Assembly (NCBI GenBank): GCA_021784845.1
Contig: JAJYHH010000114.1
Span: 1-40,088 of the forward strand
Direction: 5' to 3'
Origin: Pseudomonadota bacterium
GTDB taxonomy: Bacteria; Pseudomonadota; Gammaproteobacteria; Acidiferrobacterales; Acidiferrobacteraceae
DNA length: 40,088 nucleotides
The notes beneath the pieces are model-generated. The model was not told where the DNA came from. It searched no databases and saw only the letters and a program-made list of their open reading frames with translations. The first letter of the stretch is position 1. Each line of letters opens with the position of its first letter. Positions 1-40,088 of this stretch are shown here, piece by piece. A program made the position numbers and the translations under genes.

Positions 1-8
1 ACCGGCAA

Positions 9-230
9 ATGATCGCCATGCAGAGACTGATGCAGGTTTCGTTTGGCGCGTTTGCGGGGATCCCCGCGATGCCTTATCTGAGCGTGGCCGGGCCCGCGGT
101 GACCGGATCTCTGCCGCAGCCGCGCCCTGCAGCGGCCAGTCCGGCGCCTGTGGCGGGTGCGGCCTCGCCGCGCTACCGGGTGATCCGGTGGACGCAGCCG
201 GCACACCCGCCCGCGAAGCGGGCTGCCTGA
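9..230 (+). CDS. Hypothetical protein, possibly the C-terminal end of a gene entering from the left
   Basis: The reading frame is open to the left edge of the window and stops with TGA at 228-230, so the ATG at 9 may be internal and the gene may begin outside. The visible 73 residues start with a mildly hydrophobic stretch and continue as a Pro/Ala-rich tail with several basic residues at the end. I recognise no family or motif. The last codons contain a 6-bp GCCCGC/GCGGGC stem. It could equally be a chance open frame in GC-rich DNA. Confidence 0.25.
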   Translation: MIAMQRLMQVSFGAFAGIPAMPYLSVAGPAVTGSLPQPRPAAASPAPVAGAASPRYRVIRWTQPAHPPAKRAA

Positions 231-594
231 AGGGCGGTTTGCGGCCATTATTCCCAGCCGGCGGGGTGTGCCTCGGCTGGGGTCAGAGCGGTGTGGCGGT
301 CTTTGGAAGGTAACCGCTCCCGGGCATTGCACGGCGCGCGCACGGCATTCGCCGCCCGCCTGCTGACGCGTTTTTTTCGTATCCTCAATCAGGCGCCGTT
401 GCCGCCCGTGACCGGTCGCATCGTCGGCGCGTGCCAACGCGCGTGACGGCCGGTCCTGTGTGTCTGCGGCAATCACCCTGCAACCGCCCTTTTGCCAGGG
501 GCCCTAGGGCACAATGTATGGCATGCTCGGGTTTCTGGTCGGCGCCAAGGATGGCGCCCGTCTGCCGAGATTTGCTCCCAAGTGGGGGGTGACT
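231..594. other. Intergenic stretch upstream of the truncated ATPase gene
   Basis: No open frame here has convincing coding character. The only structure I note is a perfect 10-base palindrome, GCCCTAGGGC, at 501-510, about 85 bases before the ATPase-remnant start at 595. It could be an operator of the former ATPase gene or chance. A purine-rich AGTGGGGGGT stretch just before 595 can serve as its ribosome binding site. Confidence 0.4.
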
Positions 595-747
595 ATGCCG
601 CAAGTCCACGGCACGCCGCTTGTCGAAGCCATGCTTTCTCGCCTGAAAGTCACATCCGCCGGTCTTAGTCAGACGGAAGCCGATGAGCGTCTGCGGCGGT
701 ATGGCGCCAATGCCCTTCGTCAAGTACGGCGGCTTGCGCTTTCTTGA
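595..747 (+). pseudogene. N-terminal remnant of a P-type cation-transporting ATPase
   Basis: From the ATG at 595 the frame encodes about 41 residues typical of the cytosolic N-terminal domain of P2/P3-type cation ATPases. These include a leading helix (VEAMLSRL) and the pattern GLSQTEADERLRRYGANAL, which matches the family's GLxxxEAxxRLxxYGxNxL signature. After the GANAL block, at about 717, the similarity stops; the frame runs a few codons through unrelated sequence to a stop at 745-747. The whole membrane domain, the DKTGT phosphorylation site and the ATP-binding domain (roughly 800 residues) are absent. The downstream sequence belongs to a helicase in another frame, so this is a broken 5' end left by a rearrangement. 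An AGTGGGGGGT ribosome binding site lies just upstream. The substrate cannot be told from this fragment. Confidence 0.7.
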
Positions 748-1615
748 CGCCGCGCACGTCAAAGACGTGCTCGCAGTGCTGCGCTGGGCGGAAAACCCCC
801 GTGATCGCGTGGCGGGTCTGCGTGTCCTGAAGCTGCTGCCAGGCGTCGGCCACCAGACCGCGGTTCGCCCGCTCGACTGTGTCGTCGCCCGGGCTGACGT
901 GGCAGGCGGCTTGCAGGATCAGCCCCCACCGAGCCGCGGGCAGGCCGCCTGGGGGCGGTTTCTGGCCTTGATGACGGCCCTGCGATGCGCTACGGCGATC
1001 TGGCCCCGGGACATCAGTCTCGTGGTGGCATGGTATGCCGTCCATCTCGGCCGGCTTTATGACGATGCGCCCGCCCGGCAGGCCGATCTCGACCAGTTAA
1101 CGCAGATTGCGGCCGTACATCCCTCGCGCCGCCAGTTCCTCACGGAACTGACCCTCGATCCACCCGCTGCGATCAGCGGTGAATCCGGCGCGCCCGCGCG
1201 GGATGAGGACTACCTGACCCTGTCCACCATTCATTCGGCGAAAGGGCAGGAATGGCGGGCGGTTTATCTCCTGAATGCCGTCGATGGCTGCCTGCCCTCG
1301 GATATGGCGACCGGGCGGCAGGATGAGATTGAGGAGGAACGCCGCCTTTTGTATGTCGCCATGACCCGTGCCCGCGATCACCTGCAGATCGTCGTGCCGC
1401 AGCGTTTCTTCGTCACGCACCAGGCCGCGCGCGGTGATCGCCATGTCTATGCAGGCAGAACACGCTTCATTCCCGAGAGTCTGCTTGGGCTCTTCGATGT
1501 CGTCGCGTGGCCGCCGGCCCCTGTGGCCGATGCACCGCCGGATCCGGGAACGGGCGCCGTGGTGGCGGGCATGCGCGCGCGCATCCGGTCTCTGCTGGAG
1601 CGTGGCGGCGCCTGA
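710..1615 (+). pseudogene. C-terminal fragment of a UvrD/Rep-like superfamily 1 DNA helicase
   Basis: The ~300 residues match the C-terminal half of a UvrD-like ATP-dependent helicase. The similarity begins abruptly with MPFVKYGG (family form IPFVKYGGLxFLEAAHVKDVLA), continues through RWAENPRDRVAG, and includes motif V (STIHSAKGQEW) and motif VI (EEERRLLYVAMTRARD). It ends with the family's normal tail (RHVYAGRTRFIPESLLGLF). The Walker A motif, motif II (DExx) and motif III are missing, so it cannot hydrolyse ATP. The ATG at 710 is fortuitous: it lies where the ATPase remnant and helicase sequence meet. Intact relatives have roughly 680-730 residues, so more than half is lost. Translation of the fragment is possible but no good ribosome binding site is seen. 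Confidence 0.8.
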
Positions 1616-2354
1616 GTTTTCTCTTGGGGGCGAGCAGTTCGATCAGAATCGAATGAAATCCGGTCACTGTGCGCCAATAAGGGGAGATTGGCAGGCATGG
1701 GTGAATCCGTCCCGCCGCAAATCGCCTGCATCCGCGTCTTAAGCCGCGGCCAGCCGCGAGCCCCTTCGGAAAGCATGATCGGGAACGGCAAAAGCGAGCC
1801 TCCGAACTTTCCGGCCGCATAGTCTGGCGATCGTGATCACGGGCGCCAGGATGGGCGCAAGAAGCCTCCCTGCCGGCGGCAAGGGCCCGGCGACGGCCGC
1901 CAAGACCTGGGCGAAGCGGGCAAGATTTTCTGGCGCCTAACCAATAAAGAGCCTGGCGATGCCTTGTGCAGACTCGTCTGCGCCATTGCCAGAGGGCGCC
2001 ATGCCATCGCAGCGGGAAGGCGTGACGGGGACGGGCATCCGGACGCTCCATTGGGGACGTCCGCTTTGACGGGGTCCGTCGGCAACGGGGAATACAGGGC
2101 GCAAACAGCGCAATCGCTGACAGTGGCGGTGACCGGCCCCTGCGCGGCAAAGCGTGCGCGGTCTGCGGTACGGTACAAAAAAGTGATGGCGGTATCGGTG
2201 CGGCAAGGGATTGACCCGCAGTGCAGGCGCCTGTCGCGGCCGGGATAATGCGGCCAGGAATCTCGCTGCATTCGCGGCGAGTTGGGCCGTGTCAGCCGGT
2301 CTTTACGGGGGGCTCTGGGCGAGAGGAAGGCGTGGGCAGGTCCGAGAGCGCCGT
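1616..2354. other. About 740 bases with no supported gene
   Basis: Several overlapping open frames exist on both strands (for example minus 1837-2394 and 1467-2150, plus 1964-2248), but none shows a recognisable domain and all have the Arg/Pro/Ala-rich look of chance frames in GC-rich DNA. The minus frame around 2000-2150 contains a DCAVC motif, which might hint at a decayed small metal- or membrane-related gene; I cannot assign it. The region lies between the helicase fragment and the 3' end of oxyR and may be gene debris. Confidence 0.4.
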
Positions 2355-3293
2355 TCACAACTGTGTCGCGGCATCGGGGATCGGCTGAAGGCACGACACC
2401 AGATGGTCGCGTATGGCCGTGCGCAATGCCGCGATCGCCTGCGGGCGCGGAAAGTGTTCGCGCCAGGCAAGAACGATGCGTCGCGTGGGGGCCGGGGGCG
2501 CAAAAGGGCGCAGGGCCACCAGGGCGGAACCAACGTGGTCACGGGCACTGGCAGAGCAGGGCAAAACCGTGATGCCGACGCCGCTTGCCACCATGTAGCG
2601 GATGGTCTCGAGCGAGCCGCCCTCGAGCGTTTTTTGCCATTCCCCGGGCTTTGTGCGCGCAAGCCCGCCGCAGACCTTCAACACTTGATCGCGGAAGCAG
2701 TTGCCGGTTCCGAGCACGAGGGTCGTTTCTTCCGCGAGCCGCTCGGGCTCGATCTGTGTCCATGCGGTCCATGGGTGATCCGGCGGCAGGGCGACGACGA
2801 AGGGTTCATCGTAGAGCGGCGCGGTGGACAGGCCGCTTTCGGCGAACGGTTCGGAGACGATGATGGCGTCGAGTTCGCCTTGCCGCAGGCGCTCGGCCAG
2901 AACGCGCGTGAAATGTTCCTCGATGATGAGCGGCATCTTCGGTAACTGCGCCCGCAGGGTGGTGATCAGGCGCGGAAACAGGTACGGACCGACTGTGTAG
3001 AGGGCGCCGATCCGCAACGGTGCCGCATAGGGATCGGCGCCCGCCTCGGCCATCGCCTTCAGGGCGCGTGTCTCATCGAGGATGCGCGTGGCCTGGGCGA
3101 CGACCTGCGCGCCAACGGGTGTCAGCGCGATCTCGCCTGCGCGCCGCTCAACGAGGACGACGCCGAGCTCGTCTTCGAACTTCTTGATGGCGACGCTCAG
3201 GGTGGGCTGGCTGACGAAACAGGCCGCTGCCGCCCGCCCAAAATGCCGTTCGCGGGCCAGAGCCACAAGGTATCGCAATTCCGTCAGGGTCAT
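2355..3293 (-). CDS. oxyR: OxyR, hydrogen-peroxide-sensing LysR-family regulator
   Basis: This 312-residue protein has an N-terminal LysR helix-turn-helix (residues ~1-60, with FVSQPTLSVAIKKFE) and a substrate-binding-like domain. It carries GNCFRDQVLKVC, which places cysteines at residues 199 and 208, the numbering of the redox pair in E. coli OxyR. These form the disulfide that switches OxyR to its activating form on exposure to peroxide. I start it at the ATG at 3293; a TTG two codons upstream is in frame but less likely. The gene is divergent from a peroxiredoxin-glutaredoxin gene, a common OxyR target, and an OxyR-type site overlaps its own start codon, suggesting autoregulation. Length and motifs are normal for the family. 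Confidence 0.95.
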   Translation of the reverse strand: MTLTELRYLVALARERHFGRAAAACFVSQPTLSVAIKKFEDELGVVLVERRAGEIALTPVGAQVVAQATRILDETRALKAMAEAGADPYAAPLRIGALYTVGPYLFPRLITTLRAQLPKMPLIIEEHFTRVLAERLRQGELDAIIVSEPFAESGLSTAPLYDEPFVVALPPDHPWTAWTQIEPERLAEETTLVLGTGNCFRDQVLKVCGGLARTKPGEWQKTLEGGSLETIRYMVASGVGITVLPCSASARDHVGSALVALRPFAPPAPTRRIVLAWREHFPRPQAIAALRTAIRDHLVSCLQPIPDAATQL

Positions 3294-3328
3294 AGCCAAA
3301 TACTATAGCACAGGTAGTCACAATTCAT
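3292..3328. promoter_or_regulatory. Predicted OxyR binding site between oxyR and the peroxiredoxin gene
   Basis: The sequence reads ATAG-N7-CTAT-N7-GTAG-N7-TCAT, matching the OxyR consensus ATAG-N7-CTAT-N7-ATAG-N7-CTAT at 13 of 16 positions with exact 7-base spacing throughout. The left end overlaps the oxyR start codon and the right end abuts the -35 element proposed for the divergent peroxiredoxin gene. This fits repression of oxyR together with activation of the peroxiredoxin. Confidence 0.7.
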
Positions 3329-3357
3329 TGTACCAATGACTTCAGGGTGCGTATTGT
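3328..3357 (+). promoter_or_regulatory. Candidate sigma-70 promoter of the peroxiredoxin-glutaredoxin gene
   Basis: TTGTAC (3328-3333) and TATTGT (3352-3357) are separated by 18 bases. Both are imperfect, as expected for an activator-dependent promoter. The predicted OxyR site ends at the first base of the -35 element. Confidence 0.45.
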
Positions 3358-3412
3358 GGACCAGACCAGCGGGGAGAGACCCGACTCAGATGACAAAAAA
3401 AGGAGAACACTC

Positions 3413-4150
3413 ATGCAGAACAATCGCGAAGGACAGAAGGTACCGAATGTGGTGTTTCGGACGCGGGTTGACAACGCCTGGGTCGATCGGAGCTGCGTCG
3501 ACATTTTCACCGGTCGCACCGTAGTCGTGTTCGGCCTGCCGGGGGCATACACGCCAACCTGTTCGACAAGCCATGTGCCGCGTTTCCATGAACTGGCGCC
3601 GGTCTTCCGGGCCAACGGAGTCGACGAGATCGTCTGTGTGTCGGTCAACGACGCCTTCGTCATGAACGCCTGGCAGAAGGATCAGGGCGCCTCGCGTATC
3701 ACGTTTCTCCCCGACGGCAACGGCGAGTTCACGGCGGCCATGGGCATGCTCGTCGACAAGTCAGACCTCGGTTTCGGCAAGCGTTCATGGCGTTATGCCA
3801 TGCTCGTGCGCGACGGCGTGATCGAGAAGATGTTCATCGAACCCGAAGTCGAAGGGGACCCCTTCGAGGTTTCGGATGCCGATACGATGCTCCGCTATCT
3901 CAATCCGCAGGCGCGCGAACCGGAATTCGCCTTTCTCTTTACCAAGGCGGGCTGCCCTCACTGCGCGCGCGCCAAGGCGTTGCTGGAGCGCCACGGTCTG
4001 CCGTATGAAGAGGCGGTGGTCGATGGCAGCATTTCGAGCCGTGCCTTGCGGGCTGTCACCAACCGCGCCTCCCTTCCCCAGATCTTCATCCAGGGGCAGC
4101 ACGTGGGCGGCGCAGACGATCTCGACCGCTATCTCAGGGGCCGGCCGTAA
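3413..4150 (+). CDS. Hybrid peroxiredoxin-glutaredoxin (PGdx-type peroxidase)
   Basis: The 245-residue protein fuses a Prx5-type peroxiredoxin (residues 1-165) to a glutaredoxin (about 172-245). The peroxidatic cysteine is C50 in GAYTPTCS. The glutaredoxin active site is CPHC at 181-184 (more usual CPYC/CPFC), followed by the cis-proline motif LPQIF and a GGADDL glutathione-binding turn. In this family, known from Haemophilus and Chromatium, the enzyme reduces H2O2 and alkyl hydroperoxides with electrons from glutathione through its own glutaredoxin domain. The start at 3413 follows an AAAGGAG ribosome binding site; a GTG at 3347 in the same frame is rejected because it lacks one and overlaps the promoter. 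Regulation by the divergent OxyR is likely. The gshA and gshB genes further right would supply glutathione. Confidence 0.93.
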   Translation: MQNNREGQKVPNVVFRTRVDNAWVDRSCVDIFTGRTVVVFGLPGAYTPTCSTSHVPRFHELAPVFRANGVDEIVCVSVNDAFVMNAWQKDQGASRITFLPDGNGEFTAAMGMLVDKSDLGFGKRSWRYAMLVRDGVIEKMFIEPEVEGDPFEVSDADTMLRYLNPQAREPEFAFLFTKAGCPHCARAKALLERHGLPYEEAVVDGSISSRALRAVTNRASLPQIFIQGQHVGGADDLDRYLRGRP

Positions 4151-4180
4151 GTTCCCTGGCCGCAGGTTCCGGGGCTCCCC

Positions 4181-4810
4181 TCAATGGGGTGCGTGGCGGC
4201 CGGGAGGTGTGACGATCAGACGGCCATACATGTGAAAGGCCCTGGCATGGTCTGCGACCGGGCAGACGTAGTAGTACGTCCCGGGCCGTGTGATACGGAA
4301 TTTCGCACGGCCCACCGCATAACGGGCCTGTTGCTCGTGTGGCGAGGTGCGCGGCGCGAGGATGAGGGTCTGCGCGATGTCGGTCTCACGCGTATCGGGG
4401 ATCACCACGGGGTAGGGCGGCGGCATGGTCGTGACCAGGAAACCGTGCGACATGCCGGGGCCCTTATCCATGTTCAGCAGCGTCACGGTCACTTGCGCGC
4501 CGGCCGTGACGACGAGCTCTGGATTGGTCAGTCCACCCGCTTCAAAGGTCATGTCCGGATGGCGGGGCGCATTGGCGACCAGGATGATGTGGACGCGGCG
4601 CCCGCGAAAGCCTATCTGCGCGCCTGATCTGTGCCCTTCGCGCATCGATTGCTGCCACAGCGAGCGGGCCTCCCGCCAGGGGCGTGTGGCGGCGCGGACC
4701 GGTTGTTGCCCGGACATAAGCATGCCGGACATGGGCATGTGCATGGCGGCGAGCGCGCCCGGACCGGCGAGAAAGCTTGTGGCAACAAACAGGGCGCGAA
4801 CGATACGCAT
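4181..4810 (-). CDS. Rusticyanin-like periplasmic blue copper protein (cupredoxin)
   Basis: The 209-residue protein has a signal peptide (residues 1 to ~22, ending ALAA) and a cupredoxin fold resembling rusticyanin and sulfocyanin. It shows a WREARSLWQQ helix near the N-terminus, NPELVVTAGAQVTVTLLN, GMSHGF (H122) and the copper loop beginning YYYVCPVADH. Probable ligands are H122, C183, H188 and M194. Rusticyanin spaces the loop C-x4-H-x4-M; here it is C-x4-H-x5-M with a histidine (H193) where the methionine is expected. Rusticyanin-type proteins carry electrons in iron oxidation or related acidophile respiration. The ATG at 4810 follows GGAG. It converges with the peroxiredoxin gene, 30 bases apart, and stands alone otherwise. 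The specific electron partner cannot be read from the window. Confidence 0.85.
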   Translation of the reverse strand: MRIVRALFVATSFLAGPGALAAMHMPMSGMLMSGQQPVRAATRPWREARSLWQQSMREGHRSGAQIGFRGRRVHIILVANAPRHPDMTFEAGGLTNPELVVTAGAQVTVTLLNMDKGPGMSHGFLVTTMPPPYPVVIPDTRETDIAQTLILAPRTSPHEQQARYAVGRAKFRITRPGTYYYVCPVADHARAFHMYGRLIVTPPGRHAPH

Positions 4811-4893
4811 CGGATGCTCCGTCAAAGAGGAGGCACTATAGGGAGGTGGCGCGTGTGCGTCAACGGGGTGCGGGGTCCGGGTGCCGGGCGCTG

Positions 4894-7257
4894 TCATCCC
4901 GCGCGGCGCGCAAGGAGTTCGGTCAAGTCGTCTGCCGGCAACGGGCGACCAAGCAAAAAGCCTTGAGCCACATCGCAATGGTGGTTGCGCAGGAAAAGGA
5001 GCTGGTATTCGGTTTCGACACCTTCGGCAATGACATCCAGCGACAGTTCGTGGGCGAGCGTGATGATGGCCGCCGTGATCGCGCCGCCGTCGCCCTGCTG
5101 CGTGATGTCGGTCACGAAGGACTGGTCGATTTTCAGGGCGTTGATGGGGAAGCGGCGCAGGTAGCTGAGCGATGAGTATCCGGTGCCAAAATCATCGATG
5201 GTCAGGCGTACGCCCATGTCGCTGATGGTCGCCAGCATGTCGATTGCACTCTGGGCGCCTTCCATGACCACGGATTCGGTCAGCTCGAGCTCCAGAACGC
5301 CCTCGCTCTGCGGGTATTGTGCAAGCGCCTCCGACAGCGTGGCCAGGAAGGCGCGCTGGCGGAACTGGCGGGCCGAGATGTTCACGGAGATGCGCGTGTC
5401 GCCAAGTCCGGCATGCCGCCACGCTGCGATCTGCTGCAACGCGGTGCGTACCGCCCATTCGCCTGTCGGGATGATGAGACCTGTTTCTTCAAGAAGCGGC
5501 ACGAACCCCGAAGGCAGGACGATCGCGCCCGATTCCTGCCGCCAGCGCATGAGGGCCTCCACCCCGATTATGGATCCGGTCGTGACGTCGATCTGGGGTT
5601 GATAGAAAAGCGCGAACTCATCGCGCTGCAGGGCGCGGCGCAGGCGCGCTTCGAGGGTCAATCGATCGAGCGAGCGCGCATTCATTTCCGCGACGTAGAA
5701 TTCGTAGGTATTGCCGCCACGCAGCTTCGCCTGATCGAGGGCGCTCCCCGCATTTTTGAGAAGAGACTGGGCGTCCGTTCCGTCTTCCGGGTAGAGGCTG
5801 ATGCCGACGCTTATGGTCAGAAAGAGTTCGTGGCCCAGCACCATGAACGGATCCAGAACGGCCGCCTCCAGGCGATCGGCGAAAACGGCGGCCTCCTCGT
5901 GATCGGCAATCGGCGCCAGCAGCCCGGCAAACTCATCTCCCCCCAGGCGGGCGAGCATCATGCGCGGCGCGGCGAGTGTACGCAGGCGGTTGGCGAATTC
6001 CTGCACCACCTCATCGCTGGCCACCGGTCCAAAGGTGTCGTTGACGCGCTGAAAACGGTCAAGATCGATGATCATGACCGCAAGGGGCGCGCCCGCTTGA
6101 ATAGCCGTGTCGATCTGCTGCAAGAGTCGGGGGCGGATCGCAAGTCCGGTCAGTGCATCATGCTCTGCCAGATGCCGCAACCGCTCTTCCGTGGCAAGAC
6201 GGTCTGTTATGTCGCGTCCGGTCGAGACGAAATAGGAGATGCTGCCCGACTCGTCGCGCAGAGGCGCAATCGTGGCCTGTTCGTAATAGAGGGAACCATC
6301 CTTGCGGCGGTTGATGAAAACATCCCGGTACGTGCGCCCGCCGCAGATCTCATGCCACACGCGCTCATAGAAGCCAGGCTCGTGATGGCCGGAGCGCAGC
6401 ATCCGGGGAGTGTGCCCGATCACCTCATCACGGCTGTAGCCCGTGATGCGTTCGAAGGCCTTGTTCACGTAACGGATCGCGCCTGCCTTGTCGATCAGGA
6501 AGACGGAATCACCCGCCTGTTCGACGGCGACCGTCAACCGCCGCAATTCCTGTTCGGCGCGCCTTCGCGCCGCAATCTCGGCGGCGAGTTCCACACCCCG
6601 TCGTGTCTGCAGATCCTGCAGACGCTTGCGGTGATTTCGCCATTGCTCGCGCGTGAGTGCGTCGCTGATGCTGTGTGCGGCGGCCCTCAGGAGTTCCGGC
6701 CCGATCCCAAGCAAAGCTCCCTGGCAGGCGACAAGCCCCAGGCAACCGAGCACGCGGCTGCCGTCCGTGAGGCGCAACGTCACCCAGTAATCACCAGGCA
6801 GGAGGTGCGCGGGCAGGAGGTGACGGGAGCCGCGGCGGGCCAGGGCCACAGGGGTCTCTTCGCGCCAGGCCGGCAGGGCGTCGTGGCGGCGCGTCAGGCG
6901 GTGTCCGCGTTCGAGTCGAATATGCCCGCTGCGTACGCCCGGGAAGGTGCGCAGGGCGCATTCAGCCCGCGCCAGCACCTGGCTTAGGCCGCGCGCGCCG
7001 GCCAGGGCCGCAATCAGCCGGGGCAAGGCGGAAATCTGGATGCGGGGGTCCGGGCGCCAGATCGTGCGCGCAAGACGAGGCGACACGAGCCGCCTGTGTG
7101 GCGTACGGGTGTACAGGGCGCGTATGCGATGCACGCCATCCACGCTGACGAGCGTGCGCCGTACGGGGCGTCCGTGCGCCTTCAGCCACGGCGCGAGATT
7201 GTGGATGCAGGCATGCTCGTCGAGCATGATGATGTACTCGGGGGTCTCGTCCACCAT
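4894..7257 (-). CDS. PAS-GGDEF-EAL protein, probable cyclic-di-GMP phosphodiesterase
   Basis: This 787-residue cytoplasmic protein has an unassigned N-terminus (1-85), a GAF-like region (~85-205), a coiled coil (~205-240), a PAS domain (~241-350), GGDEF (~362-520) and EAL (~535-785). The EAL domain keeps VEALMRW (E567), DDFGTG (688-693) and EGVET (745-749), so phosphodiesterase activity is likely. The GGDEF domain has the GGDEF motif (439-443), but DALTGLAIR replaces the usual LTGLxNR, GPVASD replaces GHxxGD, and no RxxD inhibitory site precedes GGDEF. It may act mainly as a regulatory GTP-binding module. No transmembrane segment is evident. The start follows GGAGGT. Cyclic-di-GMP often tunes type IV pilus activity, and twitching genes lie in the same window, but a link is only a guess. 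Confidence 0.9.
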   Translation of the reverse strand: MVDETPEYIIMLDEHACIHNLAPWLKAHGRPVRRTLVSVDGVHRIRALYTRTPHRRLVSPRLARTIWRPDPRIQISALPRLIAALAGARGLSQVLARAECALRTFPGVRSGHIRLERGHRLTRRHDALPAWREETPVALARRGSRHLLPAHLLPGDYWVTLRLTDGSRVLGCLGLVACQGALLGIGPELLRAAAHSISDALTREQWRNHRKRLQDLQTRRGVELAAEIAARRRAEQELRRLTVAVEQAGDSVFLIDKAGAIRYVNKAFERITGYSRDEVIGHTPRMLRSGHHEPGFYERVWHEICGGRTYRDVFINRRKDGSLYYEQATIAPLRDESGSISYFVSTGRDITDRLATEERLRHLAEHDALTGLAIRPRLLQQIDTAIQAGAPLAVMIIDLDRFQRVNDTFGPVASDEVVQEFANRLRTLAAPRMMLARLGGDEFAGLLAPIADHEEAAVFADRLEAAVLDPFMVLGHELFLTISVGISLYPEDGTDAQSLLKNAGSALDQAKLRGGNTYEFYVAEMNARSLDRLTLEARLRRALQRDEFALFYQPQIDVTTGSIIGVEALMRWRQESGAIVLPSGFVPLLEETGLIIPTGEWAVRTALQQIAAWRHAGLGDTRISVNISARQFRQRAFLATLSEALAQYPQSEGVLELELTESVVMEGAQSAIDMLATISDMGVRLTIDDFGTGYSSLSYLRRFPINALKIDQSFVTDITQQGDGGAITAAIITLAHELSLDVIAEGVETEYQLLFLRNHHCDVAQGFLLGRPLPADDLTELLARRAG

Positions 7258-7336
7258 AGGACCTCCAGGACCCGCGAGTATAAGAAAGCCGGCTGTGTCC
7301 GAGAAGCGCCCTGCGGGTCACGGGGCCCGGCCGGAC

Positions 7337-8173
7337 TCAGCCGCCCGCGGCTTCCCGGGCGCGGCGCCGTTCGAGGCGCTTCTCGAGGGCGCCGGGTTTT
7401 TCGTTCAGCATCTTTTCGCCAAACAGTACCTGTTTCAGGAAGCGAAAGCCAAATCGCATCAGGGTGACATCGTCTGTCCGCAGTTCCTCGAGGACGGCCG
7501 GCTCGATCTCGTAGACCTCCTGGAAGGACGGACTGTTCACAAATTCCCGAAAGCCATCGAGATCGTAGCTTGCGAGGAAAAAGAGTTGCAGGCTGCGGTC
7601 GGAAGGCTTTCCCACCACCGGCCCGCACGAGCGCTTTTTCAAGACAAGCTGGCGCCACTCGCGATTCAGTTCGTCATAGAGCGAAACGCCCTGCTCTTCG
7701 CGGTATTCCCGTACCGTCTGCGTCTTGGTCTCGTTGTGTCCAAGGCAGTGGTCTTCCTTGACGACAAAATAGAAATCCTCATCGACCGGGCTATCTTTCT
7801 TGCGCATCGACACGACGCCGAGCGCGTAGTAGCGGCAGGCTGCCGGCCGATCAGCGTAGACGCCGCAGCCTTCTTCCGTGAGGAAACTGCAGGCAGTCGT
7901 GTCATCGCGCGTCTTCAGCTTCAGGCCTGGCATGCCCTGGCCGTCCATTTCGAAGGGCACGGTGTAGCGAAACAGGAACTCCCGCGACGTGAGGCCGAGA
8001 TGCGTCTTCAGGCGCAGGATGTCATACGGTGTCAACTGGATGTCGATGCTCTGGCAGCACTTGTTGAAGCAGGCAATGCCGCGATGGCAGGCAAACGTAA
8101 AGACGTTGTCCAGGTCGAGCTTCGTTGGCGTGATCGGGTTGGACGGAAACGCAATGTCTGGTTCATCGCTCAT
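7337..8173 (-). CDS. YkgJ-family cysteine-cluster protein
   Basis: The 278-residue protein carries the YkgJ/UPF0153 pattern: C29, C35, C39-C40 near the N-terminus (CHRGIACFNKCC), then C95, C103 and C113 in TACSFLTEEGCGVYADRPAAC. Family members are thought to bind zinc or an iron-sulfur cluster, but their biochemical role is not settled. The C-terminus is rich in Arg and Glu helices. I start it at the ATG at 8173, preceded by GAGG; an upstream in-frame start at 8215 would put the N-terminus inside the aprA terminator. It lies directly downstream of sat-aprBA on the same strand but behind a strong terminator, so it is probably transcribed separately or by read-through. Confidence 0.85.
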   Translation of the reverse strand: MSDEPDIAFPSNPITPTKLDLDNVFTFACHRGIACFNKCCQSIDIQLTPYDILRLKTHLGLTSREFLFRYTVPFEMDGQGMPGLKLKTRDDTTACSFLTEEGCGVYADRPAACRYYALGVVSMRKKDSPVDEDFYFVVKEDHCLGHNETKTQTVREYREEQGVSLYDELNREWRQLVLKKRSCGPVVGKPSDRSLQLFFLASYDLDGFREFVNSPSFQEVYEIEPAVLEELRTDDVTLMRFGFRFLKQVLFGEKMLNEKPGALEKRLERRRAREAAGG

Positions 8174-8210
8174 GGCATCCTCGGGCGCAGCACTGGCGGA
8201 AAAATAAAGA

Positions 8211-8241
8211 GGCAAAAGAAAAGGGGCCCAGAAGGGCCCCT
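8211..8241 (-). terminator. Rho-independent terminator of the sat-aprB-aprA operon
   Basis: On the minus strand an 8-bp perfect stem AGGGGCCC/GGGCCCCT (8222-8241, loop of 4) is followed immediately by TTTCTTTT. It sits about 30 bases after the aprA stop codon. Stem strength and the U-rich tail are both classic for an intrinsic terminator. Confidence 0.85.
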
Positions 8242-8273
8242 CAAATACTACTCCAATTTAGCCTTTTAAAGAA

Positions 8274-10196
8274 CTAGTGACCCGCGGTCGGCTTCGACAC
8301 CAGGTCCACATGAGGCCGCTTGAACACCGTCCACTTCTTGGCCTTGCGGTCGTAGGTGGAGTTGACGAAGCACTTCCAGTTCTTTTCGTCGACGATGTTG
8401 AAGTCCATGCGATAGTAAAAGCCCGGGTAGCGGGACTCTTCGCGGAACTGGATATGCTTCATGTGCGCCTCGGCGGCCAGCACGCGGTGGTAGTTTTCCC
8501 ACGCGCGCAGCAGCTCATGAAGGTCCTTGGCGCGCATCTTCAGGGCGTCTTCCTTCAGCATCTCGAGCTTCTCTTCGGCCACCGCCAGCATCTTGGCGTT
8601 GGTCTGGTACCAGGTCGCGACGCCGGCCACATACTCGTCCATGATCTTCTGCAGGCGGAACTGCAGCATCTTGGGGGTGATGTAGTGCGGGTTGACGTCA
8701 ATCGCCGTGGTGTAGTCCTTGTGCTCGAGGTAGGTGCGGACCGGACGGTAGATCTCTTCCACCAGTTCGTTCACCGGGGTATCGAGCTCCGGCTTCCAGT
8801 CCTTGTTGTCCAGCGCGAACTTGACCATGCCCTTGGCGGCGATACGGCCTTCCGCATGCGAGCCCGACGAGAATTTGTGGCCGGAGGCGCCGACGCCATC
8901 GCCTGCCGTGAACAGACCCTTGACCGTGGTCATGGAGCGGTAGCCCCAGTGCCAGTCGTCAGGCGCGCCCAGATCCTCGGGTCCCGACACCCAGATGCCG
9001 GAGCAGCCGGAATGCGAACCGAGCAGGTAGGGTTCGGTCGGCATGAGCTCGGAGGCCTTCTTTTCCGGCTCGATGTTCTCACCGGCCCACACACCGGCCT
9101 GACCGATGCACATGTCGAGGAAGTCTTCCCAGGCTTCCGCTTCCAGGTGCTTGATCTCTTTGGGTGTCATGGTTTCGGCAAGCTTGGCAAGGGCAGTCGG
9201 GGTGTCCATGTAGATCGGACCACGACCTTCCTTCATCTCGTGCAGCATGAGGTGGTTGCGCAGGCAGCTCGCGGGGACCGCGGCCAGACCGTACGGGGGA
9301 TACTGCTTGAGCATCTCCTTGTTGCGGTCCATGTAGACCTCACCGAACGCATTGACGGCCTTGGCCTTGAACAGCAGGAACCAGGCACCCACCGGGCCGT
9401 AACCGTCCTTGAAGCGGGCGGGCACGAAACGGTTTTCCATCATGGTCAGCTCGGCACCGGCCTCGGCGGCCATCGCATAGGTCGAGCCGGCATTCCACAC
9501 CGGGTACCAGGCGCGACCCGTACCTTCACCGACCGACCGCGGGCGGAAGATGTTCACTGCGCCACCGGCGACAAGCAGGCAGGCCTTGAACTTGTAGACA
9601 TAGACCTTGTGCTCGCGAACCGAGAAACCAACCGCACCGGCAACGCGCTTGGGGTCATTCTTGTCATTGACAAGCTTGACGATGAAAACGCGCTCCTGGA
9701 TGTTGTCCATCCCCAGCGCCTTCTTCGCGGCTTCCGCGACGATCACCTTGTAGGATTCGCCGTTGATCATGATCTGCCATTTGCCGGAACGCACGGGCTT
9801 GCCGCCATCCTTCAGCGGCTTGTCCTCGTCGCCTGGCTGCTTCCAGATCGGCAGACCCCATTCTTCGAACAGGTGTACGGAATCGTCGACATGGCGGCCC
9901 ACGTCGTAGGCCAGGTCATCGCGGGTAATGCCCATCAGGTCGTTGGCGACCATGCGCGCATAATCCGCGGGATCCTGTCCACCCAGATAGGTGTTGATCG
10001 CCGACAGACCCTGCGCCACGGCGCCGGAGCGGTCCATGGCGGCCTTGTCGACCAGCTTCACCTTGAGGCCGGTGCCTTCGATCCAGCGCATGATTTCATA
10101 CGCGGCGCCGCAGGCAGCCATACCGCCGCCGATCAGCAGGATATCGACGGTTTCTTCGATGACTTGTGGATTACCGAATGTAGCTTCTGTTGACAT
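8274..10196 (-). CDS. aprA: Adenylylsulfate (APS) reductase, alpha subunit
   Basis: The 640-residue FAD subunit of dissimilatory APS reductase. An N-terminal dinucleotide-binding motif (IGGGMAACGAAYE, residues ~22-35) is followed by family segments such as DRSGAVAQGLSAINTY, FRPRSVGEGTGRAWYP, GSHSGCSGIWVSGPEDLG and FTAGDGVGASGHKFSSGS. The length is normal. In sulfur oxidisers the AprAB heterodimer runs in reverse, joining sulfite to AMP to make APS; in sulfate reducers it runs forward. The high-potential electron carriers nearby favour the oxidative direction, but the sequence alone does not prove it. The ATG at 10196 follows GGATG. It is third in the sat-aprB-aprA operon, 66 bases after aprB. 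No qmo or aprM gene is seen near it. Confidence 0.97.
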   Translation of the reverse strand: MSTEATFGNPQVIEETVDILLIGGGMAACGAAYEIMRWIEGTGLKVKLVDKAAMDRSGAVAQGLSAINTYLGGQDPADYARMVANDLMGITRDDLAYDVGRHVDDSVHLFEEWGLPIWKQPGDEDKPLKDGGKPVRSGKWQIMINGESYKVIVAEAAKKALGMDNIQERVFIVKLVNDKNDPKRVAGAVGFSVREHKVYVYKFKACLLVAGGAVNIFRPRSVGEGTGRAWYPVWNAGSTYAMAAEAGAELTMMENRFVPARFKDGYGPVGAWFLLFKAKAVNAFGEVYMDRNKEMLKQYPPYGLAAVPASCLRNHLMLHEMKEGRGPIYMDTPTALAKLAETMTPKEIKHLEAEAWEDFLDMCIGQAGVWAGENIEPEKKASELMPTEPYLLGSHSGCSGIWVSGPEDLGAPDDWHWGYRSMTTVKGLFTAGDGVGASGHKFSSGSHAEGRIAAKGMVKFALDNKDWKPELDTPVNELVEEIYRPVRTYLEHKDYTTAIDVNPHYITPKMLQFRLQKIMDEYVAGVATWYQTNAKMLAVAEEKLEMLKEDALKMRAKDLHELLRAWENYHRVLAAEAHMKHIQFREESRYPGFYYRMDFNIVDEKNWKCFVNSTYDRKAKKWTVFKRPHVDLVSKPTAGH

Positions 10197-10262
10197 ATTT
10201 CATCCTTTAGACCCCGGCCCGGGATCGCACCCCGTCGCGGCCGGATTGTTTGAAAAAGCGCC

Positions 10263-10739
10263 TTACTTGAGCCGGATCAGCTGGCTACGGTCGGTGGGGT
10301 ACGCTTTCGTTTCCGTAAACAGTGCCGTGCCGCCGATGTCGCCGATCTTCGCCAGATCAGCCTTGGGCTTGTTGCCGTAGGGATTGATCGAGCCCTCGGA
10401 TGTCGTCCGGATGGGGAACTTGAAGCGCTTCATCGTGCCGTTGCGGAACTTGATCGTCCACATGATCGAGTCCGTGCCACGCAGCGGCTGCACCGAGCCG
10501 CCAAGCGGCACGACGTCGGCATAGTGGCGCGCCTCGATGGCGTTTTGCGGGCAGATTTTCACGCAGGAGTAGCACTCCCAGCACTGCTCGGGTTCCTGGT
10601 TGAACGCCTTCATGGCGTGGCCGGTCTTCGAGCCGTCCTTGTCAAGAAGCATCAGGTCGTGAGGGCAGATGTACATGCAGGCGGTCTTGTCCTGACCCTT
10701 GCAGCCATCGCATTTTTCCGTTCGAACAAAAGTTGGCAT
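10263..10739 (-). CDS. aprB: APS reductase, beta subunit (two [4Fe-4S] clusters)
   Basis: The 158-residue iron-sulfur subunit of APS reductase. Eight cysteines form two clusters: C10, C13, C21, C63 and C25, C53, C56, C59 by the usual crossed ferredoxin arrangement (CDGCKGQDKTAC, CPHD, CWECYSCVKICP). The C-terminal tail (from ~100 on), which in known structures wraps around AprA, is present and ends QLIRLK. It passes electrons between the FAD of AprA and an outside carrier or membrane complex. It is located 57 bases after sat and 66 before aprA. Confidence 0.97.
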   Translation of the reverse strand: MPTFVRTEKCDGCKGQDKTACMYICPHDLMLLDKDGSKTGHAMKAFNQEPEQCWECYSCVKICPQNAIEARHYADVVPLGGSVQPLRGTDSIMWTIKFRNGTMKRFKFPIRTTSEGSINPYGNKPKADLAKIGDIGGTALFTETKAYPTDRSQLIRLK

Positions 10740-10796
10740 ATCTTGACTCCAGTTGTATTGGAACTATGCACCGTACAAAATCACACCCTGCCCGTC

Positions 10797-12014
10797 TTAT
10801 TTGGCGGAGTGTCCACTCAACTTCACTTCTACTTTTTCGTCATCCTTCAGGTTGGCGTAGTACTCGCGGAGAATCGCCAGCACCTCCGGCCTGCTGAATT
10901 CGTTGGGCACATCCTGGCCTTCGGACAGGGCTTTGCGCAGCTTCGTCCCGGAAAGTAACAGGCGGTCCTTTTCCGTGTGCGGACACGTGCGGGTCGAAGC
11001 CATGCCGCCGCACTTGTAGCACCAGAACGTCCAGTCGATCTTGAGCGGCTTGGTCTCCAGGGAGTCCGGCTCGATGTCGTCGAAGATCTTGTGCGCGTCA
11101 AACGGGCCGTAATAGTCGCCCACGCCCGCGTGATCGCGGCCGACGATCAGGTAGGAGCACCCGTAGTTCTGGCGGAACAGCGCGTGCAGGAGCGCCTCGC
11201 GCGGACCGGCGTACCGCATGTCCAGAGGGTATCCGGACTGCACGATGGTATCTTTGACAAATGCCACCTCGATCAGCTTGGCGATGGCGCGCGAACGGAC
11301 TTCCGCCGGGATGTCACCAGGCTTTAGTTTGCCAAGGAGCGAATGAATGAGGACGCCGTCGCAGATCTCGACGGCGATCTTGGCCAGATATTCGTGGGAC
11401 CGATGCATCGGATTGCGGGTCTGGAACGCCGCCACCGTCGACCAGTTCTTGCTTTCGAACAGCGCGCGCGTCTGCGCGGGCGTCATGTATGTGCCGGCGT
11501 ACTTGGTCGGGAAATCACCCTGCGACAGGACCTTGACGGGGCCGGCCAGGTTGACCGCGCCCTGGTCCATGACCATCTTCACGCCCGGGTGGGCGGGGTC
11601 GGTGGTCTTGTATACGGTCTGGCACTCGTGTGCCTTGTCGATGGTGTATTTTTCCGTTACCTGCATGGTCGCCATGATCTCGTTCGACTCTTTGTCGAGG
11701 AGGGCGATTTCACTGCCGGTCTTGATGTTCTGTGCGGTTGTTTCGTCGGTGGAGAGGGTGATGGGGATGGGCCAGAAGACGCCGTTGGTGAGTCGCATAT
11801 TGTCGCATACGCCACGCCAGTCGGCGTGATTCATGAAGCCGGTGAGCGGCGTGAAGCCGCCGATGCCGAGCATCAGGACGTCGCCGACTTCGCGCGAGCT
11901 GAGCGCGACGACAGGCAGTTTTTTGGCGCGTTCCCGCTCCGCCTTGAGAGCCGCGCCCTCCAGCAGAAGAGGCTTGAGCCCGGCACCACCGTGAGGTCTG
12001 ACCAATTTGGACAT
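10797..12014 (-). CDS. sat: Sulfate adenylyltransferase (ATP sulfurylase), dissimilatory type
   Basis: The 405-residue enzyme interconverts APS plus pyrophosphate with ATP plus sulfate. It contains the nucleotide-binding motifs [11 protein letters not shown] (residues 198-208) and GRDHAG (292-297). It also has a zinc-type cluster [15 protein letters not shown] (C332, C335, C344, H346) found in monofunctional bacterial and archaeal enzymes. It is not the CysDN assimilatory form and has no APS kinase domain. Co-transcribed with aprBA, it completes the sulfite-to-sulfate route with substrate-level ATP formation if the pathway runs oxidatively. The ATG at 12014 follows GAGGAAA eight bases upstream. 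It is the first gene of the operon; upstream lies an AT-rich region likely to hold the promoter. Confidence 0.97.
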
Positions 12015-12323
12015 TACGAAGTTTCCTCAGTTAGGAGAATACGAACACCCCGCGGCTCAGGACGCGAAAACCAATCGGCTGCCCGAATGTAAACGCAAGT
12101 CAAAGCGAAAACTAATCAGTAATCCGCTGATCCGCATAAAGCAAGCTTATTTTAGGTGTACCTTACTTAAGTATCTGCTTATTGAAAATAGAGCTATGTA
12201 AGAAAATACTTAAGGGACGCACGCCCGCACAGGGCACGCCATTGTGCGTGTTTTCCGGGGCTTCGGCAAGATGACGCCCCCCGGGCACACCAGCCCGTAG
12301 ACATATTCTAAATGCAGGCGTCC
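12015..12323. promoter_or_regulatory. AT-rich upstream region of sat with a repeated TACTTAAG element
   Basis: About 300 bases carry no gene. The part from ~12105 to 12215 is distinctly AT-rich against a GC-rich background. It contains a perfect 10-base palindrome TACTTAAGTA (12164-12173) and a second TACTTAAG (12207-12214), starts 43 bases apart. On the minus strand a TAAAAT box lies just downstream of the palindrome, so the palindrome sits near a possible -35 position. This is a plausible promoter and operator region for sat-aprBA; the exact start site is not visible. Confidence 0.45.
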
Positions 12324-12728
12324 TCAGCGGTAAGATCGCCGCGCCAGCATTTTGATGTGCGTCGTATCGTAGCGGAGCCTGATTTCGATCCGCTCTATCG
12401 CCCGGGCGCGGTGTGTCCGCAAGGGTCCATCGCGCGGGATGGGCGTCGCAAGCAGTGCCCGGAGCGTCTGGCTCCAGCGTTTTTGGTCGGCGCGCAGCCA
12501 GGCGAGGCGGGCTGCGGGCGACGGGCGGATGGAGGCGGCCGTCCGGGGGCGGGCCGCGTGATCGCCCCTGGCGATGACATACAGGCGCCCGCGGCAGTCC
12601 GCCGGCCGGTGATCGCTGTAATGCCAGTGGCCATGGGGCCCGCTGCACTTGAAGATGGCGGCGAACACGGCCGCAGGCACGCAGGCGCCGAACAGGGTCA
12701 GCCGATGGTACCATCGCAGGTTGCGCAT
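12324..12728 (-). CDS. Small secreted or membrane-anchored DUF4124-like protein
   Basis: The 134-residue protein has a basic, then hydrophobic N-terminus (about residues 9-26, GACVPAAVFAAIF) that looks like a signal peptide or anchor. This is followed by KCSGPHGHWHYSDHRPADC, resembling the DUF4124 pattern YKCxDxxGxxxYSDxPCxG. The rest is Arg/Ala-rich with a predicted helical character. DUF4124 proteins are periplasmic or envelope proteins of unknown role. The start is only 24 bases from the start of the divergent permease gene, so their promoters must overlap each other's coding regions. The ribosome binding site is weak. Opposite-strand frames here lack any family resemblance. Confidence 0.55.
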   Translation of the reverse strand: MRNLRWYHRLTLFGACVPAAVFAAIFKCSGPHGHWHYSDHRPADCRGRLYVIARGDHAARPRTAASIRPSPAARLAWLRADQKRWSQTLRALLATPIPRDGPLRTHRARAIERIEIRLRYDTTHIKMLARRSYR

Positions 12729-12752
12729 GACCCAAAAACCTAGGGTAGGACC

Positions 12753-13511
12753 ATGCCCGAGTCAATAACGCACGCGGTCGTTCTCTTTGCCGTGGCTTTC
12801 GTCGCCAACGGATTTGCGGCGATGGCCGGTGGCGGCGTGGGCCTGATCCAGCTGCCGGCCCTCTTGCTGCTGGGGCTGCCGTTTTCGCAGGCGCTTGCGA
12901 CCCACAAGGTCGCCAGTGTGGCGCTTGGCCTCGGTTCTGCGGGACGTTACGCCCGGCGCACCACTTTTGAGCGTACGCTCTTTTTCGTCATGCTGGCGGC
13001 AGGGGTTCCCGGTGCGCTGATCGGCGCCCTGGCGATGCTGGTCATCCCGGGTAACGCGGCACGCTGGGTGCTCGGATTCCTGACCATTTCACTTGGTCTT
13101 TATTCGCTGTCGCGCCGCAACATGGGGCAAGAGTACGAGCCGCGCCACCGCGATGCGGCCGGGCTTGCCATCGGCGCCGCCGTTCTCTTCGGGATCGGCC
13201 TGCTCAATGGCTCGATTACCGCCGGTACCGGACTTTTCTCGACGCTCTGGCTGGTGCGCTGGTTCGGGCTCGATTACAAGCGGGCCGTCGCCTATACGCT
13301 CACGTTCGTTGGCATCGCCTGGAACGCCACCGGTGCGGTCGCGCTGGGCGCGTTTGGCGCCGTGGCATGGTCCTGGCTGCCGCCTCTGCTCGCCGGTGCG
13401 CTCGCAGGCAGCTACACCGGCGCGCATGTGGCGTTGGGAAGGGGCAACAAATGGATCAAGACCGCTTTTGAGATGGTGACCATCGCCGTGGGTGCCCGCC
13501 TGCTCTTTTGA
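12753..13511 (+). CDS. TauE/SafE-family (TSUP) membrane permease
   Basis: The 252-residue integral inner-membrane protein has about eight hydrophobic segments and the family's repeated features: GGGVGLIQLP and ATHKVASVALG in the first half, NGSITAGTGLFSTLWLVRWFG and AVAYTL in the second. Family members move sulfite, sulfoacetate, taurine-derived sulfonates or other small anions. Being two genes away from sat-aprBA makes a role in sulfite or sulfur-anion transport possible, but the substrate is not shown by sequence. Its 3' end converges with pyrE, leaving only 4 bases between the two genes. Confidence 0.88.
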   Translation: MPESITHAVVLFAVAFVANGFAAMAGGGVGLIQLPALLLLGLPFSQALATHKVASVALGLGSAGRYARRTTFERTLFFVMLAAGVPGALIGALAMLVIPGNAARWVLGFLTISLGLYSLSRRNMGQEYEPRHRDAAGLAIGAAVLFGIGLLNGSITAGTGLFSTLWLVRWFGLDYKRAVAYTLTFVGIAWNATGAVALGAFGAVAWSWLPPLLAGALAGSYTGAHVALGRGNKWIKTAFEMVTIAVGARLLF

Positions 13512-13515
13512 GGAG

Positions 13516-14169
13516 TCAGCTCGATACACCATAGCGGGCGCGGTAGGCGCGGATGGCGGGCACATGTTCATCGAGACCGGCGTGCGTCTCCAGATAGTCG
13601 AGCAGACCCCCCAGCCGCCCCAGCCGGATCACCGGCACACCATGGCGCGTCTCGATTTCCTGTACCGCAGAGCGTTCTTCGCGACCGCGTTCTTCGCGAT
13701 CGAGAGCTATGGCGACGCCGGCCAATGTCGCGCCGGCGGCGTCGATGAGCGCCACCGATTCGCCCACGGAGGTTCCCGCCGATATGACGTCATCGACGAC
13801 CAGGATGCGGCCGCGCAAGGGCGGCCCGACAAGGGTGCCGCCTTCGCCGTGATCCTTGGTCTCCTTGCGGTTGAAGGCGAAGGGCCTGTCGATGCCAAAC
13901 TGGCTGGCCGCGCCAATCGCTATGGCCACCGCGAGGGGGATGCCCTTGTAGGCCGGTCCAAAGAGCATGTCGTAGGCCAGTCCGTGGGCCTGAATCGCCC
14001 GCGCGTACAGCTGACCCAGGCGCGCCATTGCCGCTCCGGTGGTGAATGCCGCGGCATTGAAGAAATAGGGGCTTACACGGCCGGATTTCAGGGTGAATGT
14101 GCCAAACCGCAATGCACCGCAGCGAATGGCGAGATCAAAAAATTCCTGCTCGTAGTCATTGGTCGGCAT
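13516..14169 (-). CDS. pyrE: Orotate phosphoribosyltransferase
   Basis: The 217-residue enzyme converts orotate plus PRPP to orotidine 5'-phosphate in UMP synthesis. It shows LKSGRVSPYFFN near the N-terminus, FGPAYKGIPLA, FNRKETKDHGEGG and the PRPP-binding motif ILVVDDVISAGTS. Length and motifs are normal. It lies 15 bases downstream of an exonuclease III-family gene on the same strand, the same pairing seen with crc-pyrE in pseudomonads, so they are probably co-transcribed. Confidence 0.96.
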   Translation of the reverse strand: MPTNDYEQEFFDLAIRCGALRFGTFTLKSGRVSPYFFNAAAFTTGAAMARLGQLYARAIQAHGLAYDMLFGPAYKGIPLAVAIAIGAASQFGIDRPFAFNRKETKDHGEGGTLVGPPLRGRILVVDDVISAGTSVGESVALIDAAGATLAGVAIALDREERGREERSAVQEIETRHGVPVIRLGRLGGLLDYLETHAGLDEHVPAIRAYRARYGVSS

Positions 14170-14184
14170 GTCGGGCTCTTTTAT

Positions 14185-14970
14185 TTAAGGGTAATCATAG
14201 TCGATGGTAAGCGGGGCGTGATCGGAAAAGCGCTGGTCGCGGTAGACCTGCGCGCGCCGTGCACGGCGTGCCAGCGCAGGTGTTGCCACGTGGTAATCGA
14301 TTCGCCACCCCACATTATTTTCCCACGCCCGCCCCCGGTTGCTCCACCACGTGTAGCCTTCCCCGGTGGCCTCGGGGTGGAGCTCACGATAGACGTCGAC
14401 GAAGCCGATCGGCCCGAATACCTCATCGAGCCACGCCCGCTCTTCCGGCAGGAACCCCGAATTCTTCTGGTTACTGCGCCAGTTTTTGAGATCCTGCCGG
14501 GTGTGCGCGACATTCCAGTCGCCGCACAGCAGAACGTGCCGGCCACTTGCCGAAAGCGTGCGCAGCTGCGGTGTGAATTCGTCGATGAAGCGGAACTTCG
14601 CTGCCTGGCGTTCTGGCGAACTGGAGCCCGATGGCACATAGATGGACACGACCGACAGTTCGCCGAAGTCGGCCTGGATGTAGCGCCCTTCTGCGTCAAA
14701 TTCAGGGACGCCGATACCCTCGATCAGCCTGTCTGGCTGGTGCCTGCGGCGAAAATAGAGTCCTGTGCCGCTGTAACCGGGACGTTCGGCGAAGTGGAAA
14801 GCGCCCTCGTATCCGTCTGGCGCGAGCATCTCCGCCGACAGGTCGGCGCGGCGTGCCTTCAGTTCCTGAACGCAGACGACATCGGCGTCCTGCGCGGCAA
14901 GCCAGACGAAAAAACCCTTGCTCGCGGCGGCGCGGATGCCATTCAGGTTGACGGATATGATGCGCAGCAT
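14185..14970 (-). CDS. xthA: Exodeoxyribonuclease III-family protein (ExoIII/Crc-like)
   Basis: The 261-residue protein belongs to the endonuclease/exonuclease/phosphatase superfamily. It has the N-terminal NLNGIRAA, the catalytic-site segment VCVQELKA, CGDWNVAHT, RIDYHVAT and the C-terminal SDHAPLTID. The metal-binding Glu and the final Asp-His pair are present, so it is likely an active AP endonuclease and 3' exonuclease in base excision repair. In pseudomonads the homologue next to pyrE is Crc, a regulator without nuclease activity; here the intact catalytic residues favour the enzyme. It is followed by pyrE 15 bases on and preceded by the AmpG-like gene 18 bases upstream. Confidence 0.9.
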   Translation of the reverse strand: MLRIISVNLNGIRAAASKGFFVWLAAQDADVVCVQELKARRADLSAEMLAPDGYEGAFHFAERPGYSGTGLYFRRRHQPDRLIEGIGVPEFDAEGRYIQADFGELSVVSIYVPSGSSSPERQAAKFRFIDEFTPQLRTLSASGRHVLLCGDWNVAHTRQDLKNWRSNQKNSGFLPEERAWLDEVFGPIGFVDVYRELHPEATGEGYTWWSNRGRAWENNVGWRIDYHVATPALARRARRAQVYRDQRFSDHAPLTIDYDYP

Positions 14971-14988
14971 GAAGACCTCAGGTGTGCT

Positions 14989-16464
14989 TTAGCGCGCGGG
15001 TTCCGGATTGCCATTGTCGTCACCGCTTGCCTGGATTTGTGTCAGCATGCGCCGTGCCGCCGGCAGAAACGCATAGGCCGGGAAGGCAAGGAAAAACGTA
15101 AGGAAGAAGTACTCCCCGTAGCCGAGATCCTGCGCGCCAAAGCCACTGACAAAACCCGCCAGTCGCGCGCTGATGCTAAAGAGTGAAGACAGCAGTGCAT
15201 ACTCGGTTGCTGCGCGCCGTTTGCGCACGATGGCCATGAGAAACGCCAGAAATGCCGCCGTGCCGAGGCCTCCGGCGAACGATTCGAGACCGCTTACGCC
15301 GTATATGAGCAGCTGATGGGCAAGCGGAATCGGCAGCCCTTGCGCCTGGCGGGGCAGCCACGCCGCGCAGACGGCGTAACCGATGTTGGGCGCCACCTGC
15401 ACAAGGCCTAGCACCCAGAGTGCCCGGTAGATGCCGAGGCGATCGGTGATGAGTCCGCCGATCAGTCCGCCCAGCACGGACAGGCCGATGCCAAGAATCA
15501 CGGACACGACCCCGATCTGTGCGGCGCTAAAGCCCCGATCCACCCAGAAGGGTTTGATCATGAAGCCAATCGAGCTGTCGCCAAGCTTGTAGAGAAGAAT
15601 GAAGACAAACACCGGCCAGATACCGGGCCGGCCTGTGATCTCAAGGAGGGCCCCAAAGAGCGGGCCGCCGGAGGGACGTGCAGCGGCCGTTGCGGTCGCG
15701 CGCTTGCGTAGCAGACTGACCGTCCACAGGGCGGTGCAGAGCGCGCCTGCGTACAGGAACAGGCGCGGCACGCTGCGTGTCCAGTGCAACCCATCGTTCA
15801 GAAGCCAGAGCGCCCCCATGAGCAGCGCCAGAACCATCGCCAGCGCGCGCGGGCGGTGCATCAGTGAGCGCAGTTCCGCGCCGACCGATTGCTCGCTGGT
15901 GTGCGTGCGGTGTGCTTCGCGGGGGGCGCGCAGGCAGGCGATACCGTCGATGACGAGAAGGGCGGCGGCGAGTATGTAGGCGACCCGCCATCCGACGTAG
16001 GAACTGGCGATCAGCACCACGCCCGCCATGAGCATGCCGGCCCGGTAGAAGCCGATGCGCAGGCCGTTGCCGACGCCCATCTCGCCGATTTTCAGCAGTT
16101 CGAGCGTATAGCCGTCGATGGCGATGTCATTGGTCGATGACAGCATCGTGAAGCAGCCGATCGCGATCAGGGCGCCGTGGCCGATACCGGCGACGAACGC
16201 AAGCTCGCCAAGGGCCAGCGCCATCAGGAGATCGGCGCCGAGCATCCACAGCCGGTGGTGCCGGAAGCGGTCGATGGCCGGTGCCCACAGGAATTTGAGC
16301 GTCCAGGGCAGACCAAGGAGACTGATGAGGCCGATCTGGTCCAGAGAGGCGTGTTGTTCGCGGAAGGCGACGGGGAAGACGTCCGTGAACAGCCCAAACG
16401 GGAGGCCTTCGGCGATGTACAGCACGGCGACCCAAAACAGGCGCCGGCGCATCGGTGCATCCAT
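14989..16464 (-). CDS. ampG: AmpG-like major facilitator permease
   Basis: This ~490-residue inner-membrane protein of the major facilitator superfamily has about twelve to fourteen hydrophobic segments. It resembles AmpG in YIAEGLPFGLFTDVFPV at the start, LPWTLKFLWAPAIDRF, STNDIAIDGYTLELL and YKLGDSSIGFMIKPFWVDRGFS. AmpG imports GlcNAc-anhydromuropeptides for cell-wall recycling. The symbol is a best match; some relatives carry other substrates. I place the start at the ATG at 16464, five bases after metW; an alternative ATG at 16452 has a slightly better ribosome binding site (GGATG). It lies in a leftward series metX-metW-ampG-xthA-pyrE with very short gaps. Confidence 0.85.
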   Translation of the reverse strand: MDAPMRRRLFWVAVLYIAEGLPFGLFTDVFPVAFREQHASLDQIGLISLLGLPWTLKFLWAPAIDRFRHHRLWMLGADLLMALALGELAFVAGIGHGALIAIGCFTMLSSTNDIAIDGYTLELLKIGEMGVGNGLRIGFYRAGMLMAGVVLIASSYVGWRVAYILAAALLVIDGIACLRAPREAHRTHTSEQSVGAELRSLMHRPRALAMVLALLMGALWLLNDGLHWTRSVPRLFLYAGALCTALWTVSLLRKRATATAAARPSGGPLFGALLEITGRPGIWPVFVFILLYKLGDSSIGFMIKPFWVDRGFSAAQIGVVSVILGIGLSVLGGLIGGLITDRLGIYRALWVLGLVQVAPNIGYAVCAAWLPRQAQGLPIPLAHQLLIYGVSGLESFAGGLGTAAFLAFLMAIVRKRRAATEYALLSSLFSISARLAGFVSGFGAQDLGYGEYFFLTFFLAFPAYAFLPAARRMLTQIQASGDDNGNPEPAR

Positions 16465-16468
16465 GCGC

Positions 16469-17068
16469 TCAGGCACGCCGGAACCGGTACAGTGCAATCT
16501 CGCCCAGCAGGTTCGGGAAGAGGCTCAGGCCCAGCCGGCGGCGGTGTTCGTGATCGACGACCTCCGATTCGAGGATGAGGATCTTTTCCTTGCGGCACAG
16601 ATCCTCGAAATCCTGCAGTGTGCAAAGGTGTATGTTGGGCGTGTCGTACCACTCGTGTGGCAGGGCCCGCGACATCGGCATGCGGCCGCGCAGGAGCCGC
16701 AGCCGGTTTACCCAGTAGCCGAAGTTCGGAAAGGTGACGATCCCTTCGGTGCCCACACGCAGCATCTCGCGTAACAGCTGCTCAGGGTATTTGACCGCCT
16801 GCAGGGTCAGGGACAGGATGACATAGTCAAAAGAATGGTCATCGAATTCCGACAATCCGGCGTCGAGGTCGGTCTGGATGACGTTGACCCCGCGGCGGAT
16901 CGACTCCGTCACCCGCTGATCGTCGAGTTCCAGGCCATAGCCGCTCACCTTCTTGGTCCGGGCCAGTGTGTCGAGCAGGGTGCCGTCACCGCAGCCGAGA
17001 TCAAGAACCCGGCTTTGCGGCCGGATCCAGTCGGCGATGATGCGAAAATCCAGGCGCCTGCTGTTCAT
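16469..17068 (-). CDS. metW: MetW, methionine biosynthesis protein of methyltransferase fold
   Basis: This 199-residue SAM-methyltransferase-fold protein shows the MetW features [21 protein letters not shown] (start of the Rossmann fold), [19 protein letters not shown] and [11 protein letters not shown]. MetW works with MetX and is needed for full homoserine acylation activity in several proteobacteria. Its start overlaps the metX stop by 4 bases (ATGA, 17065-17068), implying translational coupling. Confidence 0.95.
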
Positions 17069-18201
17069 GCGGTGGCTACTCTTTCCATGTACGCACTGAA
17101 GATGTCCACGTAACGGGGCACACGCATGAGGAAGGCATCGTGACCGTGCGGTGCCTTGATTTCTGCATAGCTGACGTCGAGATCGTTGTCATGGAGGGCC
17201 TTGACGATTTCCCGCGAGCGAGCGGGCGGGAATCGCCAGTCGCTGGTAAATGACAAGACGAGACTTGCCGCCTGCACCCGGGAAAGCGCCCGTGACAGAT
17301 CGCCGTCCGTTTCGCCGGCCGGGTCGAAATAATCGAGCGCCTTGGTCATGAGCAGATAGGTGTTGGCGTCGAAACGCCCGACGAAGGTATCAGCCTGGTG
17401 ACGGAGGTAGCTTTCGACCTCGAAGGCTACCTGGTAGTCGAAATTCAACGTGCCGCCGCGGATGTCCCGGCCGAATTTCTGTCGCATGATGTCTTCGGAC
17501 AGGTAGGTGATGTGCCCGAGCATGCGTGCGATGCGCAACCCGCGCCGCGGCTCGGTATTGTGGTCGTAGAACCGGCCGCCATGGAAATCCGGGTCCGTCA
17601 GGATGGCCTGTCGCGCGACCTCGTTGAAGGCGATGTTCTGTGCCGTCAGTTTCGGCGCCGCGGCGATGATGATCGCATGGCGCAGCCGTGTCGGATAATC
17701 GATCGCCCAGCGCAGCGCCTGCATGCCACCCAGGCTGCCGCCGACCACCGCCGCCCACTGCGTGATGCCGAGGGCATCGGCGAGCCGCGCCTGGGTTTCG
17801 ACCCAGTCACGCACGGTCACCATGGGGAAATCCGGGCCATAGGGGCGCCCGGTCGCGGGGTTGACGGATGCGGGCCCCGTGGACCCGTAGCAGCTGCCGA
17901 TGTTGTTGCAGGCCACCACGAAAAAGCGGCGTGTATCAATGCTCTTGCCTGGGCCGATATGCTGTTCCCACCATCCGGGCTTTGCATCCTCGGCGCTGTG
18001 GTAACCGGCCACGTGGTGACTGCCGCTCAAGGCGTGGCAGATCAGCACCGCGTTGCTGTGGTCACTGTTTAGCGTCCCGTAGGTCTCGTAGACGAGTTCG
18101 TATGACGCAAGAACCCCGCCGCTGCTCAGAACGAGCGGCTGTTCGATACGCAGGCGGGCGGGGGTTACAAGTCCCACCGAATCAGGCGGTATGGCTTTCA
18201 C
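17065..18201 (-). CDS. metX: Homoserine O-acyltransferase
   Basis: The 378-residue alpha/beta-hydrolase-fold enzyme acylates homoserine (acetyl- or succinyl-CoA donor) in the first committed step of methionine synthesis. The nucleophile serine (S156) lies in GGSLGGMQ, the catalytic histidine in PHGHDAF near the C-terminus, and [12 protein letters not shown] is typical. MetX of proteobacteria that also have metW often prefers succinyl-CoA, so annotation as acetyltransferase may be wrong. The start is a GTG at 18201. It forms a coupled pair with metW and is 60 bases downstream of a thioredoxin gene on the same strand. Confidence 0.95.
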
Positions 18202-18261
18202 GCGCTCTGCAGTCCAGGAAAGTCCCGCAGTGTACTGACTGCCAGATGGGGCTGCAATGCG

Positions 18262-18687
18262 CTAGTGGTGATGCTCGCCATCACCGTGATCATGATCGCA
18301 GCAGCCATTGTGGCCATGATCCTCATGTCCGGACTGTTCGGCGACTTCCCGGCGGATTTCCTCCATGTCGAGCGCCCGTGCCTGGCTGATTACTTCTTCC
18401 AGGGCCTTGCGCGGAAGACTGCCCGGCTGCGAAAAGAGGACGATCTGTTCACGGAAGATCATGAGTGTCGGGATCGAGCGCACCTGAAAATGCGCCGCCA
18501 GTTCCTGTTCCACCTCGGTGTTGATCTTGGCAAAGACGATGTCTTTGTGCTGTTCGGACGCCTCTTCGAAGATGGGGCCGAACGCGCGACAGGGCGCGCA
18601 CCATGGCGCCCAGAAATCGACGATGACGAACGCGTTGCTGTCGATCAGGTTTTCGAAGTTCTCTTTTGTTGCCTCTACCGTAGCCAT
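18262..18687 (-). CDS. Thioredoxin with a His/Cys-rich C-terminal tail
   Basis: The 141-residue protein consists of a cytoplasmic thioredoxin domain (residues 1-~108, active site WCAPC with C30 and C33, cis-proline in RSIPT) and a linker helix. The last ~21 residues (121-141) hold eight histidines and an adjacent Cys-Cys pair and end in three His. The tail is an obvious metal-binding candidate, perhaps for Cu, Ni or Zn. The ATG at 18687 follows AAAGGGGG; upstream in-frame starts lack such a site. It precedes metX on the same strand by 60 bases and may share its transcript. The thioredoxin function is secure; the tail's function is inference. Confidence 0.9.
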   Translation of the reverse strand: MATVEATKENFENLIDSNAFVIVDFWAPWCAPCRAFGPIFEEASEQHKDIVFAKINTEVEQELAAHFQVRSIPTLMIFREQIVLFSQPGSLPRKALEEVISQARALDMEEIRREVAEQSGHEDHGHNGCCDHDHGDGEHHH

Positions 18688-18835
18688 GAAGCCCCCTTTG
18701 TGAAGCCGCATTATATCGGAAATCCTGGGGGGGCCCGCAATGCGCAACCACACCCCCGGAAATCAAAGAAAAAGCAGACGGACGGCACAAGTCTTGCTAA
18801 GTTAGCGCACAGGGGGAGAGGTAAGAGGAGAGAGT

Positions 18836-19027
18836 ATGTATCCGAAGCTGGTTTATGAAAGCCTGCCATTTGCGTACTCCTTGGCCGCCTGGTTTAGCCT
18901 GCGCTCGCTGCCATGGCCCTATGCGTTGTTGCCATGCGGCGCATTTGGCGTGGCGGCGGCGCTTGTCGTCGTGCAGCGCTGGCACTATCGGCGGCAACTG
19001 CGCGAGGAGCCCGACGACTCACCATGA
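18836..19027 (+). CDS. Small membrane protein of unknown function
   Basis: The 63-residue protein has a hydrophobic core from about residue 10 to 47, likely two transmembrane segments, and a charged C-terminus (RWHYRRQLREEPDDSP). A strong purine-rich ribosome binding site (AAGAGGAGAG) sits just ahead of the ATG, which is the main reason to accept it as real. Its last 9 bases overlap the 3' end of the convergent TlpA-like gene. I recognise no family. Confidence 0.6.
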   Translation: MYPKLVYESLPFAYSLAAWFSLRSLPWPYALLPCGAFGVAAALVVVQRWHYRRQLREEPDDSP

Positions 19028-19501
19028 CGGGGCGTGTTGTGTCCACCACAGGCGGATCCTGAGGCCGGCGGCCGTCGCGTAACCGATTACCGCCGCGCGA
19101 ATGTGACCATGCGCGCCGACTATGACGGCCGTGGGCAGCATATTGGCCCCGTAGCGGCGCGCCAATGATCCATGCGGGTCGAGGATGACAGGTGTGTGCC
19201 AGTGATGCCGGCGGGCAAAGCGGGCCACCGCAGCCGGCGGCGAGCTGGTGGCGATGATCACCGTCGGGTAGTCGCGGGCAAGGGCCTGAATGGTGCCCTG
19301 GTCGGCACGGCAAAACGGGCACCAGCTGGCCCAGAAGTCGACCAGGACCACCTGTCCGCGGCCGAGAGCGGGCGCGTGGCCAAGCCACGCCGGTGGCAGC
19401 GCGGGAGCCATGGCGGGGATGTGGCGCGCGCGGTAGGCATTGACCGTAAAGACCAGGGCCGCCCCGATCAGCGCTTCGCCGAGGAGCCGGCGCAGCCGCA
19501 T
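19019..19501 (-). CDS. Membrane-anchored TlpA/ScsD-like thioredoxin-fold protein
   Basis: The 160-residue protein has an N-terminal membrane anchor or signal (residues ~6-22, GEALIGAALVFTVNA) and a periplasmic thioredoxin fold with WCPFC (C61, C64) and a cis-proline (MLPTAV). It resembles TlpA/DsbE/ScsD proteins, which reduce or exchange disulfides in exported proteins; ScsD relatives are tied to copper tolerance. The substrate is unknown. The start ATG at 19501 overlaps the yggT stop by one base (TGATG), so it is coupled to proC-yggT. Confidence 0.85.
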   Translation of the reverse strand: MRLRRLLGEALIGAALVFTVNAYRARHIPAMAPALPPAWLGHAPALGRGQVVLVDFWASWCPFCRADQGTIQALARDYPTVIIATSSPPAAVARFARRHHWHTPVILDPHGSLARRYGANMLPTAVIVGAHGHIRAAVIGYATAAGLRIRLWWTQHAPSW

Positions 19502-20070
19502 CAAAGCAAAGCGATGCCCAGCTGGTGCAGCGGCCCCACAACCAGGATATCGACCAGCTCGAAGACGATGACGACAATGATCGGAGAGAGGTCGATGCCG
19601 GAGATCAGCGGCAACAGGCGGCGCGCGGGCCGCATGAAGGGTTCGGTCAGGTGGACCGTGAGGTCGGTCAGCGGGTGCTCGCCGTAGGGGTTGATCCAGC
19701 CGAGCAGTACGCGCACGAAGATCGCCCCGATCAGGACGTAGAGGGTCATGCGGATGAGATCGGCAAAGCTCAGTATGAGCAGGCCCGCCGGATGGGGTAC
19801 CGCACCCTGTACCAGTGCGTCGAGAGCGATCTTTAGCGCTTCGAGCATCAACAGCAGCACGGCCGACGCCAGATCGATACCCATGAATCCGGGAACGAGC
19901 CGCCTAAGCGGCAGAAGCGGCGCGTTCGTCAGCCGTACGACGAACTGGGAAAACGGATTGTAGAAGTCGGCATGGGTCAACTGCAGGAGGAAGCGCAGCA
20001 AGACCAGAAAAATATAGAGCCCAAACAGGGTTTCGATCAGAAACGCCAGCGCCTGACTGAGATAGCTCAT
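19501..20070 (-). CDS. yggT: YggT-family membrane protein
   Basis: This 189-residue integral membrane protein is built from two YggT repeats, each with paired hydrophobic helices around an NPFSQFVVRLTNAPLLPLRR or NPYGEHPLTDLTVHLTEP segment. The function is not well defined; genetic links exist to osmotic stress and to the neighbouring proC. Its start overlaps proC by 4 bases (20067-20070). Confidence 0.93.
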   Translation of the reverse strand: MSYLSQALAFLIETLFGLYIFLVLLRFLLQLTHADFYNPFSQFVVRLTNAPLLPLRRLVPGFMGIDLASAVLLLMLEALKIALDALVQGAVPHPAGLLILSFADLIRMTLYVLIGAIFVRVLLGWINPYGEHPLTDLTVHLTEPFMRPARRLLPLISGIDLSPIIVVIVFELVDILVVGPLHQLGIALL

Positions 20071-20885
20071 AGGCCGCCCAGTTCCCGGCCGAGCTCGGCG
20101 GCTCGCACCCGGGCCGCTTCCACCGCCGTGGCGAACATCGTCATGATTCCCTGGTCCATGAAAGACTGTATGGCGCGTTCCGTGGTTCCATTAGGGGAGG
20201 TGACCTGACGGCGCAAAGCCGCCGGCGATTCCGTTCCGGTGCCGGCCATGCGTGCCGCCCCGAGAGCGGTTGCCGTTGCCAGTTCGACCGCGAGGGGCTC
20301 TGGCAGGCCGGCCCGGACAGCGGCCGCCGCCAGTGCCTCGATCACCAGGAAAAAATAGGCCGGCCCGCTGCCTGATACCGCGGTGGCCGCATCCATGAGG
20401 TCCTCGTCGTCCACCCACCAGAGTGCCGATACCGGTCGCAGCAGCGCCTCTACCTGGGCGCGGTCGCCGGCACTGATGTCGGGCGGCGCATACAGCACGG
20501 TCGCGCCCGCCCCGATCAGAGCGGGCGTGTTGGGCATGGCGCGTGCCACCCGGTCGCTGCCAAGCCAGTGGCGCAGGGCGTCTGTGCGGATCCCGGCTGC
20601 CACCGAAACGATGAGAGGGTGACGGGCGGCGACATCGCCGGTGATCTCGCGGGCCAGCGCTGCGATGTGCTGGGGTTTGACCGCCAGCACCAAAACATTC
20701 GCCCAGGCGACGAGTTCCGCCAGGGTTTCTGCCACAGTGAGTCCCTGTTGGGTGGCGCGCTGCCGGGCCTCGCCGGAGTGATCATAGACGAGCGCGTGCG
20801 GCCCCCCGGGGGTCGCCCCAAGGCCTGCCGCGAGCGCGCGCCCCATGTTGCCTGCGCCGATGATGCCAATGGTCATGTTCTGCAT
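20067..20885 (-). CDS. proC: Pyrroline-5-carboxylate reductase
   Basis: The 272-residue NAD(P)H enzyme makes proline from pyrroline-5-carboxylate. It has an N-terminal Rossmann motif (IGIIGAGNMGRALAAGL), VKPQ at the cofactor site, RAMPNTPALIGAG, and the C-terminal dimerisation domain with AVSGSGPAYFFLVIEAL and VTSPNGTTERAI. First gene of proC-yggT-tlpA-like, divergent from pilT with 106 bases between. In many relatives a yggS gene sits between pilT and proC; it is absent here. Confidence 0.97.
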   Translation of the reverse strand: MQNMTIGIIGAGNMGRALAAGLGATPGGPHALVYDHSGEARQRATQQGLTVAETLAELVAWANVLVLAVKPQHIAALAREITGDVAARHPLIVSVAAGIRTDALRHWLGSDRVARAMPNTPALIGAGATVLYAPPDISAGDRAQVEALLRPVSALWWVDDEDLMDAATAVSGSGPAYFFLVIEALAAAAVRAGLPEPLAVELATATALGAARMAGTGTESPAALRRQVTSPNGTTERAIQSFMDQGIMTMFATAVEAARVRAAELGRELGGL

Positions 20886-20991
20886 ACGAGCGCTCTAGTG
20901 TAAGGCGCGGCGGCCGGGAGTGAAAGGGCAGCCTTGTCTCGGCGGTTGTGCCCGTTATACTTCATGTAGCCCTCTCTCTTGCGAGCCACAC

Positions 20992-22080
20992 ATGGATATC
21001 GCCGAATTACTCGCCTTTGCCTTCAAGCAGAATGCCTCCGATCTGCACTTGTCCTCCGGTTTGCCGCCCCTGATCCGCGTTGACGGCGACGTCAAGCGCA
21101 TCAACGTAGATCCCCTGGACGAGCGGCTCGTCCATAATATGGTCTACGACATCATGAATGATAAGCAGCAAAAGGAGTATGAAGAGCGGCTTGAATGCGA
21201 CTTCTCCTTTGATCTGCCGAACATTGCCCGGTTTCGTGTCAACGCCTTCAACCAGAATCGCGGACCGGCGGCCGTATTCCGTACCATTCCGTCCAAGGTC
21301 CTGACGCTCGAGCAGCTGAACGCGCCGGCGATCTTCAAGCAGATTGCCGACCAGCCGCGTGGCATCGTTCTCGTCACCGGACCGACCGGTTCGGGCAAAT
21401 CGACCACACTCGCGGCGATGATCAATCACATCAACGAGGCGCGTCACGAGCATATCCTGACGATCGAGGACCCGATCGAGTTCGTGCATACGAGCAAGAA
21501 CTGCCTCATCAATCAGCGTGAAGTCAAGCGCGATACGCTCAGTTTCGAGAACGCGCTGCGATCGGCGCTACGCGAAGATCCGGACGTGGTGCTCGTGGGC
21601 GAACTGCGTGATCTGGAAACGATCCGGCTGGCGCTGACGGCGGCAGAGACCGGTCACCTGGTGTTTGGTACTTTGCATACCAGTTCGGCCGCGAAGACCA
21701 TCGACCGCGTGGTCGATGTGTTCCCGGCTGCTGAAAAGGAGATGGTGCGGGCCATGCTGTCGGAGTCGCTGCGCGCCGTTGTGGCACAGACGCTGCTGAA
21801 AAAGACAGGGGGCGGGCGCGTGGCGGCCCACGAGATCATGATCGGTACGCCGGCCATCCGCAACCTGATCCGCGAAAACAAGATTCCGCAGATGTATTCG
21901 GCCATCCAGACAAGCCAGTCCGTCGGCATGCAGACCCTCGACCAGTGTCTGCTCGAACTGGTGCGCAACCGCGTGATCTCGGTCGAGGAAGCGCGCGGCA
22001 AGGCTGCCAACAAGGAGTCTTTCACTACCCAAGCCCAGGCAGCGGGTGCAACAGCGGGCGCGGCGGCGGGCCGGAGGTAG
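20992..22080 (+). CDS. pilT: Type IV pilus retraction ATPase PilT
   Basis: The 362-residue hexameric secretion-type ATPase depolymerises type IV pili and powers twitching. It has the N-terminal NASDLHLSSGLPPLIRVDGD, Walker A GPTGSGKSTT (~residue 130), the Asp box IEDPIEFVH, Walker B VVLVGELRD and the retraction-specific AIRNLIRE. The relatively long tail ends in an Ala/Gly-rich stretch. The start at 20992 gives the family's normal N-terminus; the ribosome binding site is weak. Followed by pilU after 3 bases. Confidence 0.97.
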   Translation: MDIAELLAFAFKQNASDLHLSSGLPPLIRVDGDVKRINVDPLDERLVHNMVYDIMNDKQQKEYEERLECDFSFDLPNIARFRVNAFNQNRGPAAVFRTIPSKVLTLEQLNAPAIFKQIADQPRGIVLVTGPTGSGKSTTLAAMINHINEARHEHILTIEDPIEFVHTSKNCLINQREVKRDTLSFENALRSALREDPDVVLVGELRDLETIRLALTAAETGHLVFGTLHTSSAAKTIDRVVDVFPAAEKEMVRAMLSESLRAVVAQTLLKKTGGGRVAAHEIMIGTPAIRNLIRENKIPQMYSAIQTSQSVGMQTLDQCLLELVRNRVISVEEARGKAANKESFTTQAQAAGATAGAAAGRR

Positions 22081-22083
22081 GGC

Positions 22084-23196
22084 ATGGGCTTCCTGGATCT
22101 GTTGCGATTGATGGCGGAGAAGAACGCTTCCGACCTGTATGTCACCGCCGGTGTGGCCCCCAGCCTGCGCATTGATGGCAAGATGACGCCTGTCAGTCGT
22201 CAGGCGCTGACCGCGGAGCAGTCGCGCCAGTTCGTCTATAGCATCATGAACGAGGAGCAGCGCGCGGAGTTCGAGGAGACGAACGAATGCAATTTCGCCA
22301 TCAGTCCGCAAAACGTGGGGCGCTTCCGTGTCAATGTCTTCCGGCAGCAGCAGCGCGTGGGCATGGTACTGCGCAAGATCGAGACGCGCATTCCGCATTT
22401 TGAAGAGCTCAATCTGCCGCCCATTCTGAAGGACATTGCGCTGACCAAGCGGGGTCTGGTGATCTTCGTCGGCGCCACGGGATCGGGCAAGTCGACGTCA
22501 CTGGCGGCCATGGTGGGCTATCGCAACGAATATTCAAACGGCCACATCATCACCATTGAAGATCCGATCGAATTCGTGCACGAACACAAGAACTGCATCA
22601 TCACGCAGCGCGAGGTGGGCGTCGACACGGATTCGTTTGAAACCGCCCTGAAGAATACTCTGCGCCAGGCGCCGGATGTGATCCTGATCGGCGAAGTGCG
22701 AAGCCGCGAAACCATGGATTATGCGATCGCCTTCGCCGAGACCGGGCATCTGTGCCTGACGACCCTGCATGCCAACAGTGCCAACCAGGCCCTTGATCGC
22801 ATCATCAATTTCTTCCCGGAAGACCGCCGCGGGCAGCTGCTCATGGATTTGTCGCTGAATCTGAAGGCGGTGATCTCGCAGCGCCTCATTCCGCGCAAAG
22901 ACAAGAAAGGGCGGGCGGCCGCCGTCGAGGTCATGCTGAACAGCCCCCTGATTGCCGACCTGATCCTGAAGGGCGAAATTCATGGCATCAAGGAACTGAT
23001 GGCGAAATCGACCGACGCCGGGATGCAGACCTTCGATCAGGCGCTGTTTGCGTTGTACGAAAGCGGCGCGATCGATTACGATGAGGCGATGCGCAACGCG
23101 GATTCGCAAAATGATCTGCGCCTGCGCATCAAGCTGCATGGCAAGGATGCCAAAGAGGGTGCGCTCGGGGAATCGCTGCGCAATATCACGTTCTGA
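22084..23196 (+). CDS. pilU: PilT-dependent retraction ATPase PilU
   Basis: The 370-residue PilT paralogue starts MGFLDLLRLMAEKNASDLYVTAG and has Walker A GATGSGKSTS (~residue 131), IEDPIEFVHEHKNC, ILIGEVRSRETM and the His box ETGHLCLTTLHANS. PilU cooperates with PilT to generate force against load. Co-transcribed with pilT (3-base gap). The gene ends ahead of a stem-loop and a T-run. Confidence 0.96.
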   Translation: MGFLDLLRLMAEKNASDLYVTAGVAPSLRIDGKMTPVSRQALTAEQSRQFVYSIMNEEQRAEFEETNECNFAISPQNVGRFRVNVFRQQQRVGMVLRKIETRIPHFEELNLPPILKDIALTKRGLVIFVGATGSGKSTSLAAMVGYRNEYSNGHIITIEDPIEFVHEHKNCIITQREVGVDTDSFETALKNTLRQAPDVILIGEVRSRETMDYAIAFAETGHLCLTTLHANSANQALDRIINFFPEDRRGQLLMDLSLNLKAVISQRLIPRKDKKGRAAAVEVMLNSPLIADLILKGEIHGIKELMAKSTDAGMQTFDQALFALYESGAIDYDEAMRNADSQNDLRLRIKLHGKDAKEGALGESLRNITF

Positions 23197-23197
23197 T

Positions 23198-23237
23198 GGG
23201 GAGAGCCTCCCCTCGTCGCCATCCCCACTTGTTTTTT
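23198..23237 (+). terminator. Weak candidate terminator after pilU
   Basis: A 6-bp stem GGGGAG/CTCCCC with a 3-base loop (23198-23212) begins right after the pilU stop; a run of six T follows at 23232-23237. The 19-base distance between stem and T-run is too long for a standard intrinsic terminator, so termination here is uncertain. Confidence 0.3.
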
Positions 23238-23350
23238 CATGCCAGTTTGTACGAGCCGCCAGGCACCAGGCCAAGGGAAGCCCGGGCGGGCAGCCCGGGT
23301 CCGGATGGCATTGTGTGTCAGGCGGTCGTGGCTTAGGTTTAGGGGTGCTC

Positions 23351-24157
23351 GTGTCCGAGATGCGCAATCGACCGATCGGTGTCTTTGATTCGGGGATAGG
23401 TGGCCTGACGGTGGTCCGCGCCCTGATGGAGGCGCTCCCGCAGGAACAGATCGTCTATTTCGGGGATACGGCGCGTGTGCCCTATGGCGTCAAATCATCG
23501 GCTACCGTGGCAGGCTATGCTGCGCAGATCACGGACTTTCTGCTGAAGCGGGATGTGAAAATGCTCGTGGTTGCCTGTAATACCATGGCGGCCGTGGCCT
23601 TGAATGTCATCGTCGACATGTCCCCTGTGCCGGTCATCAATGTCCTCGATGCTGGTGCTGCGGCAGCGGCCCGGGCAAGCCGCAATGGCCGCGTCGGCGT
23701 GCTCGCCACGCTCACAACCGTCCATTCGGGGGCCTATGTCCGCGCACTCGAATGCTATCGGCAGGATCTTGCGATCGTGTCGCAGGCCTGTCCATTGTTC
23801 GTGCCCCTGGTGGAGGAGGGGTGGGTGGATCATCCGGTCACGACGCTCACGGCGCGGGAGTATCTGACGCCCATGCTGGCAGCCGAAGTCGATACCATCG
23901 TCCTTGGCTGCACCCACTATCCTTTGCTGCGGCCGGTACTGGCGCGGCTCGCGGGCGACGAGGTGGCGCTGGTTGATTCGGCGTCGACGACAGCGGCGCA
24001 GGTGGGCGCCATGCTGCGCGCCTCGGATCTTGCCTGCACGCAGGCGCGCGTCCCCCGCCACGAATTTCATGTCACGGATTTCCCGCAGCGATTCCGCGCG
24101 GTGGGTGAGCTCTGCCTCGGTCGCCCGCTTCCCGACGTGCATCTGGTGCATTGGTGA
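23351..24157 (+). CDS. murI: Glutamate racemase
   Basis: The 268-residue enzyme converts L- to D-glutamate for peptidoglycan. It has IGVFDSGIGGLTV at the start, YFGDTARVPYG, the first catalytic cysteine in VVACNTM and the second in LGCTHYP. I choose the GTG at 23351 because an AGGGG site ends six bases upstream; the ATG at 23360 is an alternative with poorer spacing. It ends TGATG, overlapping the start of the next gene by one base. Confidence 0.94.
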   Translation: MSEMRNRPIGVFDSGIGGLTVVRALMEALPQEQIVYFGDTARVPYGVKSSATVAGYAAQITDFLLKRDVKMLVVACNTMAAVALNVIVDMSPVPVINVLDAGAAAAARASRNGRVGVLATLTTVHSGAYVRALECYRQDLAIVSQACPLFVPLVEEGWVDHPVTTLTAREYLTPMLAAEVDTIVLGCTHYPLLRPVLARLAGDEVALVDSASTTAAQVGAMLRASDLACTQARVPRHEFHVTDFPQRFRAVGELCLGRPLPDVHLVHW

Positions 24158-25215
24158 TGATGGCCCAACAGCTCATGCCGGCCTATCGCTGGTTCTGGCC
24201 CGGCAAAAGTCCGCTGCCCGACGCGCTGTGGGTCGTTGCCACCTCGGCGGCGGCGGCGCAGGCGCGGGATTTCCTGGAGGCGCTGCAGGCGCGCACGCCG
24301 GTTGGCCTGCTATTGCTCGATGATGCGCCCTACGCAGGGCCTGTGCCGTGGTTGCGTATGCCGCGCCTGGGTGCTGTGCGCATTGTGCGTCGTCTGCAGC
24401 CACGCCGCCTGGTGATGCTCGAAGACGATCCGCGTGCGCGCGCACTGGCGGCCGCCTGCCCGGAACGCGCGGTCTGGATCAACGGCGCGAGCTCCGACCT
24501 GCTCGCGCTTGGGCGCGTATTCGTTGCCAGCACGCTGCAGGAGACGCAGATCGGCGGCGGCGAACTGATGGGTGATCCGCTGGTGGCGCCGATCCCGGCC
24601 GTCACGGCGCCCACGACGGATTTTTGCGCGCGGTTTGGGGCGGTGCAGGCGGCAGGCCGCTGGATTTTGTATTTCGCCGCGACAACAGAGGGCGAAGAGC
24701 CGCTGGCCTATGGCGCCTTCCTGCAGATTGCGGCGATGAGCGGCGGGCTGCTTGCTCTGGCGCCCGCCGATCCGGCCCGTCACGAAGGTATCTATCGTGA
24801 GGCAATCAAGTATCACCTGCTCACCACCCGCCAGCGGCGCCTGATGACATCCGAAGTGCCCCCCAAAACCCGTGTTTACTACATTGAGGACGCCCCGGCG
24901 CGGCAGTCCATGTATGACTGCGCGGATCTGATCGTAGTGGGTGGCACCTTCTGCGGAGGCGCGGTGGACATGGGGGCTGCCCTCGCGGCCGCGCGCCCCC
25001 TGGTTATCGGTCCTCATCGGCAGGACCCTCTGGTCCGGGCGGCGGTGCGGGCGCGCCTCGTGGCAACGTGCGAAAGCGAGGCAGACCTGGCGGGCCAGTG
25101 CCGGAGTCTGCTCGGTGACGCCGATGCGCGGGCACAGTACGCACAGGCGATCCGCGCCTGGCTGCGCGAACAGCCGACGGCGCGTCAGCGTGTCCTGGAT
25201 GCGCTTACCGACTGA
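24157..25215 (+). CDS. Divergent Kdo-transferase-like (GT30/WaaA-related) protein
   Basis: The 352-residue protein's C-terminal half resembles WaaA: ILYFAATTEGEEP (about residue 170; family form G/A-STHxGEE), LLALAPADPARHEGI (family LAPRHPERF), YYIEDAPARQSMYDCADLIVVGGTF (family LPLLYAAADVAFVGGS) and RPLVIGPH. The family's HNPLEPA block is changed to AVDMGAA, losing the conserved Glu that contacts the donor nucleotide. The usual N-terminal membrane anchor is not evident and the protein is shorter than WaaA (~420 residues). It may be an altered glycosyltransferase or an inactive relative. Tightly coupled to murI (TGATG overlap). Its 3' end overlaps the convergent hisC by 11 bases. Activity cannot be judged from sequence alone. 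Confidence 0.65.
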   Translation: MMAQQLMPAYRWFWPGKSPLPDALWVVATSAAAAQARDFLEALQARTPVGLLLLDDAPYAGPVPWLRMPRLGAVRIVRRLQPRRLVMLEDDPRARALAAACPERAVWINGASSDLLALGRVFVASTLQETQIGGGELMGDPLVAPIPAVTAPTTDFCARFGAVQAAGRWILYFAATTEGEEPLAYGAFLQIAAMSGGLLALAPADPARHEGIYREAIKYHLLTTRQRRLMTSEVPPKTRVYYIEDAPARQSMYDCADLIVVGGTFCGGAVDMGAALAAARPLVIGPHRQDPLVRAAVRARLVATCESEADLAGQCRSLLGDADARAQYAQAIRAWLREQPTARQRVLDALTD

Positions 25216-26281
25216 GGTCAGACCGGCCGAGAATCTCGCCTAGCTGCTGGAGAAGAGTGTCGCATTGCGCGTCCGTGCCGACAGAGATGCGCAGATAGTG
25301 ATTGATGCGCGGCCTGGCAAAATGGCGCACGAGCACATGGCGCCGCCGCAGTTCGGCCTGGAGCTTTGCCGCATCCTGTCGGGGGTGCGTGGCGAACACG
25401 AAATTGGCCTCTGACGGGATGACCGCAAAGCCGAGCCCCTCAAGCCCTGCCGTCAGACGTGCGCGGCTTTCCATGACCTGACGGCGCATGCGTTCGAAAT
25501 AGTCTTCGTCTTCGATGGCCGCGGCTGCGCCTGCCAGCGCCAGACGGTCGAGCGGGTAGGAGTTGAAGCAGTCCTTGGCAACCCGCAGGGCTTCGATCAG
25601 ATGGCTGTCGCCAAAGGCAAACCCGACGCGCAGCCCGGCCAGCGCGCGGGATTTCGAGAGTGTCTGGATGACCAGAAGCTGCGGAAACTCCCGGATCCAC
25701 GCCACCACGCTGTCGGCACCGAAGTCGACGTACGCCTCATCGACAATGACTGCCGAGTCGGTGTTGTGTTCCAGCAGTTGGCGTAGCTCCGGCAATTCCA
25801 GTGCGCGTCCGGTCGGTGCATTGGGATGGGCCAGAACGATGCCGCCGTTGGCGCGCCGATAATCCTCGGCGTGGATGCGGAACTCCGCGTCCAGTGGCGG
25901 ATTGGTATAGGCGATGCCGTAGAGCTGGCAATAGACGGGATAGAAGCTGTAGGTGATGTCGGGAAACAGGATTGGCCGTGGCTGGCGCAGCAGGGCCAGG
26001 AAGGCGAGGGCCAGCACCTCATCAGAGCCATTGCCCACGAATATCTGGTCGACGTTCAGGCCATGGCGCCTGGCGAGCGCCTGCCGGAGGATCAGCCCCT
26101 CAGGGTCTGGGTACAGGCGCAGATCCGCATTGGCGGCGGCGCGAATCGCCGCCAGGGCCGCTGGCGAAGGCGCGTACGGGTTTTCGTTGGTGTTGAGCTT
26201 GATTAGGCCGGGTACGGCCAGTTGTTCGCCGGCCGTATACGGGTGCAGATCCTGAAAGGCGGGACTCCAGAATTTGTTCAT
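25205..26281 (-). CDS. hisC: Histidinol-phosphate aminotransferase
   Basis: The 358-residue PLP enzyme of histidine synthesis (class I/II aminotransferase fold). Features are LNTNENPYAPSP near the N-terminus, GNGSDEVLAL, the PLP-lysine segment TLSKSRALAGLRVGFA and INHYLRISVGT with the substrate-binding Arg at the C-terminus. It could also act on phenylalanine or tyrosine precursors, as some relatives do. The ATG at 26281 overlaps the end of pyrC' by 4 bases; it is the last gene of the gshA operon. No other his gene is in the window. Confidence 0.92.
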   Translation of the reverse strand: MNKFWSPAFQDLHPYTAGEQLAVPGLIKLNTNENPYAPSPAALAAIRAAANADLRLYPDPEGLILRQALARRHGLNVDQIFVGNGSDEVLALAFLALLRQPRPILFPDITYSFYPVYCQLYGIAYTNPPLDAEFRIHAEDYRRANGGIVLAHPNAPTGRALELPELRQLLEHNTDSAVIVDEAYVDFGADSVVAWIREFPQLLVIQTLSKSRALAGLRVGFAFGDSHLIEALRVAKDCFNSYPLDRLALAGAAAAIEDEDYFERMRRQVMESRARLTAGLEGLGFAVIPSEANFVFATHPRQDAAKLQAELRRRHVLVRHFARPRINHYLRISVGTDAQCDTLLQQLGEILGRSDLSR

Positions 26282-27567
26282 GTCCGCGGACTCCCCGGCA
26301 GACTGCGGCCCTGGTGACGGATCTCGCCGTCGACCAGGGTCAGAACCACGCGTCCGCGTAGCGTCTGGCCAAGAAAGGGCGTGTTGAGGCCCTGGCTTTT
26401 CCAGGTCTGCGCGCAGGGTATCCATTCTTCATCGGGATCGAAGACGCACAGATCCGCCACGGCGCCGGCGGCAAGGCCCCGGTTTGGAAGACCCAGAATG
26501 GCAGCCGGTCCCGCCGTGATCCGGTGCAGGGCGGAGGCTATCGGCAGAATGCCGTCTGTGGCGAGCTGCAGGGTCAACGGCAGCAGTGTTTCGAGAGCGC
26601 TGATGCCCGGTTCGGAATCGCTGAAGACCACCTGTTTCGCGTCGGATTCGTGCGGCTGATGATCCGAGCAGATGGCTCCCAGGGTGCCGTCTCGAACCGC
26701 TTCGCGCAGCGCAGCGCGGTCGGCGGCCCCACGCAGCGGCGGTCGCACATGGCAGTGTGTGTCAAAAAAACCGATATCCTCGTCTATCAGATGGAGCTGG
26801 TGCGCGGCTGTATCCGCCGTTACGGGCACACCGCGCGCCTGCGCCTCGCGCAAAAGCGGCAAGGATCGCGCCGCCGACAGACCCATCATGTGCGCGCGCA
26901 CACCCGTCTGTTCGATCAGCATCAGATCACGCGCAAGCGCGATGGTTTCGGCTGTTGCTGGTATCCCGGCAAGGCCGAGCCTCGTGGCCACTTCGCCTTC
27001 GTGCACCACGCCCTGCTCGGCAAGCCAGGGATCTTCCGGCTGCAGGAAGACCGTGATGCCAAGGCCTGCTGCGTATTCGAGCGCGTGGCGAAGCACGCCT
27101 GTATCCTTTATCGGCCGCCGGCCGTTGGTAACCCCCCCACAGCCGGCCCGCATCAATGCCGCCATGTCCGCGAGGGTCGTTCCGCAAAGACCCTTCGTGA
27201 GTGCGCCAAGCGGCACCACGCGGGCCCCCCCAAGCACCCGTGCCCGGTCATTCAGCCATTGCGCGGAAGCCGGGGTATCGATGGGGGGATCTGTATCGGG
27301 CGGACAGCAGAACGTGGTGATTCCACCAGCGAGCGCGGCGGCCGTTTCGCTCCTGAGCGTGGCCTTGTGTTCCGCGCCAGGTTCGCGTGCCCGCGCGCGC
27401 AGATCGATCAGTCCGGGGCAGACGACAAGGCCGCTGACGTCGATGACGCAATCTACAGCCTGCCCCACGTCACGGACGATTCGTCCGTCGCAGATGATCA
27501 GACTGGCTGTTTCATCACGGCCATTGACGGGATCGATGAGGCGACCATCCTTCAGGCATACGCTCAC
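26278..27567 (-). CDS. pyrC': Dihydroorotase-like protein PyrC', probably non-catalytic
   Basis: The 429-residue amidohydrolase-fold protein is close to dihydroorotase, but the metal-binding HxH of PGLIDLHxHLREPG is replaced: the sequence reads [14 protein letters not shown], with R57 and R59 in place of both histidines. SDHQPHE near the end is kept. In Pseudomonas an inactive PyrC' encoded next to pyrB is needed to assemble active aspartate transcarbamoylase; the same role is likely here. The start is a GTG overlapping the pyrB stop (27564-27567). A true dihydroorotase must be encoded elsewhere. Confidence 0.92.
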
Positions 27568-28538
27568 GGTGTTTTTGGCTCCGATGCAGTAGCGCCGGCC
27601 AGACGGGCAAGAATCGCCATGCGCACGGCGATGCCGTTTGTCACCTGCGGCAGAATCACCGATTGCGGGCCATCCGCGACCGATGAGTCGATTTCGATTC
27701 CCCTGTTCATGGGGCCTGGGTGCATGACGATGGCGTCCGGTTGCGCCTGGCGCAGCCGGACCGGTGTCAGTCCGTACAAGTCGAAGTATTCGCGCGCGCT
27801 CGGAATGAGTGCGCTGTTCATTCGTTCGAGTTGCAGGCGCAACATGATGATCACGTCGACGCCGCGCAGTCCTTCGTCGAGATCGGTAAAAGCCCGAACC
27901 CCGAGCCGGTCCACCGCTGCCGGCAGGAGTGAACGGGGGCCGACCACACGCACTTCCTGTGCGCCAAGTGCCGCCAGGGCATGGATCTGCGATCGCGCCA
28001 CGCGTGAATGCAGGATGTCGCCCACAATGGCTACCTTGAGGCGGGCGAAGTCACCTTTGTAGCGGCGGATCGTAAACATGTCGAGCAGGGCCTGGGTGGG
28101 ATGGGCATGGCGTCCATCGCCGGCGTTTACGACATGCACATGGTCTGGCACCGAGCGGGCAATCAGATCAGCGGCGCCACTTAGCGGATGCCGGACAACG
28201 AAAAGATCGGTGTGCATCGCCTCGAGATTGCGCACGGTATCGAGCAGGCTTTCGCCCTTCTGGGTCGCCGAAACCGACGTATTGATATTGATGACATCGG
28301 CTGACAGCCGCTTCCCGGCGATCTCGAAGGTCGTGCGGGTGCGCGTGCTCGACTCGAAGAACAAATTGACGATGGTCTTGCCGCGCAGCAAGGGCACCTT
28401 CTTGATTTCGCGCTCGCCGACACTGATGAAGGATTCCGCCGTGTCGAGGATGCCGAGGATGGTGTCCGCCGACATGCCTTCCGTGCTCAGAAAATGACGG
28501 CGCCGCCCCTGGGCGTCGACCTGAATGTCTCCGATCAA
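27564..28538 (-). CDS. pyrB: Aspartate carbamoyltransferase, catalytic chain
   Basis: The 324-residue enzyme joins carbamoyl phosphate and aspartate in the first committed pyrimidine step. It carries the carbamoyl-phosphate motif [36 protein letters not shown] and [12 protein letters not shown]. The start coincides with a TTG whose last bases overlap the pyrR stop (28535-28538). The extra N-terminal stretch before the first family helix is as in the Pseudomonas-type enzyme, which forms a dodecamer with PyrC'. Confidence 0.96.
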
Positions 28539-29026
28539 TCGGTTTTCTCCGTGATCCTGATGCCGAGAGGGTCGGGTCCGGTGAGCTTGACGTGTTCGCC
28601 TGCCGTCAATCGCATCCTGACGCCAACAATGTCCGGCTGGATAGGCAGTTCGCGCCCGTCGCGCTCGATCAGGACGGCGAGGGCAATCGAGGCCGGCCGG
28701 CCGTAATCGAACAGCTCGTTTAGCGCCGCGCGGACCGTGCGGCCGGTGTGGAGAACGTCATCGATCAACACCACATGCCGGTCATCGATGCTGACCGGCA
28801 GATGGGAAGGTCTGACTTGCGGATTCATTCCCACCCGGCTGAAATCATCCCGGTAAAAGGAAATATCCAGGTTACCGAGGGGCTCGGTCAAACCCAGCTG
28901 CCTGTGCAACCGCTCTGCCACCCACGCGCCGCCGGTGTGCACCCCGATCAGCAGAGGCCGCCGTGCGGTGAGCGCGCGCAACCCGTCCGCCATGCGTACC
29001 AGGGCCTCTTCGATATCAACGGTCAT
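28535..29026 (-). CDS. pyrR: PyrR, bifunctional pyrimidine regulator / uracil phosphoribosyltransferase
   Basis: The 163-residue PRPP-binding protein has [31 protein letters not shown] and RDDFSR. In Gram-positives PyrR binds RNA to attenuate pyr transcription; in proteobacteria its regulatory role is less clear and it may only make UMP from uracil. The ATG at 29026 overlaps the ruvX stop by 4 bases. I see no obvious attenuator between pyrR and pyrB, since the genes overlap. Confidence 0.94.
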
Positions 29027-29481
29027 TCGTGTGTCGGGCCTCGAGGATGGTCCAGGCTGGTGCGCGGCAGGTCGTCAAAATACGCCTGCAGTATGGTGAT
29101 TGCGGCGAGGGTGTCGAGGGCCGCCTTGCGGCGTCCCCGCGGGACGCCGGTGGCTTTGACCCGGTCGCGCGCGCTCGCCGTTGTCAGCCGTTCGTCTACC
29201 CAGTATACCGGGATATGATACCGTCCGTCCAAGCGTCGGCCGAAGCGGCGTGCGGCCACCGTCATTTCATTATCCGTGCCGTCCATGTTGAGGGGCAGCC
29301 CCACGACAAGGATGTCTGGTTCCCAGGTCATCAGCAGCTTTTCTACCATGCGCCAGTCCGGACCCCGGGCCAGTCCCGATACGGTACCCGCCCCTTCCGC
29401 GCGACCCGGCGGGTAACGCCCCACGGCCACGCCGATCACCTGGGTGCCATAGTCGAAGGCGAGGTAGGTCAGCGGTTTCAC
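29023..29481 (-). CDS. ruvX: RuvX/YqgF, pre-16S rRNA-processing nuclease family
   Basis: The 152-residue RNase H-fold protein has the catalytic Asp in [32 protein letters not shown], and [14 protein letters not shown] with its conserved acidic residues. It acts in maturation of the 16S rRNA 5' end or as a resolvase-like nuclease. A GTG start at 29481 overlaps the algH stop by 4 bases; it is the start consistent with the family N-terminus. Confidence 0.93.
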
Positions 29482-30041
29482 GCGTGACCAGATTCCCCGG
29501 AAAGATGCGCCAGATCGACACCGAGCACGTGCGCGGCCGACGCCCAGCGGGCGTCTATCGGTGTGCGAAAGAGGACGTCCGTCGAGGCCGGTCCGCTGAG
29601 CCAGGCGTTTTCGGCGATTTCCTTCTCGATCTGACCAGGCCCCCACCCTGCGTAACCGAGGGCGAGCAGACAGTGGTCTGGGCCCTCGTTGCGCGCGATG
29701 GCCGCCAAAATGTCCCGTGATGTCGATACACCGAGGGTTCCGCCGACCACCAGTGTCGATTCCCAGGTGCCGAGCGGTTCGTGCAGAACAAAGCCGCGAT
29801 TGCTCTGTACCGGACCGCCGAGATAAATGGGTTCGTCCAGGCGCGCGCATGAGGCCGCCTCGATGCCGAGTTGGGTAAAGACGTCGCGGAATGTGAGGTC
29901 GGTGGGCCGGTTGATGACGATGCCCATGGCGCCCTCGCTGCCGTGCTCGCAGACCAGAGTCACGGTGCGGAAAAAATTGGGATCGCCAAGGCCGGGCATG
30001 GCGATCAGGAACTGGTTGATGAGACTCGCGGTTTCTAGCAT
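29478..30041 (-). CDS. algH: AlgH/YqgE-family protein
   Basis: The 187-residue protein shows the UPF0301 pattern: LINQFLIAMPGLGDPNFFRT, HGSEGAMGIVINRP, LGGPVQSNRGFVLH and LGYAGWGPGQIEKEI. The biochemical function is not established; in Pseudomonas it was first linked to alginate control. Always next to ruvX in this kind of cluster. 47 bases separate it from tonB upstream. Confidence 0.93.
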   Translation of the reverse strand: MLETASLINQFLIAMPGLGDPNFFRTVTLVCEHGSEGAMGIVINRPTDLTFRDVFTQLGIEAASCARLDEPIYLGGPVQSNRGFVLHEPLGTWESTLVVGGTLGVSTSRDILAAIARNEGPDHCLLALGYAGWGPGQIEKEIAENAWLSGPASTDVLFRTPIDARWASAAHVLGVDLAHLSGESGHA

Positions 30042-30088
30042 GGGGCTAGTATCGGGTAGGTGCCCCGGCCTTTCAAGGCGACTTGCGT

Positions 30089-30955
30089 CTACGCGCTGCC
30101 CGATACGGCCGGCCGCATGCTGGTCATGTGGCGGCCCCGGAAACGCCAGGTCTCAACGATGTGCAACACGGCCAGCGGCTCATCGGTCACTTTCGGCAGG
30201 GGCGCAAACGGCGCCGCCCTGCGGACGAGGCCCTTGGCGATACGGGCAAGGAGCGGCGAAGAGGCGTTTTGTACGACGCGGACGGACGCGAGCGTCCCGT
30301 TGGCGCGAATGGCGACATCCAGCACGAGCGTGCCCTGTGCATTGGCGGTGAGCAGGACCTGCCTGTAGCGGCCATTGCTGATGTGCTCCATGTAGGCCGT
30401 CCAGCGGCTGATGTAGCTCGCGTAGGCGAACTGTCGCGCCGTGACGCCGCCGCGGCCGGCGCCGGCGGCCCGATAGGCGCGCCAGTCGCGGCGAATCTCC
30501 GCCTTGAGCCGCGCCTCTTCGGCGAGGAAGCGACGATCCATGCCCAGATTGGCGGCGAGCGCGGCATTGATTTGCCAGGGCTCTGTGGCCAGGGTGACTT
30601 GCAGCGGCTGGTGGCGGCTGACGATCAGCCGCCAGTGCGCCTGCCGGCTCGTGCCGTGTCGCTCTGTGCGCGCGGCGAGTTCCCCCCCGGCATGGCGTCT
30701 GGCGCGGAAGGGGCTGCGTGCCATGCGCCGGTGATGCTGGCCGCCACCGCCCCGGACATTCACCTGTGCCAGACGTTGTGCATGGCGTGGTGCGCGGTCG
30801 CTGCGTGCCTGCACGAGGGTCACGTCCAGCGTCCGGCCGTGGCCGGTGGTGACGGGGTCACGGAAGCGCACGCCGAGAACCAGGACGACATGCAGCAGCC
30901 CCGCAAAAAAGAGCGCCACACCGAGGCGGTCGTGATCGGACAAGCGGGTTCGCAT
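30089..30955 (-). CDS. tonB: TonB-like protein (energy transducer family, TonB3-like position)
   Basis: The 288-residue inner-membrane protein has a single N-terminal anchor (residues ~11-30) and a basic periplasmic region rather than the usual Pro-rich spacer. Its C-terminal TonB domain contains WTAYMEHISNGRYRQVLLTANAQGTLVLDVAIRANGTLASVRVV. In P. aeruginosa the tonB3 gene in the same place is needed for twitching and pilus assembly, which fits the pil genes here. It starts 3 bases after gshB. Confidence 0.85.
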   Translation of the reverse strand: MRTRLSDHDRLGVALFFAGLLHVVLVLGVRFRDPVTTGHGRTLDVTLVQARSDRAPRHAQRLAQVNVRGGGGQHHRRMARSPFRARRHAGGELAARTERHGTSRQAHWRLIVSRHQPLQVTLATEPWQINAALAANLGMDRRFLAEEARLKAEIRRDWRAYRAAGAGRGGVTARQFAYASYISRWTAYMEHISNGRYRQVLLTANAQGTLVLDVAIRANGTLASVRVVQNASSPLLARIAKGLVRRAAPFAPLPKVTDEPLAVLHIVETWRFRGRHMTSMRPAVSGSA

Positions 30956-30958
30956 GGT

Positions 30959-31915
30959 CTAGGGTTCCGCCTCCAGGCGGGTCTCGATGGCATCGAACAG
31001 CCACGCGGCGATATTGAGTGAAAAGGTTTTGTCGAGTTCCCGCATGCCGGTCGGACTGGTCACGTTGATTTCCGTCAGATGGTCACCGATCACATCGAGA
31101 CCGACGAACAATAGTCCCTTTTCGCGCAGAATGGGCCCGACACGCGTGGCGATCCGTTCATCGGCGGCACTCAAGGGGCGTCCCTCGCCGCGCCCCCCGG
31201 CGGCGAGATTGCCGCGGCTTTCGCCGGGCGCGGGGATGCGCGCGAGCGCATAGGGTACGGCCTTGCCGTCGATGAGGAGGATGCGCTTGTCTCCTGCGGC
31301 AATCTCCGGGAGGTACCGCTGCGCCATGACAAAGCGGGTTTCGCGGGAGGTCATCGTCTCGAAGATCACGGTCGTATTGGAGTCGCCCGCCTTTACGCGA
31401 AAGACCGACGTCCCGCCCATGCCGTCTAGCGGTTTGAGGACGATGTCACCCTGCTCGCCAAGAAATGCACGTAGATCATGGTGTCGCCTGGTCACGAGCG
31501 TGGGCGGTGCCACATCTGCAAACCGGGTCGCGAACAGTTTCTCGTTGGCATCGCGCAGACTTTGTGGCCGGTTGACTACCAGGACGCCATCACGTTCGAG
31601 CTCTTCCAGCAGGTAGGTCGTGTAGACATACTCCATGTCGAACGGCGGATCCTTGCGCATCAATACCACATCGAGATCATGTGCCGTCAGCGTGGCCGAC
31701 GCGCCCAGCGTGTACCAGGCGTAGTCGTCGGTGCCGATTTCCAGGCGTTGCGTGGCGATCCGGACCCGTCCATCACGCAGGCTGAGGTCGCCGGGCTGCG
31801 CATAGTGGATCTCGTAGCCGCGCCGCGCCGCTTCCCGGAGCAGGCCAACCGTTGTGTCTTTCTGGCCCTTGATCCCGGCAAGCGGATCCATGATGACCGC
31901 CAGCCGCCTGTTCAT
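30959..31915 (-). CDS. gshB: Glutathione synthetase
   Basis: The 318-residue ATP-grasp enzyme joins glycine to gamma-glutamylcysteine. It has LAVIMDPLAGIKGQKDTT at the start, VVNRPQSLRDANEKLFA, IVLKPLDGMGGTSVFRV and FVGLDVIGDHLTEINVTSPTG. The ATG at 31915 overlaps the end of gshA by 4 bases. Glutathione made here would feed the peroxiredoxin-glutaredoxin at the left of the window. Confidence 0.97.
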   Translation of the reverse strand: MNRRLAVIMDPLAGIKGQKDTTVGLLREAARRGYEIHYAQPGDLSLRDGRVRIATQRLEIGTDDYAWYTLGASATLTAHDLDVVLMRKDPPFDMEYVYTTYLLEELERDGVLVVNRPQSLRDANEKLFATRFADVAPPTLVTRRHHDLRAFLGEQGDIVLKPLDGMGGTSVFRVKAGDSNTTVIFETMTSRETRFVMAQRYLPEIAAGDKRILLIDGKAVPYALARIPAPGESRGNLAAGGRGEGRPLSAADERIATRVGPILREKGLLFVGLDVIGDHLTEINVTSPTGMRELDKTFSLNIAAWLFDAIETRLEAEP

Positions 31916-33216
31916 GAGGTGCCTGCCACCGCCTGCCATTCCCGGGCTGCGGCGAGCGCCGCAAGCCGGCCGATGACGCCGTAGGCGTAGAAACGGTTGG
32001 GACTGGCGTCCGGCTCCCGTTCTCTGTCGGGACTGGAGCAGGAATCGGCGAAGGCAAGTGGCCGGAACTGCATGCCGGGGGCGTTCAGGTTCTCATCTGA
32101 TCCGCGTGTGGTGTGAATGCGGTAGAAGCCGCCGACCACGAACCGGTCGATCATATAAACGACCGGTTCGGCCACCGCCTGTTCGGTGCCGAGCGTCTCG
32201 AACGTATAGACACCCTCCTGGATGAGGACCTGCTCGACGATCTGCCCTTCCTTGATGACAGCCATCTTGTTGCGTTGCTTGCGATTGAGTTGACGGACCT
32301 CACTGGCGTCGTGGACCGTCATGATGCCCATTCCGTAGGTCCCCGTATCGGCCTTGACGATCACGAAGGGCGTCTGCGTGATGTGGTATTCGCGGTATTT
32401 GAGGCGGATGCCCTGCAGCACCGCATCGACATTCTCGGCCAGGCAATCCTCGCCTGTCCGTTTTTGGAAGTCGACGCTCCCGCAGCGGCGGAACAGGGGG
32501 TCAATGAGCCAGGGATCGATGTCGATGAACTCGCCAAACTCGAGCGCGAGCTGCCGGTACTGCGTGAAATGGTCCGATTTCAGGCGGTGCCACCAGCCGA
32601 GGATCGGGGAGGGTACGACCGGTTGTGTGATCCCCGTGAGCAAAGCCGGGGCCCCGGACGAGAGGTCGTTATTCAGCAAAACCAAACAGGGTTTGTAGCC
32701 GGGCAGGGTGACCGAGTCGCCCACGCGCTCGACGGGCTCGACGTCGACGACCCGCCCGTTTTGCAGGGTGAACGACTGGCGGCCGGCCGCTTCGGCAAGC
32801 AGCGAGCCGACCCGCACCTGATAGCCTGCCCGTTCGAGCAACTGCACCAGGGCGCCGACGTTCTCCCAATAATAAGTGTTGCGGCTGTGGTTTTCCGGCA
32901 CCAGCAGGATCCGGCAGGCCTTCGGGCAGAGGCGCTCGACGGCCACCTGCAGCGCCTGCATGCACAGGGGATGGAAGGCGGGGTTCAGATTGTTGAATCC
33001 AGCGGGAAACAGGTTGGTGTCGACCGGCGCCAGCTTGAAGCCTGCATTACGCAGATCCACTGAGGTATAGAAAGGCGCGGGCGTGGCCAGCCATCGTTCG
33101 TGAAACCACTGCTCGATTGCTGTCTGTCGCTCGAGGAGCCGTTTTTCGATCTCGAGAAGCGGGCCGGTGAGGGCGGTGGTCAAGTGCGGTACAGCCTGCA
33201 GGTGTTGAGCGCCCAT
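31912..33216 (-). CDS. gshA: Glutamate-cysteine ligase, Acidithiobacillus ferrooxidans type
   Basis: The 434-residue protein does not resemble E. coli GshA. It matches the smaller class first described in A. ferrooxidans (GshA_ferroox type), with APFYTSVDLRNAGFKLAPVD, FPAGFNNLNP, NHSRNTYYWENV, FVIVKADTGTYGMGIMTV and an RIHTTRGSDENLNAPGMQF C-terminus. It makes gamma-glutamylcysteine, the first step to glutathione. It heads the long leftward operon. A good sigma-70 promoter lies 30-58 bases upstream. The class is common in acidophilic and sulfur-oxidising gammaproteobacteria. Confidence 0.93.
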   Translation of the reverse strand: MGAQHLQAVPHLTTALTGPLLEIEKRLLERQTAIEQWFHERWLATPAPFYTSVDLRNAGFKLAPVDTNLFPAGFNNLNPAFHPLCMQALQVAVERLCPKACRILLVPENHSRNTYYWENVGALVQLLERAGYQVRVGSLLAEAAGRQSFTLQNGRVVDVEPVERVGDSVTLPGYKPCLVLLNNDLSSGAPALLTGITQPVVPSPILGWWHRLKSDHFTQYRQLALEFGEFIDIDPWLIDPLFRRCGSVDFQKRTGEDCLAENVDAVLQGIRLKYREYHITQTPFVIVKADTGTYGMGIMTVHDASEVRQLNRKQRNKMAVIKEGQIVEQVLIQEGVYTFETLGTEQAVAEPVVYMIDRFVVGGFYRIHTTRGSDENLNAPGMQFRPLAFADSCSSPDREREPDASPNRFYAYGVIGRLAALAAAREWQAVAGTS

Positions 33217-33245
33217 GGGTTTGGTTCCGTCAGAAAGGCAAGGTT

Positions 33246-33274
33246 TTTATCCTACCTGTTTGCGGAAAGGTCAA
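33246..33274 (-). promoter_or_regulatory. Sigma-70 promoter of the gshA operon
   Basis: On the minus strand TTGACC (33274-33269) and GATAAA (33251-33246) stand 17 bases apart, 5/6 and 4/6 matches to consensus. Transcription would begin near 33239, giving a leader of about 22 bases before the gshA ATG. Confidence 0.6.
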
Positions 33275-33316
33275 GCAATGCATGGCTGTCTGTCCGGGTG
33301 ACCTCCCCGCTGCGGT

Positions 33317-33346
33317 TTGGTGAGAGCCCCGTCGTCAGGCTAGAAT
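33317..33346 (+). promoter_or_regulatory. Possible promoter of the pilGHIJ-chpA operon
   Basis: TTGGTG (33317-33322) and TAGAAT (33341-33346) are 18 bases apart. The -10 box is good and the -35 box weak. A long leader of about 135 bases would result. Other weak matches exist further right, so this is tentative. Confidence 0.3.
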
Positions 33347-33488
33347 CCCGATCAGCCTCATCTCCCGGCCGATTTAGGAGGGATTGTGTGCGTGCGCATT
33401 GGCTTTCGCGCCATTCCTATGCTAGTAAATCAAGAGGGTGCAATAATTACGTGCCGGATTCGCTGAACGGCTTTCGAGCGAGGTGTCT

Positions 33489-33854
33489 GTGGGTATCAAG
33501 GTCATGGTTATTGATGACAGCAATACGATTCGTCGTACCGCGGAGGCGCTGCTGAAGAAAGCTGGTTACGAAGTGTTTACGGCGGGCGACGGGTTCGAGG
33601 CCATGTCGGTCATAACCGATCAGCGGCCGGACATCATTTTTGTCGATATCATGATGCCGCGTCTTGATGGGTACCAGACCTGTCTTCTGATCAAGAACAA
33701 CCGGGAGTTCCGCCATATTCCGGTTATCATGCTGTCGAGCAAGGACGGCCTTTTTGACAAGGCCCGTGGCAAGATCGCGGGTTCGGAAGAACACGTCAAC
33801 AAGCCGTTTACCCAAGAAGAACTGATTGATGTAATTAGCAAATATGTTCATTAG
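33489..33854 (+). CDS. pilG: PilG, CheY-like response regulator for twitching motility
   Basis: The ~121-residue single receiver domain has VMVIDDSNTIRRTAEALL with the acidic pocket, the phosphoacceptor aspartate (about D53) in FVDIMMPRLDGYQTC, LSSKDGLFDKARGK and the conserved Lys in VNKPF. It closely follows Pseudomonas PilG, which promotes pilus extension. I choose the GTG at 33489, with a GCGAGG site five bases upstream; a GTG two codons earlier (33483) is the alternative. Confidence 0.95.
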   Translation: MGIKVMVIDDSNTIRRTAEALLKKAGYEVFTAGDGFEAMSVITDQRPDIIFVDIMMPRLDGYQTCLLIKNNREFRHIPVIMLSSKDGLFDKARGKIAGSEEHVNKPFTQEELIDVISKYVH

Positions 33855-33910
33855 ATCGTGTCGTGTCATTGAGGTCACAGGCCGATTCGCATGACCAGGG
33901 GAGTGTTAAC

Positions 33911-34273
33911 GTGGCTATAAAGAATATTCTTGTCGTCGACGATTCGCCTACCGAGCTGCATCTGCTGCAGGAGATGCTGGCGCGTAACGGGTTTACGATC
34001 ACCACGGCCCGTAGCGGTGAAGAAAGCATTGAAAAATTGAAGACATTCCGCCCGGACCTGATCCTGATGGATGTGGTGATGCCGGGCATGAGCGGCTTCG
34101 AGGCGACCCGTACGATCACGAAGAACCCCGCCACCAGCGGCATTCCCGTGATCATCTGCACGACCAAAGGCCAGGAGACGGACAAGGCCTGGGGGCTGCG
34201 GCAGGGCGCGCGTGACTACATTGTCAAGCCGGTTGTGGAAAGCCAGCTGCTGGAAAAGATCAGAGCCCTGTGA
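33911..34273 (+). CDS. pilH: PilH, CheY-like response regulator for twitching motility
   Basis: The 120-residue receiver domain has ILVVDDSPTELHLLQEML, phosphoacceptor D54 in LMDVVMPGMSGFEATR, ICTTKGQETDKAWGLRQGARDYIVKPV. It opposes PilG or acts as a phosphate sink in pseudomonads. The GTG at 33911 follows GGGGAG. Its stop overlaps the pilI start by 4 bases (GTGA). Confidence 0.95.
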   Translation: MAIKNILVVDDSPTELHLLQEMLARNGFTITTARSGEESIEKLKTFRPDLILMDVVMPGMSGFEATRTITKNPATSGIPVIICTTKGQETDKAWGLRQGARDYIVKPVVESQLLEKIRAL

Positions 34274-34815
34274 CCGACGCCGCGCAAAGCGAAGCCTTCA
34301 ACCTGCTGGTACAGATGCAGGAGCGGGTCCGCGCGCTCGCGCCGCAACTGCCAGAACAGGTCGAGGCCACCCCGTTGTGGACAGGTTTGGGTTTTCGGCT
34401 GGATGATGCGCCGCTGCTCGTTTCCCTGGATCAGATCGCGGAGATTCTGCCTCGCCCGGTCACCACCCGTGTGCCGGGAACCAAGCGCTGGGTCAAGGGT
34501 ATCGCCAACATCCGCGGCACCCTCTTGACGGTCATCGACCTGGCGGAATTTTTCGGCAAGCCCCCGGTGCCTCTCGAGGACAAGGTACGCCTGCTCGTGA
34601 TGCACGTCGGCGACCTGAGCGCCGGCCTGCTTGTGAATGAAGTCTCGGGACTCAAGCATTTTGATGTCGAGCGCGATCGCCGCGACATCGCCGGACTGGA
34701 TAATGCGGTTTTGATGCATGTGCAGACGGCCTATATGGAAAACGGTGTTTTGTGGGGCGTGTTCGATCTGCGCTCCTTGTCGGACAGTCTGACATTCAAG
34801 CACGTCGCGGCCTGA
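34270..34815 (+). CDS. pilI: PilI, CheW-like coupling protein
   Basis: The 181-residue CheW-domain protein contains WTGLGFRLDDAPLLVSLDQIAEILPRP, VKGIANIRGTLLTVIDLAEFFGKP and LLVNEVSGLKHF. It links the receptor PilJ to the kinase ChpA. A GTG start overlaps pilH by 4 bases. A 77-base gap follows before pilJ. Confidence 0.94.
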   Translation: MTDAAQSEAFNLLVQMQERVRALAPQLPEQVEATPLWTGLGFRLDDAPLLVSLDQIAEILPRPVTTRVPGTKRWVKGIANIRGTLLTVIDLAEFFGKPPVPLEDKVRLLVMHVGDLSAGLLVNEVSGLKHFDVERDRRDIAGLDNAVLMHVQTAYMENGVLWGVFDLRSLSDSLTFKHVAA

Positions 34816-34892
34816 TTCCGGGTGAGCCAGGCCGCGATCCGAGGGTGGTGCGCGACTTCATAAGGGCGCGCAGTCTATAAGGGGTTGAGACT

Positions 34893-37007
34893 ATGGTGGC
34901 AAGACTATCCAAAAAGAAGGGTGCTGTTTTGGATCAGCCGACCGAGGAAATAGGGGCGGGCGGCGAGCAATACATTGAGGTCCAGCCGAAGGGGCGCGGC
35001 AGGTCGGTACGCAAGAAGTTCTCGCTGAACCTCAAGCTGCAAAACATTCTCGGGATTCCGATAATCCTGGCCTTGCTGGTCTTGTCGCTCGCCGCGGCGG
35101 TATTCCTCTTCTATACCGTGGCCCAGCAGACCAGCCGGGATTCCCGATACATCGAGCAGTCGAGTCAGCTGTTGATGCTGTCGCAGCGGATTGCGAAGGA
35201 CGCCGCCGCCGCGACCCTCGGCGAAGAGAGTGCGTTTAGCGATCTGCGGCACTCGCGCAACGAGTTTCAGCGGATCATCGTTGATCTGAAGAACGGAAAC
35301 AGTTCTCTCGGCATGCCACCGTCGCCGGTAGCCGTGCACCCGGCCCTGGACCGCGTTGACCGCGCCTGGCAGGTGATGCGCCGGCGCGTCAACCACATCC
35401 TGAAGCAGGAAGATGCGGCCCTGCAGATGCATGACTATGTGGCCACGGTCAACCAGACGGCGCCTTTGCTCCTTGCCTTGTGGGACGAGATTGTCACGAC
35501 CGGTGTGCGCACCCATATGCCGCGCCAGACCATGTATCTGGCTGCGCGCCAGGGCATGCTAAGCCAGCGGATCACCATGGAAGTCAACATGTTCGCGCAG
35601 GGTGGCAGCTCCGCTGCCGTTGCGGCGCAGCAGTTTGGTGAAGACGCCAAGCTCTTCCATAAGACCCAGCAGCAGCTGGCTTCCGTGCTGCCATCGGCCG
35701 TGGCCAAGAAATTTGCGCAGGCCCGCGAGGCGTTCAAGGCGATGAATGAAAGTGTGCATGGCATTCTGGCTGATGCCACGCCGCTTTTTGTGGCCCAGCG
35801 CGCCGGTACTTTGGTGTACCGCAAGAGCAATCACAACCTCGCGGACGCACGCAAACTGGTATCGGCATACAACTCCCTGAACCATCGCCGCCGTCTGGAG
35901 AAGTTTATCGGCTACGCGATGACGGGTCTGGCGCTGGTCTTCTTCGCTTTCCTGGTGTCGCGATTGGTGGGTGATGAGCGCGCCCGCGCCCGCGCAAGCG
36001 CTGCGCAAAACCGCGAGACCCAGGACGCCATTCTGAAGCTTCTCGACGAAATGGGCGACCTGGCGGATGGCGATCTGACGATCCAGCCGCAGGTGACCGA
36101 ACAGATCACGGGCGCAATCGCCGACTCGATCAACTACGCCGTCAAGGAAATGCGCAATGTCGTGTACCGAATCAATGCGACTGCGCAGGAGGTGGCGATG
36201 GCATCCGACCGGAGCCGCAAGACGGCCATCGAGCTGAATGAAGCGGCGGACCGCCAGGCCAAGCAGATTCTGGCAACCACCGATCGCATGCGCGCCATGG
36301 CAAAATCGATGGAGGAAATGTCGCAAAGCGCGGGACAGTCCGTGGAGGTGGCGCGCGGTTCGGTGCTGACTGCCAAACGGGGCGCGGAGGCTGTGCAGAA
36401 TACCATCAAGGGCATGGATGAGATGCGCGAGCAGATCCAGGAAACTGCCAAGCGCATCAAGCGGCTGGGTGAGAGCTCACAGCAGATCGGTGAAATCGTC
36501 GAGCTGATCAATGATATCGCCGAACAGACGAACATCCTGTCGCTGAACGCGGCCATCCAGGCGGCCATGGCGGGAGACGCAGGCCGCGGTTTCGCGGTGG
36601 TGGCAGATGAAGTGCAGCGGCTGGCCGAACGGTCGGGTGCGGCCACCAAGCAGATCGCCGATCTGGTGAAGACCATTCAGGCCGACACCAATGAAGCGGT
36701 GGCGTCGATGGAAAAGGCGACGAACGGCGTGGTGGAGGGTACGCGCCTGGCGGACGCGGCGGGGCAGGCTTTGGGACAGATCGAATCGGTGTCGGAGCAG
36801 CTTTCGGGCCTGATCGTGCGGATCGCGAAGGACGCCCATATGCAGTCGGAAACCGCAACGAACGTGTCTCACAACATGGGTGACATTCAGGAGGCGACGG
36901 CGCTGACGTCGGCCGGAACGAAACAGACCGCCGAATCCATCACCAAGCTGTCGGATCTCGTGCGCGAACTGCAGGCATCGGTGGCAGGCTTCAAGTTGCC
37001 GGTTTGA
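34893..37007 (+). CDS. pilJ: PilJ, methyl-accepting chemotaxis receptor of the twitching system
   Basis: The 704-residue membrane receptor has a basic cytoplasmic N-terminus (1-50), TM1 (~53-76), a periplasmic type IV pili sensor region with paired PilJ modules (~80-335), TM2 (~340-360) and a HAMP-like segment. The cytoplasmic coiled-coil signalling domain has its tip at about 540-575 ([20 protein letters not shown], then [18 protein letters not shown]). The tip lacks the usual EAARAG wording but matches PilJ of pseudomonads. It senses pilus-surface contact or pilin state. Ribosome binding site AAGGGG. Confidence 0.95.
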
Positions 37008-37029
37008 GGCAGGACTCGAGACCGGGGGG

Positions 37030-40000
37030 ATGATGGCCATCACAAGCAGCGTTGATCTGGGCACTCTCGGTTGGGTCAAGGAAGAGATCGACGAGACCCT
37101 GAAGAAGGCCCGCCAGGCGCTGGAGGCCTTCACGGATAATCGGGCCGACGAGGCCCGGCTGCGGCTTTGTGCCACCTATCTGCACCAGATAGGTGGCACC
37201 CTCAAGATGGTCGAATTCGACAATCTGGCCGACCTTGTCGGCGAGGCCGAGGCGCTGGCGGAGGATCTCCTGGCAGGCGCCGAGGCGCCAAGTCCGGAGC
37301 GCCTGGAACCGCTTGTCCGGTTTGTTTTGTCGATGCCCGACGTTTTGGATGCCGCGCAGACGCGGCGCGGCGCGCTGGCGCAGTTGTGCCTGCCTTTGCT
37401 AAACGATCTGCGCGGCGCGCGCGGCTTGCCGCCGGCCGACCTGTTTGCGCTGTTCTCTCCCAGTCTCGATGTCCGCCCGCCGCACTCCAGCGTGACGGAC
37501 GAAAGGGTTCTTGGGCGTATCTTCCTGGAGCAGCGTGCGGCCTTTCAGGCCCTCCTCGTGCAATGGCTAAAGACCAGCGATGCGCTGCTGCTGACGCAGA
37601 TGCGATCCTATCTGGTCGACTGGCGCGAGCAGGCGGCGTTCATGCCCGCAGCGCAGTGCCTGTGGATTGCGGCGGGGTTCGTCGGGGTCGTGCGTGTCGA
37701 GGCACCGCCCCTGCTGGAACACAAGAAACTTTTCGGCCGGCTCGACCAGCAGTTAAAGCGCAGCGCAGACGGGCAGGACAAGGCCAGTGCCCGGGCCACC
37801 TACGAGCGCCTGAGCCGGGAGATGCTCTTTGCCATCAGCCAGAGCGGCACCTCGGACCCCGATACTGATGCCATTCGCGACGCCTTCGGGCTTGTAGTCG
37901 CCGAGGAGGCCTATCCGGTTGCTGCGATCGATGCACTGCGTTCGGTGACAAGCGCCCTTGAGCATGAGGTCGGTCATGCCCAGGAGCTTTTGTCGAGCTA
38001 TTTAGACGCCGCCGATGGCGGACATCAGATCGCTGAAGAGCTGGTGCGCCTGCTCGACAAGATGGCAAAGACGTTTACCACCCTGAACATCGCACCCCTG
38101 GCGGCACTGGCGGCCGATGTGCGGGATCTCTGCCGCGCACTGAACGAGGCCCGTGTCGAAAAATCGCCCGTGGCAGCCATGACCCTTGCCCAGGCCCTTC
38201 TTCAGGTCGAATCGGCAATTCACGAGATTCCCACGGGACGCATGGAATGGTGCACGCTCGTGGATGAGCGCCGGCGCAGCCTGCAGTCGCTTTATGCTGT
38301 TGCCGGTGATACCAGCGGCATCGAGATTTCCGAAGGTACGCTCAGTGAATATGAGACGCGCCGCCTTGTCAGTTCGGTTGGCGCGGAGATTCACGTCAAT
38401 CTCCAGCACATGGAGACCCAGTTCACGACCTTCGTTGCCGATAGTGGACAGCGTGTGCTGCTGGAGGGTTTGCCCAAACTCGCAGACCAGGTGGCGGCAG
38501 CCTTTCGCGTTCTGGGTGATGAGGCGGCAGCGGATCTGGCCCGCCACCTGAGCCATCTCCTTGAACAGCTGGCAATCGGAGCGCTACCGCCCTCGGCTGC
38601 GCGTTTTGAGGCTGTGGCGATCGGTGTGGGTGCCCTGGAGGCACAGGTAACCGGGCTCGAGCGCGGGCATGCGCTGCCGCCCGAACGTCTCGGCGTGGTC
38701 AGTGCGGGTCTGCAGCGCGCGCTGCAGGCCGAAGAGGTTCCGGCCGGATCCGGGCCATCCGTGGTTGTGGCATTGTCTGGAGCCGGCGCGCCACGGCCTG
38801 CGATTGATCCTGAGATTTTGCCGGTTTTTCTGGAAGATGCACACGAGGCGCTGCGCCAGTTGGCTGAACATATGCCCCGTTGGCGCAACCAGCGCGAGGA
38901 TGAGGAGGCGCTGACCGTCATACGGCGCGCCTTCCATACCCTGAAGGGAAGCGGTCGTATGGTCGAGGCCGGCGAGATTGCAGAACTTGCCTTCGACGCC
39001 GAGGCTCTGATGAATCGCGTGCGCGCCCGGCAGCTTACGTCCACCGACGACATCGTTCATTGGATCGGCCTTGCTCATGACGCTGTAGAGCGCTGGGTCG
39101 CTGCCATCGAACAGGATGGCGCGTTACCCGAAATGGCCGACATCCGGGCCGCACTGCAGGCGCTCGCCGATAACAGGCCGGTGCCGGCTGCGGCGCCAGC
39201 TCCCATGCCCGCCGCGCAATCTGGTCTTGCGGATGAAGCGCCCGCTGGCGGCGAGCCGCCACCACGGCCGCAGAGTGACCCGGCGCGTCGGGCGTCCCCC
39301 GGTGTGACCGGATCGCAGGATGAGCCCGTCCGCCAGGACGCCGCGGACACGGGCGCGGGTACCGGAGGAGAGCGGGATGGGATGGATCGGGTGGCCGCCG
39401 ATGACGCGGGATCCGTGCCGGCTGCGTCGGCTTCCATCTTCGACAAGGATCCGCTTTTGCGTGACATCTTCGTCACCGAGATGCGCGATCATTTGCAGGT
39501 CCTGCAGGCGGCCGCGCTCCAGGGTGTCGGCACTCCGGTGTCAGCGGCCTTGTTGCGGGCGGCGCATACGTTGCACGGGAGCGCGCGGTCGGTCTCCTTG
39601 CTTGCCATGGCAGACAGCGGTGCTGCGCTCGAGCGCTATCTGCAGGCCATGGTATCGCAAGACGCGGCACTGGATGCCGACGCGGTGACCACGCTGGCGG
39701 CGTTTACGGATCTCATGGCGCGCTTTTTGGTTGATCTGCGGGAACCGCCGCTGCGCACCGAGATGGCCGCACTCCAGGAGACGCTCGAGCATCTCGTCGC
39801 CGCGCGCGCTCCGGACCAATCGTTCACATGGTGGCAGCGGAAAGACTCCGGCGTGTCGGCGGCCGACGGCGGCGACGGGGAGAGTGCAGCCACCGAGGAG
39901 ACGGTGCCCTCGGTGGTGGCCTCCCCATCCCCGCCCCCGTTAATGCCCGAAATCGCGGTCAGTGCGCAGGATGCACAGGACATCGATCCGGAGCTGCGCG

Positions 40001-40088
40001 AGATTTTCCGTGATGAGGCGCGCGATCTGCTCGAGGCCCTCGGCGCCGCGCTGACCATGTGGCGGAGCGAACCGTCCAACGATCAGCA
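37030..40088 (+). CDS. chpA: ChpA/PilL-type hybrid histidine kinase, truncated by the window edge
   Basis: An open frame of at least 1019 codons starts at an ATG after GGGGGG and leaves the window at the right edge. It begins with the FimL/ChpA-like N-terminal region, where YLHQIGGTLKMV (H52) is a degenerate phosphotransfer-like motif. Two real HPt-type motifs follow, AFHTLKGSGRMV (H636) and AAHTLHGSARSV (H846), separated by a Pro/Ala/Asp-rich linker. A third HPt begins at the edge (IDPELREIFRDEARDLLEAL). The kinase core, CheW and receiver domains must lie beyond. It phosphorylates PilG and PilH. It lies 22 bases after pilJ with no pilK methyltransferase between. The first codons contain a perfect 14-bp inverted repeat. 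Confidence 0.92.
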   Translation, partial: MMAITSSVDLGTLGWVKEEIDETLKKARQALEAFTDNRADEARLRLCATYLHQIGGTLKMVEFDNLADLVGEAEALAEDLLAGAEAPSPERLEPLVRFVLSMPDVLDAAQTRRGALAQLCLPLLNDLRGARGLPPADLFALFSPSLDVRPPHSSVTDERVLGRIFLEQRAAFQALLVQWLKTSDALLLTQMRSYLVDWREQAAFMPAAQCLWIAAGFVGVVRVEAPPLLEHKKLFGRLDQQLKRSADGQDKASARATYERLSREMLFAISQSGTSDPDTDAIRDAFGLVVAEEAYPVAAIDALRSVTSALEHEVGHAQELLSSYLDAADGGHQIAEELVRLLDKMAKTFTTLNIAPLAALAADVRDLCRALNEARVEKSPVAAMTLAQALLQVESAIHEIPTGRMEWCTLVDERRRSLQSLYAVAGDTSGIEISEGTLSEYETRRLVSSVGAEIHVNLQHMETQFTTFVADSGQRVLLEGLPKLADQVAAAFRVLGDEAAADLARHLSHLLEQLAIGALPPSAARFEAVAIGVGALEAQVTGLERGHALPPERLGVVSAGLQRALQAEEVPAGSGPSVVVALSGAGAPRPAIDPEILPVFLEDAHEALRQLAEHMPRWRNQREDEEALTVIRRAFHTLKGSGRMVEAGEIAELAFDAEALMNRVRARQLTSTDDIVHWIGLAHDAVERWVAAIEQDGALPEMADIRAALQALADNRPVPAAAPAPMPAAQSGLADEAPAGGEPPPRPQSDPARRASPGVTGSQDEPVRQDAADTGAGTGGERDGMDRVAADDAGSVPAASASIFDKDPLLRDIFVTEMRDHLQVLQAAALQGVGTPVSAALLRAAHTLHGSARSVSLLAMADSGAALERYLQAMVSQDAALDADAVTTLAAFTDLMARFLVDLREPPLRTEMAALQETLEHLVAARAPDQSFTWWQRKDSGVSAADGGDGESAATEETVPSVVASPSPPPLMPEIAVSAQDAQDIDPELREIFRDEARDLLEALGAALTMWRSEPSNDQ
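37169..37199 (+). repeat. Perfect 14-bp inverted repeat with 3-base loop inside chpA
   Basis: GTGCCACCTATCTG (37169-37182) and its exact reverse complement (37186-37199) flank the loop CAC, which is the codon of H52. The transcript could form a very stable hairpin about 140 bases into the coding region. There is no T-run after it, so it is not a standard terminator. Confidence 0.85.

Follow-up and report, generated by a model that had tools for sequence, protein, structure and literature searches.

A perfect palindrome in chpA persists in a related genome with a compensated base-pair change

In Escherichia coli, template switching turns quasi-palindromes into perfect palindromes, as seen at the thyA hotspot and in lacZ reporters (PMC7202029). 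The palindrome described here lies in the chpA gene of a member of the Acidiferrobacteraceae and resembles the E. coli quasi-palindromes in that a small loop separates the arms of a short inverted repeat. However, mutation rates were measured in the E. coli system, whereas the chpA case is deduced from three species. In coding genes of yeast, the arms of inverted repeats are homogenised with accompanying amino acid changes, and short spacers are preferred (Abraham & Hazkani-Covo 2021, PMC8604942). Both the yeast repeats and the chpA palindrome are short, perfect and located in coding DNA, with short spacers and non-synonymous changes between the arms. The yeast study draws on strains with polarised multinucleotide events, whereas chpA offers one compensated pair across species and no spacer inversion.

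Template switching has also been proposed to maintain the hairpins of RNA genes via compensatory changes (PMC8794818), and the RNA genes resemble chpA in that template switching is the proposed source of both the perfect stems and the paired changes. These are RNA genes with known structure, whereas chpA is a protein gene without a known RNA role. In kind, the nearest known counterpart is provided by the mitochondrial coding palindromes of Nematomorpha, in which conserved residues are encoded in both arms and non-synonymous changes occur in pairs, so that the repeat stays perfect (PMC6649704). The arms evolve in concert in both cases, but the Nematomorpha palindromes are numerous and reach 284 bp, whereas chpA contributes a single 31-bp case on a bacterial chromosome. 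The chpA palindrome adds a further case to the known class of coding palindromes whose arms evolve in concert.

Position and codon register of the chpA palindrome

The window, i.e. the whole stretch of DNA analysed, comprises 40,088 nucleotides. The chpA gene starts at position 37030 on the plus strand and runs beyond the end of the window at 40088, with 1737 codons in the contig. Its product is a CheA-like (ChpA-type) chemosensory protein of the type IV pilus that contains several Hpt domains. Upstream of chpA are two response regulator genes (pilG/pilH-like), a CheW-like pilI gene and a gene for a PilJ-type receptor (pilJ). A Pfam Hpt domain at residues 13–107 includes His52, the putative phospho-accepting histidine of the domain.

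The palindrome (37169–37199, plus strand) is composed of a left arm, GTGCCACCTATCTG (37169–37182; codons 47–51), a CAC loop (37183–37185) and a right arm, CAGATAGGTGGCAC (37186–37199; codons 53–57). The arms are complementary at 14 of 14 positions, so an inverted repeat with no mismatch sits within a protein-coding gene, and both arms encode residues that are conserved in the family. The loop is exactly codon 52 (His), counted from the ATG at 37030, and lies within the Hpt domain. An earlier, sequence-only reading of this stretch had described the perfect 14-bp repeat, the placement of its loop on the H52 codon and the fit of the residues in both arms to the family, and it was right on all of these points.

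The stem follows the codon register exactly. The codon pairs GCC48/GGC56, ACC49/GGT55, TAT50/ATA54 and CTG51/CAG53 are reverse complements, and the outermost stem bases are contributed by the GT of TGT47 and the AC of ACC57. In this register, the wobble base of a codon in one arm is opposite the first base of its partner codon in the other arm, and middle bases are opposite each other. Several of the pairing codons are non-preferred in the genome of the window, including TGT (14% of Cys codons), ATA (right arm; 5.4% of Ile codons) and GGT (19% of Gly codons).

A lone 14-bp coding hairpin is not extraordinary. Windows with 14-bp arms were seen three to five times per ∼1 Mb of coding DNA and about once or less after synonymous shuffling, and since a lone hairpin is near that shuffle expectation, it is by itself only a curiosity. 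The family motif is half palindromic. Across 23 distinct 31-mers, 67.7% of the in-register cells pair, compared with 32–44% when the arms are slid. Covariation across the family is absent, with 67.7% of cells paired compared with 68.7% in shuffles among the sequences and a score equal to the shuffled mean; the high in-register pairing thus reflects motif composition and not covariation. The genome of the window contains one copy of the palindrome when up to three mismatches are allowed. A search of the same genome for the half-site gave no notable copies elsewhere, and the excess of half-site matches at two mismatches (29 compared with 6 in a control), counted collectively, is tentatively attributed to common Ala-Thr-Tyr-Leu codons.

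Persistence of the stem within the genus

Three genomes represent the genus: the genome of the window (G000), G001 (contig JAJYPD010000004.1, MAG DS3.bin34) and G002 (contig JAJYDN010000004.1, MAG DBS1-1.bin103). Over the genes of the window, G000 and G001 are 89% identical, and either is 84–85% identical to G002. The G002 site reads GTGCCAGCTATCTG-CAC-CAGATAGCTGGCAC and pairs at 14 of 14 positions. Compared with G000, the C-G pair at stem position 7 is a G-C pair in G002 (ACC..GGT to AGC..GCT). The middle base of codon 49 (37175) is C in G000 and G in G002 (AGC, Ser), and the middle base of codon 55 (37193) is G in G000 and C in G002 (GCT, Ala). One base pair has thus changed in both arms between G000 and G002, with two residue replacements (T49S and G55A), and the repeat has stayed perfect. 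The Ala codon GCT used in G002 is rare (6%, as measured on G000 genes). In G001, ACC is opposite GCG, and 12 of the 14 pairs are formed, with two adjacent mismatches.

Outside the genus, the site pairs at 5–10 of 14 positions in the sister genus and in other families of the order. Among 57 genomes, the element is confined to the three members of the genus and was found nowhere else in the order; no copy of it was found in viral contigs. The loop codon is CAC or CAT in every relative read, and inversion of the spacer, a trace of intermolecular switching that such elements may carry, was seen in none of them. One sequence from outside the genus (L006) encodes the near-identical residues CATYLHQIAGT, yet only 8 of its 14 positions pair. 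The sequence-only reading had held that relatives with the same residues and no pairing would speak against a role for the symmetry; L006, with its near-identical residues, comes close to such a relative outside the genus, whereas symmetry is kept inside it.

The perfect stem of G002 is improbable under independent codon evolution. In a model in which the G002 partner of each codon is drawn from the codon exchanges observed in the genes of the window, the probability of a perfect stem is 0.0005 when all columns are used and 0.0018 when amino acids are held except at positions 49 and 55. The 12 pairs of G001 are unremarkable under the same model (P of 0.18–0.30). The hairpin was picked in G000 alone and G002 was tested afterwards, so the G002 result constitutes an independent check. 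In the stem and loop, the codons of conserved residues are identical in all three genomes at nine of nine sites, including the rare TGT and ATA codons, whereas 39% of the conserved degenerate codons across chpA are identical in the three genomes.

As a control, hairpins measuring 10 bp or more that were detected in one genome (G000 or G002) were located in the other. Between the two genomes, one to six pairs had generally disappeared from hairpins within long open frames, and the hairpins that stayed perfect resemble intergenic terminators. Because other coding hairpins are usually broken, the chpA stem is atypical for these genomes in having persisted. The surprise of the chpA site is the perfect state that persists in G002 with a compensated pair, and this persistence is probably non-random. 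The earlier description of the palindrome as very unlikely by chance therefore applies to its persistence in G002 (chance of 0.0005–0.002) and not to the lone hairpin, which is near the shuffle expectation.

Proposed template switching between the arms

The reading that we prefer, and to which we give about an even chance of being correct, is that of a coding palindrome kept symmetric by replication template switching, without a dedicated function. The seed would be the Hpt helix motif C-A-T/S-Y-L-H-Q-I/V-x-G-T, which is already half palindromic in the family, given that in the codon register GCC is the reverse complement of GGC and CTG that of CAG. In the ancestor of the genus, the palindrome would have turned perfect or nearly perfect. 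At stalled replication, the polymerase may use one arm as the template for the other (quasipalindrome template switching), and such copying would either erase mismatches or put a new base into both arms, resulting in concerted evolution. Since wobble bases pair with first positions, almost any symmetric change would alter the protein, and only tolerated swaps (T49 with G55, or S49 with A55) would survive. Only 1 of the 42 double changes that hold the pairing is synonymous, and 8 of the 42 are compatible with the family residues; the observed swap is among the 8. Synonymous sites would look frozen for the same reason, and the frozen sites need no separate cause.

Template switching would explain the perfect palindrome, the C-G to G-C swap at two residues and the imperfect stem of G001, whose two adjacent mismatches are expected if correction is stochastic. 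The missing spacer inversion could be explained by its consequence for the protein, because inversion would convert His52 into Val and would be removed by selection if that histidine matters. Of the three options offered by the sequence-only reading, the one termed a recombination mark comes closest, provided that it is read as template switching between the arms.

Hairpin counts in called genes are consistent with homogenisation. With chpA excluded and open reading frames called by a simple rule, perfect 12-bp hairpins numbered 7 in G000 and 4 in G002, small counts that compare with 2.2 and 1.5, respectively, in synonymous shuffles. For 12-bp hairpins with one mismatch, the corresponding values were 57 versus 44 in G000 and 22 versus 21 in G002, and hairpins with two mismatches were hardly above the shuffles. 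The excess lies mainly in perfect arms, which is what homogenisation predicts. We prefer homogenisation on two grounds: it invokes no unknown function, and the perfect-arm excess spans unrelated genes.

The fewest changes (three) would be required if AGC..GCT, the form found in G002, was the state of the common ancestor and if G000 and G001 are sisters. AGC would then have changed to ACC before the G000/G001 split, and GCT would have changed to GGT in G000, restoring symmetry, and to GCG in G001. This direction is tentative, because both positions vary in the sister genus, with Thr and Ser both occurring at residue 49 and several residues at 55. The direction of the changes is an inference, and so is the role of template switching, in place of selection on a hairpin, in maintaining the match between the arms. 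The single compensated pair is the entire covariation record of the three genus genomes.

Coding hairpins were also noted in two other genes. A pilR-like gene of G002 (L118:11325–11356) contains a perfect 16-bp palindrome with zero loop. Its G000 orthologue (L162, near 19.0 kb) has five base differences, confined to the left arm; among them is a GTG/TGC triple change (Val/Cys), and the pattern looks like a one-arm template-switch event, although it is unpolarised. A pgk-like gene (G000 L066:2124–2155; G001 L057:10547–10578) contains an 11-bp coding hairpin with a loop of 10, in which GAT..ACA of G000 corresponds to GAC..ACG of G001, a compensated synonymous double change. The pgk-like hairpin was considered as parallel evidence and set aside as weak, given that its changes are at third positions and that it is broken in G002.

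Alternative explanations and significance

Selection on a hairpin would predict the compensated swap and the frozen synonymous sites just as well. An mRNA hairpin located 140 nt into chpA would slow ribosomes, pace the folding of the first Hpt domain or act as an RNase processing site that tunes chpA relative to pilJ, and we consider this explanation possible but not likely. Its predicted stem is stable (−24.3 kcal/mol in both G000 and G002, −17.3 kcal/mol in G001), and the region folds 6.2 sd below dinucleotide shuffles. However, two adjacent pairs are broken in G001, and the rest of the family carries the same gene without conservation or covariation of the stem. An Rfam search of the site returned nothing near the gathering score, and no promoter-like site was found near the palindrome. 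Of the mRNA hairpin proposed by the sequence-only reading, the stable predicted stem stands, but no T-tract, Rfam match, promoter or structure conserved outside the genus accompanies it. A more specific version, in which a functional hairpin peculiar to the genus covers the codon of the putative phosphotransfer His in the first ChpA Hpt domain and selection on it is strong enough to drive the paired residue changes, making residues of the signalling protein subject to a nucleic-acid structure, appears rather improbable.

The suggested attenuation of chpA by the hairpin found no support. No intrinsic terminator or attenuator is recognisable at the palindrome, where the stem is followed by CCTCAAGATGG without an immediate T-run. 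Farther into chpA, three matches to a terminator-like stem and T-run were found at 37303–37342, compared with 0.7 expected. An attenuator using these T-rich sites was rejected, as G001 and G002 have not retained the T-rich codons. Directly after the palindrome come two imperfect hairpins (37205–37226 and 37225–37245), so that the predicted mRNA fold shows several stems in a row; G001 and G002 retain these two hairpins only in part.

Coincidence combined with common descent is also unlikely. It would require a chance palindrome in the ancestor of the genus and one lucky double change in G002, with neither process nor function involved. The motif is half palindromic throughout the family, with ∼68% of in-register cells able to pair as in shuffles, a 14-bp window should occur about once per Mb of coding DNA, and the pairing in G001 is unremarkable, all of which suit coincidence. 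The low probability of the perfect G002 stem argues against it, as does the lack of comparable persistence in other coding hairpins. Moreover, the rare codons ATA and TGT, together with GCT in G002, all serve pairing.

A DNA operator or protein-binding palindrome within the pil-chp operon, which the sequence-only reading had also raised, is very improbable. The near-perfect dyad symmetry is typical of sites for dimeric regulators, and the change in G002 is symmetric. However, the site is present in a single copy per genome, even at three mismatches in G000, and is intragenic with no promoter-like site nearby; its half-sites vary between species and are unequal in G001, and an operator would give no reason for the length and the exact codon register. 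An assembly or binning artefact can be virtually dismissed, because although G000 is a fragmented short-read MAG (117 contigs, 80% complete), the palindrome recurs with different bases in a second genome that was assembled independently, where the open reading frame is intact and family residues are encoded.

The chpA palindrome is a compact bacterial case of mutual constraint between DNA symmetry and protein sequence. Frozen synonymous sites and compensatory pairs are usually taken as proof of functional RNA; if template switching holds, both can arise without one. Likewise, the T49S replacement together with G55A could come from the mechanics of mutation and not from adaptation of the protein. 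The chpA site provides a ready-made test for telling template switching from functional RNA.
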